Below the pieces are notes generated by a model that did no database searches, was not told the DNA's origin, and saw only the letters and a list, made by a program, of their open reading frames with translations. A DNA stretch of 64,000 nucleotides from Streptococcus parasuis (GTDB taxonomy: Bacteria; Bacillota; Bacilli; Lactobacillales; Streptococcaceae): positions 248,001-312,000 of the forward strand of contig NZ_AP024276.1 of the NCBI RefSeq assembly GCF_021654455.1. Direction: 5' to 3'. Shown piece after piece: positions 1 to 64,000 of the stretch. Numbering within the stretch: the first letter of the stretch is position 1; the number at the start of each line of letters is the position of its first letter. Both the position numbers and the translations under genes were made by a program.

Positions 1-1
1 A

Positions 2-1381
2 GCGGCTATGACCAAGACGGCTGTGACAGGTTTGGCTCGGTCAGTCAAGTCAGACATTGATGCTTGTTATGAGGCTCTGAAAGATGCCAAGTATCCGCAG
101 ATTCATGTTTTCATTGCGACCAGTCCCATTCACCGTAAATATAAACTTCAAAAGACCAAAGAAGAAATTTTGTCGCAAATTACTGAACATGTCAGCTATG
201 CCCGTGAGCGTTTTGAGGTGGTGGAGTTCTCGCCAGAGGATGCAACGCGGACAGAGTTGGATTATTTGCTAGAAGTAGTGCAGACAGCGGTAGATGCTGG
301 TGCGACCTACATCAACATTCCAGATACAGTCGGCTTTACGACACCTCAGCACTACGGAGAAATTTTCCGTTACTTGACAACAAACGTCAAATCGGACCGT
401 GAGATTATTTTCAGTCCCCATTGCCATAATGACCTAGGTATGGCTGTTGCCAATACCCTTTCAGCTATTAAAAACGGTGCCGGTCGTGTCGAGGGAACTA
501 TCAACGGTATTGGTGAGCGGGCAGGAAATGCGGCCCTTGAAGAAGTAGCTGTTGCCCTTGAAATTCGGAAAGATTTCTATGATGTGACCAGTCCAATTGT
601 CCTAAAGGAAACGCTCAATACTTCGGAATTAGTCTCTCGCTTTTCAGGGATTGCCATTCCACGCAATAAGGCGGTGGTCGGTGGCAATGCCTTCTCTCAC
701 GAGTCAGGTATTCACCAAGATGGTGTCTTGAAAAATCCATTGACTTATGAAATCATTACACCTGAGTTGGTAGGGGTCAAGAAAAATTCTCTGCCACTGG
801 GTAAACTATCTGGTCGCCATGCCTTTGTGGAAAAGCTGAAAGAATTAGACTTGTATTTTGAAGAGAGTGACGTTGCTGGTCTCTTTGCTCGCTTTAAAAA
901 TCTGGCGGACAAGAAAGAAAAAATCACGGACGCAGATATTCGTGCTTTGGTAGCTGGGACAGAAATCAGCAATCGTGATGGTTTCCAATTTAAAGATTTG
1001 CGTTTGGATAGTCAGTCTGACGGAAGCATTCAGGCTCAAGTTACCTTTATCAATCAAGATGAGGAAGAAGTGGTTGTTGTTGAGTCAGGCAAGGGTTCGG
1101 TTGAGGCTGTCTTTAATGCCATTGACCAATTCTTCCAGCAGGAAATCAGCTTAGAACGCTATCATATTGACGCTATTACCGATGGAATTGATGCCCAAGC
1201 GCGTGTGCTTGTCGCCGTAGAAAACAAGGCAACAGAAACCGTCTTTAACGCCTCTGGTATTGACTTTGACGTATTGAAGGCTTCTGCAATTGCCTATATT
1301 CATGCCAATGTCATGGTACAGAAAGAAAATAGCGGACAGATTGATAAGAAACTATCTGAGAAAGAGTTGCCAACTAGCTAG
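2..1381 (+). CDS. leuA: 2-isopropylmalate synthase (5' end outside window)
   Basis: Catalyses the first committed step of leucine synthesis: acetyl-CoA plus 2-ketoisovalerate gives 2-isopropylmalate, in the cytosol. The reading frame is already open at base 2, and 457 residues are seen after an internal Met at base 8; family members have about 510-520, so roughly 50-60 N-terminal residues are missing. The HMGL-like barrel shows the metal-binding [11 protein letters not shown] segment and the NGIGERAGN segment. From about residue 340 on, the C-terminal part fits the leucine-sensing LeuA dimerisation domain. It ends 8 bp before leuB with an AGGAGG-like site between them, so it is operonic with leuBCD. 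The operon promoter is not in view. Confidence 0.95.
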
Positions 1382-1389
1382 GAGGAAAT

Positions 1390-2442
1390 ATGACGAAAAA
1401 AATTGTAGCCTTGGCTGGTGATGGAATCGGTCCTGAAATCATGGAGGCTGGCCTAGCAGTCCTCGAGGCTGTTGCTGGGCAAGTAGGATTTGATTATGAG
1501 ATTGAGGAGAGAGCTTTTGGTGGCGCTGGGATTGATGCGGCTGGCCATCCTCTACCAGATGCTACCTTACAAGCCTGCCGTCAGGCGGATGCGATTTTGT
1601 TAGCAGCTATCGGTAGCCCTCAATATGATGATGCAGCTGTTCGACCAGAACAAGGCTTGCTTCAACTTCGGAAGGAATTGGGTCTCTTTGCCAATATCCG
1701 TCCGGTCAAAATTTTTGATAGCCTGAAAGACTGTTCTCCTCTGAAAGCCGACCGGCTGGACGGTGTGGATTTGGTCATGGTACGAGAGTTGACAGGTGGG
1801 ATTTATTTTGGAGAGCATATTCTGGAGACAGACCAAGCCAGCGATAGCAATACCTATCAGGCAGAAGAGATTGAGCGGGTTGTCCGCTCTGCCTTTGACC
1901 TAGCCCGAAAAAGACGGAAAAAAGTCACCAGCATTGATAAGCAAAATGTACTGGCGACGTCAAAATTGTGGCGGAAGGTAGCGGATGAGGTGGCTAAGGA
2001 CTACCCAGATGTGACCTTGGAGCACCAGTTGGTGGATAGTGCAGCCATGCTTTTGATTACCAATCCTAGTCGATTTGACGTCTTGGTGACGGAAAATCTT
2101 TTCGGAGATATTTTGTCGGATGAGGCCAGCGTATTAACAGGAACGCTAGGGGTTCTGCCTTCTGCTAGTCATGCGGTGGCAGGTCCCAGTCTCTACGAAC
2201 CTATCCATGGTTCGGCACCCGATATTGCAGGTCAGGGCATTGCCAATCCTGTCAGTATGATTCTATCTGTTGCCATGATGCTGGAAGAAAGTTTTGATTT
2301 GATCCAAGCAGGTCAGGGCATTCGCCAAGCCGTTGAAGAAGTCTTTGCCAAGGGGATTTTCACTAAAGACCTAGGTGGTAGCGCCTCTACCAAAGAAATA
2401 ACCGCGACTATTATTGAACAGCTTGAAAGGAGGTCAACATGA
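1390..2442 (+). CDS. leuB: 3-isopropylmalate dehydrogenase
   Basis: Oxidises and decarboxylates 3-isopropylmalate with NAD+ to 2-ketoisocaproate, the keto acid of leucine. The 350 residues match the usual family length. Seen motifs are the N-terminal GDGIGPEI, the substrate-binding arginines around [12 protein letters not shown] and [11 protein letters not shown], the metal-binding D at [10 protein letters not shown], and the nucleotide-binding [12 protein letters not shown]. Start ATG follows AGGAGG by 5 bases. Its stop overlaps the leuC start as ATGA, which suggests translational coupling. Confidence 0.96.
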
Positions 2443-3830
2443 GTGGCAAATCCATTTTTGACAAGCTATGGGATCGCCATGTGATTACAGGGCAGGAAGG
2501 TCAGCCCCAGCTCCTCTATGTCGACCAACATTATGTTCATGAGGTGACCAGTCCCCAGGCCTTTCAAGGACTGAGGGATACAGGGCGACCTGTTCGGCGC
2601 CCAGACTTGACCTTTGCGACTTTTGACCACAACGTACCAACCGTCGATATTCACAATATCCGTGATGTCATTTCCAAGGCTCAGATGGATGCCTTGGCGA
2701 AGAATATAGAAGATTTCGACATTCCCCACGTAGCCCACGGTTCGGAACATCAGGGCATTGTCCACATGGTTGGACCAGAAACAGGTCGGACCCAGCCAGG
2801 TAAGTTCATTGTCTGTGGGGATAGCCATACGGCGACCCACGGAGCATTTGGAGCCATTGCCTTTGGGATCGGCACTTCCGAAGTGGAGCACGTTCTCGCT
2901 ACCCAAACAATCTGGCAGGTCAAACCTAAGCGACTCCTAGTGGAGTTTGTCGGTCAGGCCCAAGCAGGTGTCTATGCCAAGGACTTTATCCTGGCTCTGA
3001 TTGCCCGCTACGGCGTGGATTGTGGTTTGGGTCATGTGGTGGAGTTTGCTGGTCCAGTCATCGACCGACTCAGCATGGAAGAGCGGATGACCATTTGTAA
3101 TATGTCCATTGAGTTCGGCTCTAAGATGGGCATTATGGCTCCAGACCAGACCACTTTTGACTACCTGCGAGGTCGTGAGTGTGCACCAGCGGACTTTGAG
3201 GCGGCGGTGGCAGACTGGAAGGAGCTCTACTCAGATGCCGACACCGTCTATGACAAGCATCTAGTCCTTGATGTGTCGGACTTAGCACCGATGGTCACTT
3301 GGGGGACCACGCCTGCTATGGGGGTTAGCTTTGACGAAACCTTCCCAGCCATCCGTGACCACAACGACGAGCGGGCCTACGCTTACATGGACTTGGCTCC
3401 AGGGCAAAAGGCTGCGGACATTCCCGTTGGCTATGTCTTCCTAGGCTCTTGTACCAATGCTCGCCTCAGCGATTTGCAGCTGGCAGCTAGGATTGTTAAG
3501 GGGCGGAATATAGCAGAGCAGGTTACGGCCATTGTCGTTCCAGGTAGTCGCCCTGTCAAGCGAGCTGCAGAAAAGCTTGGGCTAGACAAAATTTTCATGG
3601 AGGCAGGCTTTGAATGGCGAGATCCAGGTTGCTCCATGTGTCTGGGTATGAATCCAGACAAGGTACCTGCTGGTGTCCACTGCGCCTCTACAAGTAATCG
3701 AAACTTTGAAGACCGACAGGGCTTTGGGGCCAAGACCCACTTGTGTAGTCCTGCTATGGCTGCCGCAGCTGCGCTTTTTGGACGATTTGTCGACACTAGA
3801 CAGCTAGACATTCTCAAGGAGGGAGTTTAA
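2439..3830 (+). CDS. leuC: 3-isopropylmalate dehydratase large subunit
   Basis: Large subunit of isopropylmalate isomerase, which converts 2- to 3-isopropylmalate through a 4Fe-4S cluster. The 463 residues are full family length. The cluster cysteines are visible in GSCTNAR (about residue 339) and in PGCSMC (about residue 399). Early motifs typical of the aconitase fold are DHNVPT and [12 protein letters not shown]. It overlaps leuB by 4 bases and meets leuD at TAATG, so the two subunits are probably made in a coupled way. Confidence 0.96.
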
Positions 3831-4423
3831 TGCACCAATTTACCACATGGACAGGAACAACCGTTCCGCTCATGAATGATAATATTGATACTGACCAACT
3901 CCTGCCCAAGCAGTTTCTCAAGCTGATTGACAAAAAAGGATTTGGCAAGTATCTGCTCTATGCTTGGCGGTATTTGGATGATAACTACACGGATAATCCT
4001 GACTTCATTCTCAATCAGCCTGAGTATCAAGGAGCTAGTATCCTCATATCTGGGGATAACTTCGGAGCAGGTTCCTCTAGGGAACACGCTGCTTGGGCTC
4101 TGGCAGATTATGGCTTCAAGGTCATCATTGCAGGCTCCTTTGGAGATATTCATTACAACAATGACTTGAACAACGGCATTCTGCCCATTATCCAGCCCAA
4201 AGAAGTCAGGGACCAACTGGCTCAGCTGGCTCCTGACCAAGAAATCACGGTTGACTTGGCAGACCAGTTGATACGGACGCCTTTTGGGGAATTCCCATTT
4301 GACATCGAACAGGACTGGAAACACAAGTTGCTCAATGGTTTGGATGATATTGGTATTACATTGCAGTATCAGGATTTGATTGCTGAGTATGAACTGAATA
4401 GACCAAGCTACTGGCAAAACTAG
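3830..4423 (+). CDS. leuD: 3-isopropylmalate dehydratase small subunit
   Basis: Small (swivel-domain) subunit that pairs with LeuC. It has 197 residues, normal for bacterial LeuD. Typical segments are [13 protein letters not shown] near the N-terminus and [17 protein letters not shown] in the middle, the latter being the substrate-recognition loop. It is the last gene of the visible leu operon. Its TAG stop lies inside the left terminal repeat of the hairpin element that follows, so no normal operon terminator is seen directly after it. Confidence 0.95.
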
Positions 4424-4701
4424 AGTCTTCCATTTTATCTTTTATTACTGCGACGAACGAGGAAACTCCGTTTCCCTATTTCCAACTTCAAATAATTTCA
4501 TCATTATTTGAACTCGCTTTGCCGTACTTTACAAGCGTTACTTACTATCGTAAGTATGATTTTAAAACTTCAACAGTCACTACTCTGACTGTTGAATCTA
4601 TCTGCGGCTCGTTGACACGAACAATGTTCGTTTTATCTCCAACCTCTAACTGTCTCCCAGACAGTTAGAGCTAGTACTAAAAGCAAACTGAAAGACTCCT
4701 A
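4421..4701. repeat. MITE-like palindromic hairpin-chain repeat
   Basis: This fills the gap between leuD and the YrdC-like gene. Its ends are imperfect inverted repeats of about 28 bp (4421-4449 against 4673-4701; both read GAGTCTT then a T-rich stretch ending TACT), with about three quarters of the positions matching. Inside are six short perfect hairpins: 4461-4475, 4487-4512, 4540-4555, 4569-4596, 4618-4630 and 4644-4670. Twice the pattern is hairpin, then TATYTCCAAC, then a longer hairpin of unrelated sequence. It has no reading frame, so it would be non-autonomous. A third copy of the inner unit lies at 40988-41049. Confidence 0.6.
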
Positions 4702-4763
4702 CAAAATATGAAGAAAACATGCAGGTCGCTCTGCTATGAAATAAAAGAAAAGAGGAAATTATT

Positions 4764-5549
4764 ATGACGAAACAAATTCACTGGGATGGCGCACTTTCAC
4801 AAGAAGGTCTTGACATTATCAAGGGTGAGGGGGGCGTGATTGTCTGCCCGACTAAGGTTGGCTACATCATCATGACATCTGACAAGGCTGGCTTGGAGCG
4901 TAAATTTGATGCCAAAGAGCGCAAGCGTAATAAGCCGGGTGTGGTCCTTTGTGGTAGCATGGAGGAGCTTCGTGAGTTGGCTCAGTTGACTCCTGAGATT
5001 GATGCTTTCTACCAAAAACATTGGGATGAGGACATTTTGTTGGGTTGTATCCTGCCTTGGAAACCAGAGGCTTACGCCAAGTTGCAGGCTTATGGCGATG
5101 GTCGTGAAGAGTTGATGACCGACGTTCGTGGTACTTCTTGCTTTGTTATCAAGTTTGGTGTGGCTGGCGAGCAGATTGCTAAGGAAATGTGGGAAAAAGA
5201 AGGCCGTATGGTCTACGCTTCATCTGCTAACCCATCAGGTAAAGGAAATCGTGGTAAGGTAGAAGGTATCGGTGAGCGTATCGCGTCTAAGGTAGATTTG
5301 ATTATCGAGGCGGATGACTACGTGGCCTCTATCCAGCCAGACAAGACCATTGAAACCCGCTATGAGCAAGGGGTTATGGTGTCTATGGTAGACAAAGATG
5401 GTAAACTGATTCCAGAACAAGGTGCAGATAGCCGTTCTATCAGCCCATGCCCAGTTGTCATCCGTAAGGGTCTGGACATCGATAAAATTATGATGCACTT
5501 GTCTGATCACTTCAACTCTTGGGATTATAGACAAGGGGAATATTACTAA
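4764..5549 (+). CDS. Sua5/YciO/YrdC-family protein
   Basis: A 261-residue protein of the YrdC fold, whose best-known members make threonylcarbamoyl-AMP for tRNA t6A modification. Visible are GGVIVCPTKVGYIIMTSDKAG (positions 24-44, matching the family's PTDTVYGL region with changes) and the VYASSANPSGKGN loop, which is the ATP-binding SANxSG motif. The altered N-terminal motif suggests a paralogue rather than the main t6A enzyme, so the substrate is uncertain. The RBS is AGAGGAAA. A terminator at 5558 follows directly. Confidence 0.75.
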   Translation: MTKQIHWDGALSQEGLDIIKGEGGVIVCPTKVGYIIMTSDKAGLERKFDAKERKRNKPGVVLCGSMEELRELAQLTPEIDAFYQKHWDEDILLGCILPWKPEAYAKLQAYGDGREELMTDVRGTSCFVIKFGVAGEQIAKEMWEKEGRMVYASSANPSGKGNRGKVEGIGERIASKVDLIIEADDYVASIQPDKTIETRYEQGVMVSMVDKDGKLIPEQGADSRSISPCPVVIRKGLDIDKIMMHLSDHFNSWDYRQGEYY

Positions 5550-5557
5550 GATAATTG

Positions 5558-5583
5558 AGAACGATCCGAAAGGGTCGTTTTTT
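5558..5583 (+). terminator. Terminator after the YrdC-like gene
   Basis: Stem ACGATCC / GGGTCGT with a GAAA loop, then six T. These 26 bases are identical to those at 6165-6190, so the toxin-antitoxin pair lies between two copies. Confidence 0.85.
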
Positions 5584-5605
5584 GCTCTAATCTATCTAGT
5601 ATTGG

Positions 5606-5642
5606 TTTACAATTTTCGCAAAATGTGTTACAATGTAACACA
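5606..5642 (+). promoter_or_regulatory. Promoter and palindromic operator of the toxin-antitoxin pair
   Basis: TTTACA at 5606 and TACAAT at 5629 are 17 bp apart. The -10 lies inside a perfect palindrome, TGTGTTAC-AAT-GTAACACA (5624-5642). This is the usual layout for autorepression by the antitoxin or the toxin-antitoxin complex. The link to this antitoxin is inference. Confidence 0.75.
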
Positions 5643-5660
5643 AAGAAGTGAGGTGAACTG

Positions 5661-5882
5661 ATGAGTACAGTAACTATCCGATTAAACAAAGAGGAAGAAG
5701 TATTTTTCAAGAGCTATGCTCAATTGACTGGTCAAAGTCTTTCAAGTTTATTTAAGAAGGCGCTTGAGCGTGATATTGAGGATGAGTATGATTTGAGCAT
5801 TTACCATCAAGCCTACGAGGAGTACCAGAAAGATCCTGAAACCATCAGTCATGCTGATTTCAAGAAGGAACTTGGTCTGTAA
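5661..5882 (+). CDS. RelB/DinJ-family antitoxin
   Basis: A 73-residue protein opening with MSTVTIRLNKEEEVFFKSYA, the ribbon-helix-helix DNA-binding start shared by RelB/DinJ-type antitoxins, then an acidic C-terminal tail that would wrap the toxin. RBS GAGGTG precedes the ATG. The toxin gene starts one base after the stop codon. Expected role: neutralise the downstream RelE-type toxin and repress the shared promoter through the palindrome at 5624-5642. Confidence 0.85.
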   Translation: MSTVTIRLNKEEEVFFKSYAQLTGQSLSSLFKKALERDIEDEYDLSIYHQAYEEYQKDPETISHADFKKELGL

Positions 5883-5883
5883 T

Positions 5884-6144
5884 ATGTTTCATGTAGAGTA
5901 TTCTAAGAAGGCGCAGAAACAAATCAGAAAATTGGATAAGCAAATCCAAAGATTATTATTTGCATGGGTGGATAAACACTTAGACGGTACAGTTAATCCG
6001 AGGTTGCATGGCAAGGGATTGACAGGGGACCATGCCAATGAGTGGCGTTATCGTATCGGTGATTATCGGCTGATTTGCGATATTCAGGATGATAGGATGG
6101 TTATTCTGGCACTTGAATTTGGTCATCGTAGAGATATTTATTAA
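5884..6144 (+). CDS. RelE/ParE-family toxin
   Basis: An 86-residue protein typical of the RelE superfamily: MFHVEYSKKAQKQIRKLDK, then GLTGDHANEWRYRIGDYRLI and a C-terminal VILALEFGHRRDIY. The basic residues and the terminal GHRRDIY resemble those used by RelE/YafQ toxins to cut mRNA on the ribosome. The start is set at ATG 5884, right after the antitoxin stop, because in-frame codons upstream lie inside the antitoxin gene. Whether it inhibits translation (RelE) or gyrase (ParE) cannot be told from sequence alone; RelE is more likely with this antitoxin. Confidence 0.87.
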   Translation: MFHVEYSKKAQKQIRKLDKQIQRLLFAWVDKHLDGTVNPRLHGKGLTGDHANEWRYRIGDYRLICDIQDDRMVILALEFGHRRDIY

Positions 6145-6164
6145 AAGCTGGTCTAATATAAGGT

Positions 6165-6191
6165 AGAACGATCCGAAAGGGTCGTTTTTTT
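6165..6191 (+). terminator. Terminator after the toxin gene
   Basis: Same stem, GAAA loop and T run as at 5558-5583, with one extra T. It closes the toxin-antitoxin unit. Confidence 0.85.
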
Positions 6192-6196
6192 GTACC

Positions 6197-6227
6197 AGAA
6201 AAAACTGACCGAGATTTCAGTCAGTTT
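6197..6227 (-). terminator. Terminator of the Rgg-type gene (minus strand)
   Basis: Stem AAACTGAC (6202-6209) / GTCAGTTT (6220-6227), with a T run on the minus strand side. It closely resembles the one at 10724-10750. Confidence 0.75.
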
Positions 6228-7077
6228 GGTGTTGTTTGATAAGTGATTGGAGGTTGTCGAATAGGTTTTGCTCGTCTGTCAGTTCTAAGATTTGTAACCC
6301 TTTTTCCATCAGTTCTTGCTTGTTTTGGGCTATACCTAGATAGACATAGGCACGGGCTAGTTGATCATAGCGTTTTTCTTTCTTAGCTAGGTCCATGAGT
6401 TTGGTGGCGAAAAAAGTAGACTTACTGTACTGTCTTTGTTCCAAGAAAAAATAAGAAAGTGATCGATAATGTGACAGTATAGTGGGTTGAATTTTCTTGT
6501 AATCCTTGTATTTTTCTAATCGCTTTAGAAGAAGATTGGCAGTTTCTTCAAGAGTATCAAGTGAAGAAATCTTGGATAAGAGAGTACCGACTAAGATAAT
6601 ATCATTATGGTACCAGTTGTCATATCGCTCCAATTCTGACCAGAGGAGCTTAGAAAGAGTTTCAGCTTCTTCGGAAAGTTGATTGAAAGAAGTACTGTTT
6701 CGAACGGCTACTACAGTTTTTAAAAGTTGACATTTTCGACGGATAGGACCATCATCTGGTTCTTTTTTCAAATGGTTGTGGCAACGCTTTATCAAATCCT
6801 CCATGGTCTTAGTGGTCGGATTTTTGAGATTATCTATATCATAGAGCAATTGTTGGCGTTGGCTAGGCTGATAGTAGTTACAGAGGTATTCAAACTCCTC
6901 GAAGTTCATATCCACCTGTTTGAGTAAGAAACGCATGAGCTCATAGCTAGGAATGTTCTGATTTTTCTCGAAACGTACCAAGGTCGTTCGATTGATATAA
7001 TCCCCACAAATCTGCTCCTGACTCAAACGTTTACTTTTCCGAATGCTCTTATAAACACTTCCGTAATTCCATCTCAT
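6217..7077 (-). CDS. Rgg/GadR/MutR-type transcriptional regulator
   Basis: About 286 residues with an N-terminal helix-turn-helix (GSVYKSIRKSKRLSQEQICGD then NRTTLVRFEKNQNIPS), followed by a helical repeat region as in Rgg regulators, which often sense short exported peptides. I set the start at ATG 7077, because GGAG lies 7 bases before it; the TTG at 7083 is only 2 bases from that site. The gene faces away from a 70-residue membrane protein and an ABC transporter, which are plausible targets. No hydrophobic pheromone gene with a ribosome site was found beside it, so the ligand is open. Confidence 0.85.
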   Translation of the reverse strand: MRWNYGSVYKSIRKSKRLSQEQICGDYINRTTLVRFEKNQNIPSYELMRFLLKQVDMNFEEFEYLCNYYQPSQRQQLLYDIDNLKNPTTKTMEDLIKRCHNHLKKEPDDGPIRRKCQLLKTVVAVRNSTSFNQLSEEAETLSKLLWSELERYDNWYHNDIILVGTLLSKISSLDTLEETANLLLKRLEKYKDYKKIQPTILSHYRSLSYFFLEQRQYSKSTFFATKLMDLAKKEKRYDQLARAYVYLGIAQNKQELMEKGLQILELTDEQNLFDNLQSLIKQHQTD

Positions 7078-7207
7078 GTTCAAACTCCTTCAAAAAATGT
7101 GATTATTTGCAACAAAATGAATTAGCATTATAAAAATAGTATATCATAATAATGTGGAAATATTGTTTTTCTGCATATAAAAATAGGTTGATAAAAGGAG
7201 TAACCTA

Positions 7208-7420
7208 ATGAAACAGATTGATAAAAGTACTTTATTTTTAAGTAGTGTCATTGTTCTTTCGTGTAGTGTCCTATTGTTTCATATGGACCCGATTCAGATT
7301 GTAGATAGAGAGATTTGGCTCTGGCTAAATTCATTTATTCATGTACTATTTTTAAAACCTGCTGCTAGTCTAGGCGTTCTTGTGGGGCTTTATTTGCTGT
7401 ATAAGGCTTTCAAGAAGTAG
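7208..7420 (+). CDS. Small two-helix membrane protein, unknown function
   Basis: 70 residues with two likely membrane helices (about residues 8-25 and 48-66) and a short outside loop with WLWLNSF. RBS AAAGGAG lies 7 bases before the ATG. A promoter TTGCAA (7107) / TATAAA (7129) is possible. It sits between the divergent Rgg-type gene and the ABC transporter 70 bp on, so it may belong to the Rgg target unit. I recognise no family. Confidence 0.65.
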   Translation: MKQIDKSTLFLSSVIVLSCSVLLFHMDPIQIVDREIWLWLNSFIHVLFLKPAASLGVLVGLYLLYKAFKK

Positions 7421-7489
7421 TCTAGCCAATAATATGCTGATGAAAGGCTGTTGTTTTGCTCTGCCATTTCTCCAAAGAAAGGAGTTTCT

Positions 7490-8374
7490 ATGCTAAAAGT
7501 AGTCGATGTCTGTAAGCGATACGGTGCCCACCAGGTCTTGTCTTATGTGTCCTTTGAGTTGCAAGCGGGGGACTTGGTGGCCCTGGTAGGTCCCAATGGT
7601 GTGGGAAAATCCACCCTCCTAAATATCATCAGCAATACAGAAACCGTTGATCGTGGGTCGGTAACTATCAATGGTCGGCCCAATAGTGACCGAGCGATTT
7701 TTCAGGATATGTCTGTCATGTTGGATGCTCAAGCTCTTTATCCACAGTTGACGGGTTATGACCATCTGACTTATGTGGCTGCCACCCACAAGCTGGGGAA
7801 AAAGGAAGTGGATGTCCTAGTGGAAGAACTGGGGATGGGCTACTATGTCAAAAAGCGGGTGGCTGGCTATTCCATGGGTATGAAGCAGAAGCTGCTCTTT
7901 GCCATGGCTGTCCTTCCCAAGCCCAAGCTCTTGTTGCTGGATGAACCCCATATCGGCTTGGACCCGACCAATATCATCCAGCAGCGGGAATTTCTTCTAA
8001 ACCTACAAGCAGAAGGTGTTGCCATTTTTCTTTCTTCCCACCATCTGTCGGAGATTGAGAAGCTGACCAATCAGGTTTATTTTCTCAAGGCCAGCAAGTT
8101 GATTGCCACAGAAGTGGAGTTGACGGCGGATTATGATTACCATCTTGCTGTGGAAAACTCCAAGCAGGTTCAGGAATTTTTACGGGATTATCCTCAACTC
8201 TTGTGGAAAAAGGCAGAGCAGGGTCTGGTGGAAATCTTCTTACCCGAGCGAGATTTACTGGATTGTTTGGATCGTATTCCAATCCAGCAGGTGGCTGGCC
8301 TTACAAAAGCCAGCGACTATATGGAAACCCTCTATCGTGATCTCTACGTGGAGGAAGGTGGTGAGGGGATATGA
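7490..8374 (+). CDS. ABC transporter ATP-binding protein
   Basis: 294 residues. Walker A is GPNGVGKST (about residue 37), the signature region is YSMGMKQKL, Walker B is LLLLDEPHIGLD, and the H-loop is SSHH. The short form with a C-terminal extension resembles BcrA/CcmA-type exporters. The start is ATG 7490 after AAAGGAG; an upstream TTG would add 13 unlikely residues. It overlaps the permease gene by 4 bases (ATGA), so the two form one transporter. Substrate unknown; peptide or drug export is the common role of the family. Confidence 0.9.
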   Translation: MLKVVDVCKRYGAHQVLSYVSFELQAGDLVALVGPNGVGKSTLLNIISNTETVDRGSVTINGRPNSDRAIFQDMSVMLDAQALYPQLTGYDHLTYVAATHKLGKKEVDVLVEELGMGYYVKKRVAGYSMGMKQKLLFAMAVLPKPKLLLLDEPHIGLDPTNIIQQREFLLNLQAEGVAIFLSSHHLSEIEKLTNQVYFLKASKLIATEVELTADYDYHLAVENSKQVQEFLRDYPQLLWKKAEQGLVEIFLPERDLLDCLDRIPIQQVAGLTKASDYMETLYRDLYVEEGGEGI

Positions 8375-10713
8375 GGCTGAACTTTGAAATCAAGAAAATC
8401 CTCTGGTCGCCTCTCTACTGCTTGCTCGTGCTGGGTTTTTTAGGTCTGGCCTACCTTCCCATCTCGCAAAGGCAAGTCCACCAAGCGGCCTATGTGGAAA
8501 CCTATAAAGAAGAACTGAGTGAATTGGTTAGTGTCTTGGCAGATATAAAAATTGAGGAGGAGTCAGAAGAAGCACCACGGATGCTGGGCTTGAAATCCGA
8601 TATAGAAAGTGTCGGTCAGGCCTTAGATGAGGGGAAGTTTGAAGCTATCCCCAACTACCGCAAACTCATGTATCAGGATTTGGACTATTTTATCAGTCGC
8701 AATCGGCAGCTTTTTCAAACGCGACAATCCTTGACGCTTAGTGAAGTCGAGTGTTTGGCCAGATGGAATGACTGGTTGCTTGCCTACCAATTGCCTGATG
8801 GTCCTGAAAACAAGGCTTGGTCAACAGGGCGTATTGTTCAAGCCTACTTAGAAAGTTTGTTTGGTTTTCTTCCTGTATTTTTGGTGCTTGGTTTTCTACT
8901 TGCCAATCAGCTGGCGGAAAAGACATTTGCGCATCAAGTTTGGCAGTTGCGGCAATGGGATAGTCTGAGTTTGCAGGGGATGAGGCGTTTGGTTGCTTCC
9001 TTGCTTTCGCTTTTGCTGGCTGTGGGGATAGGTTTACTTTTTATCCTGGTCTATGATGGGCTGACAGGTCAGTTGGCTGTATCTAGTTTTCAAGTTCCTG
9101 TTGAGATTTTGGGTCAGAGGCAGTTGATAGGCTCTTGGCTTTACGGGCTTATCTTGCTTGGTTTTTGGCTAATCTTACTCCTAGCTGTTCGCCTACTTTT
9201 TGGATTTTTGGACCACTTGTTAGCCAGTCGGCTGACTTTTGTGGTGACGGGGTTACTGTTAGCTCTGGGGCTTTCCTATCAGGCAGGTGCAGTAGCTGGT
9301 TGGTCAGGTCAAATTCTGCCCTTGCTTGCCTTTCCGAGTTTTTTAGACACAGGTGCATTTTCACAGGTCTTTGTAGAGGTGGATGTCTTGCTCCTGCTGA
9401 TCATTGGGCTTTTCGTTGCTTATTATGTGCTGACAGAAAAGAAAAGACTGGTCTTGACCGTGGGGCATCAGAAGGAGTTAGACACAGGGCGTTTAGACAA
9501 GGTTTGGTCTTTTGATGTTCTCATCCTTAGTCGGCTCAATTCTTGGAAAGGGCTCGTCTTAGGAAACTTGCTCCTAGCTCTGCTTTTTTCCCTACTGACG
9601 GGACTAGAAAAGCAAGAGGTTGCCCAGGAGGAGAGGGTTTCGATGGAGTTGGTTGCCCAGTCCTATGAGCAAGATGGGGCCTATGTGGAGAGTTTGCAGT
9701 CGGAAATCAACCGTCTGAGGCAGTTGGTCAAAGAGGATACGAGCTATCAAGAGGAGTTGGAGCTGAGGCTTGGTCTCTTGCAAGAATATCGTGTCTATAA
9801 GGACCTCTATGTCAAGCAATGGCAGGTATATCAGGAAAAACCTCAGGCTCTGCCGGCTAGTCACCTTGCTATGCTGGAGGCAGAGCAGGTCTATCTATGG
9901 GCTAGAGAGGAGAAGGCTTTTGCCAATGGTGATATTGGGGCCAGTCAGACGGTAGATAATCTTCGCCGTTACCAGACCCGCAATCAGGTCAGTCAGTATT
10001 ACTGGCAGCAGCTGATGGAGGCTGGGGTGCCTGCTACCAAGCGGGGCAAGGATGTCATTTTGACCAGCTTGGAAAATCGTTTTGATACCAATGATGCCTT
10101 GGTTCCAGTAGACGATCCTTCTTGGGACCGTTCCAGAGATCTGTCAGGTATTGGCAGTCTGCGCTCTCTCTTTGATGGTCCGGCCTATTTGTTGGTGCTC
10201 TTGCTGGCGGTTTGGCTGGGCAGTCGAGGTAAGGCGGTGGAGGTTGCAGGGAAAAACTGGCGTCTCTATCAGATCCAGCCTGTGGATTTGCGCAAGGTTC
10301 TACTCACCAAGTGGTTGCTGGGACTGGGGCAGACTCTTTGTTTTACAATGCTCTTTCTAGCTAGTCTTTTCCTAGTCAATAGTCTGGTCGGAGGAATCGG
10401 TTATCTGGAAGATGGCCTTATCTTGCTTTCGCATTCGGAGAGGGGGATTTTCCTTAATCGCTTGAGTAACCAGGATTTATGGGCTTGGTTCCTTCCTAAT
10501 GCTAAGTATCTCTTATTTATGGTGCTTGGCTTGCTTGTCTTGGAAATTGTCTTGGTTAGTCTCAATCATCTCTTGCAAGTTCGGTTTTCAAATCGCTTAG
10601 TGGTTTTCATCCTACTAGCTGGTTTGCTGGCTCTGCTGGACTATCTCCTCTTTCAAGACCTGATTTTGGATGGGCAGGAAATTTTTAGGCAGTTAGCTCT
10701 GCTATTTTCATGA
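8371..10713 (+). CDS. ABC transporter permease, two-half membrane protein
   Basis: 780 residues, unusually long for an ABC-2-type permease. It appears to contain two similar halves, each starting with a membrane helix (about residues 12-28 and 393-411), then a large outside region rich in E, Q and L (the second, about 420-560, probably coiled coil), then a bundle of hydrophobic helices. The match between halves is of layout, not clear sequence identity. It is translated with the ATPase at 7490. A single gene could thus supply both membrane halves of the transporter. Substrate unknown. Confidence 0.85.
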   Translation: MRLNFEIKKILWSPLYCLLVLGFLGLAYLPISQRQVHQAAYVETYKEELSELVSVLADIKIEEESEEAPRMLGLKSDIESVGQALDEGKFEAIPNYRKLMYQDLDYFISRNRQLFQTRQSLTLSEVECLARWNDWLLAYQLPDGPENKAWSTGRIVQAYLESLFGFLPVFLVLGFLLANQLAEKTFAHQVWQLRQWDSLSLQGMRRLVASLLSLLLAVGIGLLFILVYDGLTGQLAVSSFQVPVEILGQRQLIGSWLYGLILLGFWLILLLAVRLLFGFLDHLLASRLTFVVTGLLLALGLSYQAGAVAGWSGQILPLLAFPSFLDTGAFSQVFVEVDVLLLLIIGLFVAYYVLTEKKRLVLTVGHQKELDTGRLDKVWSFDVLILSRLNSWKGLVLGNLLLALLFSLLTGLEKQEVAQEERVSMELVAQSYEQDGAYVESLQSEINRLRQLVKEDTSYQEELELRLGLLQEYRVYKDLYVKQWQVYQEKPQALPASHLAMLEAEQVYLWAREEKAFANGDIGASQTVDNLRRYQTRNQVSQYYWQQLMEAGVPATKRGKDVILTSLENRFDTNDALVPVDDPSWDRSRDLSGIGSLRSLFDGPAYLLVLLLAVWLGSRGKAVEVAGKNWRLYQIQPVDLRKVLLTKWLLGLGQTLCFTMLFLASLFLVNSLVGGIGYLEDGLILLSHSERGIFLNRLSNQDLWAWFLPNAKYLLFMVLGLLVLEIVLVSLNHLLQVRFSNRLVVFILLAGLLALLDYLLFQDLILDGQEIFRQLALLFS

Positions 10714-10723
10714 AAAAAAGAAA

Positions 10724-10750
10724 AAACTGGCTGAAAATTTCAGTCAGTTT
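10724..10750. terminator. Terminator between the permease gene and def
   Basis: Stem AAACTGGCTGAAA / TTTCAGTCAGTTT. The T-rich side favours the minus-strand def transcript, but the hairpin also ends the plus-strand operon. Confidence 0.75.
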
Positions 10751-10757
10751 CTTAAGT

Positions 10758-11372
10758 TTATTCAATCACCAGCATGCCTTCTTTAACAGCCAGTGGGTGT
10801 TCTGGGTCAATGCGGTCGTAGAACATGACACCGTTGAGGTGGTCGATTTCGTGTTGGACCACGATGGCATTATAGCCCTTGAGCTTGATGCGGTGGGAAT
10901 TGCCATTTTTGTCCAGATAATCTACAGTTACACGCGCGTGGCGGATTACGTAACCTTGGACTTCGCGGTCAACAGATAGGCAACCTTCTCCTCCTTCAAG
11001 GGCGGCTTCTTGGACAGAATGAGCCACGATTTTAGGATTGTACAATACTTCTTTTAGAGAGTAGGCTTGGGCAGGTGGATTTCCTTCCTCATCCTCTGGG
11101 TTTGGTACTAAAACAGCGATGATGCGTTTAGAAACATCCAATTGGGGAGCTGCAAGACCAACTCCGCCACGGAGTTTCATTTTTTCAGCCATGACAGGAT
11201 CCTGAGAATGTTTGAGGAATTGCATCATTTTTTCACCTAAAATCACTTCTTGATCAGAAAGTGGAAATTGGACTTCCTCTGCAACTTGGCGTAGGGTTGG
11301 ATGCCCTTCACGGATGATGTCATCCATGTCAATCAAATGGGCAGGTTTTGTAAGGTTTTCAATTACAGACAT
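10758..11372 (-). CDS. def: Peptide deformylase
   Basis: Removes the formyl group from the N-terminal Met of new proteins. The 204 residues fit the Gram-positive type 2 deformylase length. All three motifs are present: [14 protein letters not shown] with the metal-binding Cys, and QHEIDHLNG with the two metal-binding His and the catalytic Glu. The start is ATG 11372 preceded by AGGAG on the minus strand. It is a single gene with its own terminator. Confidence 0.97.
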
Positions 11373-11501
11373 ACTTCTCTCCTTTGGGTATTATTAAAAT
11401 AAGTATAGCATGAAATGAAAGAGAATAAAAGCCTCACTCGCCTATCTATTCTGTTGCAAATCTGCTATACTAGTAAAAGACGAACGTTGAAAGGGAGAAT
11501 G

Positions 11502-12662
11502 ATGAAAAGAATTTTAGAAAAAGCTAGCCTATTGGCTTTATCCACCATGCTGGTATCAACATTTGCAGTATCCCCTGCTATTCCACAGATGATTGACCAT
11601 TTTGCCCAAGAAGGGATTGCGGCCAGTCAAGTAGAAAACTTAATTACAGTTACCTCATTTGCTATTATGGCAGCTCTCTTGATGAATGGTCTGATTGTTC
11701 GATTTATTTCTGAACGGAATATTATCATTCTTGGGTTATTACTCCTTGCTATCGGTGGTTCCATGCCTATGTTTTTATCGGCCTTCCCAATGATTTTCTT
11801 GGCTAGAATTTTGCTGGGATTAGGGATCGGTCTGATAAATGCACGGGCCATTAACATTATTGGTAATTTTTTCACTGGTCAAGAACGTGTGCAGATGATG
11901 GGATTGCGTGGCTCGGCAGAAGTGTTGGGGAGTGCAGGCTTGACCCTATTGGTAGGATGGTTGACTCAATTTGGCTGGCAACCAGCCTTTATGGTCTATC
12001 TCTTTGCTTTGGTCGTTTTAGCCCTCTTTTTATTGTTTGTACCTCAAGAAGAGTTTGTGGCCCATAGCGAGTTGAAAAATGATAGTGGTTCTAAGGTCAA
12101 ACTGGATAAGAAAATGTGGCAAATGGGGATCTACCTCGCATTTTTAGCTTTCTTTGTTATCAATGTCAATACTTTCTTGACCATTCGGATTCCACAGATT
12201 GTTTTGGACAAGGGAATTGGGACTGCTCAGCAAGCTAGTCTGATTCTCAGTTTGATGCAAATAATGGGGATTGTGGCAGGAACGGTTTTTAGTAGCTTGG
12301 TTGGCCGCTTGAAGGACTGGCTTTTAGCAGTTTCCTATGTAATCTTTGGACTCGCAGTTATCGGCATTGCCTTTGCGGATAATCTTTGGGTATTGGGCCT
12401 AGGCGGTATGGTATCAGGATTTTTCTATAGTATCGTTCTGACCATAGTTTTCAGCCAAGTAACGGATAGAGCACCCAAAGCTCTTCTTAATACAGTAATG
12501 ACGATTGTTTTGATGGGCTGTAATATTGGTGGGGCAACATCGGCAATCTTACCAACTTTTCTGGAAAAACTCAACCCAACACCAACTGGTGCCTTTGGTA
12601 TCTACGCCATCGGTTGCGCCTTGATAAGCGCAGGTTTAATCTATCAACAAATAAAGAAATAG
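11502..12662 (+). CDS. MFS transporter
   Basis: About 386 residues and roughly 12 membrane helices. The loop after helix 2 (RFISERNIIILG) and the ARILLGLGIGLINARAINII segment resemble drug and sugar efflux MFS members. ATG 11502 is preferred, since AGGGAG ends 4 bases upstream; ATG 11499 is one codon earlier with almost no spacing. A TATACT -10 at 11465 is plausible. Followed by a compact terminator at 12663. Substrate not predictable. Confidence 0.87.
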   Translation: MKRILEKASLLALSTMLVSTFAVSPAIPQMIDHFAQEGIAASQVENLITVTSFAIMAALLMNGLIVRFISERNIIILGLLLLAIGGSMPMFLSAFPMIFLARILLGLGIGLINARAINIIGNFFTGQERVQMMGLRGSAEVLGSAGLTLLVGWLTQFGWQPAFMVYLFALVVLALFLLFVPQEEFVAHSELKNDSGSKVKLDKKMWQMGIYLAFLAFFVINVNTFLTIRIPQIVLDKGIGTAQQASLILSLMQIMGIVAGTVFSSLVGRLKDWLLAVSYVIFGLAVIGIAFADNLWVLGLGGMVSGFFYSIVLTIVFSQVTDRAPKALLNTVMTIVLMGCNIGGATSAILPTFLEKLNPTPTGAFGIYAIGCALISAGLIYQQIKK

Positions 12663-12684
12663 GGAGTGGATTTCCGCTCCTTTT
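12663..12684 (+). terminator. Terminator after the MFS gene
   Basis: GGAGTGG / CCGCTCC stem with ATTT loop and TTTT. The next gene's extended -10 begins immediately after it. Confidence 0.8.
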
Positions 12685-12698
12685 GGTATAATGGTTTT

Positions 12699-13349
12699 AT
12701 GTTAGAAAACAATCAGCTCAATCAATTAATGTTGCGTTTCCCTGAAGATGTCCAATTGATTTTTAATGAAATGATCCCTTCTTATCAATTAGGTTATGCT
12801 GACTATGTCTATCAGACAGACGATGTTGCTACTCAGAACCGACGAATTAAAAATCTTGCTAAAAATTTTCGCAAGATGGATTACTTTTACATCATGCCCT
12901 TGCCCCAGGATCTGGCATTGGAAATTGCCAATCAATGGCGCTATCAACCACCTTTGGAGGCCTATTCTATCAGTGCAACTCCTGAGGCTTATGCAGAGAT
13001 GATTTCCCCCGAGGCGCGTGGAGACCGCTTTTTTTCAGTCATTCGCAATGCAGCCCTCATGGGTTACTTTCAAGTGGAGCAAGTTGGTAAGGAACTCAGC
13101 CTTCAATTAGGGATGAAGCCGTCTTTGATGGGGAGGGGAAATGGCAGAGCTTTCTATCAGACGATTGAAGATTACATTGTTGAACATTATCATCCAGAGC
13201 AACTTAGCCTGACTGTAGCCATATGTAACCAACGAGCTCAAGCTCTCTTTCGAGCAGTTGGATTTTCTGTAAACGGTCATAGTATTCAAGTTTGTGATGG
13301 AAAACAGTATGAATGTGTCAGAATGGAAAAGAAATTAGCATGCGATTAG
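12699..13349 (+). CDS. GNAT-family acetyltransferase
   Basis: About 216 residues. The C-terminal half carries the GNAT-like features GRAFYQTIEDYIVEHY and QLSLTVAICNQRAQALFRAVGF, the latter being the usual helix near the acetyl-CoA site. The N-terminal half is helical and unlike standard GNATs. The start at 12699 lies only 6 bases behind an extended -10 (TGGTATAAT, 12685-12692) and has no ribosome site, so the mRNA is probably leaderless; a later start is possible. It overlaps the next gene by 10 bases. Confidence 0.7.
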   Translation: MLENNQLNQLMLRFPEDVQLIFNEMIPSYQLGYADYVYQTDDVATQNRRIKNLAKNFRKMDYFYIMPLPQDLALEIANQWRYQPPLEAYSISATPEAYAEMISPEARGDRFFSVIRNAALMGYFQVEQVGKELSLQLGMKPSLMGRGNGRAFYQTIEDYIVEHYHPEQLSLTVAICNQRAQALFRAVGFSVNGHSIQVCDGKQYECVRMEKKLACD

Positions 13350-14068
13350 ATAAATTTTTGGTAGACTGTGGTGTTGGTAGTCGGACAGAAGTCAAGAAAC
13401 TTTTGAAAAACAAGCAAGTCACAGTCAACGGCCAAGTAGAGACGTCTCCTAAACAACAAATAAATGAACAGGTGGATCAGGTAGCAGTAGCTGGCGACAT
13501 TCTCCACCATGAACAATTTGTTTACTACCTTCTCAATAAACCCAAAGGAGTTATCTCAGCAACTGAAGATGACCACCATCGGACGGTTTTAGATTTATTG
13601 GATGAAATAGCTCAACATAAGGAAGTTTTTCCAGTTGGACGCTTGGACATCGATACCCATGGCTTGCTACTTTTGACCAACAATGGCAAATTAGCCCATG
13701 CCATGCTCTCTCCTAAAAAACATGTTGATAAACTCTACCGTGCACAGGTTGACGGAATCATGACCCAAGAGGATGTCGCGCGATTTGCGGCAGGAATTGA
13801 TTTAAAAGATTTTACCTGTCAGCCAGCCCAGTTGACTATCCTATCGACAGATGAGGCCAAAGAAACTTCACTGGTTGACATTACCATCCGAGAAGGAAAG
13901 TTTCACCAGGTCAAACGGATGGTGCAGGCTTGTGGTAAGATGGTGACGGATTTGCAACGGATATCAATGGGGCCCTTATGGTTGGACTCCGAACTAGCGA
14001 TTGGAAAATACCGTAGATTAACAGCTGACGAATTGAAGCAATTAGAAGTGTTTGGTGTGGAATTATAG
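13340..14068 (+). CDS. rsuA: 16S rRNA pseudouridine synthase, RsuA type
   Basis: 242 residues with an N-terminal S4 RNA-binding domain (MRLDKFLVDCGVGSRTEVKKLL) and a RsuA/RluB catalytic domain with the PVGRLDIDTHGLLLLTN motif; the Asp in GRLD is the catalytic residue. It should isomerise one uridine in small-subunit rRNA; the exact site is inferred from the RsuA resemblance. The start at 13340 is chosen because S4 proteins of this group begin MRLDK. It is co-transcribed with the GNAT gene. Confidence 0.87.
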   Translation: MRLDKFLVDCGVGSRTEVKKLLKNKQVTVNGQVETSPKQQINEQVDQVAVAGDILHHEQFVYYLLNKPKGVISATEDDHHRTVLDLLDEIAQHKEVFPVGRLDIDTHGLLLLTNNGKLAHAMLSPKKHVDKLYRAQVDGIMTQEDVARFAAGIDLKDFTCQPAQLTILSTDEAKETSLVDITIREGKFHQVKRMVQACGKMVTDLQRISMGPLWLDSELAIGKYRRLTADELKQLEVFGVEL

Positions 14069-14081
14069 ATAAAATAGAAGA

Positions 14082-14112
14082 GACTTGCCCCCGATTGGAA
14101 GCAAGTCCTTTT
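14082..14112. terminator. Terminator between the rsuA-like gene and xpt
   Basis: GACTTGC (14082-14088) / GCAAGTC (14101-14107), then CTTTT on the plus strand, with A-rich sequence on the other side. It serves convergent genes. Confidence 0.75.
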
Positions 14113-14692
14113 AAATATCCGCAGCTGCAAAAACAACCTGACCATCTTGGAATTTTTCAATACGAGCGAGTGAAGTAACAGGGACACCTGCATCTATCAA
14201 GAGTTGACGTCCGTCTTGGAAGGATTTTTCGATGATAATACCAACGCCAATTACCTGAGCACCAGCCTGTTGGATAATATCAATCAAGCCTTTTGCTGCT
14301 TGCCCATTGGCCAAAAAATCATCAACGATTAGAACCCGGTCTTCCTGCGACAAAAACTTGCTAGCAATAGAAACGGTACTGGTTACTTGCTTGGTGAAGG
14401 AGTAGACTTCAGATGTCAAGATTCCTTCTGTCATCGTAATATTTTTATGTTTTTTAGCAAAAATCATTGGCACATCTAAACTTTCAGCGACATAAACAGC
14501 TGGAGCAATGCCGGATGCCTCAATAGTGACAACTTTTGTAATTTGCTTAGAACGGTATGCTTCTGCTAACACTTGTCCCATTTCTTTCATCAATTTAAAA
14601 TCAACCTGATGGGTCAGGAATGAATCAACTTTTAAAATATTTTCTCCTAACACCTGACCATCTTTTAAAATACGTTCTTCCAAAATTTTCAT
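14111..14692 (-). CDS. xpt: Xanthine phosphoribosyltransferase
   Basis: Salvages xanthine to XMP using PRPP. 193 residues, standard for Xpt. The PRPP loop reads [16 protein letters not shown], and the N-terminus ([29 protein letters not shown]) is diagnostic of Xpt. It is transcribed away from the xanthine permease gene at 14906. A -10 on the minus strand is TATAAT at 14722-14727. Confidence 0.95.
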
Positions 14693-14905
14693 GATTCTTC
14701 CTCCAAATGATTCCTTGGTGTATTATAGCATTTTTTTATCATAAGCAAAACAATAAACGAATTATTGTTATAAAAACATGTAAAAAAACAGGTAAAATAA
14801 CCAAAAGACGAACAGAAACAAAAAAATATCATTAATTGTATTGAAATAAGTGGATTTTTCTGATAGACTAAAAAATATTATTTAGGAACAAAAAAAGGAG
14901 AAACA
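14693..14905. promoter_or_regulatory. Divergent xpt / pbuX control region with possible PurR boxes
   Basis: pbuX has TTGAAA (14841) and TAGACT (14864), 17 bp apart. Two ACGAA motifs, at 14757 and 14808, resemble the core of the PurBox used by streptococcal and lactococcal PurR. I see no conserved purine-riboswitch core here, although related bacteria often use one for these genes. The PurR assignment is tentative. Confidence 0.45.
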
Positions 14906-16213
14906 ATGTCTCAGAAAACAACAAATGAACATTCATCAGAAATGCTCTATGGAATTGATGAACAACCACCAAAAGGGATGGCTGTGTTGCTTGCTTTTCA
15001 GCATATCTTAGCAGCTTTTGCAGGCATCATCGCAGTGCCTCTTGTCGTTGCAAGTGCTTTGGGGCTATCAGTAGAAGATACTTCTATTATGGTATCAGCC
15101 TCTATCTTTGTTGCTGGGATTGCAACTATTTTGCAATCTAAAGGTTTGGGCCCAGTAGGTTCACGTGTCTCTGGTATGATGGGAACGGACTTTACCTTTG
15201 CCAATCCAGCTATCAGTGTTGGTAGCCAATTGGGAATTGCTGGTATCGTGGGTGCAACCATTGCGGGTTCATTTGTTGAAATCATTTTAAGTCGTTTTGT
15301 GAAACCCTTGATGCGTTTCTTTCCGCCATTGATTACAGGGACCGTTGTTTCCCTCATCGGTATTACCCTCATGCCAGTGAGTATGGACTGGGCAGCTGGT
15401 GGTGCTGGCGCTACAGATTATGCCTCTGTTGAAAATATCGGTATTGCCTTTATCGTCTTGGTCTTTACTTTGGCATTGAATCATTATGGTAAAGGAATGC
15501 TGAAAACAGCGTCAGTCTTTTTCGGTATGGTCTTTGGATATGTCCTCTGTATTTTGCTTGGAAAAGTAGATATGTCTGCTGTTGGAGAAGCAGCCTGGTT
15601 TGCTCTTCCTAAAATTTTCCATTACGGTGTAAAATTTGACCTATCTTCTATTCTAGCCTTTATTCCTGCTTATGTTGTATCCTTGATTGGTACGGTAGGG
15701 ATTATGATGGCAATTGGAGAAGCGTCTAACCAAAAAATTTCTTCTGAGCGGGCAGCAAATGGTGTTTTAGCAGATGGCGTTGGTTCCTTGATTGCCGGTG
15801 TGTTTGGGGCTGGTCCAAATACAGCCTTCTCACAAAACGTTGGCCTCATTACTTTGACAAAAGTTGCTAGTCGTCATGTCATGATCATTGCGGGTGTTAT
15901 TCTTGCCTTACTTGGTGTCTTTCCAAAATTATCAGCCTTGATTTCCATTATGCCCCAGCCTGTTCTTGGTGGTGTTGGGATTATCATGTTCGGTTTGGTT
16001 GCTGCCCAAGGGATTAAGACTCTTGCAACGGTTAAAATTGGGGACCGTGAGCTCTTGATTATTTCCATTGCCTTTGCGCTGGGGATTGGTGTGACGGTAC
16101 GTCCAGAGTTGTTAAGCCATCTTCCATCAGCTCTTCAAATGGTCTTCTCATCAGGTATTTCAACAGGGACCTTAGCTGCACTCATTTTGAACATGGTTTT
16201 AAAAGAAAAATAA
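14906..16213 (+). CDS. pbuX: Xanthine permease (NCS2 family)
   Basis: 435 residues with many membrane helices. The family signature is GAGPNTAFSQNVGLITLTKVASR, split here by position (about residues 298-320). Other NCS2 marks are the LAFQHILAAFAG start and IMPQPVLGGVGIIMFG. It imports xanthine or a related purine, feeding the divergent xpt product. Start after AAAGGAG. A hairpin follows at 16221. Confidence 0.9.
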   Translation: MSQKTTNEHSSEMLYGIDEQPPKGMAVLLAFQHILAAFAGIIAVPLVVASALGLSVEDTSIMVSASIFVAGIATILQSKGLGPVGSRVSGMMGTDFTFANPAISVGSQLGIAGIVGATIAGSFVEIILSRFVKPLMRFFPPLITGTVVSLIGITLMPVSMDWAAGGAGATDYASVENIGIAFIVLVFTLALNHYGKGMLKTASVFFGMVFGYVLCILLGKVDMSAVGEAAWFALPKIFHYGVKFDLSSILAFIPAYVVSLIGTVGIMMAIGEASNQKISSERAANGVLADGVGSLIAGVFGAGPNTAFSQNVGLITLTKVASRHVMIIAGVILALLGVFPKLSALISIMPQPVLGGVGIIMFGLVAAQGIKTLATVKIGDRELLIISIAFALGIGVTVRPELLSHLPSALQMVFSSGISTGTLAALILNMVLKEK

Positions 16214-16220
16214 TATTCAG

Positions 16221-16245
16221 ATAGGCTATCCTCGTGATAGTCTAT
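16221..16245 (+). terminator. Hairpin after pbuX
   Basis: ATAGGCTATC / GATAGTCTAT stem, with only a weak T run behind it. Probable terminator. Confidence 0.5.
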
Positions 16246-16331
16246 TCTTATAGATAGTCATAATTTATTGGTATTGGCCGAGAGAATTTGGTTTTGGTAT
16301 ACTAATAGTAAATGGTAAACAGGAGGTATAA

Positions 16332-17096
16332 ATGACACACTTTAGAGCAAGTATTGAACAAGCTGGGCAATTGGATTAGTTCTATCAGGTACAAAATGCC
16401 TCTGTAGCAGGATTTTCGATTGGGATTATCACTATCGATTTTAACTACGTCAAGTTGCCGGGTAATGTAGCCAACGCGACTACTTTTTCTTTTCCAGTTG
16501 TCTATGAGGATATTGTTTTGGAAATTGAGGATCTGTTCCATGGTGAGGAGAAACTGTTGGGAATGGTCATTGAGGCAGCTAAAAAGTTAGAGAAAAAGGG
16601 TGTGCGGGCCATTGTAGGTGCCTGTGGTTACTTTAACCATTTTCAGGAGCAGGTGCGAGATGCTGTAGCAGTTCCTGTTTATTTGTCTAGTGTGCTTCAA
16701 ATTCCTTTGATTAAAATGGGACTCAAACCAGACCAGAAAATTGCGGTACTAGTAGCAGATGGCGAGGGAGCGAGTGTAGACTTTTTCGCCAAAGCCAACG
16801 CTTCCATTTCAGACTGTATCGTCAAAGAGATAGGTAGTCTGGATAGTTTCGCTCCAATTCGCTACAACAAGCCTTTTTTGGACAATGGGCGTTTGAAGTC
16901 AGACTTAGTAGCAGTCGTTCAGGATTTGCAAGCTAACCACCCAGAAATTGGTGCTATTTTGCTGGAATGTAGTGACCTACCTCCCTATGCAGCTGTTCTT
17001 CATAGAGAAACAGGACTACCAGTTTTTGATTTTACCACTTTGATTAACTGGGTCCATTCTGCAGTCGTTCGCAGAGAATTTTATGGATATATGTAA
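16332..17096 (+). pseudogene. Aspartate/glutamate racemase-family gene with early in-frame stop
   Basis: A strong AGGAGG site and ATG at 16332 open a frame that hits TAG at 16377 after 15 codons. The same frame then runs open to 17096 and encodes a racemase-fold protein: FSIGIITIDFNYVKLPG, then the GACGYFNHF and LLECSDLPPY segments that hold the two catalytic Cys positions of this superfamily. The body is intact, so the change looks recent. A shorter protein from a later start (for example GTG or ATG near 16455 or 16501) would lack the N-terminal strand. Either a pseudogene, a restart, or a sequencing error. Confidence 0.7.
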
Positions 17097-17129
17097 AAAA
17101 GCCTGCAGATGCAGACTTTATCAAGAAAG

Positions 17130-17154
17130 CTGTTGGCTGAGCCAGCAGTTTTTT
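17130..17154 (+). terminator. Terminator after the racemase-like gene
   Basis: CTGTTGGC / GCCAGCAG stem with TGA loop and six T. Confidence 0.8.
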
Positions 17155-17161
17155 AATGCCC

Positions 17162-18550
17162 TTACAGGACAAGTGCATAAATATAGACTGTTACTGTAAA
17201 ACTTACAAAAGCATAGAGCAGACCGTATCGAATGGCTTGAATGGGCCTAAAGAATCGTATGAGAGCTAGGCCACACCAAACCAAGAGGACCAGAATAAAC
17301 CAGCCAGATAGGAGCCGTAGGGGAGTTGGTCCATACATGAAAATGTAGATAGCAAAGAGTTTCCAAGAAGCTAGTAGAGCGAATAGTCCTGCGAAGGTGA
17401 AGAGGCAGGAAATCATCCAGCGAGTAATGGTGGCTTCCCATAGAGGCTGTTCGCCGACCAAGTAAAACCCTCCCAATACTACGAAGTTTAGCAAGGAAAC
17501 ACGGACTAATTGCCAAAAACCAGAGACGGCTGTTAAGGAAGCTTCTTGCGGAGAGATGGTCTGTAAGGATAGCAGATTTCCAATTTCGGAAATACTGACG
17601 ACAAAGAAGAGACCATACATAAGACATAGGCTTCCAATGATAATGTAGGCTGCCAGTGGCGGAAATACTCGAAATGGTCTTAAATGTGCTTGGAAGATCG
17701 CATAGTTTAAGCGTTTTCGAGGGGTGCTCAGTAGGCTGCCCGCCACCAGTCCAAAGAGCCAAGCTCCTACAGGAAGAGACAGAATCCAACGCCAGAAGAT
17801 TGTGGATATGTTTACTTGGTTTAGAGACTGTAAAATGTTGACAAAGGCCTGGTTAAAATCGTGGGTTACAGCTGAAAAAGTCGAGGATACTTGAGAGAGT
17901 TGCCCGCCAACGAATCCGACGAGGACAAAGGAGAGGCTAATGCTGATAGTAAGGACTCCAACTGTCTGTAATTGATTGAGGCGATGTTTCTTCCATTTTT
18001 TAACCGTCTGTACAGGTTGATAGAATAAGGTAGTTAGTCTAAGGAGGAAGTGACGGAAGGGAAGGAAAACAAATCCAGTCAAGGCATCGTACCAAACTAG
18101 GATTCCCAACCGACCTTGTGTCAACCAACCATTTCGAGCTAAAACATAAAAGACGAAGGAAATATGTACCATCAGAAATTGGGCAAGACCAAATTCAGTT
18201 TCTTCAAATCCCCAAAACGTCAGAGCTAGAGCTTGAGTTAAGGTGGCAAATAGAAAGACGAATGATTCAGTCTGCCTAAAAGCTATTGGCTGTAGGCTGT
18301 TGTTACAATAGTGCATCCATTCGATATAGGCTACAAATGATAAGGCGAGTGGGAAAAAATAAACAGTCTTGTCCTCTGTTAAAATTGTCTGATACATATA
18401 GGCTAGTAGATAGCTTAGCCAGACTCCAATTTTATAGCCGGTGAGCTGAAAATTATTTAACGTTGTTAGTAAACTATGGACGGTCTGTTTTGGCGGACTC
18501 GTTAATAGGTCCGATCGAACGGTATTGACATTGCTAGTTAGGTGATTCAT
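17162..18550 (-). CDS. DUF4153/DUF4173-like membrane protein
   Basis: 462 residues with about ten hydrophobic segments. Near the C-terminus, FAIYIFMYGPTPLRLLSGWF resembles the conserved end of the DUF4153/DUF4173 group of putative membrane sensors or redox-linked proteins. It overlaps the small HTH gene upstream by 4 bases and forms an operon with it and the DUF2975-like gene. Function unknown. Confidence 0.65.
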   Translation of the reverse strand: MNHLTSNVNTVRSDLLTSPPKQTVHSLLTTLNNFQLTGYKIGVWLSYLLAYMYQTILTEDKTVYFFPLALSFVAYIEWMHYCNNSLQPIAFRQTESFVFLFATLTQALALTFWGFEETEFGLAQFLMVHISFVFYVLARNGWLTQGRLGILVWYDALTGFVFLPFRHFLLRLTTLFYQPVQTVKKWKKHRLNQLQTVGVLTISISLSFVLVGFVGGQLSQVSSTFSAVTHDFNQAFVNILQSLNQVNISTIFWRWILSLPVGAWLFGLVAGSLLSTPRKRLNYAIFQAHLRPFRVFPPLAAYIIIGSLCLMYGLFFVVSISEIGNLLSLQTISPQEASLTAVSGFWQLVRVSLLNFVVLGGFYLVGEQPLWEATITRWMISCLFTFAGLFALLASWKLFAIYIFMYGPTPLRLLSGWFILVLLVWCGLALIRFFRPIQAIRYGLLYAFVSFTVTVYIYALVL

Positions 18551-18765
18551 TCACTTATCTCCTCATCTGGAATATATTCTAAAATATCACCAGGCTGACA
18601 TCCCAGCTCTCGACAGAGGGCGTTTAAGGTGGAAAAGCGGACAGCCTTGGCCTTATTATTTTTCAAAATGGATAAATTGGCAGGAGTCAGGTCGATCAAC
18701 TCTGCCAATCGCCCAGCACTAATACGTTTTTGGGCCATAATAATATCTAAATTTATTTGAATCAT
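18547..18765 (-). CDS. Small XRE/YozG-type HTH regulator
   Basis: 72 residues, almost all one helix-turn-helix domain: MIQINLDIIMAQKRISAGRLAEL then TPANLSILKNNKAKAVRFSTL and the ending GCQPGDILEYIPDE, which is typical of YozG-like proteins. These are usually paired with a DUF2975 membrane protein, as here (the gene at 18774 lies just upstream). The start at 18765 avoids a long unlikely extension. Likely controls its own operon. Confidence 0.85.
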   Translation of the reverse strand: MIQINLDIIMAQKRISAGRLAELIDLTPANLSILKNNKAKAVRFSTLNALCRELGCQPGDILEYIPDEEISE

Positions 18766-18773
18766 AGCACCTC

Positions 18774-19247
18774 CTAGATGGTGTAATCCACTTGGTCCTG
18801 TAATTCGACTGCCTTTCCAAAAGCATTTCGAATGACACGAATAACCAAGGTAAGTGCGATTCCTGCAACCGTGATGAGCAGGACAGGAATGTAGCAACTA
18901 ATTCCTAAAAGGAAGGAAACAAGGGTTGCCAAGCCGACTTCCCGGCCCAATATTTGTAAACTACGTACATTTTGTGGGATAAATACCTGCTCCTTACCGA
19001 TACGAGTGACCAGTTGGTAGAGGTGAATGAGAAAAATGATTGCGAGAACTCCAAGTGTGTAACCCAGGATAATCATTGTGAGATAGCGGCTATCGCCCTG
19101 CAAGAAAGGAGAGGGATAGATAATAGCTAAATCTACGACCCAGGTTCCGGTTGACATGAGTCCGACAGCAGCGATAAACAAAAGGATAAGACAGATCTTA
19201 GTCAGACGAATGCTCCAATCTTCGTAAGTAGGTTTTGATGTAGACAT
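18774..19247 (-). CDS. DUF2975-family membrane protein
   Basis: 157 residues with four membrane helices and the segment LVTRIGKEQVFIPQNVRSLQILG, characteristic of DUF2975. First gene of a three-gene minus-strand unit with the HTH and DUF4173-like genes. Function unknown; the pairing with a small HTH suggests that the membrane protein tunes the regulator. Confidence 0.8.
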   Translation of the reverse strand: MSTSKPTYEDWSIRLTKICLILLFIAAVGLMSTGTWVVDLAIIYPSPFLQGDSRYLTMIILGYTLGVLAIIFLIHLYQLVTRIGKEQVFIPQNVRSLQILGREVGLATLVSFLLGISCYIPVLLITVAGIALTLVIRVIRNAFGKAVELQDQVDYTI

Positions 19248-19448
19248 ATAGCCTCCTTCAGTAATTTTTCTCTATCTTAACACGATTTTTATCGAATATC
19301 AATAAATATATAACAAAAAACAATAAAATTTTCTTGATAAAGAATAAAAACATAGCTAAGAGTATAGAGTTGATGTTTTTCCTAAAGCAAAAATGCAGTT
19401 ATTCTGACTGGCAGTATGGAAGATGTTGACTAGTTTATTAGCTGAAAA

Positions 19449-19509
19449 ATAGTCAAAAAAATTGACTATCTTTCTTTTTCTGATAAAATAGCAAAAAAGA
19501 TTGACTAAT
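19449..19509 (+). promoter_or_regulatory. Promoter and probable MarR operator of the oxidoreductase/ABC operon
   Basis: A perfect palindrome, ATAGTCAA - five A - TTGACTAT, spans 19449-19469, and its right arm supplies the -35 TTGACT (19462). The -10 TAAAAT is at 19484, 16 bp on. A further TTGACTA half-site lies at 19501. Binding by the MarR protein at 20488 would block transcription; that link is inference from position. Confidence 0.75.
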
Positions 19510-19526
19510 TATAAAGGAGAGAGCAG

Positions 19527-20516
19527 ATGAAAGCTGTTGTAGTTTCAAAAGCTGGTGGGCCAGAGGTTTTGGAAGTAAAAGAAATTGCCAAACCGCAGGT
19601 GAAAACAGGATGGTCTTTGGTGAACATCAAGGGCTTTGGCATCAACCATTCGGAGATTTTTACTAGACAGGGTCTGTCACCAAGTGTAGTATTTCCACGG
19701 ATTTTGGGGATTGAATTGGTCGGCGTGATTGAGGAAACGACAGAGCCAGACAGGTTACCAGTCGGGCAAAAGGTTGTATCGATCATGGGTGAGCTGGGTC
19801 GAGCCTTTGACGGTGGCTATGCAGAGTACGCCCTGGTGCCTAATCAAATCCTCTACCCTGTTCAGACTGATCTGGGCTGGGCGGAGCTAGCTAGTGTCCC
19901 TGAAACCTACTATACCGCCTACGGTTCCATGAAAAATCTCAAGCTGGAAGCGTCAGATCGGATCTTGGTGCGTGCGGGGGCTAGTGGGGTTGGACAGGCC
20001 TTTGTCAAATTGGTGCGGAGCCAGTTTCCAGACCTGCCTATCTACGCTTCTGTCCGCAAGCTAGAAAAGACCGATCAGCTGCTTGCCTCTGGTTTCAGCC
20101 AAGTCATCCTCGAAAAAGAGGGGCGTTTGCAGACAGAGCTGACCTTCAGCAAGATTCTTGAGCTGGTTGGTCCTGCTACTCTAGAGGATTCCCTGGCTCA
20201 TCTGGAGGAGGGTGGTATCATCTGCTCGACTGGGCAGCTGGGTGGCAAGTGGTATCTGGAGGACTTTGACCCCATTGAACAGTTGCGGCAGAATGTCTAT
20301 TTGACTACTTTTTATTCGGGCAATGTCAATCAGGACAAGTTGCAGGAGATGTTTGACTACCTAGCTCATTATCAGGTGCCAGTTGGTCCTGAGAAGATTT
20401 TTAGTTTGGATACCATACAGGAGGCTCACCGCTATTTAGAGGGGGCGGAGGCTTTTGGCAAGGTGATTGTGCTGAATAGGGAGGAAGATGATGACAGAAT
20501 TGAGACAGCGGAGTAA
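19527..20516 (+). CDS. Zinc-independent alcohol dehydrogenase / quinone oxidoreductase-like protein
   Basis: 329 residues of the medium-chain dehydrogenase fold: GroES-like N-terminal half, then a nucleotide-binding half with RILVRAGASGVGQAFVKL. The zinc-binding residues of true alcohol dehydrogenases are not seen, which fits the quinone oxidoreductase (QOR) group. NADPH-dependent reduction of quinones or enones is the family role. First gene of a five-gene operon; it overlaps marR by 29 bases. Confidence 0.85.
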   Translation: MKAVVVSKAGGPEVLEVKEIAKPQVKTGWSLVNIKGFGINHSEIFTRQGLSPSVVFPRILGIELVGVIEETTEPDRLPVGQKVVSIMGELGRAFDGGYAEYALVPNQILYPVQTDLGWAELASVPETYYTAYGSMKNLKLEASDRILVRAGASGVGQAFVKLVRSQFPDLPIYASVRKLEKTDQLLASGFSQVILEKEGRLQTELTFSKILELVGPATLEDSLAHLEEGGIICSTGQLGGKWYLEDFDPIEQLRQNVYLTTFYSGNVNQDKLQEMFDYLAHYQVPVGPEKIFSLDTIQEAHRYLEGAEAFGKVIVLNREEDDDRIETAE

Positions 20517-20940
20517 GAACTTGGCCCGTATCTTTGACCAGCAGGTCGGGCTCTACGAGGGTTATGCAAGGCGACAGGGGCTAAACGGCAAGTGCTTATC
20601 GATCCTTATGTGGCTTTATTATTATCCCAGAGGTGTGACACAGAATTTGGTCAGTAAGAAGACTTACTCTAGTAAGCAGGTGGTCAATGCCACCATTAAG
20701 AAATTTCTTGATAAGGGCTATGTCTTCTTTGAGGAAAATCCAGCAGACAAACGGTATAAGAAGTTCAAATTGACCGAGGAAGGCCGTGTCTATGCCAGTC
20801 GGATTTTGGACCCCTTGGAAGAGGCGGAAAAAACAGCCCTGTCCCAGTTCAGCTTGGAAGAACAGGAGCAGTTACTAGACCTCTTTGGTCGCTATGGGCA
20901 GGCCTTGACGGAAATCTTAGGAGGAGAAACCAATGATTGA
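20488..20940 (+). CDS. MarR-family transcriptional regulator
   Basis: 150 residues with a winged helix: GVTQNLVSKKTYSSKQVVNATIKKFLDKGYV and the wing EENPADKRYKKFKLTEEG, where the DKR motif is typical of MarR proteins. Expected to bind the palindrome at 19449-19469 and to respond to a small ligand or oxidant. One Cys (LNGKCLSIL) lies in the N-terminal region and could be a redox sensor, but this is only a guess. Its stop overlaps the ATPase start. Confidence 0.9.
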   Translation: MMTELRQRSKNLARIFDQQVGLYEGYARRQGLNGKCLSILMWLYYYPRGVTQNLVSKKTYSSKQVVNATIKKFLDKGYVFFEENPADKRYKKFKLTEEGRVYASRILDPLEEAEKTALSQFSLEEQEQLLDLFGRYGQALTEILGGETND

Positions 20941-21664
20941 GTACCAAAATGTGTCCTTGACCTGTCAGGTCAGCGGGCCAATCTTGAAGAATTTGACCTT
21001 TGATATTCAAGAAGGGGAGTTCTTTGTCCTGATTGGACCAAGCGGTAGCGGAAAAACAACCACGCTGAAACTGATCAATCGCCTGATTGAGCAGACAGAC
21101 GGAGATATTCGGATTCAGGGCAAGCGGCTGAAAGACTTTGACCTACGAGAACTACGCTTGGAAACTGGCTACGTCCTGCAACAGATTGCTTTATTTCCAA
21201 ATATGACAGTGGCTGAAAATATCGCTCTTATTCCTGAGATGAAGGGGATGAGCAAGCAAGATATTCTAAAAAAATCCAGAGAGCTTTTGACTAAGGTAGG
21301 TTTGGATCCAGATAGTTATCTGGGGCGTCTACCCAAGGACTTGTCTGGGGGAGAAAAACAGCGGATTGGGATTCTGCGGGCCATTATTGCCAATCCCAAG
21401 GTCTTGCTGATGGACGAACCTTTCTCAGCCTTGGATCCAATTAGCAAGGGGCAGTTGCAGGACTTGATTAAGGAGTTACACGAGGAATTCAAGATGACAA
21501 CGGTTTTCGTTACCCATGATATGGATGAGGCGGTTAAGCTGGCAGACCGTATCTGCTTGATGAGGGCAGGAGAAGTGGTTCAATTGGGTACGCCTGATGA
21601 ACTTCGTAACCAGCCTGCCAACGACTTTGTCATCGAATTTATGAAAAATAGGGGAGGTGCCTAA
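20933..21664 (+). CDS. ABC transporter ATPase, betaine/ergothioneine type
   Basis: 243 residues: Walker [11 protein letters not shown]-loop [10 protein letters not shown], signature LSGGEKQRI, Walker [14 protein letters not shown]-loop [10 protein letters not shown]. It belongs to the OpuCA/ProV group but lacks the C-terminal CBS domains that long osmoprotectant ATPases carry. It joins the permease by TAATG overlap. Osmoprotectant uptake is the classic role; see the permease entry for an alternative. Confidence 0.9.
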
Positions 21665-23178
21665 TGGATCAGTTGATTGCAACTTTTATCGAACGCAAAG
21701 CAGACTGGCTGACAGCCCTCTTTGAGCACCTGCGAATTTCCCTCTTGGCTTTGAACATCGCTATCGCTATTGCGGTGCCACTTGGCTTGGTCTTGTCCAA
21801 TAAGAAAAGGCTGACCGAGTGGAGCTTGCAGGTGACAGGTGTTTTCCAAACCATTCCATCCTTAGCACTTTTAGGTCTTTTTATTCCCTTTATGGGTATC
21901 GGTACTTTGCCTGCAGTAGTGGCCTTGGTCATCTATGCAATTTTCCCTATTTTACAAGGGACTTTAACTGGACTTTCGGAAATCGATCCGTCGCTGGAAG
22001 AAGCTGCGACAGCCTTTGGGATGACTAAGCTAGAAAAACTGCGTAAATTCGAGCTGGCCTTAGCTATGCCTATTCTTATGTCTGGTATTCGGACGGCTTC
22101 CATTATGATTATCGGGACGGCAACGCTTGCTGCCTTGGTCGGTGCAGGTGGTCTAGGCTCTTTTATTCTCTTGGGAATTGACCGAAATGACTCAGCCCTG
22201 ATTTTGATTGGAGCAGTGTCGTCAGCTGTCTTGGCAGTTCTCTTCGGCTCAATTATCAAGTTCTTGCAGGACAAGAAGCCACGGACCATTTTGGCGGCTC
22301 TTTTGGTGACACTCTTGACAATTGGAGCTAGTTATGTTCCACTCAATCAGTCGTCATCGAAAAAGCTGGTCATCGCTGGGAAATTGGGGGCAGAGCCTGA
22401 AATTCTCATCAATATGTATAAACTCTTGATTGAAGACCAGACGGATATCGAGGTGGAGCTGGAGCCAAACTTTGGCAAGACCAGCTTCCTCTATGAAGCC
22501 CTCAAATCAGGCTCGATTGATATTTATCCTGAATATACTGGTACCATTACGACCACTCTTCTGACCAATCCGCCGTCTGATTTGTCCAATAATCCTGATG
22601 AGGTTTACACCTACGCAAAAGAAGCGATTTTAGAACAGGACGGCTTGGTTTATTTGGCTCCGACGGATTTTCAAAATACCTTTGCCTTGGCAGTAACGGA
22701 AGACTATGCTCAAGTTCATGGTCTTGAGAAGATTTCGGACTTGGCAAAAGTGCAGCAGACAGCTGTAGCAGGCTTCTCTTTGGAGTTTAATGACCGTGAG
22801 GACGGGAATGTCGGTCTGACCAATCTTTATGGACTAAACCTCAATGTCAAGACCATGGAGCCAGCCCTTCGCTACGAAGCCATTAAAAACGGAGATGTGC
22901 AAATTGTAGAAGCCTTCTCGACAGATAGCAAGGTGGTCACTTACAAACTGAAAATCCTGGAAGACGACAAACAGCTCTTCCCACCTTACCAAGCCGCTCC
23001 GCTATTGACCAAAGAAACCCTTGAGAAATACCCTGAGTTGGAGCAAGTCCTAGGGGTGTTGGCGGGCAAAATCTCGACCGAGGAAATGACTCAGATGAAC
23101 TATGCGGTCGATGTGGAAGGCAAGTCGGCAGAGCAAGTGGCTAGGGAATACCTCGAGAAAGAAAATCTACTAAAATAG
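21664..23178 (+). CDS. ABC permease fused to substrate-binding domain (OpuC/EgtU type)
   Basis: 504 residues. About residues 1-215 form the permease ([20 protein letters not shown] and [20 protein letters not shown] with the EAA loop); from about residue 235 an OpuAC-type binding domain begins ([20 protein letters not shown]). A single protein thus scans and transports. The domain order matches choline/betaine uptake systems and also EgtU, the streptococcal ergothioneine receptor-permease. Control by MarR beside a quinone reductase fits a thiol or redox substrate better than osmotic uptake; this is inference. Confidence 0.88.
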
Positions 23179-23187
23179 GAGAAAATC

Positions 23188-23949
23188 ATGTCACATCAAC
23201 TAGAAAACGCTAAAAATCTCTACCTCCGTGGCATTCGCGACGGGGAAATCAAGGAAGTTCATGAGCACTACATGGGGGCTACTTACACCCAGCATAGTAC
23301 AGGAGTGCCGGATGAAAAAGAGGGCTTTGCGGCTTTCTTTGAGGACTTTTTCACACGCAATCCCAAGCGGGAAATAAATATTGTACGTGCCATTGAAGAC
23401 GGAAATTTTGTCTTCGTTCATGTCCACCAGAAACTCAATGATGGTGAGGCTGAGTGGGTGACAGCGGACATCTTCCGTTCAGATGCTAATGGTCGTATCG
23501 TTGAGCATTGGGATGTTATCGATGCCTATCCAAAAACCATTGGCCAAACAGACCCGATTTACGCTGACTTTGAGCTGACAGACCTAGACAAGACCAAGGA
23601 CAACAAGAAAATCGTCCGTCGTTTCTTGGTCGATGTCCTTCAAAATGGGGAAATCGAGAAATTTGACGACTATGTGGCAGCTGATCTTATTCAGCACAAC
23701 CAAGAGATTGCCCAAGGCGGTGCGGCCTACAAGGACTATCTTGTAGAGAATCAAGTCACCTACGACTTTGTCTTCAAGGTGATGGGACAGGGTGATTATG
23801 TTGTGGCTTACTCGAAGGTCTGGATTGCAGGTCAGGACTACGCCCACTTTGATATCTACCGGCTCAAAGAGGGTAAGATCGTCGAGCACTGGGATAACAA
23901 GGAAGTCATGCCAGAGAAAAAAGACTTGACGAATTTAGGGAAGTTTTAA
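23188..23949 (+). CDS. Two-domain SnoaL/NTF2-like protein
   Basis: 253 residues with two copies of a SnoaL-like cone fold, about 1-120 and 130-253. Each copy repeats the pattern RxFLxxxxxGEIxxxxxYxxxxxxQHS/N and ends with GKIVEHWDxxD/E; both EHWD ends are visible. The family covers small hydrolases and isomerases, and proteins annotated as polyketide cyclase-like. Ten bases separate it from the permease gene, so it belongs to the same MarR-controlled operon. Substrate unknown. Confidence 0.85.
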   Translation: MSHQLENAKNLYLRGIRDGEIKEVHEHYMGATYTQHSTGVPDEKEGFAAFFEDFFTRNPKREINIVRAIEDGNFVFVHVHQKLNDGEAEWVTADIFRSDANGRIVEHWDVIDAYPKTIGQTDPIYADFELTDLDKTKDNKKIVRRFLVDVLQNGEIEKFDDYVAADLIQHNQEIAQGGAAYKDYLVENQVTYDFVFKVMGQGDYVVAYSKVWIAGQDYAHFDIYRLKEGKIVEHWDNKEVMPEKKDLTNLGKF

Positions 23950-24030
23950 GAGGGGATGTCTCCTTCTTTTTTCTTGACTTGTTTGGTTTCTTGGTTGATA
24001 ATAGAAAAAAAGATAGTGGAGTAGTTGCTC

Positions 24031-24540
24031 ATGCTTAAATACCTTCGTGCTCTTCCCTTGATTGTTGTGGCAGGTGCTGTTGTTTATCTTTCAATTTGGA
24101 TGTGGATTGATAATGGGGACTGGACTTACATTATTGCCAGATTGTCTGGTATGACGGAGAAACATGCTAACAATCTATCTCTAATCGCCATTGCCATTCA
24201 GTCCTTGTTTTTTACGTCCGATTGGTTTTATAGCCGCATTCGTGCCTTTCTCAATCGTCGTTTGGAAAAAGCCAGAGGGCTCAATCGGCATATTTATCTG
24301 GGCTACAAGACTGGAATTGAGTTTTTGATGGCACTACCCAAACGGACTATCTTGTTTAGCTTTTACCTAGTCCTGACTATTTTGGAAACCTTAGGTGTGA
24401 TTGATAGTGCCAAAGATTATGCGGTGGTCATTGTGTTTATAATTGCTGTGGACCGTGTGACTAAGATCTGGCCAGAAGAAAAGAGGAGAATGGTTGAGTT
24501 TAGCCAGAAGATTAAGAAAGGTATTAAGAGTGTGGGGTAG
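24031..24540 (+). CDS. Membrane protein of unknown function
   Basis: 169 residues. Hydrophobic segments lie at about residues 5-23, 50-64, 106-126 and 130-145. A basic stretch (RRLEKARGLNRHIYLGYKTG) sits inside. The start is set at ATG 24031, since GGAG ends 9 bases upstream; a TTG at 24025 is too close. I recognise no family with confidence. A terminator follows at 24563. Confidence 0.7.
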   Translation: MLKYLRALPLIVVAGAVVYLSIWMWIDNGDWTYIIARLSGMTEKHANNLSLIAIAIQSLFFTSDWFYSRIRAFLNRRLEKARGLNRHIYLGYKTGIEFLMALPKRTILFSFYLVLTILETLGVIDSAKDYAVVIVFIIAVDRVTKIWPEEKRRMVEFSQKIKKGIKSVG

Positions 24541-24562
24541 GGATAGACCTGCTAGATAGTTT

Positions 24563-24589
24563 AAGAAGGCAATTTTGTCTTCTTTTTTT
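24563..24589 (+). terminator. Terminator before the XRE gene
   Basis: AAGAAGGCA / TGTCTTCTT stem (one G-T pair) and a run of T. Confidence 0.85.
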
Positions 24590-24622
24590 GTTAAAAAAAC
24601 CAAACAAAATGTAATGTATATG

Positions 24623-24690
24623 TTGCAAAATAGAAAATATAGTGTATAATACAACTATAAAAATACGAAAGGAGGACAGCTATGATATGA
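24623..24690 (+). promoter_or_regulatory. Promoter and two-codon leader ORF of the XRE gene
   Basis: TTGCAA at 24623 and TATAAT at 24645 are 16 bp apart. AGGAGG (24670-24675) is ideally placed for an ATG at 24682 that reads only ATG ATA TGA; its TGA overlaps the true start ATG at 24687. The real gene may therefore depend on re-initiation. Confidence 0.55.
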
Positions 24691-24905
24691 AGAACATACG
24701 GCTTAAGCTGGCTCGTGTAGAAAAAGATATGACCCAAGGGGACTTGGCGGAGGCTATCGGAGTGACCCGCCAGACCATCGGTCTGATTGAGGCGGGGAAA
24801 TACAATCCCAGTCTTAGTCTTTGTCTATCGATTTGCCACTGTTTAGGGAAAAGTTTAGATCAATTATTTTGGGAGGAACCAACTAATGAAAAAAATTGTG
24901 ACTGA
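24687..24905 (+). CDS. Small XRE-family HTH regulator
   Basis: 72 residues, one HTH domain: MKNIRLKLARVEKDMTQGDLA, then GVTRQTIGLIEAGKYNPSLSL and CHCLGKSLDQLFW. This compact type usually represses its own operon and a partner membrane protein. It overlaps the next gene by 20 bases. Start chosen by alignment to the family, despite the better-spaced mini-ORF ATG at 24682. Confidence 0.87.
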   Translation: MKNIRLKLARVEKDMTQGDLAEAIGVTRQTIGLIEAGKYNPSLSLCLSICHCLGKSLDQLFWEEPTNEKNCD

Positions 24906-25359
24906 TGAGCGTGTTCGACAAGAAGAAAACCAAGTCTTTGCCTGGGTAGGCAGGACCATGAATTTTCTTTTGCCCCTCTCATTTCTCATCAAGAGCCTGG
25001 TCTTAAAATGGCCGTTTGAAGCCTATGTTTTTGAACTGTTTGGCATGGTGGTAGTTTCAGCCTATCTCTTTTACGGTTATTGGAGGAAGGGGCTTGATAT
25101 GGAACGGGGAACTTCTTGGCAAGGTTACTTCTATTTAGGAGGGGTAATCGTTGGTACAACTATCTTAATGGCTTGGACCAACTACCAGACCTATGGACAG
25201 CATTATTCTGGTGTCTGGGATTGGCATTTTTGGGCGGTGATTTTGATATTCTTTCTTTCTGTCACAAGTCTCATTTTCTTACTGGCGAATCTTCTCTCTT
25301 GGGCGAATAAGTACCGTCAGAAGCAGGTGGAAAAAGAGCTGGTAGATGAACTCGAATAA
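24886..25359 (+). CDS. DUF6773-like membrane protein paired with the XRE regulator
   Basis: 157 residues. The N-terminal KIVTDERVRQEENQVFA, followed by four membrane helices, fits small membrane proteins that accompany XRE regulators. It overlaps that gene, which implies coupled translation. Function unknown. The basic-acidic tail (RQKQVEKELVDELE) should lie inside the cell. Confidence 0.65.
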   Translation: MKKIVTDERVRQEENQVFAWVGRTMNFLLPLSFLIKSLVLKWPFEAYVFELFGMVVVSAYLFYGYWRKGLDMERGTSWQGYFYLGGVIVGTTILMAWTNYQTYGQHYSGVWDWHFWAVILIFFLSVTSLIFLLANLLSWANKYRQKQVEKELVDELE

Positions 25360-25420
25360 GCAATCGAGTTCTTATCCTCGCTCTGCCATTTTCCTAAAAA
25401 ATAAAACTTTTTAAAATTCC

Positions 25421-25555
25421 TTGCCAAAATCTGAATGTTTATGATACAATGAAAAAAGCGTAGGTTTTTAAACTCATCCCGTGAGGTGAGAAAGACAACA
25501 GGATAATTCATTAAGGGCCTATGACTATGAAAATTTAGAAAGTCTGGGTCTTTTT
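25421..25555 (+). promoter_or_regulatory. Promoter and PyrR-dependent attenuator leader
   Basis: TTGCCA (25421) and TACAAT (25445) drive a leader of about 120 bases. The PyrR-binding loop ATCCCGTGAGGT lies at 25476-25487, within a hairpin. A terminator follows: GGGCCTATGACT (25515-25526) pairs with AGTCTGGGTC (25541-25550), then T5. With UMP bound, PyrR would expose the terminator and shut off the uracil permease. The motif match is seen; the mechanism is known for the pyr leaders of Gram-positive bacteria. Confidence 0.85.
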
Positions 25556-25577
25556 GTGTACCCAGAGCGGGAGAATG

Positions 25578-26855
25578 ATGAATACAAAAGCCAACCTTTT
25601 GTTTGATGTCCATGAGAAACCAGCTCCTCTTCAGGGGATTTTGCTCAGTTTCCAACACGTGTTTGCCATGTTTGGTGCAACGATTTTAGTACCTTTGATT
25701 TTGGGAATGCCCGTATCCGTGGCCCTATTTGCATCTGGTATTGGAACCCTGATTTACCAAGTAGCTACTCAATTTAAAGTACCGGTTTATCTTGGTTCTT
25801 CGTTTGCCTATATTTCAGCTATGGCCTTAGCTATCAAAGAAATGGGCGGAGATATCTCAGCAGCACAAACAGGTATTTTCTTTGTTGGTCTGATTTATGT
25901 ACTGATTGCAGGTCTTGTCAAAGCCATTGGTACAAAATGGATTGATACTCTATTACCACCCGTGGTTATTGGGCCTATGATCATCGTTATCGGTCTTGGC
26001 CTTGCCAATTCGGCAGTTACTTCTGCAGGTTTTGTGGCAGACGGTGACTGGAAAAATGTTGTTGTAGCTATTGTCACTTTCTTAATCGCGGCTTTTGTCA
26101 ATACCAAAGGGAAAGGCTTCGCCAAGATTGTTCCATTCTTAATTGCCATTATCGGTGGTTATATTGTTGCTCTCTTGCTTGGTCTGGTGGATTTCACACC
26201 TGTACTCGAAGCAGCATGGTTTGAGTTGCCAGGATTCTATTTACCATTTGAAACAGGTGTATTCAAATCGTATAATTTTTACTTCGGACCTGAAATGGTT
26301 GCCATTTTACCAATTGCTGTAGTGACTGTAGCTGAACATATCGGTGACCATACAGTTCTCAGCCAAATCTGTGGTCGTCAGTTCTTGAAAAACCCAGGTC
26401 TCAGTCGTACCTTGATTGGTGATGGTGTAGCGACAGCTGTTTCAGCTTTAATCGGGGGTCCTGCCAATACGACTTATGGAGAAAATACAGGGGTTATCGG
26501 TATGACTCGCATCGCGTCAGTATCGGTTATTCGCAATGCTGCTTTGATTGCAATTGCTTTCTCATTCTTGGGTAAATTTACAGCTCTTATTTCGACCATT
26601 CCAAGTGCCGTTCTCGGAGGAATGTCTATCTTACTATATGGTGTTATTGCATCAAATGGTTTGAAAGTATTGATTGAAAGTCGAGTAGATTTCGGTCAAG
26701 TTCGTAACCTGATTATTGCAAGCTCAATGCTAGTCTTGGGACTTGGTGGTGCAGTTCTGAATATTGGTACGATAACCCTTTCAGGAACAGCCCTCTCGGC
26801 AATCGTTGGGATTATCCTTAACCTCATTTTGCCCAAAAATGAAAAAGCCAAGTAA
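25578..26855 (+). CDS. pyrP: Uracil permease (NCS2 family)
   Basis: About 425 residues with 12-14 membrane segments. NCS2 marks are LLSFQHVFAMFGATILVP, the AEHIGDHTVLSQICGRQF segment, and GGPANTTYGENTGVIGMT in the place where xanthine permeases have GAGPNTAF. The AEHIGDH segment is typical of UraA/PyrP uracil carriers. ATG 25578 is preferred for spacing from GGGAG. The PyrR leader upstream supports a pyrimidine role. Confidence 0.93.
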   Translation: MNTKANLLFDVHEKPAPLQGILLSFQHVFAMFGATILVPLILGMPVSVALFASGIGTLIYQVATQFKVPVYLGSSFAYISAMALAIKEMGGDISAAQTGIFFVGLIYVLIAGLVKAIGTKWIDTLLPPVVIGPMIIVIGLGLANSAVTSAGFVADGDWKNVVVAIVTFLIAAFVNTKGKGFAKIVPFLIAIIGGYIVALLLGLVDFTPVLEAAWFELPGFYLPFETGVFKSYNFYFGPEMVAILPIAVVTVAEHIGDHTVLSQICGRQFLKNPGLSRTLIGDGVATAVSALIGGPANTTYGENTGVIGMTRIASVSVIRNAALIAIAFSFLGKFTALISTIPSAVLGGMSILLYGVIASNGLKVLIESRVDFGQVRNLIIASSMLVLGLGGAVLNIGTITLSGTALSAIVGIILNLILPKNEKAK

Positions 26856-26870
26856 TTACACTCAATTTTG

Positions 26871-26895
26871 AAGTCAGCTCAGGCTGGCTTTTTTT
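26871..26895 (+). terminator. Terminator after the uracil permease gene
   Basis: AGTCAGC - TCAG - GCTGGCT, then seven T. Confidence 0.85.
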
Positions 26896-26933
26896 ACGGA
26901 TTGTGGTATAGTAAAGGGAAAAAGGAGAAGCTC

Positions 26934-27284
26934 ATGAAAGAATTAGCTAAAGAAATGTATAGCAACACTCTTCATATTTGGTATGAGACAGATGTAATGG
27001 CAGACCACGAATATGGTCGAATTTTTGATACTAGTTCAGCCCGCTTAAATGAAGTTGCGGTCAGAATACAGGCAGATGTTGTGGACAATCCAAGTGTCGA
27101 AGCTATCTATTGGTATTTGGGGCAAGGGTTGGATCAAATCGTGCTGATGGCTCGTTACCAAAAAGACAGATTGCAGGTTCAAGTGAATCTCAAGGATTTT
27201 GATTTTGCCTTGCATGTAGATGCGATTGAAATATGGAAAAACGACTTAATTGAAGCAGTTCAAACAGGTCTTTCGGAGAAATAG
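26934..27284 (+). CDS. Conserved small protein of unknown function
   Basis: 116 residues, no membrane segment, mixed charge: MKELAKEMYSNTLHIWYETD, then YWYLGQGLDQIVLMARYQKD. AAGGAG lies 6 bases before ATG 26934, and TATAGT upstream could be its -10. I do not recognise a family. It stands alone between the uracil permease gene and rpsO. Confidence 0.65.
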   Translation: MKELAKEMYSNTLHIWYETDVMADHEYGRIFDTSSARLNEVAVRIQADVVDNPSVEAIYWYLGQGLDQIVLMARYQKDRLQVQVNLKDFDFALHVDAIEIWKNDLIEAVQTGLSEK

Positions 27285-27313
27285 CAGAGCAGCTCAGCAA
27301 TTGCTCAAATCAG

Positions 27314-27435
27314 TTGACAAAAGCACCATTCCTTGATAGAATGGATAAGGTCCGAAAGGACAAATCTAGCTTTTTCTTGGTCACAGGTCGCCAACCTGTC
27401 ACTCGGATTGAGCTCAATAAAAAGGAGTATACATT
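27314..27435 (+). promoter_or_regulatory. rpsO promoter and leader
   Basis: TTGACA (27314) and TAGAAT (27337) are 17 bp apart, close to consensus. The leader of about 87 bases has small hairpins (GTCCGAAAGGAC; and around GGTCGCCAACCTG). Ribosomal protein S15 represses its own mRNA through leader structure in several bacteria; the structure here was not modelled. Confidence 0.65.
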
Positions 27436-27705
27436 ATGGCAATCTCAAAAGAGAAAAAAAATGAAATCATGGCACAATATGCGCGTCATGAAGGCGACAC
27501 AGGTTCAGTTGAAGTACAAGTAGCAGTACTTACTTGGGAAATCAACCACCTTAACGACCATATCAAACAACACAAAAAAGACCACGCTACTTACCGTGGT
27601 TTGATGAAAAAAATCGGTCGCCGTCGTAACTTGTTGGCATACCTCCGCCGCACAGACGTTAACCGTTACCGCGAATTAATCAATTCACTTGGCTTGCGTC
27701 GTTAA
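27436..27705 (+). CDS. rpsO: 30S ribosomal protein S15
   Basis: 89 residues, exact S15 length. Typical segments are [39 protein letters not shown] and [17 protein letters not shown]. It binds 16S rRNA early in 30S assembly. RBS AAAGGAG. A strong terminator follows at 27722; pnp lies downstream after a GNAT gene on the other strand. Confidence 0.98.
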
Positions 27706-27721
27706 TTAGCAGGTATAGAAC

Positions 27722-27767
27722 AAAAAAACACAGCACCAGTATCTTGTATACTGAGCTGTGTTTTTTT
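27722..27767. terminator. Bidirectional terminator between rpsO and the GNAT gene
   Basis: AACACAGC / GCTGTGTT outer stem with an inner CAGTAT / ATACTG stem, and A and T runs on both sides. Confidence 0.9.
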
Positions 27768-27810
27768 CGATTCTACAAGCAAATTATTACTCAATTTTCG
27801 GGTTTTTATT

Positions 27811-28338
27811 TTACAAATTTTCAATCCAATATCGAAGCATACGCTCGCTACTATTAGGGTCAATACGGGTATCCTCATAAACTCCACCATTTGCAAGGAT
27901 GGTTTTTTGAGAGGCGATATTCCAATCTGCAGCGGTGATTAAGACTTGGGCAATTCCCAATTTCTTAGCTTCCAGCAGGGCAAGTCGTAGTTGTTCAGTC
28001 GCATAGCCTTTTCTTCGCTCTTCTGGGTGAATAGAATAGCCGATATGACCAATATAATTCTTTAAATGCTCGTGATTAAGATCATGGCGAATAGTGCAAA
28101 TGCCAACCATCTGTTGATCTATTTCACGAATACAAAGAAATGTAGAAGAAGGAGAATGTTCTGTATGACTTGTCCCATAAGATGACACTGCTTTAATGTG
28201 TTCTAGCCATTCCTCAACTGCTTCAAATTGCTGCAGTTTGGCACCACCATGAAGATGTTCATTGCTGAATGCTTTTTTATAGGCTAAGATTTGATTCTTC
28301 CATTTTAAACTAGGAACTACAAGATGGCAAGTTTCCAT
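27811..28338 (-). CDS. GNAT-family acetyltransferase
   Basis: 175 residues with a full GNAT core: IGHIGYSIHPEERRKGYATEQL (the RRKGYA acetyl-CoA loop) and VLITAADWNIASQKTILANGGVYE. It resembles RimJ/RimL-like and antibiotic-acetylating GNATs, but the substrate cannot be told. Single gene on the minus strand between rpsO and pnp. Confidence 0.87.
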   Translation of the reverse strand: METCHLVVPSLKWKNQILAYKKAFSNEHLHGGAKLQQFEAVEEWLEHIKAVSSYGTSHTEHSPSSTFLCIREIDQQMVGICTIRHDLNHEHLKNYIGHIGYSIHPEERRKGYATEQLRLALLEAKKLGIAQVLITAADWNIASQKTILANGGVYEDTRIDPNSSERMLRYWIENL

Positions 28339-28455
28339 TTTCTACCCCCAACTATTTTGAATAGTTTATCATTGAGTTTATCATGAGTATGTTTTCTTGT
28401 CAAAAATAGTTTCAGGCCTTTATTTCTACCTAAAATATGATAAAATAAGAATTAT

Positions 28456-28517
28456 GCGTGATTTTGTGCAAAAGAGAGTGAAACAAGCTGTTTGATTGTC
28501 TTTTGTAGAAAACACGC
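28456..28517 (+). promoter_or_regulatory. Long hairpin in the pnp 5' leader
   Basis: GCGTG (28456-28460) pairs with CACGC (28513-28517), and CAAAAGA pairs with TCTTTTG, with an inner AAACA-AGC-TGTTT hairpin. In E. coli a comparable leader stem is cut by RNase III so that PNPase can control its own mRNA. That role here is inference. Confidence 0.5.
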
Positions 28518-28551
28518 TAGAAAAATTTCAGAAAAAAACAGGAGACAATTC

Positions 28552-30771
28552 ATGTCAAAACAAGTATTTGAAACGGTTTTTGCTGGCAAGAAACTAGTCG
28601 TTGAAACTGGTCAGGTTGCCAAACAAGCCAATGGTGCAGTAGTTGTTCGTTATGGAGATTCAACAGTATTAACTGCAGCTGTTATGTCTAAGAAAATGGC
28701 AACTGGTGATTTCTTCCCTCTCCAAGTTAACTACGAAGAAAAGATGTATGCTGCTGGTAAATTTCCTGGAGGTTGGATGAAGAGGGAAGGACGTCCATCT
28801 ACGGATGCTACTTTGACAGCTCGTTTGATTGATCGTCCGATTCGTCCAATGTTTGCGGAAGGTTTCCGTAACGAAGTTCAAGTCATCAACACAGTGCTTT
28901 CTTATGATCCAGATGCATCTGCTCCAATGGCAGCCATGTTTGGTTCCTCATTGGCACTAGCGATTTCAGACATTCCGTTCAATGGTCCAATTGCTGGTGT
29001 TCAGGTTGGTTATGTTAATGGCGAATTGATTATTAACCCAGATCAAGCTCAACAAGAAGCCTCCCTTTTAGAATTGACAGTTGCTGGTAACAAAGACGCT
29101 ATCAACATGGTTGAATCGGGTGCCAAAGAATTATCAGAAGAAGTGATGTTGGAAGCACTCTTGAAAGGTCATGCGGCTATTCAAGAACTTTTGGATTTCC
29201 AAAATCAAATCGTGGCAGCGGTTGGTAAGGAAAAAGCAGATGTGGAGCTTCTTCAAGTGGACCCAGAATTGCAGGCTGAGATTGTTGCAGCTTACAATGA
29301 CGATTTGAAAAAAGCGGTGCAGGTTGAAGAAAAATTGGCCCGTGAAGATGCGACCAATGCCGTGCGTGAAACCGTCATCGCAGCTTACGAAGAAAAATAC
29401 GCTGAACACGAAGAATTTGACCGCATCATGCGTGACGTTCATGAAATCTTGGAACTCATGGAGCACGCAGAAGTTCGTCGTTTGATTACTGAAGACAAGG
29501 TCCGCCCAGACGGTCGCCGTGTGGATGAGATTCGACCGCTAGATGCAGAAGTAGACTTCTTGCCAAATGTTCACGGCTCAGGTCTCTTTACCCGTGGTCA
29601 AACGCAAGCCCTCTCTGTCTTGACCTTGGCACCAATGGGTGAAACCCAAATCATCGACGGTTTGGATGATGAGTACAAGAAACGCTTCTTGCATCACTAT
29701 AACTTCCCACAATACTCAGTGGGATCAACAGGTCGTTACGGAGCACCTGGTCGTCGTGAAATTGGTCACGGAGCCCTTGGTGAGCGTGCTCTTGAGCAAG
29801 TCTTGCCAAGCCTAGAAGATTTCCCTTACGCTATCCGCTTGGTGGCAGAAGTCTTGGAGTCAAACGGTTCTTCATCACAGGCTTCTATCACAGCTGGTAC
29901 CCTTGCCCTTATGGCAGGTGGTGTGCCAATCAAGGCACCCGTTGCAGGGATTGCCATGGGTCTGATCTCAGATGGTACCAACTACACCGTCTTGACCGAT
30001 ATTCAAGGTCTTGAGGACCACTTCGGCGACATGGACTTCAAGGTAGCTGGTACTCGTGACGGTATCACAGCCCTTCAAATGGACATCAAGATTGACGGTA
30101 TCACACCGCAAATCTTGGAAGAAGCCTTGGCACAGGCTAAGAAAGCTCGTTTTGAAATCCTCGATGTGATTGAAGCAACTATCCCAGAAGTTCGTCCTGA
30201 TTTGGCACCAACTGCACCGAAGATTGATACCATCAAGATTGATGTAGACAAGATTAAGATTGTCATCGGTAAGGGTGGCGAAACTATTGATAAGATTATT
30301 GCAGAAACTGGCGTGAAAATCGATATTGACGAAGATGGTCTTGTGGCTATCTTCTCACCAGATCGCGATGCGATTGAACGGACCAAGGAAATCATTGCAG
30401 GTCTTGTTCGTGAAGCAAAAGTGGACGAAGTCTTCCAAGCAAAAGTGGTTCGTTTGGAGAAATTCGGTGCCTTTGTCAACCTTTTTGACAAGACCGACGC
30501 CCTCGTCCACGTTTCTGAAATGGCTTGGACACGTGTCAATAAACCAGAAGATTTGGTTGAGGTTGGCGATGTTGTAGATGTTAAGGTGATAAAAATTGAT
30601 GATAAGGGACGTATTGATGCTTCTATGAAAGCCCTTCTACCAAAACCAGAAGGCTACGTGGAACCAGAAAAACGTGAACGTTCGGAAAAACCTCGTCGTC
30701 ATAAAGAACACAAAGAGAAAAAAGATAATAACTTTGGTGAATTTAAATTTCATAAAGTAGATAAAAAATAA
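28552..30771 (+). CDS. pnp: Polyribonucleotide nucleotidyltransferase (PNPase)
   Basis: 739 residues. A 3'-to-5' phosphorolytic exoribonuclease of RNA decay. Two RNase PH domains ([11 protein letters not shown] in the first; [21 protein letters not shown] in the second) flank an all-helical linker, followed by a KH domain ([15 protein letters not shown]) and an S1 domain ([15 protein letters not shown]). The C-terminus is Lys/Glu-rich. Start ATG 28552 after CAGGAG. A long leader hairpin suggests autoregulation. Confidence 0.97.
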
Positions 30772-30780
30772 TGGTGAAGT

Positions 30781-30807
30781 AGGCAAGTCCCGAAATGGAC
30801 TTGTCTT
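30781..30807 (+). other. Hairpin between pnp and cysE
   Basis: GGCAAGTCC - CGAAAT - GGACTTGTC, with little T behind it. Possible weak terminator or processing site. Confidence 0.45.
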
Positions 30808-30826
30808 CTCGCTAGAAGGAGAAGTC

Positions 30827-31444
30827 ATGGGTTGGTGGAAGGATACCATAGAAATTGTAAAAGAAAAAGATCCGGCGGCACGGAACTCCTTGGAAGTCCT
30901 TTTGACCTACCCAGGAGTCAAGGCATTGGCTGCTCATCGTCTCTCTCACTGGATGTGGCAAAATGGTTTTAAATTATTAGCTCGGATGCACAGTCAGTTT
31001 TGGCGATTTTGGACCAACATTGAAATTCATCCAGGTGCAGAAATTGCTTCGGGAGTCTTTATTGATCATGGCGCAGGATTGGTAATCGGTGAGACTGCAA
31101 TTGTCGAATCTGGTGTAATGTTATACCATGGAGTAACTCTTGGAGGAACAGGGAAGGATACAGGGAAGCGCCATCCAACAGTTCGAAAAGGGGCACTCGT
31201 TTCTGCTCATGCCCAGGTGATTGGCCCAGTTGAAATCGGAGAAAATGCGAAAGTAGGTGCTGCTGCTGTTGTCTTAGCAGATGTTCCAGCAGACGTGACA
31301 GTTGTCGGTATGCCTGCTAAAATAGTCCGTGTTCATGGGAAAAAAGATGAGCAAGCCATTCATGATATGGAAGGCGGTCGTGAATACTACACAACCAAGC
31401 TAGCAGAACTGAGAGAAGCTAGCCATCGCTCCTCACATTTGTAA
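30827..31444 (+). CDS. cysE: Serine O-acetyltransferase
   Basis: Makes O-acetylserine for cysteine synthesis. 205 residues, short Gram-positive form. The C-terminal left-handed beta helix shows the hexapeptide repeats and the catalytic region with HGAGLVIGETA and YHGVTLGGTGKDTGKRHP. RBS AGAAGGAG. Preceded by a hairpin at 30781-30807 that could reduce read-through from pnp. Confidence 0.94.
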   Translation: MGWWKDTIEIVKEKDPAARNSLEVLLTYPGVKALAAHRLSHWMWQNGFKLLARMHSQFWRFWTNIEIHPGAEIASGVFIDHGAGLVIGETAIVESGVMLYHGVTLGGTGKDTGKRHPTVRKGALVSAHAQVIGPVEIGENAKVGAAAVVLADVPADVTVVGMPAKIVRVHGKKDEQAIHDMEGGREYYTTKLAELREASHRSSHL

Positions 31445-31487
31445 GAAAGCCTTCCTATTTGAGTAGTTTTGGAGATAAGAGGTAAGT

Positions 31488-32348
31488 ATGATTATAGCAA
31501 CTAATATCCTGGATCCTAGTCAGTTATCCGCAGCAAAAACTCTGATAAGCACAGTACAATCCTATGACGGAACCTATCGTGATCCTTACCTGTCAAATAT
31601 GCTCAACTTTGACCCTGAAATGCCAGCTTTTTTCTTGGCTTATCAAGGTGAACAGTTGGTGGGACTTTTGACTGTATATGCCGATGATGAGGATGTGGAA
31701 CTGGCGATTCTCGTGCATCCAGACTACCGCAGACAGGGGCTGGCACGCAAGCTCTATGATTGCTATCAGACGAAGACGGCTAACTATCCTATCGCTAGTG
31801 TGACCTTTCAGACCGAACGTGTCTTTCTAGATAAGCACCCAGACCTTGCGACAGCTTGGAACTTGATAGAAGATACGGATACTGAGACATGGTTGGGTCG
31901 TGAACGAGTGCCTTATCAGCTTTCACAACAGGCTGAGCTCACAGTAAGTTTGGCACAGGGTCATCATGCAGACAGTATTGCACGCTGTAAGACTGCGGCA
32001 TTTGGTAACGACTATGAGGTGGCCCTCCGCTACGTGCGTGAAGCCATTGCGGATGCGGATAGTTTGCTTTATGTTTTGGAACATAGCGGAGCGGTTATCG
32101 GCTCTTGCACAGTAAACATTTCGACCGATGATAACTATCTTTACGGTTTAGCTATCGCCCCAGACCAGCAACAAAAAGGTTACGGCACTTACTTAGTCAA
32201 AGCTGTCATCAATGACCTTATCACGAAAAACGAAAAACCTTTTCAAATCGCCGTCGAAGATGACAACCTCATTGCTAAGCGGCTGTATGAAAATATCGGT
32301 TTTACCAAGCAGACACAAGTGATCTACTTAGACCCGAAAGAAGGTTGA
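31488..32348 (+). CDS. Double-domain GNAT acetyltransferase
   Basis: 286 residues with two GNAT halves. The first (about 1-140) has VELAILVHPDYRRQGLARKLY; the second (about 150-286) has YGLAIAPDQQQKGYGTYLV and ends in DDNLIAKRLYENIGFTKQT. Both retain the acetyl-CoA loop. Two bases separate it from the phosphorylase gene. Substrate unknown. Confidence 0.87.
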   Translation: MIIATNILDPSQLSAAKTLISTVQSYDGTYRDPYLSNMLNFDPEMPAFFLAYQGEQLVGLLTVYADDEDVELAILVHPDYRRQGLARKLYDCYQTKTANYPIASVTFQTERVFLDKHPDLATAWNLIEDTDTETWLGRERVPYQLSQQAELTVSLAQGHHADSIARCKTAAFGNDYEVALRYVREAIADADSLLYVLEHSGAVIGSCTVNISTDDNYLYGLAIAPDQQQKGYGTYLVKAVINDLITKNEKPFQIAVEDDNLIAKRLYENIGFTKQTQVIYLDPKEG

Positions 32349-32349
32349 T

Positions 32350-33123
32350 ATGCTACTAGAAGAATTTGAACAAAGTCCTGCTGTCATTGAACCGACGGAC
32401 AAGGCTATTCGTGGTGGCGGTGAGGTATGTGAGACCATGATTTTCTCTTTCAATGGGGAAATCGTAGACCGGGTCCGTCAGCTACCTGAAAGTAGAGAAG
32501 GTGGCTACTTAGAAAGCATTAACGGTTGCCATCCTTGGTATATTTTGGAAAGAGATGGACTGCGAGTTGCGGTCATGTTGGCAGTCGTCGGTGCTCCCAT
32601 GGCGGTTGGTCACTTGGAGGAACTGAAAGCCTGTGGCTTTGAGAATTTTATCGTTCTGGGTTCTTGTGGGGTCTTGGACGAATCACTTGCTGCGGATAAG
32701 ATTATCCTTCCTAGCTCTGCTCTTCGGGATGAAGGAACCAGCTTCCACTACGCTCCTGCCAGCGATGAAATCAGCTATGACCCTGCTTTGCTATTGACCA
32801 TGGAAAAGGCCTTGGATCAAGCAGGAATCGAACATGTTCGGACTAAGACATGGACGACAGATGCATTTTATAGAGAAACAGCAGCTAAGGTTAAACGTCG
32901 CTTGACTGCTGGGGCAATGGTGGTTGATATGGAAGCATCAGCTATTATGGCATGGTCCCAGTTCCGACAGGCTAATGTTTATCAATTTTTCTACACAGCT
33001 GATTATGTGGATCACCATAACAATGAGTGGGATACTCGTCGTGAGGAGAGAAATGTTGACTGTATGACTTTCTTTGAAATCGCGATGGACATTGCTAAAA
33101 AATTAGAAAGTACAGTATGTTAA
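32350..33123 (+). CDS. Nucleoside phosphorylase
   Basis: 257 residues of the PNP/UDP family 1: the phosphate site region FIVLGSCGVLDESLAADKIILPSSA (about 97-121) and the VVDMEASAIMAWSQF segment, where the ME pair binds the ribose. It most resembles uridine or purine nucleoside phosphorylases; the base cannot be assigned with certainty. Overlaps the next small gene by 7 bases. Confidence 0.87.
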   Translation: MLLEEFEQSPAVIEPTDKAIRGGGEVCETMIFSFNGEIVDRVRQLPESREGGYLESINGCHPWYILERDGLRVAVMLAVVGAPMAVGHLEELKACGFENFIVLGSCGVLDESLAADKIILPSSALRDEGTSFHYAPASDEISYDPALLLTMEKALDQAGIEHVRTKTWTTDAFYRETAAKVKRRLTAGAMVVDMEASAIMAWSQFRQANVYQFFYTADYVDHHNNEWDTRREERNVDCMTFFEIAMDIAKKLESTVC

Positions 33124-33302
33124 AAGAATTAGTGAAACAGAATTGGCCCTATATCTTGACTTCCATCGTTGGAACGATTCTATTTGTCGTTAAATTTTCA
33201 CAAGGTAATTGGCAGGTTGGGATGATTTGGTTGGCAGCAACAGCCTATTGGCTAGTAAAACTATATCAAAAATACCAAATCTTGAAGAATGTTCAGAAGT
33301 AA
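33117..33302 (+). CDS. Small membrane protein
   Basis: 61 residues with two membrane segments (about 11-25 and 35-50) and basic ends. It overlaps the phosphorylase gene and lies just before cysS, so it is part of the operon. Unknown function; its short length leaves some doubt. Confidence 0.6.
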   Translation: MLKELVKQNWPYILTSIVGTILFVVKFSQGNWQVGMIWLAATAYWLVKLYQKYQILKNVQK

Positions 33303-33312
33303 AGGAGCATCT

Positions 33313-34656
33313 ATGATTAAAATTTACGATACCATGACCCGCAGTTTACGTGATTTTGTACCCTTGGAAGAAGGCAAGGTAAAAATGTATGTCTGCGGTC
33401 CAACGGTTTATAACTATATTCATATCGGTAATGCACGAAGTGTGGTAGCTTTTGATACCATCCGCCGTTATTTTGAATACCGTGGCTTTGATGTAGCTTA
33501 CATTTCAAACTTTACGGACGTGGATGACAAGATTATCAAAGCTGCAAATGAAGCTGGTATGACAACAAAGGAATTATCTGATAAGTTTATTGCGGCATTT
33601 AAGGATGACGTGGCAAAATTAGGAGTTAAACCTGCAACCAAGAATCCTCGTGTTATCGATTATATGGACCAAATCATTGATTTTGTCCAAGCTCTATTGG
33701 ATAAGGGCTATGCATATGAAGCAGAAGGGGATGTTTATTTCCGTGTTGAAAAGGCAAGGAATTATGCCCGTTTGGCCAATAAAACTTTGTCAGACTTAGA
33801 AGCTGGAGCATCTGGGCGTGTTGATGGAGAGGGGCAGTTGAAAGAACATCCATTTGACTTTGCCTTGTGGAAATCAGCGAAGCCAGGAGAAGTGTCATGG
33901 GAAAGTCCGTGGGGTCACGGGCGTCCAGGATGGCATATCGAATGTTCGGTTATGGCAACAGAGATATTGGGAGACACCATAGATATTCATGGTGGCGGAG
34001 CAGACTTGGAGTTTCCGCACCATACAAACGAGATTGCCCAATCAGAATGTAAAACAGGACAGACATTCGCAAATTACTGGATGCACAATGCCATGCTCAA
34101 TATCAATGATGAAAAAATGTCCAAGTCATTAGGGAATTTTTTAACTGCACATGAAATGTTGGAGAAAATTGATGGGCCAGTTCTACGATTTTTCCTTGCG
34201 ACCCAGCACTACCGCCGACCACTGAACTACACGGAGAAAGCTATCTCCGATGCGGAAACAAATTTAAAATATTTAAAAAACACCTATACTCAACCAGTGC
34301 TGAATGTGTCTGATCACACGGTATTAGCTAAACATTTAGCGGCGTTCGAGACTGCAATGGATGATGATTTTAATGCTGCAAATGGCATTACAGCAATTTT
34401 CGACTTTGCCAAATGGATCAACTCCGGAAACTATGATGCCATTGTCAAGGAAGCCTTTGGAAAAATGTTGGCAGTCTTTGGAATTGTCTTTGAGGAAGAG
34501 GTCTTAGACAGTGAGATTGAAGCCTTAATTGAGGAGCGGCAAGTAGCGCGTGCCAATAGGGACTTTGCAACAGCGGACCGTATTCGGGATGAATTGGCGG
34601 AGCAAGGGATTAAATTATTAGATACAAAAGATGGCGTGAGGTGGACACGTGACTAG
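33313..34656 (+). CDS. cysS: Cysteinyl-tRNA synthetase
   Basis: 447 residues, normal length. Class I signatures are present: CGPTVYNYIHIGNARS (HIGH-like) and NDEKMSKSLGN (KMSKS). Zinc ligands are the first Cys, GWHIECSVMA and the following HH. Start ATG 33313 follows AAAGGAG. Sits in the same run as cysE, a common streptococcal order, and overlaps mrnC by 8 bases. Confidence 0.97.
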   Translation: MIKIYDTMTRSLRDFVPLEEGKVKMYVCGPTVYNYIHIGNARSVVAFDTIRRYFEYRGFDVAYISNFTDVDDKIIKAANEAGMTTKELSDKFIAAFKDDVAKLGVKPATKNPRVIDYMDQIIDFVQALLDKGYAYEAEGDVYFRVEKARNYARLANKTLSDLEAGASGRVDGEGQLKEHPFDFALWKSAKPGEVSWESPWGHGRPGWHIECSVMATEILGDTIDIHGGGADLEFPHHTNEIAQSECKTGQTFANYWMHNAMLNINDEKMSKSLGNFLTAHEMLEKIDGPVLRFFLATQHYRRPLNYTEKAISDAETNLKYLKNTYTQPVLNVSDHTVLAKHLAAFETAMDDDFNAANGITAIFDFAKWINSGNYDAIVKEAFGKMLAVFGIVFEEEVLDSEIEALIEERQVARANRDFATADRIRDELAEQGIKLLDTKDGVRWTRD

Positions 34657-35053
34657 TGTAGTTGATGTGAACCTTATCAACGGAATTGCTCTTGCTTTTG
34701 AAGGTGACGCAGTATATTCTATGTATATCAGGCGACATTTGATATTCAAGGGATTGACCAAGCCCAACAAATTACACAGTGAAGCAAATAAATACGTCTC
34801 GGCAAAGGCACAAGCCAGTCTTATCGTAGCTCTCTTAGAAACTCAGCTACTAAATGAGAAAGAAGAAGAAATCTATCGAAGAGGTCGTAATGCAAATAGC
34901 CACACAAAGGCTAAAAATGCAGATATTGTGACTTATCGTATGTCTACAGGTTTTGAGGCAGTTTTGGGCTACCTCCATATGACAAATCAATTTGAACGAC
35001 TCGATGAGCTTATCTCTTGGTGCATTGAAACAGTAGAAAACAAATCCATATAA
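34649..35053 (+). CDS. mrnC: Mini-ribonuclease III
   Basis: 134 residues, an RNase III catalytic domain without the double-stranded RNA-binding domain. LAFEGDAVYSMYIRRHL holds the catalytic acidic residue, and GRNANSHTKAKNADIVTYRMSTGFEAVLG is typical of MrnC (residues 94-122), which matures 23S rRNA ends. Start is GTG 34649, with GAGGTGG 4 bases upstream. It stands directly before the rRNA operon. Confidence 0.93.
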   Translation: MTSVVDVNLINGIALAFEGDAVYSMYIRRHLIFKGLTKPNKLHSEANKYVSAKAQASLIVALLETQLLNEKEEEIYRRGRNANSHTKAKNADIVTYRMSTGFEAVLGYLHMTNQFERLDELISWCIETVENKSI

Positions 35054-35086
35054 GAAGATAGTCTGATAAGATTATCTTCTATTTTA
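35053..35086 (+). terminator. Terminator after mrnC
   Basis: AGAAGATA / TATCTTCT stem, then ATTTTATTT. Confidence 0.75.
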
Positions 35087-35383
35087 TTTATAAGATAAGA
35101 TTTTGAATAGAATTTACTCTCCCTGCTAATTGAAATTACCCAGTAGAACCATCCTTCTGCCTCCGAAAATACGAAACAAACATAGCTCTAGCTTCAACCA
35201 GTAAACATGAACAATGCTTTTTCTAATTCCTACATTCCATTACCTACAAAAAAGTTAATACATAACCACTGTTTATTGAATTGTCAAAGGATATAATCTT
35301 TGCTATGACACGCTGATTCTTCAATTCTAAACAATTTACTGGATCGTCAAAAATAAAAAAGTGAAAAAAACAGGAAAAACTAC
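35087..35383. other. AT-rich region upstream of the rRNA promoters
   Basis: About 300 bp with no gene and no clear repeat. A TATAAT at 35292 has no good -35. The A/T tracts just before 35384 may act as an UP-like element. Confidence 0.4.
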
Positions 35384-35622
35384 TTGACAATGATGGATAA
35401 GATTTGATAGAATAACTGAGTTGTCTCGCAAGACTAGTCAGCTAAACAAACAACGAAAAAAAGTTTGAAAAAGTAGTTGACAATAGTAAGTGAAGATGAT
35501 AGAATAATTGAGTTGTCTCTTGAGGGATTGGTTAACAGAGGAACGAAAAAAAGTTTTAAAAAAGTGTTGACAAGACCTTGAAGAAATGATAAACTAAGAT
35601 AGTTGTCGCAAGGACGCGACAA
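35384..35622 (+). promoter_or_regulatory. Three tandem rRNA promoters
   Basis: P1: TTGACA 35384, TAGAAT 35408 (18 bp). P2: TTGACA 35477, TAGAAT 35500 (17 bp). P3: TTGACA 35567, TAAACT 35590 (17 bp). They recur every 90-93 bp with shared flanks (ACGAAAAAAAGTTT before P2 and P3; GTTGTC after each), as if copied in tandem. Confidence 0.9.
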
Positions 35623-35625
35623 TGA

Positions 35626-35651
35626 CAAGACCTTTGAAAATTAAAGAAGAC
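35626..35651 (+). other. 5' arm of the 16S processing stem
   Basis: Reads CAAGACC... to ...GAAGAC and is complementary to 37336-37361 after 16S. It includes a boxA-like CTTTGAAAATTAAAG. The RNase III stem of pre-16S rRNA. Confidence 0.8.
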
Positions 35652-35754
35652 AAACCAAACGTGCAGGGTGATTTATCTAAGGATAAATCGTCAATGACAA
35701 AACAAAAACAATAAAACGGAAAGCTAGCAATAGCTTGAGTTTGAATCAAAACTT

Positions 35755-37316
<1,562 letters not shown>

Positions 37317-37335
37317 AAACGGAACCTGTACGTTA

Positions 37336-37361
37336 GTCTTCTTTAATTTTGAGAGGTCTTG
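37336..37361 (+). other. 3' arm of the 16S processing stem
   Basis: GTCTTCTTTAATTTTGAGAG... pairs with 35626-35651. Confidence 0.8.
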
Positions 37362-37362
37362 T

Positions 37363-37435
37363 GGGGCCTTAGCTCAGCTGGGAGAGCGCCTGCTTTGCAC
37401 GCAGGAGGTCAGCGGTTCGATCCCGCTAGGCTCCA
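37363..37435 (+). tRNA. tRNA-Ala (TGC)
   Basis: 73 bases; anticodon loop TTTGCAC, T arm GCGGTTCGATCCCGC, acceptor GGGGCCT / AGGCTCC. CCA is not encoded in full. Standard place in the 16S-23S spacer. Confidence 0.96.
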
Positions 37436-37737
37436 TTAGGATAGAAATCCTACTAAACTGAATACCAGTGAAGTTGAATTCACGACTAACTTCTTAGGAA
37501 AATAGATTATCTTCCTTGTGTCTAAAGACACAACGTCAGATTCCTAATTTTCTACAGAAGTTTCGCAAAAGCGACCGTCGTTCATATCCTAAACTTGTCC
37601 ATTGAAAATTGAATATCTATCAAACATTCCTTGTGTATCTGTAAGGATACATAAAGAAATAGTAACAAGAAAATAAACCGAAAACGCTGTGAATATTTAA
37701 TGAGTTTTCTAATTTTTGAAAAAATTAGGTTAATAAG
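37436..37737 (+). other. Spacer with 5' arm of the 23S processing stem
   Basis: Two blocks here, TCCATTGAAAATTGAATATC (37598 on) and TAACAAGAAA...ACGCTGT (about 37662-37691), are complementary to 40662-40719 behind 23S. The rest holds small hairpins only. Confidence 0.7.
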
Positions 37738-40639
<2,902 letters not shown>

Positions 40640-40848
40640 AGATAAGAAAAATTCAACGAAGTCAATATTGACAGCGTGGTTGTTTCTTGTTAGAATATAG
40701 ATATTCAATTTTGAGTGGATAAAGTGAAGTAACGAGGGCGTTACAAAATCCGTAAGAAAATAGGAAACTGACGCAGAGTCAATAGACTCTAGGAAGTTTA
40801 TCTTTTTCACTAGGATTTTAGTCCGAGTACAATTCCATTCAACAGTAG
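40640..40848 (+). other. 23S-5S spacer with 3' arm of the 23S stem
   Basis: 40662-40690 and 40697-40719 (ATAGATATTCAATTTTGAG) pair with the 16S-23S spacer. No tRNA here. Confidence 0.65.
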
Positions 40849-40964
40849 TTAAGTGACGATAGCCTAGGAGATACACCTGTACCCATGCCGAACACAGCAG
40901 TTAAGCCCTAGAACGCCTGAAGTAGTTGGGGGTTGCCCCCTGTTAGATACGGTAGTCGCTTAGC
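40849..40964 (+). rRNA. rrf: 5S ribosomal RNA
   Basis: 116 bases from TTAAGTGACGATAGCC to GTCGCTTAGC, with the ACCCATGCCGAACACAG loop. The ends pair (TAAGTGAC / GTCGCTTA). Confidence 0.95.
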
Positions 40965-40968
40965 AAAT

Positions 40969-41067
40969 TGGGAGTTTAGCTTAGTTGAAAGTGAGAGGAA
41001 TTCGAGCTTTCAAGTTGGAGATGAGGAAAACGCAGTTTTCTCCATTGCCCAGCTGAGCTAAGTCCCA
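40969..41067. repeat. Inverted tRNA-like arms around a hairpin repeat
   Basis: TGGGAGTTTAGCTTAGTTG (40969-40987) copies the first 18 bases of the nearby tRNA-Val with two changes. 41050-41067 is the inverse of a similar tRNA start. Between them (40988-41049), on the minus strand, lies the same unit as in 4421-4701: GAAAAC-TGC-GTTTTC hairpin, CATCTCCAAC, then a TTGAAAG / CTTTCAA hairpin. Confidence 0.6.
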
Positions 41068-41073
41068 CCCATT

Positions 41074-41146
41074 GGGAGTTTAGCTCAGCTGGGAGAGCAT
41101 CTGCCTTACAAGCAGAGGGTCAGCGGTTCGATCCCGTTAACTCCCA
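41074..41146 (+). tRNA. tRNA-Val (TAC)
   Basis: 73 bases; anticodon loop TTACAAG, acceptor GGGAGTT / AACTCCC. Confidence 0.96.
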
Positions 41147-41151
41147 TTTAA

Positions 41152-41222
41152 GCGGGTGTAGTTTAGTGGTAAAACTACAGCCTTCCAAGCTGTTGTCGCG
41201 AGTTCGATTCTCGTCACCCGCT
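41152..41222 (+). tRNA. tRNA-Gly (TCC)
   Basis: 71 bases; anticodon loop TTCCAAG, acceptor GCGGGTG / CACCCGC. Confidence 0.96.
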
Positions 41223-41263
41223 TTGAACATTTCGTTCTTTTTACCAAACTTTTATAATAGTTT

Positions 41264-41337
<74 letters not shown>

Positions 41338-41345
41338 TTTTATAT

Positions 41346-41417
41346 GGTCCGTTGGTCAAGGGGTTAAGACACCGCCTTTTCACGGCGGTAACACGGGTTC
41401 GAATCCCGTACGGACTA
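41346..41417 (+). tRNA. tRNA-Glu (TTC)
   Basis: 72 bases; anticodon loop TTTTCAC, acceptor GGTCCGT / ACGGACT. Last gene of the rRNA-tRNA operon. Confidence 0.96.
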
Positions 41418-41426
41418 TATTTTGTG

Positions 41427-41448
41427 AGGAGCTAATGCTCCTTTTTTT
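41427..41448 (+). terminator. rRNA operon terminator
   Basis: AGGAGC - TAAT - GCTCCT, then T7. Confidence 0.9.
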
Positions 41449-41491
41449 GTTTTTAAACTCGTATTTTCTTTTCTTTTGATATAATAGTTCT

Positions 41492-43507
41492 ATGATGAAA
41501 TTATCGAATAACTTATCTGTATTACCTGGTATAGGTCCAAAATCAGCTGAAAAGTTTAGTAAGCTTGGGATTGATACAATTGAGGATGCCTTACTTTATT
41601 TCCCTTTTCGTTATGAAGATTTTGAAGTTAAATCTGTATTTGATTTGCAGGATGGCGAAAAAGCTGTTCTAAAGGGTCAAGTTGTAACTCCGGCGACGGT
41701 CCAATATTATGGGAAGCGAAATCGGTTAAGATTTTCTATTAAGCAGGGCGAAATTGTTGTTTCTGTCTCTTTTTTTAATCAATCATATTTGGCAGATAAG
41801 GTTGTTCCTGGACAAGAACTGGTCGTTTGGGGAAAATGGGATAAGGCGAAGGCTAGTTTGACTGGGCTTAAGATTTTATCACATCAAAGCGAGGACTTAC
41901 AGCCAGTTTATCATGTTTCACAAGGTATTACTCAGGCCAGTATTGCGAAATTAATTCATTCTGCTGTATATACGGGCTATTTGGATTTGGTTTCTGAAAA
42001 TATTCCAGAGATTCTATTAAGCCATTATCAATTAATGGATAGAAAACGAGCTATTTATGCTATGCATTTTCCGAATGATTTGGAAGAATATCGCCAAGCC
42101 CTCAGAAGAGTTAAATTCGAGGAATTATTATATTTCCAATTGCAGCTACAATTGTTAAAACATGAAAATCGGAATATTTCAAATGGATTAGAAATTCAGT
42201 ATGTTGAGGACTCTCTTCAAAGAAAATTAGAAACCTTGCCTTTTTCACTGACAGATGCGCAAGAGAATGCTTTAAATGAAATTTTACAAGATATGAAGCA
42301 TCCAGGTCATATGAATCGTTTATTACAAGGTGATGTTGGTTCTGGTAAGACGGTTGTTGCTGGTTTAGCCATGTACGCTACGGTGACTGCCGGTATGCAG
42401 GCTGCAATAATGGTTCCGACAGAAATTTTGGCAGAGCAGCATTATGAAACTCTTAGTTCTTTATTTCCTGAATGTAAAATTTCATTATTAACTGGTAGTA
42501 TGAAAGCTGGAGAGAAAAGAGAGGCGTTAGAGCATATTGCTAGTGGAGATGTCCATATGATTGTTGGGACACACGCTTTAATTCAAGAAGGTGTTATTTA
42601 TCACAAATTGGGATTAGTCATTACGGATGAACAACATCGTTTTGGGGTCAAACAACGGAAGTTGTTTCGTGAAAAGGGTGAAAACCCTGATGTGCTAATG
42701 ATGACGGCTACTCCAATTCCTCGGACATTGGCAATCACTGCTTTTGGAGATATGGATGTTTCCATTATTGATCAATTACCAGCAGGAAGGAAACCAATTG
42801 TAACAAGATGGGTGAAGCATGCTCAATTGCCAGTTGTATTGTCGTGGCTTGAGAAGGAATTGAAAAAAGGGGCTCAGATTTACTTTATTTCACCTTTGAT
42901 TGAAGAATCCGAGACGCTTGATTTAAAAAATGCCATTGATTTAAAAGTGGAGTTGGAACACCATTTTGGTTCAAAAGCATCGATTGAATTATTGCATGGA
43001 AAAATGAAAAATGATGAAAAAGAAGTAATCATGCAGGAGTTTAAGCATGGGCATGTAGACATATTAGTTTCAACTACAGTTATAGAAGTTGGTGTCAATG
43101 TACCGAATGCTACGGTAATGATCATTATGGATGCGGATCGTTTCGGGCTGAGTCAATTACACCAGTTGCGGGGTCGTGTAGGTCGTGGAGTGAAGCAATC
43201 TTACGCCATCTTGGTCGCGGATCCAAAAACAGAATCTGGTAAAGAGCGTATGGCCACAATGACCGAGACAACGGATGGTTTTGTTCTGGCAGAAGTTGAT
43301 TTAAAAATGCGGGGTTCAGGTGAAATTTTCGGAACACGACAATCGGGCTTACCGGAATTTCAAGTTGCCAATATTATTGAAGATTATCCTATTTTAGAAG
43401 AGGCTAGGCGTGTGGCTCAGCGAATTGTCACGGAAGAAAATTGGCAGAACAATCCAATGTGGTTCTGTTTACTGGAAAATTTAGAACATCAATCGATATT
43501 GGATTAA
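41492..43507 (+). CDS. recG: ATP-dependent DNA helicase RecG
   Basis: 671 residues. Unwinds stalled forks and Holliday junctions. An N-terminal wedge/OB domain comes first, then helicase motifs GDVGSGKTVVA (Walker A), TDEQHRFG (DEQH box) and MMTATPIPRTLAI, and near the end QLRGRVGRG and the GEIFGTRQSGLPEF hook. The extended -10 (TGATATAAT) ends 6 bases before ATG 41492 and there is no ribosome site, so translation is probably leaderless (or starts at the second ATG, 41495). Confidence 0.96.
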   Translation: MMKLSNNLSVLPGIGPKSAEKFSKLGIDTIEDALLYFPFRYEDFEVKSVFDLQDGEKAVLKGQVVTPATVQYYGKRNRLRFSIKQGEIVVSVSFFNQSYLADKVVPGQELVVWGKWDKAKASLTGLKILSHQSEDLQPVYHVSQGITQASIAKLIHSAVYTGYLDLVSENIPEILLSHYQLMDRKRAIYAMHFPNDLEEYRQALRRVKFEELLYFQLQLQLLKHENRNISNGLEIQYVEDSLQRKLETLPFSLTDAQENALNEILQDMKHPGHMNRLLQGDVGSGKTVVAGLAMYATVTAGMQAAIMVPTEILAEQHYETLSSLFPECKISLLTGSMKAGEKREALEHIASGDVHMIVGTHALIQEGVIYHKLGLVITDEQHRFGVKQRKLFREKGENPDVLMMTATPIPRTLAITAFGDMDVSIIDQLPAGRKPIVTRWVKHAQLPVVLSWLEKELKKGAQIYFISPLIEESETLDLKNAIDLKVELEHHFGSKASIELLHGKMKNDEKEVIMQEFKHGHVDILVSTTVIEVGVNVPNATVMIIMDADRFGLSQLHQLRGRVGRGVKQSYAILVADPKTESGKERMATMTETTDGFVLAEVDLKMRGSGEIFGTRQSGLPEFQVANIIEDYPILEEARRVAQRIVTEENWQNNPMWFCLLENLEHQSILD

Positions 43508-43583
43508 ATGTTTGAGGAACCTTTGGGATTATAAGTAGTGCAAATATGTTCTCTTTCTTAATCTGAAGATAATACCTTATTAA

Positions 43584-43688
43584 TCTTTAATTACACAGCA
43601 ATTGACTGAAAGTGATTTGTTGGAGCCTTACCGTTTTCATGAAGCTTACCATGGGAAATGGTTGATTATTAAGAATATCTATTTTTAG
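43584..43688 (+). pseudogene. Short ORF remnant behind recG
   Basis: An open stretch without a start reads QQLTESDLLEPYRFHEAYHG then KWLIIKNIYF and stop. It looks like the end of a lost gene, but I cannot name the family. It abuts the hairpin next to the group II intron. Could be chance. Confidence 0.3.
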
Positions 43689-43697
43689 CAAAAAAAC

Positions 43698-43732
43698 ACA
43701 ATAGGTGCATGAAAAAATCGTGCACCTATTGT
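43698..43732 (-). terminator. Terminator hairpin next to the intron (originally of ansA)
   Basis: Perfect 12-bp stem ACAATAGGTGCA / TGCACCTATTGT. The minus-strand side is followed by GTTTTTTT, so it terminates leftward transcription. The intron now separates it from ansA by 1.9 kb. Confidence 0.8.
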
Positions 43733-43734
43733 TT

Positions 43735-45646
43735 GTACGACGGGCATGTCGTACATCTGAGGTGAAAGTCCTCCGTGGACACCCGCTACCGGTGAACCCC
43801 AAAGCGACTCCCAAGCCTGACTATCGTGAGGTAGCGGGGAGAGGAAGGGATAGCGAAATCGTGGCTCTACGAACAGAAACGTGATAACAAGGCGTATATA
43901 GGGGATGAGGGGGCATACAACTCTAAAGTCCAAAAAGGTAGTCGTAACCTATAGACGTAAATCACGAGAGTAAACGAGGAAAGATGTACGACTTATCCCG
44001 TGAGGTCTCATGAGCGTCAAAGACGTAGTAACAACGAATCATGAGAAGTCAGCCGAGGCCATAGTAGCGATGAAACTTCTGTAATAGAGGTGGAGCGAAG
44101 GGCTGAATATTTCAACAGTCAGGGGAGTGACTGTTGAAAGTTTGACATTGAAAATAAAGGCTGTCAAACCGAAGTATACCTACTTCACTTGTGTCTGTAA
44201 AACTAGCGGTCTGATAGAACTGGGTGCGGTCACGTATTGACTAGAGGAAAGTTCACCAATATAAGACGTCCCTCAGACACCGAAACAAGAAAGGAATACG
44301 CACATGTCACAGTTACTAGATAATATCCTATCTCGGTCCAATATGCTTGAAGCCTACAATCAAGTTAGAGCCAATAAAGGTTCAGCAGGAATTGACGGCG
44401 TAACTATTGACGAAATAGATGACTATCTCCGCAAACACTGGCGTTCAACTAAAGAACTCATAAAGCAGAGGAAGTACAAACCTCAGCCAGTCTTACGAGT
44501 TGAAATTCCCAAACCTAACGGCGGAGACCGTCAGTTAGGTATCCCAACGGTCATGGATAGAATGATACAACAAGCTATTGTCCAAGTCATTAGTCCTATT
44601 TGTGAACCCTATTTCTCTGAGAGGAGTTACGGATTCAGACCCAATCGGTCATGCGAACAAGCTATTATCCAGTTATTAGAATACCTTAATGACGGTTATG
44701 AGTGGATAGTAGACATAGACCTGGAGAAGTTCTTTGATACCGTTCCTCAAGATAGACTGATGTCGCTTGTTCATAACATTATCCAAGATGGAGATACAGA
44801 ATCTTTAATTCGTAAGTACCTTCATTCAGGTGTAGTCATCAACGGACAACGGTATAAAACACTAGTTGGAACTCCACAGGGAGGAAACCTATCACCGCTC
44901 CTGTCCAATATCATGCTTAATGAGCTAGATAAAGAGTTGGAAAATCGTGGACTTCGCTTCGTTCGCTACGCAGATGACTGCGTCATCACAGTCGGTAGTG
45001 AGGCGGCGGCTAAACGTGTGATGCATTCAATTAGTCGTTATATTGAAAAACGATTAGGTTTGAAAGTCAACATGACCAAGACCAAGATTGTGAGACCGAG
45101 CAAATTAAAGTACCTAGGATTTGGGTTCTGGAAATCATCTGAGGGCTGGAAAAGTCGTCCGCATCAGGATAGCGTACAGAGTTTCAAGAGAAAACTCAAG
45201 AAACTAACGGCCCGTAAGTGGAGTATTGACTTAGACAGCCGAATTGAGCGACTAAACTGGGTCATCCGAGGTTGGATAAACTACTTTTCTATGACGAACA
45301 TGAAATCAGTCATGGAAAGCATTGATGAACGACTAAGAACTCGAATAAGAGTTATTATCTGGAAACAATGGAAGAAGAAATCTAGGCGATTATGGGGACT
45401 TCTCAAATTAGGAGTACCGAAGTGGATAGCGGATAAAGTATCTGGCTGGGGAGACCATTATCAATTAGTGGCTCAGAGGTCTGTACTGAAACGTGCCATA
45501 TCAAAACCAGTCCTCGCTAAACGTGGACTGGTTTCTTGCCTAGATTATTATCTAAAACGACATGCGTTAAAAGTTAGTTGAACCGCCGTGTGCCGAACGG
45601 CACGCACGGTGGTGTGAGAGGGACTAGAAATTAGTCCCTACTCGAT
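43735..45646 (+). mobile_element. Group IIC intron, about 1.9 kb
   Basis: Starts at GTACGAC two bases after a perfect terminator stem, the known target type of class C introns. Ribozyme domains fill 43735-44303. Domain V is ACCGCCGTG...TGCC-GAAC-GGCA...CACGGTGGT (45582-45611); domain VI is the GGGACT / AGTCCC hairpin (45620-45638). The 3' end, CTCGAT, is at 45646, one base before the ansA stop codon. Boundaries are inferred to within a few bases. Confidence 0.85.
44304..45581 (+). CDS. ltrA: Group II intron reverse transcriptase/maturase
   Basis: 425 residues, a class C intron protein. RT blocks are complete: IPTVMDRMIQQAIVQ, SYGFRPNRSCEQAI, VDIDLEKFFDTV, GTPQGGNLSPLLSNI and the active site RYADDCVI. 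The maturase domain follows (LNWVIRGWINYFSM, GIIM type). No HNH endonuclease domain is seen, normal for class C. RBS AAAGGAAT is moderate. Looks intact. Confidence 0.95.
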   Translation: MSQLLDNILSRSNMLEAYNQVRANKGSAGIDGVTIDEIDDYLRKHWRSTKELIKQRKYKPQPVLRVEIPKPNGGDRQLGIPTVMDRMIQQAIVQVISPICEPYFSERSYGFRPNRSCEQAIIQLLEYLNDGYEWIVDIDLEKFFDTVPQDRLMSLVHNIIQDGDTESLIRKYLHSGVVINGQRYKTLVGTPQGGNLSPLLSNIMLNELDKELENRGLRFVRYADDCVITVGSEAAAKRVMHSISRYIEKRLGLKVNMTKTKIVRPSKLKYLGFGFWKSSEGWKSRPHQDSVQSFKRKLKKLTARKWSIDLDSRIERLNWVIRGWINYFSMTNMKSVMESIDERLRTRIRVIIWKQWKKKSRRLWGLLKLGVPKWIADKVSGWGDHYQLVAQRSVLKRAISKPVLAKRGLVSCLDYYLKRHALKVS

Positions 45647-46606
45647 TTATCCTTGAATATAATCAGCTAAATCCTGCCCGTTCAAGCCAGCATTTAGGGC
45701 AATCAGTAATTTGATACGGGCTTTTTGGGAATTCAGTTCTTTTACAAATAAGACTCCTAATTCTTCCAATTGTATTCCGCCACCATCGTAGGCATATACT
45801 GGTTCTGCAATACCATTGAAGCAACGTGACACGAGCACGATAGGGAGTTGCTTATTGATAAGTTTTTTAATGGCTGAAATACTTGCTGGTGGTAGGTTTC
45901 CAGCTCCTAAGGCTTCTATTACTAAGCCAGAAATGGGGGCCTCTACAAGTGCATCCAGTAAGATAGTATCCATATCTGCGTATGATTTTATGATTGGGAC
46001 AACACCGTTGATGGCCTGTAAATCAAAGCGGACACGTTTGTCGGCTGCCTTGAAAAAGAGTATTTCCCGTTTTGTCACAAGGCCCAAGGGTCCATGAGTT
46101 GGTGTTTGAAAGGTTGAAACATTTGTTGTATGTGTTTTTGTTACATACTTCGCAGCATGAATTTCATCGTTCATGACCACAAGAACACCTTTGTCAGCAG
46201 ATTTTTTATCAGCAGCAACACGAAGTGCAGTTCTATAATTATAGATTCCATCGCTTCCTAATTCGTTAGAAGAGCGCATAGCACCTGTCACCACTATTGG
46301 TTTTTGTGGAATAGACATTGTGTCCAAAAAATATGCTGTTTCCTCTAGGGTATCAGTTCCATGTGTGATGACAAACCCGTCAAAATGGGAGGCTTCTTCT
46401 CTAATTTTTTTATAAATCATCATCATGTGCTCAATTTGAATATGAGGACTAGGAAGATTCAAAAAATCAACGGACACTACTTCAATGTTCTCTATTGGTG
46501 AAGTGACTTGGGTCATTGGATTAATGGGACTTGATTCGACAGCGCCGTTTTGATCTGCTTGCATGGAAATTGTTCCCCCAGTATGGAGAACGAGAATTTT
46601 TTTCAT
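45647..46606 (-). CDS. ansA: L-asparaginase, type I
   Basis: About 319 residues. Hydrolyses asparagine to aspartate. Both catalytic Thr motifs are present: LHTGGTISM at the start and ITHGTDTLEETAYFL in the middle; SNELGSDG also fits the family. The start at 46606 is chosen for the MKKILVLHTGG beginning. The group II intron ends exactly at its stop, so its native terminator is now 1.9 kb away. Confidence 0.94.
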   Translation of the reverse strand: MKKILVLHTGGTISMQADQNGAVESSPINPMTQVTSPIENIEVVSVDFLNLPSPHIQIEHMMMIYKKIREEASHFDGFVITHGTDTLEETAYFLDTMSIPQKPIVVTGAMRSSNELGSDGIYNYRTALRVAADKKSADKGVLVVMNDEIHAAKYVTKTHTTNVSTFQTPTHGPLGLVTKREILFFKAADKRVRFDLQAINGVVPIIKSYADMDTILLDALVEAPISGLVIEALGAGNLPPASISAIKKLINKQLPIVLVSRCFNGIAEPVYAYDGGGIQLEELGVLFVKELNSQKARIKLLIALNAGLNGQDLADYIQG

Positions 46607-46678
46607 AAATTTTCCTGATTCTTTCAAAATATGCTATACTTAATTGTAACACAATTCTAATGAAAGTAGGTGGGATGG

Positions 46679-47533
46679 TTGACAGTGAAGGCAGTTTTTT
46701 TTGATATCGACGGAACCTTATTGACGGACCACCGAACTGTGAGTAAGTCAACTATTCTTGCCATTAACCAGTTGAAAGCAAGAGGAATCTTGGTTGGTTT
46801 GGCAACTGGTCGAGATCCGCGCTTTATCTTACAATATATGGCTAGTCTGGGACTTGATATGGCAGTTGCTTACAATGGACAATATGTTTTTACAAGAGAT
46901 GAAGTGGTTTTCAGCCAGCCAATTGAAAAAGAGGACATCGATAAAATGATTGCGTATGCTGAAAAATTCCAACGTGATCTTTCATTTGGTACTGCATTAG
47001 GGGTAGTTGGTAGTGGCATTATGAGTATGGGGACTGGGAATTTTGCTTATCGAATTTCACGTATGGTCCCTGAAGTTTGTGCGGGCTTTGTAAACTTTAT
47101 TTTTAACCATATTATCCGTATTGTGAAACCGCAAAATAAGGGGAGCTTCAATCATTTGATTACTCAACCCATTTACCAAATGATGCTATTAACGATGGAA
47201 AAAGAGGCGCAGCGATTAGCGGAGCATTTTCCACAATTAACTTTTACTCGTTCAAGTCCTTATGCGACGGATATTATTTGTAAGGGGAATTCAAAACTGA
47301 TTGGTATCAAACGGTTAGGAGATTTTTATCATTTTTCGACCGATGAAGTGATGGTTTTTGGAGACTCAAATAATGATATTGAGATGTTGGGGGAGGTGCG
47401 GTATTCTGTTGCCATGAAAAATGGGACAAAGCAAGCCAAACAAGTGGCTTCTTATATAACTGATACGAACAATAAGGATGGTATCTATAAAGGCTTACGT
47501 CATTTTAATCTAGTAGAGGAACAAAATGTTTAA
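46679..47533 (+). CDS. Cof-type HAD phosphatase
   Basis: 284 residues. HAD motif I FFDIDGTLLTD, motif II region GLATGRDPRF, motif III Lys (CKGNSKLIGIKRL) and motif IV VFGDSNNDIEML are all present. Cof-type members dephosphorylate sugar phosphates or flavin nucleotides. Start is TTG 46679, the best fit to GGTGGG upstream; GTG 46670 or 46685 are alternatives. Overlaps the next gene by 8 bases. Confidence 0.88.
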   Translation: MTVKAVFFDIDGTLLTDHRTVSKSTILAINQLKARGILVGLATGRDPRFILQYMASLGLDMAVAYNGQYVFTRDEVVFSQPIEKEDIDKMIAYAEKFQRDLSFGTALGVVGSGIMSMGTGNFAYRISRMVPEVCAGFVNFIFNHIIRIVKPQNKGSFNHLITQPIYQMMLLTMEKEAQRLAEHFPQLTFTRSSPYATDIICKGNSKLIGIKRLGDFYHFSTDEVMVFGDSNNDIEMLGEVRYSVAMKNGTKQAKQVASYITDTNNKDGIYKGLRHFNLVEEQNV

Positions 47534-48044
47534 AAGTAAGGATCAACATTTTAATCGTGTAAAAGAGTTTCATCATCTGATGGATGGTCAAACTCAAGAG
47601 TTTCCAAAGGAGTATGATTTTGAGACAGCCGTTTTCAGGGCAGGGTTTAAAATTGAAGAAATTGTTGAATTTGTTCATGCTTCCTCACAGAATGAGAGTG
47701 GTTTTAGAGAAGGGATTGAGTGGCTACACTCTGAATTAGATAAGGCTGCTGCTAAGATAGAAGGAAAAAAAGAGGCAAAGGTTTCTTTGCATGATCAAGT
47801 GGATGCTTTATTGGACCTTTTGTATTTTACCTATGGTTCTTTTGTATTAATGGGAGTGGATCCAGAGCCGATTTTTCAGCTAGTCCATGAAGCTAATATG
47901 GGCAAAAGATTTCCGGATGGACGTGCTCATTTTGACCCAGTCACTCATAAAATTTTAAAGCCAAATGATTGGGAGGAACGTTTTGCTCCTGAGAGAAAAA
48001 TTGAAGAAGAGCTAAAGAGACAGATGAAAGGACTTGATCACTAA
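47526..48044 (+). CDS. MazG/PRA-PH-like NTP pyrophosphohydrolase
   Basis: 172 residues, all-alpha. GFKIEEIVEFVHASS and DQVDALLDLLYFTYGSFVLMGVDPE carry the EEx(n)ExxD pattern of the MazG-like family, which hydrolyses NTPs or related pyrophosphates. Translation is coupled to the HAD phosphatase before it. Substrate not predictable. Confidence 0.8.
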   Translation: MFKSKDQHFNRVKEFHHLMDGQTQEFPKEYDFETAVFRAGFKIEEIVEFVHASSQNESGFREGIEWLHSELDKAAAKIEGKKEAKVSLHDQVDALLDLLYFTYGSFVLMGVDPEPIFQLVHEANMGKRFPDGRAHFDPVTHKILKPNDWEERFAPERKIEEELKRQMKGLDH

Positions 48045-48062
48045 CATCAAGTCCTTTATGAT
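48030..48062 (+). terminator. Terminator over the MazG-like gene's stop codon
   Basis: GGACTTGAT / ATCAAGTCC, including the TAA stop, then TTTATGATTTTT. Confidence 0.75.
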
Positions 48063-48064
48063 TT

Positions 48065-48517
48065 TTATAAAATTTTCTCGCCCTCGCGTACTATCAATAA
48101 GTCAATCGTTGCATGACGCATGATATACTCTGAAGAGGAACCAATGAGCAATCTTTCAAAAGCATTTAACCCAGTTGCACCAAGTAGCATTAGGTCAGCA
48201 CCGGTTTCCTTTGGAATATCTACCGCTAAGAGTGTTTTTGGGTTTCCAAATTCTATACGGATTTGAACATCTTCTATTCCGGCATTCAGTGCTTCCTGTT
48301 TATAATCTTCTAGTAATAGTTCAGCTTCACGTTCTAAAGACTCATAGACTGTTGCATCAAAAGCAACCACGTTATGTAACGCTCGTGTATCAATGACATG
48401 GGCAATTATCAGTCGTGCCTGATTTCGTTTTGCGACGTGGATAGCCTTGTGTAGTGCTAGTTCAGCACCGGCTGAACCATCAACAGCGACTAGAATTGTT
48501 TTATAAGATTGAGACAT
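48065..48517 (-). CDS. Universal stress protein (UspA family)
   Basis: 150 residues: ILVAVDGSAGAELALHKAIH start, nucleotide-binding LMLLGATGLNAFERLLIGSSSEYIMRHA (GxxG-9-GS/T pattern) near the end. Usp proteins bind ATP or AMP and rise under stress. Start ATG 48517 has AAGGAG 8 bases upstream. Transcribed away from the aminotransferase gene. Confidence 0.93.
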   Translation of the reverse strand: MSQSYKTILVAVDGSAGAELALHKAIHVAKRNQARLIIAHVIDTRALHNVVAFDATVYESLEREAELLLEDYKQEALNAGIEDVQIRIEFGNPKTLLAVDIPKETGADLMLLGATGLNAFERLLIGSSSEYIMRHATIDLLIVREGEKIL

Positions 48518-48610
48518 ACCAATCACTCCTTTCAAGTGGAGAACACAAATAAGCAGTGTATTCGCTTACATTTTTATTATAAGTCTTTTTTGAAAAAATG
48601 TAAAGTATTC

Positions 48611-48639
48611 TTGTGATTTTTTTACTTTTACAGTACAAT
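48611..48639 (+). promoter_or_regulatory. Aminotransferase promoter
   Basis: TTGTGA (48611) and TACAAT (48634), 17 bp apart. Confidence 0.6.
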
Positions 48640-48667
48640 ATAAACCATAAGAAAGTCGAGGTGACTT

Positions 48668-49882
48668 ATGAGAAAATTTGAGAAGTCAATGAAATTAGAT
48701 GACGTTGCGTACGATATTCGTGGTCCAGTCTTGGAAGAGGCTATGCGGATGCGTGCTAATGGTGAGCAGATTTTAAGGTTGAATACCGGAAATCCTGCTG
48801 AATTTGGTTTTACTGCGCCAGACGAGGTCATTCGTGATTTGATCCATAACGCTCGTAAATCAGAAGGTTATTCGGATAGTCGGGGGATTTTCTCAGCTCG
48901 TAAGGCGATTATGCAATACTGTCAACTCAAGAAATTTCCAAATGTTGATATTGATGATATTTATCTTGGTAATGGTGTAAGTGAGTTGATTGTCATGTCT
49001 ATGCAGGGCTTGTTGGACAATGGTGATGAGGTGTTGGTACCGATGCCTGACTATCCTTTGTGGACAGCAGCGGTAAGCTTAGCTGGTGGACATGCAGTTC
49101 ACTATGTTTGTGATGAGTCTGCAGACTGGTATCCTGACTTAGCAGATATGGAATCCAAGGTGACATCACGGACTAAGGCTATTGTTCTTATCAATCCTAA
49201 TAATCCAACGGGTGCTTTATATCCAAAAGAAGTGTTGGAAGGAATCGTTGAGATTGCTCGGAAACATGAGCTCATTATTTTTTCTGATGAGATTTATGAC
49301 CGTATGGTATTTGATGGAGCGGTTCATATTCCAATTGCGACCTTGGCACCGGATTTATTTGTTGTAACGATGAATGGTCTATCAAAATCACATCGTATTT
49401 GTGGGTTCCGTGTTGGTTGGATGGTGTTATCAGGCCCTAAACATCATGTGAAAGGGTATATCGAAGGCTTAAACATGCTGTCCAATATGCGTCTATGTTC
49501 CAACGTATTAGCCCAGCAGGTGGTGCAGACATCGTTAGGTGGTGTACAATCTGTTGATAAATTATTGACTCCAGGTGGGCGACTTTATGAACAACGTGAG
49601 TTCATTACAAGGGCGATTCAAGATATACCTGGACTGTCTGCTGTTAAACCCAAAGCAGGTCTGTATATTTTCCCTAAAATTGATCGAGAAATGTATCGTA
49701 TTGATGATGACGAGCAGTTTGTTCTTGATTTCTTGAAGCAAGAAAAAGTATTGTTGGTTCATGGACGAGGTTTTAACTGGAAAGAGCCAGATCATTTCCG
49801 TATTGTTTATTTACCACGTGTTGACGAACTAGCAGAAATTCAAGAAAAAATGACACGATTCTTAGCGCAATATCGACGTTAG
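48668..49882 (+). CDS. alaT: PLP-dependent aminotransferase, AlaT type
   Basis: 404 residues of fold type I. LNTGNPAEFGF, LVPMPDYPLWTAAV, INPNNPTGALY, SDEIYDRM and the PLP lysine in NGLSKSHRICGFRVGW match alanine/valine transaminases like AlaT/YfdZ. RBS GAGGTG. Its terminator hairpin is split by an IS element; the left arm is 49891-49899. Confidence 0.9.
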   Translation: MRKFEKSMKLDDVAYDIRGPVLEEAMRMRANGEQILRLNTGNPAEFGFTAPDEVIRDLIHNARKSEGYSDSRGIFSARKAIMQYCQLKKFPNVDIDDIYLGNGVSELIVMSMQGLLDNGDEVLVPMPDYPLWTAAVSLAGGHAVHYVCDESADWYPDLADMESKVTSRTKAIVLINPNNPTGALYPKEVLEGIVEIARKHELIIFSDEIYDRMVFDGAVHIPIATLAPDLFVVTMNGLSKSHRICGFRVGWMVLSGPKHHVKGYIEGLNMLSNMRLCSNVLAQQVVQTSLGGVQSVDKLLTPGGRLYEQREFITRAIQDIPGLSAVKPKAGLYIFPKIDREMYRIDDDEQFVLDFLKQEKVLLVHGRGFNWKEPDHFRIVYLPRVDELAEIQEKMTRFLAQYRR

Positions 49883-49897
49883 GAGTGAAGAAAAGTC

Positions 49898-49908
49898 GGG
49901 GGTTCTCC
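49898..49908. repeat. Target-site duplication, left copy
   Basis: GGGGGTTCTCC; the same 11 bases are at 51414-51424. Confidence 0.9.
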
Positions 49909-49944
49909 CAATGTCATTAAGTTAAGCATTTAAGCAGCTAAAGA

Positions 49945-49989
49945 AACTATTCCCGTCTGAGCAGTTGATGACAAGACGGGGATAGTTTT
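49945..49989 (+). terminator. Terminator inside the IS left end
   Basis: AACTATTCCCGTCT / AGACGGGGATAGTT stem, then TT. It may replace the split aminotransferase terminator and block read-through into the IS. Confidence 0.75.
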
Positions 49990-50039
49990 TGTATTTAGGG
50001 CGCACAAAAAGGAAGGTTTTTAACCCAATTTTTCAACTA

Positions 50040-51330
50040 TTATGTTACTCTATAAGTGAAGCTTACGGGAGCCTGGCTTTTTATCTTTCTTTGGAAGGTT
50101 CGATTGGGTCGAATAATGGATAAATGCTTAGCAATGTAGGTTTCTAATTGGAAGGAAGTAAGTTCTTCTCTAAGAAATTTTCGACAGGCATAAACAGAGT
50201 CTGAAAAACAAATTTTATAAGTCTGTTTTAACTTTGATGTTTTAATGGTAACGTGTGAGGTTAGCCATTTACAAACATTAAAATTGATAAAGCGAGCGTA
50301 GATTTCTTGGAGAATTCCTTCCTTCTTTTTCGCATGAAAATGAGTCAACCCAATACTGTATTTTAGGTCACGAAAACTGGTATCTATGCCCCATCTGTAG
50401 GCATAGAGATTTTTTAATTTTTCTGGTGAATAATCCGTATTTGTCACCAAAGTTTCAAAGAAACCTGGCTTGATTTCGAGGCGCACCATCCGAAAATGAA
50501 GGTCATAAAAACTGATTGGATCACTTTTTCGACTAGAGTTTGGTAAAAAGTCAAAGGAAGCATTATGAGGTAAAAAATGATACTGATTAGGGAAGTCTCG
50601 ATACAGTTCTTTCATGTCATTGGTTTGTTTGCGACAGATGTTTAGGTCAAATGCCTCATCAAAACAAGGAGTATCAGGGAGACGAAAACTCTTTTTCATC
50701 GAATTATTTCCCTCGCGAATACGAATAATATACGACCAATTTTTCTCCTGGCAATGCGCCATGACATCGTAGGATTCATACCCCCTATCCATTATCACCA
50801 GAGCTTGTTCAAAAGGGACAACTCTCCATCATGTCGATGAAAGCCGCACGCTCATCAACCTCCCGATTATCCTGAATTCGTAGGTCATGATAAATCTCTT
50901 GTTCAAGATTGTAGAGAGCATTGATATGAATGAGATTGTAAGGAGTGTGGTGTGGTCCAGTTTGGAACGAGGTTGTTTTATCAGAACGATTTCTTGGTAG
51001 AACCACATCACTACCATCAACAGCTAGGATAGGGAGATCTTTAGAAGTTGGAATTTTAGAAGTAATATTGGCAAACAGGGTTTTAAAAGCTTGATGTTTG
51101 ATCCGATATCGTCGTTGGACAAAGGCAGATTGAGTGACTGGCAAATCTAAATCAAGTAGCTCTTTGGCTAAGGCATTACCACCCATGGTCAGTATAGCTT
51201 GAATCATGGTTTTCATCGTTAGCTGACTTTTCCGACTAAAATCTTTTTCAGGATGAAGTACAAACTGGTCGGCAGAGGAAACGATGTCATTGATACTTTC
51301 AAATAAATGAGATTTAATCTGGTCTAGCAT
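50040..51330 (-). pseudogene. IS4-family transposase, frameshifted
   Basis: N-terminal part 50809-51330 (DGSDVVLPRN with the first catalytic Asp) and C-terminal part 50040-50798 (IMDRGYES with the second Asp; YAYRWGIDTSFRDLK, where the usual Glu of the YREK signature is Asp). Removing one base from the AAAA run at 50811-50814 restores PFEQALVIMDRGYE across the break, so this is a one-base insertion. Probably inactive unless supplied in trans or rescued by slippage. Confidence 0.9.
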
Positions 51331-51413
51331 GATTTTTCCCCTTTTATTTTTAGTGTAACATAAAAAACTAACCTACCACAAAATGTGATAGATTAGTTAA
51401 CTTAATGACATTG

Positions 51414-51424
51414 GGGGGTTCTCC
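51414..51424. repeat. Target-site duplication, right copy
   Basis: GGGGGTTCTCC. It runs on into GACTTTTTT, the right arm and T run of the split terminator. Confidence 0.9.
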
Positions 51425-51476
51425 GACTTTTTTGATGTCAGAGTGAGAAATTGTCAATATTTTACCAACAATAGTA

Positions 51477-51521
51477 AATTTTCTGATAATTATTGAAATT
51501 TCACTCAATTTTTGCTATACT
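51477..51521 (+). promoter_or_regulatory. codY promoter with CodY box
   Basis: AATTTTCTGATAATT (51477-51491) matches the CodY consensus AATTTTCWGAAAATT at 14 of 15 positions and abuts the -35 TTGAAA (51493). TATACT follows at 51516 after 17 bp. Strongly suggests autoregulation. Confidence 0.85.
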
Positions 51522-51550
51522 GAAAGCAATTACAGTGTAAAGAGGAATTT

Positions 51551-52339
51551 ATGACAACATTATTAGAAAAAACACGGAACATTACATCGATTTTGAAACG
51601 TTCCGAGGAGAAATTGGCAGAAGAATTGCCTTACAATGCGATAGCGGAGCACTTATCTGATATTATAGACTGCAATGCCTGTATTATCAATAGCGAGGGT
51701 GAAATTTTAGGTTATCACATGAACTATAAGACCAATAATGACAGGGTTGAAGAGTTCTATATCAATAAACAGTATCCCGAAGAGTACGTAAAAGCTGTCG
51801 CCCAGATCTATGATACTCAAGTCAATTTGCCAGTAGAAAGTGAATTGACGGCTATCCCTGTTGAGTCACGTTCGACGTATCCAAATGGTCTGACTACGAT
51901 TGCCCCTATTCACGTGACAGGGATTCGTTTTGGCTCACTTATTATTTGGCGGAATGATCGTCAGTTTCTTGATGATGATTTGATCTTGGTTGAGATTGCT
52001 GCGACTGTGGTGGGAATTCAATTGTTGAACTTCCAAAGAGAAGAAGATGAAAAAAATATTCGTCGACGTGCTGCTGTGAATATGGCGGTTAATACACTTT
52101 CATATTCAGAGATGAAAGCTGTCGCGGCTATCTTGGGTGAGTTAAATGGCAATGAAGGTCAGTTGACGGCATCTGTTATTGCAGATCGTATCGGTATTAC
52201 ACGCTCTGTTATTGTGAATGCGCTACGTAAATTAGAGAGTGCAGGGATTATTGAAAGTCGTTCCTTAGGAATGAAAGGTACTTATTTGAAAGTACTGATT
52301 CCAGCAATTTTTGATGAAATAAAGAAACGTGATTACTAA
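51551..52339 (+). CDS. codY: GTP-sensing pleiotropic regulator CodY
   Basis: 262 residues. N-terminal GAF domain (about 1-155) that senses branched-chain amino acids, and a C-terminal winged helix with [29 protein letters not shown]. In streptococci CodY represses amino-acid synthesis and uptake when isoleucine is plentiful, so the leu operon at the start of the window is a plausible target. Followed one base later by the nicotinamidase-like gene. Confidence 0.97.
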
Positions 52340-52340
52340 G

Positions 52341-52892
52341 ATGACAAAAGCACTGATTTCAATAGATTATACGATAGATTTTGTCGCAGATGAGGGAAAG
52401 TTAACTGCAGGTAAGCCTGCACAAGCCATCTCAGAACGGATTGCTCAGGTTACATCTGAAGCATTTGAAAATGGAGATTATATTTTCTTTGCGATTGATG
52501 GGCATGAAACAGGTGATGAGTTTCACCCTGAAAGTAAGCTCTTTCCGCCTCATAATATCATCGGTACGTCAGGTCGGGATTTATATGGTCCTTTAGCAGA
52601 CTTTTATCTGGAAAATAAGGATCATGAGCGTGTCCGTTGGATGGACAAACGGCATTATTCGGCCTTTTCTGGAACAGATTTAGATATTCGTTTGCGGGAA
52701 CGTGGTGTGGATACGGTTGTTTTAACAGGTGTATTGTCTGATATCTGTGTCCTCCATACGGCTATCGATGCCTATAATAAGGGGTATCGGATTGAAGTAG
52801 TTGCATCAGCAATTGCTGCATTGACGGAGGAGAGTCATCAGTTTGCACTGAATCACCTGCGTCATGTACTCGGTGCGACGGTTATTGAATAA
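52341..52892 (+). CDS. pncA: Isochorismatase-family nicotinamidase
   Basis: 183 residues. Asp near the N-terminus in ISIDYTIDF, Lys in DKRHYSAFSGTDL and Cys in LTGVLSDICVLHTAIDA form the catalytic triad of cysteine amidohydrolases. Nicotinamide to nicotinate is the likely reaction in NAD salvage. The start at 52341 is one base from the codY stop and has no strong ribosome site, so coupling is likely; GTG 52329 is an alternative. Confidence 0.85.
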   Translation: MTKALISIDYTIDFVADEGKLTAGKPAQAISERIAQVTSEAFENGDYIFFAIDGHETGDEFHPESKLFPPHNIIGTSGRDLYGPLADFYLENKDHERVRWMDKRHYSAFSGTDLDIRLRERGVDTVVLTGVLSDICVLHTAIDAYNKGYRIEVVASAIAALTEESHQFALNHLRHVLGATVIE

Positions 52893-52900
52893 TGTTTAGC

Positions 52901-52924
52901 AACCAGTCTGTGGACTGGTTTTTT
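52901..52924 (+). terminator. Terminator of the codY-pncA unit
   Basis: AACCAGTC - TGTG - GACTGGTT, then T4. Confidence 0.9.
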
Positions 52925-53021
52925 GCTGAATAATCTTACATACTCAGTTATCTCAACCTTTATGGTGGGTTAGAAATATGATATAATGAGAAGATAGATT
53001 TCCATTAGGAGGAAAGTTAGA

Positions 53022-53324
53022 ATGAAGATTTCTGAAGCTGAAGTCCGTCATGTTGCCAAGCTGTCTAAGCTAGAGTTTTCGGATCAAGAAACTGCGGAAT
53101 TCGCGACTACTTTGAGTAAAATTGTTGATATGGTTGAATTGCTCAATGAAGTAGATACAACAGGTGTTGCAGTAACAACAACTATGGCTGATCGTAAGAA
53201 TGTGTTGCGAGCAGATGTTGCTCAACAGGGTGAGAGTCGTGAGGAACTCTTTAAAAATGTACCTGAATCTCAAGATCATTATATTAAGGTACCAGCAATT
53301 TTAGATGGGGGAGGAGATGCATAA
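53022..53324 (+). CDS. gatC: Glutamyl-tRNA(Gln) amidotransferase subunit C
   Basis: 100 residues, standard Gat[21 protein letters not shown] and the C-terminal [12 protein letters not shown]. It joins A and B subunits of the enzyme that converts Glu-tRNA(Gln) to Gln-tRNA(Gln), as streptococci lack GlnRS. RBS AGGAGG; TATAAT at 52981. Stop overlaps the gatA start (TAATG). Confidence 0.97.
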
Positions 53325-54790
53325 TGACTTTTAACAATAAAACCATTGATGAATTGCATGACCTCCTTGTCAAAAAGGAGATTTCTGCAACGGAGTTAAC
53401 CAAGGCAACCTTGGAAGACATTAAAAGCCGTGAGGGGGCAGTGGATGCTTTCTTGACGATCACTGAGGAAAAGGCTTTAGCGCAAGCTGCCGCCTTAGAC
53501 GAAAAGGGGATTGATGCGGACAATGTTATGGCTGGGATTCCTTTGGCAGTCAAGGATAATATCTCTACTAAGGGGATTTTAACCACGGCAGCTTCAAAAA
53601 TGCTCTATAACTACGAGCCGATTTTCGATGCGACATCGGTTGCTCAGGCCTATGCCAAGGATATGATTGTTGTTGGTAAGACCAACATGGATGAGTTTGC
53701 CATGGGTGGTTCTAATGAGAACTCTGCCTTCAAGCCAACGAAAAATGCTTGGGACCAGACAAAAGTTCCTGGTGGTTCTTCAGGTGGTTCAGCCGCTGCA
53801 GTTGCTGCTGGTCAGGTCCGTTTGTCACTCGGTTCTGACACGGGTGGTTCCATTCGTCAACCAGCAGCCTTTAATGGGATTGTCGGTATGAAGCCAACTT
53901 ATGGTACAGTATCACGTTTTGGTCTGATTGCCTTTGGTTCATCTCTTGACCAGATTGGTCCATTCTCACAGACGGTTAAGGAAAATGCCCAGTTGCTCAA
54001 TGTCATCTCTGGTCATGATGTAAAGGATGCAACATCAACGATCAATGAAATTGCAGACGTCACTAGCAAGATTGGTCAAGACATTAAAGGCATGAAAATT
54101 GCTTTGCCGAAAGAATACATGGGCGAAGGGATTGATCCGCAGGTCAAGGAAACTATTCTCAAGGCGGCTAAGCACTTGGAAAGTTTGGGGGCGATTATCG
54201 AGGAAGTCAGCCTGCCACATTCTAAGTATGGGGTTGCTGTTTACTATATTATTGCATCATCAGAGGCCTCTTCTAACTTGCAACGTTTTGACGGTATCCG
54301 TTATGGTTTCCGTGCAGAAGATGCGACAAACTTGGATGAGATTTACGTGAAAACTCGTAGCCAAGGTTTTGGTGAGGAAGTCAAACGTCGTATTATGTTG
54401 GGAACCTTTAGCCTGTCATCTGGTTACTACGATGCCTACTTCAAGAAGGCTGGTCAGGTGCGGACCTTGATTATCCAAGATTTTGAGAAAGTCTTTGCGG
54501 ACTATGACTTGATTTTGGGTCCGACAGCTCCGACAGTTGCCTTTGGTTTGGACACGCTTAACCATGACCCTGTGGCTATGTACTTGGCGGATCTCTTGAC
54601 TATTCCTGTCAACTTGGCAGGTCTTCCAGGGATTTCGATTCCTGCTGGTTTTGTAGAAGGATTGCCAGTTGGTTTGCAGTTGATTGGTCCAAAATACTCA
54701 GAAGAAACTATTTACCAAGTGGCTGCTGCCTTTGAAGCGACAACAGACTATCACAAGCAACAACCAGTGATTTTTGGAGGTGCTAATTAA
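53324..54790 (+). CDS. gatA: Glutamyl-tRNA(Gln) amidotransferase subunit A
   Basis: 488 residues, amidase-signature family. The catalytic Lys is in PLAVKDNIS and the Ser pair in [13 protein letters not shown] and [16 protein letters not shown]. It releases ammonia from glutamine for the B subunit. Overlaps gatB at TAATG. Confidence 0.98.
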
Positions 54791-56229
54791 TGAACTTTGA
54801 AACGATTATTGGTCTAGAAGTCCATGTGGAGTTGAATACCAACTCGAAAATTTTCTCACCTTCATCTGCTCATTTTGGTGAGGATCCAAATGCTAATACC
54901 AACGTGATTGACTGGTCTTTCCCAGGTGTCCTTCCTGTCCTTAACAAGGGCGTTGTGGATGCGGGGATCAAGGCTGCCTTGGCTTTGAACATGGACATTC
55001 ACAAGGAAATGCACTTTGACCGTAAGAACTATTTCTATCCTGATAACCCTAAGGCCTATCAGATTTCCCAGTTTGACGAGCCAATCGGCTACAATGGTTG
55101 GATTGAGATTGAGCTAGAAGACGGATCAACCAAGAAAATTCGTATCGAGCGTGCGCATTTAGAAGAAGATGCAGGTAAAAATACCCACGGTACAGACGGC
55201 TATTCTTATGTAGACCTCAACCGTCAAGGAGTGCCACTGATTGAGATTGTATCAGAAGCAGATATGCGTTCGCCCGAAGAGGCATACGCATACTTGACAG
55301 CCCTCAAGGAAATTATCCAGTACACTGGTATTTCAGATGTGAAGATGGAAGAGGGTTCTATGCGCGTGGATGCCAACATCTCTCTTCGTCCCTATGGTCA
55401 AGAAAAATTTGGTACCAAGACTGAGTTGAAAAACCTCAACTCCTTCAACTACGTGCGCAAGGGCTTGCAGCACGAAGTAGAACGTCAGGCCAAAATCTTG
55501 CGTTCTGGTGGTCAAATCCAGCAGGAAACTCGCCGTTACGATGAATCTACTGGTGAAACCATTCTCATGCGTGTCAAAGAGGGTTCAGCTGACTACCGTT
55601 ACTTCCCTGAGCCAGACCTGCCACTCTATGAGATTGATGATAGCTGGATTGAGGAAGTTCGTGCAGAATTGCCAGTCTTTCCAAAGGCTCGCCGTGCTCA
55701 CTATGTGGAGAACTTGGGCTTGACAGCGTACGATGCAGGTCAGTTGACGTCTACCAAGGCTCTGTCTGACTTCTTTGAAGCAGCAGTGGCAGCAGGTGGA
55801 GATGCCAAACAGGTTTCCAACTGGTTACAGGGTGAGGTGGCTCAATTCCTCAATGCTGAAGGTAAGACTATTGAGCAAATCGCTTTGACACCAGAAAACT
55901 TGGTTGAGATGATTGCCTTGATTGCGGATGGCACTATTTCATCTAAGATTGCCAAGAAAGTCTTTGTTCACTTGGCGAAAGAAGGTGGCTCTGCTAAGGC
56001 TTACGTTGAGAAAGCTGGCTTGGTACAGATTTCAGACCCAGCGGTCCTCATTCCGATTATCCACCAAGTCTTTGCGGATAACGAAGCAGCCGTAGCTGAC
56101 TTCAAGTCTGGCAAACGTAATGCTGATAAGGCCTTCACAGGCTTCTTGATGAAGGCAACCAAGGGACAAGCCAATCCCCAAGTTGCTCAACAACTCTTGG
56201 CTCAGGAATTGGCTAAGTTGTTGGATTAA
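54790..56229 (+). CDS. gatB: Aspartyl/glutamyl-tRNA amidotransferase subunit B
   Basis: 479 residues, full length. [18 protein letters not shown] start, [16 protein letters not shown] and RTHLEED-like [10 protein letters not shown] in the kinase-like cradle, and a C-terminal YqeY-like tail that grips the tRNA. Last gene of gatCAB; a strong terminator follows. Confidence 0.98.
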
Positions 56230-56238
56230 AATGAATAG

Positions 56239-56278
56239 AAGAAAACCCGAGAATTCGTTTGAACTCTCGGGTTTTCTT
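56239..56278. terminator. Bidirectional terminator between gatB and galR
   Basis: Perfect 14-bp stem AAGAAAACCCGAGA / TCTCGGGTTTTCTT. Confidence 0.93.
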
Positions 56279-56286
56279 ATGCACTT

Positions 56287-57285
56287 TTAGTAAGAACTCT
56301 CCCGTATAACCAACTGGGTACCTAGTTTAATCTTACGGGGATGGTGGGGTTGCGGGCTTGCAATGACACGGTCTAGCAGTTGCATGGCTTCCTGGCCCAT
56401 TTCTTCGGTAAAGACGCTTATAGAAGACAGGGCTGGATAGACCTGGCGCGTGATGGCGGTGTCGTTAAAGGTGATGAGTTGAACTCTTTCTGGCACTGCG
56501 ATTTGACGCTCTTGAAGTGCTCGAAGGGCGCCGACAGCCAGGGTATCGTTTGCCATGAAGAAAGCTGGCGGTAGTTGGTCGCCTAAGTCCTCAATTGCCT
56601 GGCTCATCAGCTCGTAGCCCGACTGGGTGGAGAATTTTCCTTGGTAGATGTAGTCTTCTCGAAGTATGCCTAAGGTGTCTAGATAGGATCGAAAGGCGAT
56701 CAGGCGTGGGTCTGTTGGCAGTTGGTGACCATCTGTGGTTTCTTCCTGTCCGACCAATAGGCCAATGTCTGTCAAACCTTGTGAACAGAAGTGGTCAATA
56801 ACTGTCTGAACAGAGTGTTGAAAGTCAGTCGTGACGCAGGAGAATCCCTCGGTTAGTGTGTCAGAGTCCACAAAAATCAGCTTTGGAGATAGGCTGGCCA
56901 GCTCTGCTATTTGCCCAGAAGAAAATTTACCAACTGCGATGATGCCGTCAACTTCTTGAAGGAGGGGATTGGTCAAGTTGTTGAAGGAGCGAACGATTTG
57001 ATAGCCGAGAAGACTGGCTGTTTGCTCGATGCTGGCGCGAATCGAATAGTAGTAGAGGTCAGCTAGTTCCTCACTTTCAGTGTACCACTGGACAATTCCG
57101 ATGGTGCCTTTTTGTTGAGGAGACTGTTTTTTAAGGTGTTTTGTATAGCCTAATTCTTGTGCTATGTTCAAGATTTTTTGCCGTGTTTCTTGGCTAACGG
57201 ATAGACTAGCATCGCCATTTAAAACTCTTGAAATGGTTGCGGGGGATAGGTCAGCTTGTTTTGCGATATCTTTAATGGTAACCAT
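56287..57285 (-). CDS. galR: LacI-family galactose operon repressor
   Basis: 332 residues: LacI-type HTH (MVTIKDIAKQADLSPATISRVLNG) and hinge, then a periplasmic-binding-like effector domain. It faces away from galK, the usual position of GalR in streptococci. AGGAG precedes the ATG on the minus strand, and TATACT (minus, 57312-57317) is the likely -10. Galactose as inducer is inferred from the neighbours. Confidence 0.9.
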   Translation of the reverse strand: MVTIKDIAKQADLSPATISRVLNGDASLSVSQETRQKILNIAQELGYTKHLKKQSPQQKGTIGIVQWYTESEELADLYYYSIRASIEQTASLLGYQIVRSFNNLTNPLLQEVDGIIAVGKFSSGQIAELASLSPKLIFVDSDTLTEGFSCVTTDFQHSVQTVIDHFCSQGLTDIGLLVGQEETTDGHQLPTDPRLIAFRSYLDTLGILREDYIYQGKFSTQSGYELMSQAIEDLGDQLPPAFFMANDTLAVGALRALQERQIAVPERVQLITFNDTAITRQVYPALSSISVFTEEMGQEAMQLLDRVIASPQPHHPRKIKLGTQLVIRESSY

Positions 57286-57355
57286 ATTATTTCTCCTGTC
57301 TGTTTGTATCTAGTATAGCACAAAAAATAAGATTAGTAAATTTTTAGTAAATATA

Positions 57356-57404
57356 TTGACTTTTTATTTAGAGAGTTGTACAATAAAAGAAAACGATTAC
57401 AGAA
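57356..57404 (+). promoter_or_regulatory. galK promoter with LacI-family operator
   Basis: TTGACT (57356) and TACAAT (57379), 17 bp apart. AAGAAAACGATTACA (57387-57401) right at the start point fits the catabolite site (cre) pattern at all but one fixed position, or could be the GalR operator. TTAGTAAAT occurs twice between the genes (57333 and 57344). Confidence 0.7.
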
Positions 57405-57418
57405 AATGGGAGGTTCTC

Positions 57419-58591
57419 ATGAATTCAGAACAACTTAACCAAGCCTTTCTCGATGTTTTTGGACAAGAGGCTGATGCAACTTTTTTCTCACCAGGGCGCA
57501 TTAATTTGATTGGTGAGCACACGGATTACAATGGTGGTCATGTTTTTCCTGCGGCCATTACCTTGGGAACATATGGGGCTGCTCGCAAACGTGAAGATCA
57601 ACTTTTGCGTTTCTATTCTGCTAACTTCGAGGAAGTAGGTATTATTGAGGTAGATTTGAATCATCTGGTCTTTGATAAGGCGGATAACTGGACCAATTAT
57701 GCCAAAGGTGTTCTTAAGTTCTTGCAAGAAGCAGGGCACAGCATTGACACAGGTATGGAAGTCTTTGTCTATGGTAACATTCCAAATGGTTCAGGCTTGT
57801 CATCATCAGCTTCTCTAGAACTCTTGATTGGAATTATCGCAGAAGAATTGTATGGTCTAGAATTGACTCGCCTTGATTTGGTGAAAATTGGGAAACAAAC
57901 GGAAAATCACTTTATCGGTGTCAATTCTGGTATCATGGACCAGTTTGCTATCGGTATGGGAGCAGATAATCGGGCGATTTACCTTGATACCAATACCTTG
58001 GAATATGACTTGGTACCGCTGGATTTAGGGGACCATGTTATTGTGATCATGAACACCAATAAACGTCGTGAATTGGCAGATTCTAAGTACAATGAGCGTC
58101 GTGCGGAATGTGAAAAAGCGGTGGAAGAATTGAATGCAGTCTTGAATATTCAAACTCTGGGAGAATTGGATGAGTGGACTTTTGATCAATATAGCTACTT
58201 GATTAAGGATGAAAACCGCATCAAGCGTGCCCGCCATGCTGTTCTTGAAAACCAACGGACCTTGCAGGCTCGTAAGGCCTTGGAAGAAGGAGATTTGGCA
58301 ACCTTTGGTCGTTTGGTCAATGCTTCTCATGTTTCTTTGGAGCATGATTATGAAGTGACAGGTTTGGAATTGGATACCTTGGCTCACACAGCTTGGGAGC
58401 AAGAAGGTGTTCTTGGCGCTCGGATGACAGGAGCTGGTTTCGGTGGCTGTGGTATTGCCATTGTCCATAAGGACAAGGTTGCTGCCTTTACTGAAAATGT
58501 TGGTAAGACCTATACAGAGGTTGTTGGCTATGAACCAAGCTTCTATGTAGCGGAGATTGCTGGAGGCTCTCGCGTTTTATCTCGAAAATAG
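57419..58591 (+). CDS. galK: Galactokinase
   Basis: 390 residues. GHMP kinase with the galactose signature [15 protein letters not shown], the ATP loop [14 protein letters not shown] and motif 3 [15 protein letters not shown]. Phosphorylates galactose in the Leloir pathway. Start ATG 57419 after GGGAGG. Followed by galT 12 bases on. Confidence 0.97.
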
Positions 58592-58603
58592 ATTGGAGAA
58601 ATG

Positions 58604-60082
58604 ATGGCTGGATTGGTGGATCGTTTTGTTGAGCAGGTCATTGCCAACAGTGATTTTGAAGAAATGGATGCTCTTTACCTGCGCAATCGGGTCTTGGCTT
58701 TGGTGGGAGACCAGGTTCTGACTGTTCAAACAGATTTAGAGGACTTGATTGAATTAAAAGATGAATTATTGGCTCATGGAGTTCGAACTGGTTTTGTGGG
58801 TGAATTGCTGGAAGAGCAGGACATGGTTGGGGCTTGTTTGATGGATTTGATAACACCAATTCCAAGTCAGGTCAATCGTAATTTTTGGCAGACCTATCAG
58901 CACAGTCCAGAGCAAGCGATTGGTGACTTTTATGAATTGAGCAAACGTAATGACTATATCAAGATGGCTGCGATTGCGAAAAATATCTATTATCAAGTTT
59001 CAACTGAGTATGGGGATTTGGAAATCACAATCAATCTGTCTAAACCTGAGAAGGATCCAAAGTCTATTGCAGCTGCTACGAAAGCTGAAGCAAGCAATTA
59101 TCCCAAATGCCTACTCTGTATGGAAAATGAGGGCTATCAGGGACGGATTAATCATCCTGCACGCGCCAACCACCGCATTATTCGCTTGGAGCTTGGACAG
59201 GAAAAGTGGGGCTTCCAGTATTCGCCCTATGCTTACTATAATGAACATGCTATTTTCCTAAATCAGGAGCATGTGCCGATGGTCATTAGTCCGCAAACAT
59301 TTGAACAGCTGTTGGACTTGCTTGACATCTTTCCAAATTATTTTGTCGGTTCCAACTCTGATCTACCAATCTCGGGTGGCTCAATCTTGACACACAATCA
59401 CTATCAAGGTGGGCGGCACAGTTTTGCCATGGAAAGGGCGCCGATAGAACGCCAGCTGGTCTTTGACGGCTTTGAGTCTGTCTCGGCAGGCATTGTCAAG
59501 TGGCCCATGTCAGTTATCAGATTGAACTCCGATGACAAGCCAGCGCTTTTGAGCCTAGCGGCTAAGATTTTAGAAAAATGGCGGAGCTACTCAGATGATA
59601 GCGTTCAGATTAAGGCTGAGACGGATGGAACACCCCATCATACCATCACCCCAATTGCTCGGAAACGAGGCGATTTGTACGAACTGGATTTGGTTCTCCG
59701 CGATAATCAAACTTCAGAAGAGTTTCCAGATGGCATCTATCATCCACATCCAGATGTGCAACATATCAAGAAAGAAAATATCGGCTTGATTGAGGTCATG
59801 GGCTTAGCGATTTTACCCCCACGCTTGAAGGCAGAATTGGCTGAAGTAGAAAAATTCTTACTGGGTGAAGATAGTCAGGTGGCTGACTATCATCAGCCTT
59901 GGGCTGAAAGCCTGAAAACAGCTCACCCATATGTGACAGAGGAAACTGTCGAACAAGTTGTACGTGAGTCAGTGGGACAAATTTTTGCGCGTGTATTGGA
60001 AGATGCAGGGGTCTACAAACGTACTCCAGAAGGACAGGCAGCCTTTCTACGATTCGTAGAATTTGTAGGTTTAGCAACATAA
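58604..60082 (+). CDS. galT: Galactose-1-phosphate uridylyltransferase, type 2
   Basis: About 492 residues, the long Gram-positive Gal[18 protein letters not shown] and the conserved [12 protein letters not shown] segment are typical; this type lacks the HPH motif of the E. coli enzyme. Exchanges UMP between UDP-glucose and galactose-1-phosphate. ATG 58604 fits GGAG better than ATG 58601. No galE is seen in the window. Confidence 0.95.
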
Positions 60083-60094
60083 TTGCAAGAAAGA

Positions 60095-60150
60095 GTGGGA
60101 GTGGGACAGAACTCGACCGATTTAAAGAGTTCGTTTTCCCACCCCCGCAC
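60095..60150 (+). repeat. Streptococcal GTGGGACAGAA hairpin repeat
   Basis: GTGGGAGTGGGACAGAACTC pairs imperfectly with the stretch 60127-60150. Similar hairpins beginning GTGGGACAGAA are scattered through streptococcal genomes, often as terminators. Confidence 0.65.
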
Positions 60151-60170
60151 AGAGGTTGGACCTGTCTTTT
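60149..60170 (+). terminator. Probable galT terminator
   Basis: AGGT - TGG - ACCT with flanking ACAG / CTGT, then CTTTTT. Confidence 0.55.
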
Positions 60171-60230
60171 TGCCTCCCTTCCTGCTCTTTTGGTATAATG
60201 GAAGTATTCACAGTGTGAGAAGGAGATATG

Positions 60231-61133
60231 ATGGCGGAAAAGAGATTGGGGACACTGATTACATTAATAGCAGGTATAGCCTGGGGCTTGTCTGGAGTGA
60301 GTGGACAGTACTTGATGTCTCGTGGTGTTTCAGTGGATATGATTACCTCCTTGCGTTTGTTAGTATCGGGATTCTTTCTCGTTGGCCTGGCTTATGCTAC
60401 AGCGAAAGAACAGCTGTTGGCAGTTTTGAAAGATAAAAATGCTTTGCTAGGAATTTTTATCTTTGCCCTGCTTGGCTTAGTACTTAATCAGACAGCCTAT
60501 TTACAAGCCATCTATCATACCAATGCGGGAACGGCTACGGTTTTACAATACCTTTGCCCTATCTTAGTCTTAGCTTATACCTGTTTGAAAAATAGGGAAA
60601 AACCATCAGGGATTGAGTTGATTTCAATTATCTTAGCTGTAGCAGGAACATTTTTGATTGCGACTCATGGCAAATTAGATGAATTGTCAGTGGCTCCAAT
60701 CGGTTTGTTCTGGGGAATCTTCTCAGCCTTTACTTATGCGCTATATATTATTTTGCCAGGTAAATTGATTCGTCAATACGGCAGTATAACGGTTATTGGC
60801 CTAGGGTTGTTGATGGGTGGTATAGTAGTAACACTTGGAGTACAAACGTGGAAACAGAGTCTACCTTTGGATATTGGAACTGCATTTGGTTTGCTAGGGA
60901 TTGTTGGTGTGGGAACTATTTTCGCCTATACAGCCTTTTTGAAGGGAGTCAGTTTAGTTGGTCCTGTAAATGGGAGTCTATTGGCTTCGATTGAGCCGAT
61001 TGCATCAGTCTTTTTTGCGGTATGGTTGGTCAATGAACAATTTTATACTATTGACTTTGTTGGGATGTTGTTGATTTTACTTGCAGTTTTTTTGATTTCC
61101 TTGAAAGATTTAATGATTAGTATAGTAAAATGA
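60231..61133 (+). CDS. EamA/DMT-family transporter
   Basis: About 300 residues, ten membrane helices as two EamA repeats (about 5-140 and 150-295). GIAWGLSGVSGQYLMSRG and LEYLCPI-like LQYLCPILVLAY fit the family. Metabolite export is usual; substrate unknown. ATG 60231 follows AGGAG by 5 bases. The last codons (ATA GTA AAA TGA) come from the end of the IS630 element, so the native C-terminus was probably different (a frame ending SRKSIG then TAA would be restored). Confidence 0.87.
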   Translation: MAEKRLGTLITLIAGIAWGLSGVSGQYLMSRGVSVDMITSLRLLVSGFFLVGLAYATAKEQLLAVLKDKNALLGIFIFALLGLVLNQTAYLQAIYHTNAGTATVLQYLCPILVLAYTCLKNREKPSGIELISIILAVAGTFLIATHGKLDELSVAPIGLFWGIFSAFTYALYIILPGKLIRQYGSITVIGLGLLMGGIVVTLGVQTWKQSLPLDIGTAFGLLGIVGVGTIFAYTAFLKGVSLVGPVNGSLLASIEPIASVFFAVWLVNEQFYTIDFVGMLLILLAVFLISLKDLMISIVK

Positions 61134-61167
61134 AACAAAAATAGTACATTTATGGTATAATGTACTT

Positions 61168-61518
61168 ATGGCATATTCATTAGATTTTCGTAAAAAAGTT
61201 CTCGCATACTGTGAGAAAACCGGCAGTATTACTGAAGCATCTGTTGTTTTCGATATTTCCCGCAACACCATCTATCAATGGCTAAAATTAATGGAGAGTA
61301 CAGGCGAGCTTCATCACCAAGTTAAGGGAACCAAACCAAGAAAAGTTGATAGAGAAAAATTAAAGAACTATCTTGAAGCTCATCCAGATGCTTTTTTGAC
61401 TGAAATAGCTTCTGAATTTGGCTGTCATCCAACAGCTATTCATTACGCTCTCAAAGCTATGGGGTATACTCGAAAAAAAAGAGCTGTACCTACTATGAAC
61501 AAGACCCTGAGAAAGTAA
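61168..61518 (+). CDS. IS630-family transposase, ORF A
   Basis: 116 residues with a HTH: MAYSLDFRKKVLAYCEKTGS, then EASVVFDISRNTIYQWLKL and GCHPTAIHYALKAMGYTRKKR. TATAAT (61156-61161) lies 6 bases before the ATG and no ribosome site is seen, so this is probably a leaderless mRNA. A run of eight A at 61473-61480 followed by G (A AAA AAA G) should cause -1 slippage and fuse this part to ORF B. Confidence 0.92.
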   Translation: MAYSLDFRKKVLAYCEKTGSITEASVVFDISRNTIYQWLKLMESTGELHHQVKGTKPRKVDREKLKNYLEAHPDAFLTEIASEFGCHPTAIHYALKAMGYTRKKRAVPTMNKTLRK

Positions 61519-62015
61519 ATCAGTTCCTTAAAGAATTTAATAACTTAAGTCACTTGACACCTGTTTATATTGACGAGACAGGGTTTGAGACATATTTTCA
61601 TCGAGAATATGGTCGATCTTTGAAAGGTCAGTTGATCACTGGTCAGGTCTCTGGAAGAAGATTCCAGCGGCTATCTTTAGTCGCAGGTCTTATAAACGGT
61701 GAGATTATAGCCCCAATGACCTACAAAGAAACCATGACTAGTGACTTTTTCGAAGCTTGGTTTAAAACATTCTTACTACCCACTTTAGATAGACCATCTG
61801 TTATCATTATGGACAATGCAAGGTTTCATCGGATGAGTAAGCTAAAAGAGTTATGCAAGGAGCAGGGTCATAGACTTTTACCACTTCCTCCTTACTCACC
61901 TGAGTATAATCCCATTGAGAAAACATGGGCTCAAATTAAAAAACACCTCAGAAAAGTATTGCCAAATTGCGATACTTTTCTTGAGGCACTTTTGTCCTGT
62001 TCTTGTTTCAATTAA
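61474..62015 (+). CDS. IS630-family transposase, ORF B (by -1 frameshift)
   Basis: After slippage the frame reads KSCTYYEQDPEKVNQFLKEF and goes on without stop into TPVYIDETGFETYF (first catalytic Asp), VIIMDNARFHRM (second Asp) and LPPYSPEYNPIEKTWAQIK (Glu), the full DDE set. Ends LLSCSCFN. The part from 61554 also starts with a GTT/TTG-like region but has no ribosome site, so fusion is the likely route. Confidence 0.9.
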
Positions 62016-62021
62016 CTATAG

Positions 62022-62050
62022 AAAGAGTATTGGTTAATATACTCTTTTTT
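62022..62050 (+). terminator. Terminator behind the IS630 element (originally of the EamA gene)
   Basis: AAAGAGTAT / ATACTCTTT stem with T run, beginning 2 bases after the IS. Confidence 0.85.
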
Positions 62051-62058
62051 GTTATACT
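62030..62058 (+). promoter_or_regulatory. cutC promoter
   Basis: TTGGTT (62030) and TATACT (62053), 17 bp apart, overlapping the terminator. Confidence 0.55.
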
Positions 62059-62086
62059 AAAGGAAAAAGACTTGAAAGGAATAGAG

Positions 62087-62716
62087 ATGATTAAAGAATT
62101 TTGTTCCGAAAATCATGTAGCTGTGGTGAAAGCTCTTTCTCTGGGTGCTCAAAGAGTTGAACTGTGTGATAATTTAGCGGTTGGAGGAACGACCCCTAGT
62201 TATGCAGTGATCAAACATGTTTGTCAACTAGCTCATGAACAGAACGCCACAGTCATGACCATGATTCGTCCACGTGGTGGGAATTTTTGTTATGACCAAA
62301 CTGAAATTGAGATGATGGTTGAGGATTGCAGAATCGCCATAGAGCTGGGGTCAGATGGTTTGGTATATGGTGTTTTAACAGAGGAAAATTGGTTGGATGA
62401 GGTAGCTTTAGAACAATTGCTGGCTGTTTCAACAGGTCACCAAGTTGTCTTTCATATGGCATTTGATCAGATTCCTCGTAGTCGTCAATTTGAAGCAATT
62501 GATTGGTTGGCAAGTCACGGAGTAACACGGATTTTGACGCGTGGAAGTCTGACAGGTTCAGCATTGCAGAATATTGATTGGTTAAGAGACATTCAAGCCT
62601 ATGCGGATGGAAAAATTGAAGTTCTTGTTGGCGGTGGATTAACCATAGAAAATGTTCCAACTTTATTAGAAGCATTACCAATCAATCAAATACATGGAAC
62701 GAGATTATTTTGGTAA
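62087..62716 (+). CDS. cutC: Copper homeostasis protein CutC family
   Basis: 209 residues, TIM-barrel. AVVKALSLGAQRVELCDNLAVGGTTPSYAVI (about 12-42), MTMIRPRGGNFCYDQTE and FHMAFDQIPRSRQ are CutC marks. The link to copper is from genetics in other bacteria; the enzyme activity is unknown. Start ATG 62087 after AAAGGA. Confidence 0.9.
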   Translation: MIKEFCSENHVAVVKALSLGAQRVELCDNLAVGGTTPSYAVIKHVCQLAHEQNATVMTMIRPRGGNFCYDQTEIEMMVEDCRIAIELGSDGLVYGVLTEENWLDEVALEQLLAVSTGHQVVFHMAFDQIPRSRQFEAIDWLASHGVTRILTRGSLTGSALQNIDWLRDIQAYADGKIEVLVGGGLTIENVPTLLEALPINQIHGTRLFW

Positions 62717-62774
62717 GGTGCATTGAACCTAATAAAAATTACAGGATAATAAACGTGCGTCTTTTAGAAGTATT

Positions 62775-62812
62775 TTTAAGTTAAGGTTTGTTTAAGCATT
62801 GGAAGATACAAT
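62775..62812 (+). promoter_or_regulatory. CiaR-type promoter
   Basis: GTTAAG - GTTTG - TTTAAG (62780-62796) is the TTTAAG-N5-TTTAAG pattern of CiaR with one change; another TTTAAG lies at 62775. TACAAT (62807) follows exactly 10 bases later, the spacing of CiaR-activated promoters. Confidence 0.7.
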
Positions 62813-62818
62813 ATATTT

Positions 62819-62877
62819 ATTCTTTTTCATATAATCTCCACGAAAGCAGTCGACACAGTCGGCTGTTTTCATTTTTG
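62819..62877 (+). ncRNA. Probable cia-dependent small RNA (csRNA)
   Basis: About 60 bases from the predicted start point. The unpaired 5' part contains CATATAATCTCC, complementary to a GGAG...ATG translation start. A 12-bp terminator stem (62842-62853 with 62859-62870) and T-rich tail end it. Layout and size fit csRNAs of other streptococci. Targets unknown. Confidence 0.65.
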
Positions 62878-63083
62878 GTTGTTAAAGTTCTTTACACAGC
62901 CTAGAAACTGCTACGGGAGAGCTTCGATAACTTTTTTACGAGATTCAAGTTAACATATCTGATATCGATAGCGCTTGACAATAGTTTTTTATGTGAAATA
63001 AGCAGGTAGATTTCCGAGTTGAAAATGTTTACAAAAAAAAGCAAACTTGCTAGAATAGCAATATAAAGTAGCAGGAGGATATC
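62878..63083. other. Region before the 227-residue protein gene
   Basis: TTTACA (63030) and TAGAAT (63053) 17 bp apart form the likely promoter of the next gene. TTGACA at 62974 has no clear -10. Nothing else seen. Confidence 0.5.
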
Positions 63084-63767
63084 ATGGGAACAGCTAGACT
63101 TCATGAAATATTGGACAAGATAGTATTGCCAGAAGGGTATTATGAAAAACTTTTAGAATATGCCAAAGAGGGAAAATCCGGTTTCGATGCTGAATTGGAA
63201 AGACTTGGTGAACAAGGATTACTGCTTAATATTTATCAAGGAAATGAAGAAGATCGAAATATTATCTTGCCAAATATTGAAAATGTAGACAAGGAAATTA
63301 GAGAAGAATTGGCTCAATATGCTGCGTCTCTCTTGAATCCCCTACGTAAAGAATTAGGAACTGTGGCTGTTGAAGTGAGTGATTTAGCATTGGATTATGC
63401 CGTTCGCTTAGCTCAATCATTGAATAGTACCCTGCGCTATCATAATTATGACAGTCTAATTGCGATTGCAAAAACGACAGGTGTGGAGCCGAGAGGGAAA
63501 GATTGTCAGTCATTTTCGGAATACCGAGAACAATACAGTCTCTATGATGCTAAAAAATTAATCTATCGTGCTCTGATATGGCGATTGTTTGATGATAGTC
63601 ATGCGGATTACGGACATGCATTGACCATTTTAGGGTTAGATGAGGATGAGTCAGGGATAGAGCAGATTGGTTTTGCTTTTTCAAAATTTACTCTTGACAT
63701 TGACTGGTTACTGACCCATATGATTTTTATTCCGAAGGATTGGATTTTGGAAAAAGGTCAGATTTAA
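63084..63767 (+). CDS. Protein of unknown function
   Basis: 227 residues, acidic, mostly helical, no membrane segment or signal peptide. MGTARLHEILDKIVLPEGYY opens it; the C-terminal half has HADYGHALTILGLDEDESG. AGGAGG is well placed before ATG. I recognise no family. A terminator follows at 63799, so it is a single-gene unit. Confidence 0.75.
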   Translation: MGTARLHEILDKIVLPEGYYEKLLEYAKEGKSGFDAELERLGEQGLLLNIYQGNEEDRNIILPNIENVDKEIREELAQYAASLLNPLRKELGTVAVEVSDLALDYAVRLAQSLNSTLRYHNYDSLIAIAKTTGVEPRGKDCQSFSEYREQYSLYDAKKLIYRALIWRLFDDSHADYGHALTILGLDEDESGIEQIGFAFSKFTLDIDWLLTHMIFIPKDWILEKGQI

Positions 63768-63798
63768 TTGAGATACCAAGATGATTCCATTCAGAGAG

Positions 63799-63821
63799 CA
63801 CTCGGTCTATCCGAGTGTTTT
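63799..63821 (+). terminator. Terminator after the unknown gene
   Basis: CACTCGG - TCTAT - CCGAGTG, then TTTTC. Confidence 0.85.
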
Positions 63822-63889
63822 CTATTATCGGTTCGCATTTTTCTTAAAAAAATGGTATAATTATCTGATAAAAACCTTTGGAGACGATA

Positions 63890-64000
63890 GTGAGTTTAGA
63901 GAATTATATGCCAGATTTTGCCTTGGAAAAGGCTTATGATGTGACAGTTGATAGCTTGAAAAAACATGGGATTAAGGTTGTGTTTGTTGACTTGGATAAT
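63890..64000 (+). CDS. YqeG-family HAD phosphatase (3' end outside window)
   Basis: Only 37 codons are visible: VSLENYMPDFALEKAYDVTV, then HGIKVVFVDLDN, which is the start of HAD motif I. Streptococcal YqeG proteins begin in the same way. GTG start at 63890 with GGAG upstream; the extended -10 TGGTATAAT ends at 63861. YqeG usually heads an operon with the ribosome-assembly GTPase YqeH, which would lie beyond the window. Confidence 0.8.
   Translation, partial: MSLENYMPDFALEKAYDVTVDSLKKHGIKVVFVDLDN

Follow-up and report, generated by a model that had tools for sequence, protein, structure and literature searches.

In the pneumococcus, CiaR controls a family of small RNAs, the csRNAs, which have been reported to act on the start region of comC (PMC4507080); in S. 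agalactiae, a csRNA has similarly been described as acting at the sap start region (PMC9603419). Marx et al. gave the CiaR consensus as NTTAAG-N5-TTTAAG and placed the start of transcription 7 bases past the -10 element (PMC3091779). These authors predicted three csRNAs in S. suis 05ZYH33 in 2010, namely csRNA26 (52590-52761), csRNA27 (278732-278804) and csRNA28 (352037-352094; their Table 2), reported that a nonamer, [A/C]UCCUAAA, is missing from all of them, and assigned the same name to RNAs of 80% identity (PMC3091779). An inventory of 2021 describes the S. suis csRNAs as predicted, not confirmed (PMC8186281).

We have analysed a 64,000-nt stretch of Streptococcus parasuis DNA (GCF_021654455.1, NZ_AP024276.1, positions 248,001-312,000 of the forward strand), which we call the window; coordinates of the locus are positions in this stretch. 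The segment at 62775-62877 is very probably a csRNA gene, an orthologue of csRNA28, specifying a CiaR-activated RNA of 58 nt that would block ribosome entry alongside its siblings. Its upstream neighbour on the same (+) strand is cutC (62087-62716; Pfam CutC, E 9.5e-55), the product of which scores 122.9 bits against NCBIfam CutC, under the cut-off of 311. The genome belongs to the S. suis group, its CutC sharing 100% identity with the S. suis HCJ31 protein. Directly upstream of cutC, an IS630-type transposase occupies two overlapping frames (61168-62015). Downstream, a 227-aa protein is encoded at 63084-63767: it has no Pfam match, and its NCBIfam match to a surface-exclusion domain (109.7 bits; cut-off 70) is odd for a protein of such size.

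The initial annotation had proposed a CiaR-type promoter and a short RNA at this site, and on re-reading the sequence we found every position that it gave to be correct. Two half-sites, GTTAAG (62780-62785, + strand) and TTTAAG (62791-62796, + strand; the latter also present in relatives G173, G075 and G022), are separated by the five bases GTTTG, as had been claimed, so that the direct repeat spans 62780-62796. An additional TTTAAG at 62774-62779 is lost in G022. The -10 element TACAAT (62807-62812, + strand) begins exactly 10 bases 3' of the box; application of the start rule of Marx et al. (PMC3091779) to this element predicts an RNA start at 62819. The predicted csRNA28-type RNA (62819-62876, + strand) is thus 58 nt long, close to the transcript of about 60 bases that was anticipated, or 51 nt up to the first U run.

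The terminator, which had been called strong, occupies 62842-62876 on the + strand (a 13-pair stem at 62842-62870, then ATTTTT), and the fold of 62819-62877 (-18.6 kcal/mol, z -6.08) is equalled by none of 200 shuffles. This hairpin constitutes the entire predicted fold: RNA bases 1-23 are unpaired, and they contain both CAU and CUCC, in agreement with the annotation's proposal of an unpaired part that could cover a ribosome site and an ATG. The two motifs, an anti-AUG (CAT, 62828-62830, + strand) and an anti-SD (CTCC, 62836-62839, + strand), are part of a 20-base anti-TIR block, TTCTTTTTCATATAATCTCC (62820-62839, + strand), that recurs in the same genome, and their spacing is that of the complement of GGAG-N5-ATG. 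As expected of a csRNA, the predicted RNA is intergenic, ends in an intrinsic terminator and has a length inside the range of 51-202 nt. The nonamer, which is common in csRNAs and not a defining feature, is absent from 62819-62876. With pneumococcal csRNA1-5 (Rfam RF02379) the window RNA shares the CiaR box, the terminator and, in the RF02379 consensus, a closely similar UUUUUUCAUAAUAAUCUCC block; it differs in having neither a 5' stem-loop nor the nonamer. Against the RF02379 model it scores 25.4 bits (E 0.3), short of the gathering score of 57.

How much weight can the promoter bear? The CiaR box alone is not above chance in the window (9 sites with up to 2 mismatches versus 12.6 expected), and in the whole genome it occurs at 22 sites with up to 1 mismatch versus 71 for the reversed pattern; a box on its own was therefore rejected as evidence. 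The strict form NTTAAG-N5-TTTAAG-N10-TANNNT is found once in the window and in none of 200 window shuffles. A looser box-plus-(-10) form is likewise found once, and at least one such match arises in 34 of the 200 shuffles, a frequency that lends something to the idea that the hairpin is simply the terminator of cutC, with box and -10 element brought together by chance and no separate RNA. The same idea gains from a scan of 62600-63100, in which no other terminator was found. Our case rests on conservation and on sibling copies, and both count against such a coincidence, which we regard as very improbable: box, spacing, -10 element and 5' part are identical in G022 despite drifted flanks, and similar boxes recur together with the 20-mer in other contexts.

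The conservation was assessed with a 151-base query against 197 Streptococcus genomes. With at most four candidates scored per genome, 31 genomes are represented among the matches listed, and in at least four of the 197 (the source genome, G173, G075 and G022) the match includes the promoter (149-151 query positions), a small number that weighs against our reading. G022 is the most diverged of these four. From the box to the RNA start, it is identical to the window at 39/39 positions, and the first 21 bases of the RNA are also unchanged (21/21); the terminator part retains 33/37 bases, and the flanks only 43/63 and 46/84. Over the whole RNA, 54 of 58 bases agree, at equal length. We also searched downstream of 79 named cutC loci: by pattern check, a csRNA of this type lies behind cutC in one of them (L023, S. 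suis HCJ31), two others (L032 and L034) carry, at roughly this position, RNAs that also follow a box but are built differently, and in L045 a weak match to the block lies elsewhere and has no box; in the remaining 75 this check found nothing. The L032 RNA carries CATACCCCTCC instead of the usual block. Separately, a set of minus-strand 27-base matches (93%, many genomes) was considered as a conserved mRNA target and rejected, since the 11 examined read as another csRNA on the opposite strand.

A conserved CiaR-type promoter immediately upstream also bears on the suggestion that the RNA is a processed 3' end of the cutC mRNA that has no promoter of its own. Such processing would suit the shared strand and the lack of a terminator between the two genes; nevertheless, it leaves that promoter unexplained, and sibling copies stand elsewhere, in other contexts. 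We consider an origin by processing to be highly unlikely, and retain the reading of a separately transcribed csRNA gene.

To which csRNA does the gene correspond? In G022, the copy after cutC lies at 349312-349369 (58 nt, of which 51 nt precede the first U run), and the csRNA27-type copy starts at 275950 and is 73 nt long; the csRNA27-type start precedes the csRNA28-type start by 73,362 bases in G022 versus 73,305 in the table of Marx et al. The csRNA26-type gene of G022 starts at 52588, versus 52590 in 05ZYH33, and both are 172 nt, a length counted in G022 to the first U run. The two sizes printed for csRNA28 are explained by the same measurements: 58 nt is the total length, and 51 nt the length to the first U run. 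As judged from its context, length and neighbour spacing, the window RNA is the orthologue of S. suis csRNA28. It shares with csRNA28 of 05ZYH33 the position after cutC (as found in the matching relative G022), the CiaR box with 10-base spacing and the 58-nt range, a fold consisting of the terminator hairpin only, and the anti-SD and anti-AUG motifs; it differs at 4 of 58 bases, with G022 standing in for 05ZYH33. Since G022 and 05ZYH33 are taken to share the gene, the window RNA would be named csRNA28 under the 80% rule. The earlier reading of the site as a CiaR-type csRNA gene accordingly fits the layout, the conservation, the copy number and the csRNA28 match; taken alone, the window locus is an already predicted csRNA, in print since 2010.

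The 20-mer TTCTTTTTCATATAATCTCC occurs in the source genome at six exact places plus one with a single mismatch, window included. The exact copies outside the window are at genome positions 1735997, 1801043, 1801211 and 1801379 (the last three in a tandem array) and 1781007, and the mismatched copy is at 67501. A CiaR-like box stands at the proper distance from six of the seven, the exception being the copy at 1781007. The siblings occupy contexts other than cutC. In the array, three csRNA27-like genes follow each other at intervals of about 168 bases (1801011-1801458, L132), and tandem csRNA copies were also found in G022, G173, G112 and G016. The boxless copy at 1781007 is inside a direct repeat of 122 bases (1780942-1781063 and 1800978-1801099; L187 and L188) that contains a csRNA copy and brackets about 20 kb of DNA, in which lie a gene for a transposase (Pfam DDE domain) and a putative Tn916-like region. 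A loose parallel to this repeat-flanked insertion is the pneumococcal prophage reported to insert into csRNA3 (PMC9764711).

Across all sequence examined, we collected 48 distinct copies of the anti-TIR block (matches to at least 19 of its 20 bases, with enough flank); a box and a -10 element are correctly spaced in 44 of them. The other four comprise one start site of a coding gene (in G205), the boxless copy at 1781007 and two copies with a degenerate half-site. The Rfam csRNA model returned no match at E up to 1 in four loci that have CiaR-type copies (L132, L134, L135 and L136). As for the regulator, a gene at about 961 kb of the source genome encodes a response regulator with the helix VVEVYVSKVRKKM and is followed by a histidine kinase gene; it is on this helix and gene order that we name the pair CiaRH. 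The CiaR helices in PMC3091779 end in L, whereas that of the present regulator ends in M, and among the best 25 NCBIfam matches for each member of the pair there are only general ones, below cut-offs.

Another observation emerged from a search of the source genome for GGAGATT-N0-8-GAAAAA, which gave 18 sites versus 1 for a reversed control. Seven of these are the anti-TIR copies described above; four belong to a second set of RNAs. These begin with AUCCUAAA, followed by UUUUUCAUAAUCUCC or UUUUUCAUAAAUCUCC, and close with a hairpin and T run; a CiaR box is absent. From these four RNAs we built the pattern GATG-N18-26-TATACT-N3-14-ATCCTAAA, and with it found 132 sites, distributed over 33 of 197 Streptococcus genomes, versus 1 control match over all 197. 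Six of the sites are in the source genome, at 217269, 600178, 1614483, 1628188, 2023904 and 2145466 (L355-L360). Three genomes have a single site (G004, G148 and G176), and the copies in G004 and G148 are without the anti-TIR block.

We counted features in 60 of the 132 sites, the six of the source genome included (the G176 site and one short-spaced G006 site were among those left out); in these counts the search pattern dictates GATG, TATACT and ATCCTAAA, and the remaining features are free. When the 60 are aligned on their -10 elements, a shared AAAATC[A/G]G[T/C]C[T/C]TAAGAC[C/G/T] appears ahead of GATG, and the inverted repeat TCAGHCTnnAGDCTGA is matched at 12 or more of its 16 positions in 59 copies, against a background of 16 in 582 window positions ending in GATG. 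The gap from GATG to the -10 element is 20 bases in 51 copies, 19 in eight and 21 in one. Fifty-five have the anti-TIR block (five are without), 59 have a terminator-like end, and a CiaR half-site at -10 distance was found in none of the 60. The Rfam csRNA model gives 32.2-35.3 bits, below the gathering score of 57, in five of the six copies of the source genome.

The inverted repeat of the second set is the motif that PMC4447274 quotes for CesR; this source also reports that S. mutans LiaR fails to bind the repeat in the absence of an adjoining A-containing stretch; S. mutans LiaR is further described as not binding its own liaFSR promoter. The promoters that LiaR and CesR control in S. mutans and Lactococcus (PMC4447274) have in common with ours the A-stretch beside the inverted repeat; they differ in that the element here precedes predicted csRNA-like genes. 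On the resemblance of the motif to the CesR/LiaR repeat, we infer that LiaR would control the second set. At about 359 kb the source genome encodes LiaF (above the NCBIfam cut-off) and LiaS (449.4 bits versus a cut-off of 450), and the next gene specifies a response regulator, the type of which is read from sequence alone; at the score used, there is no LiaR-like box at this liaFSR operon. One further line was discarded as evidence, namely a narrow-dyad scan of the source genome, which gave 16 sites where the reversed control gave 18, and in which just one of the six second-set boxes reappeared. From its promoter motif, the second set looks to be wired to an envelope-stress regulator other than CiaR. 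The titles and abstract openings surveyed held no description of csRNA-like RNAs with a LiaR box, and passages of an S. suis VraSR paper (PMC5955479) contain neither the motif nor an sRNA; it is this LiaR-box sibling arm that looks to be new.

What might these RNAs pair with? The initial annotation had suggested searching the genome for complementary start sites. The complement of TTCTTTTTCATATAATCTCC, with up to 3 mismatches, occurs at 10 places versus 1 for the reversed pattern: the seven csRNA copies and three start regions, which belong to a LemA-family gene, a GH3 gene and a solute-binding/permease gene. Among 146 start regions of the source genome, which include preselected sites, the best csRNA28 duplex is with the GH3 gene (-23.6 kcal/mol; mean -11.0, sd 3.3), the product of which matches Pfam GH3 and, below the cut-off, an NCBIfam beta-N-acetylhexosaminidase. 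The same start ranks first among the 146 for five of the six second-set RNAs of this genome. The LemA-family (-17.7) and solute-binding/permease (-17.0) start sites are weaker, and one unselected start site in the window gave -19.4. But of 300 shuffled RNAs in which CAT and CTCC were kept, 17 also reach -23.6 or lower. We therefore offer the GH3 start as a candidate target of csRNA28, and as a lead only.

That shuffle result also speaks for a CiaR-driven RNA with some other main effect: the stabilisation of an mRNA, the titration of a protein, or action as an RNA sponge. There is a precedent in S. suis, in which the sRNA rss03 has been described as stabilising an mRNA. Yet the block with anti-SD and anti-AUG is among the best-kept parts of the gene, and the reported site of action of pneumococcal csRNAs is the comC start region; an effect of another kind seems improbable to us, if a shade less so than the two readings without a dedicated promoter.

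We return, then, to a csRNA that blocks translation. Envelope stress would most likely lead CiaR to switch the gene on: phosphorylated CiaR, as the consensus suggests, would bind the direct repeat and activate the -10 element ten bases further on. The 58-nt product would consist of a single-stranded 5' part and the terminator hairpin, and the 5' part may pair with mRNA starts of the form GGAG...AUG, blocking ribosomes, a proposal drawn from the complementarity and from the work on pneumococcal csRNAs. In this scheme csRNA28 would act in concert with siblings that have its pairing block (six copies in this genome have a CiaR box), while in six more csRNA-like genes a pairing block of closely related sequence follows a LiaR-like box. 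What the analysis itself establishes is the layout, the conservation and the copy number; transcription, the control by CiaR and LiaR, the targets and the repression are all elements that we infer.

The window copy supports and extends the prediction of 2010, and supplies coordinates that can be tested; the second sibling set is the more important part. We consider it probable that two sibling sets of small RNAs exist in the S. suis group, one driven by CiaRH and the other by LiaFSR, with closely related blocks that converge on mRNA starts of the same type: the CiaR arm would comprise csRNA28 and its siblings (six boxed copies), and the LiaR arm, here, six copies, in which the classical csRNA nonamer comes first, followed typically by UUUUUCAUAAUCUCC and a terminator. 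If this is true, the nonamer, which Marx et al. reported to be lacking in the csRNAs that they predicted for S. suis, would exist in the S. suis group after all, in RNAs that escape CiaR-box searches. Within the searches made, the LiaR arm would be the first case of csRNA-like RNAs that CiaR does not control, and with a LiaR-type box before csRNA-like genes, two systems that respond to cell-envelope stress would be linked through translation.
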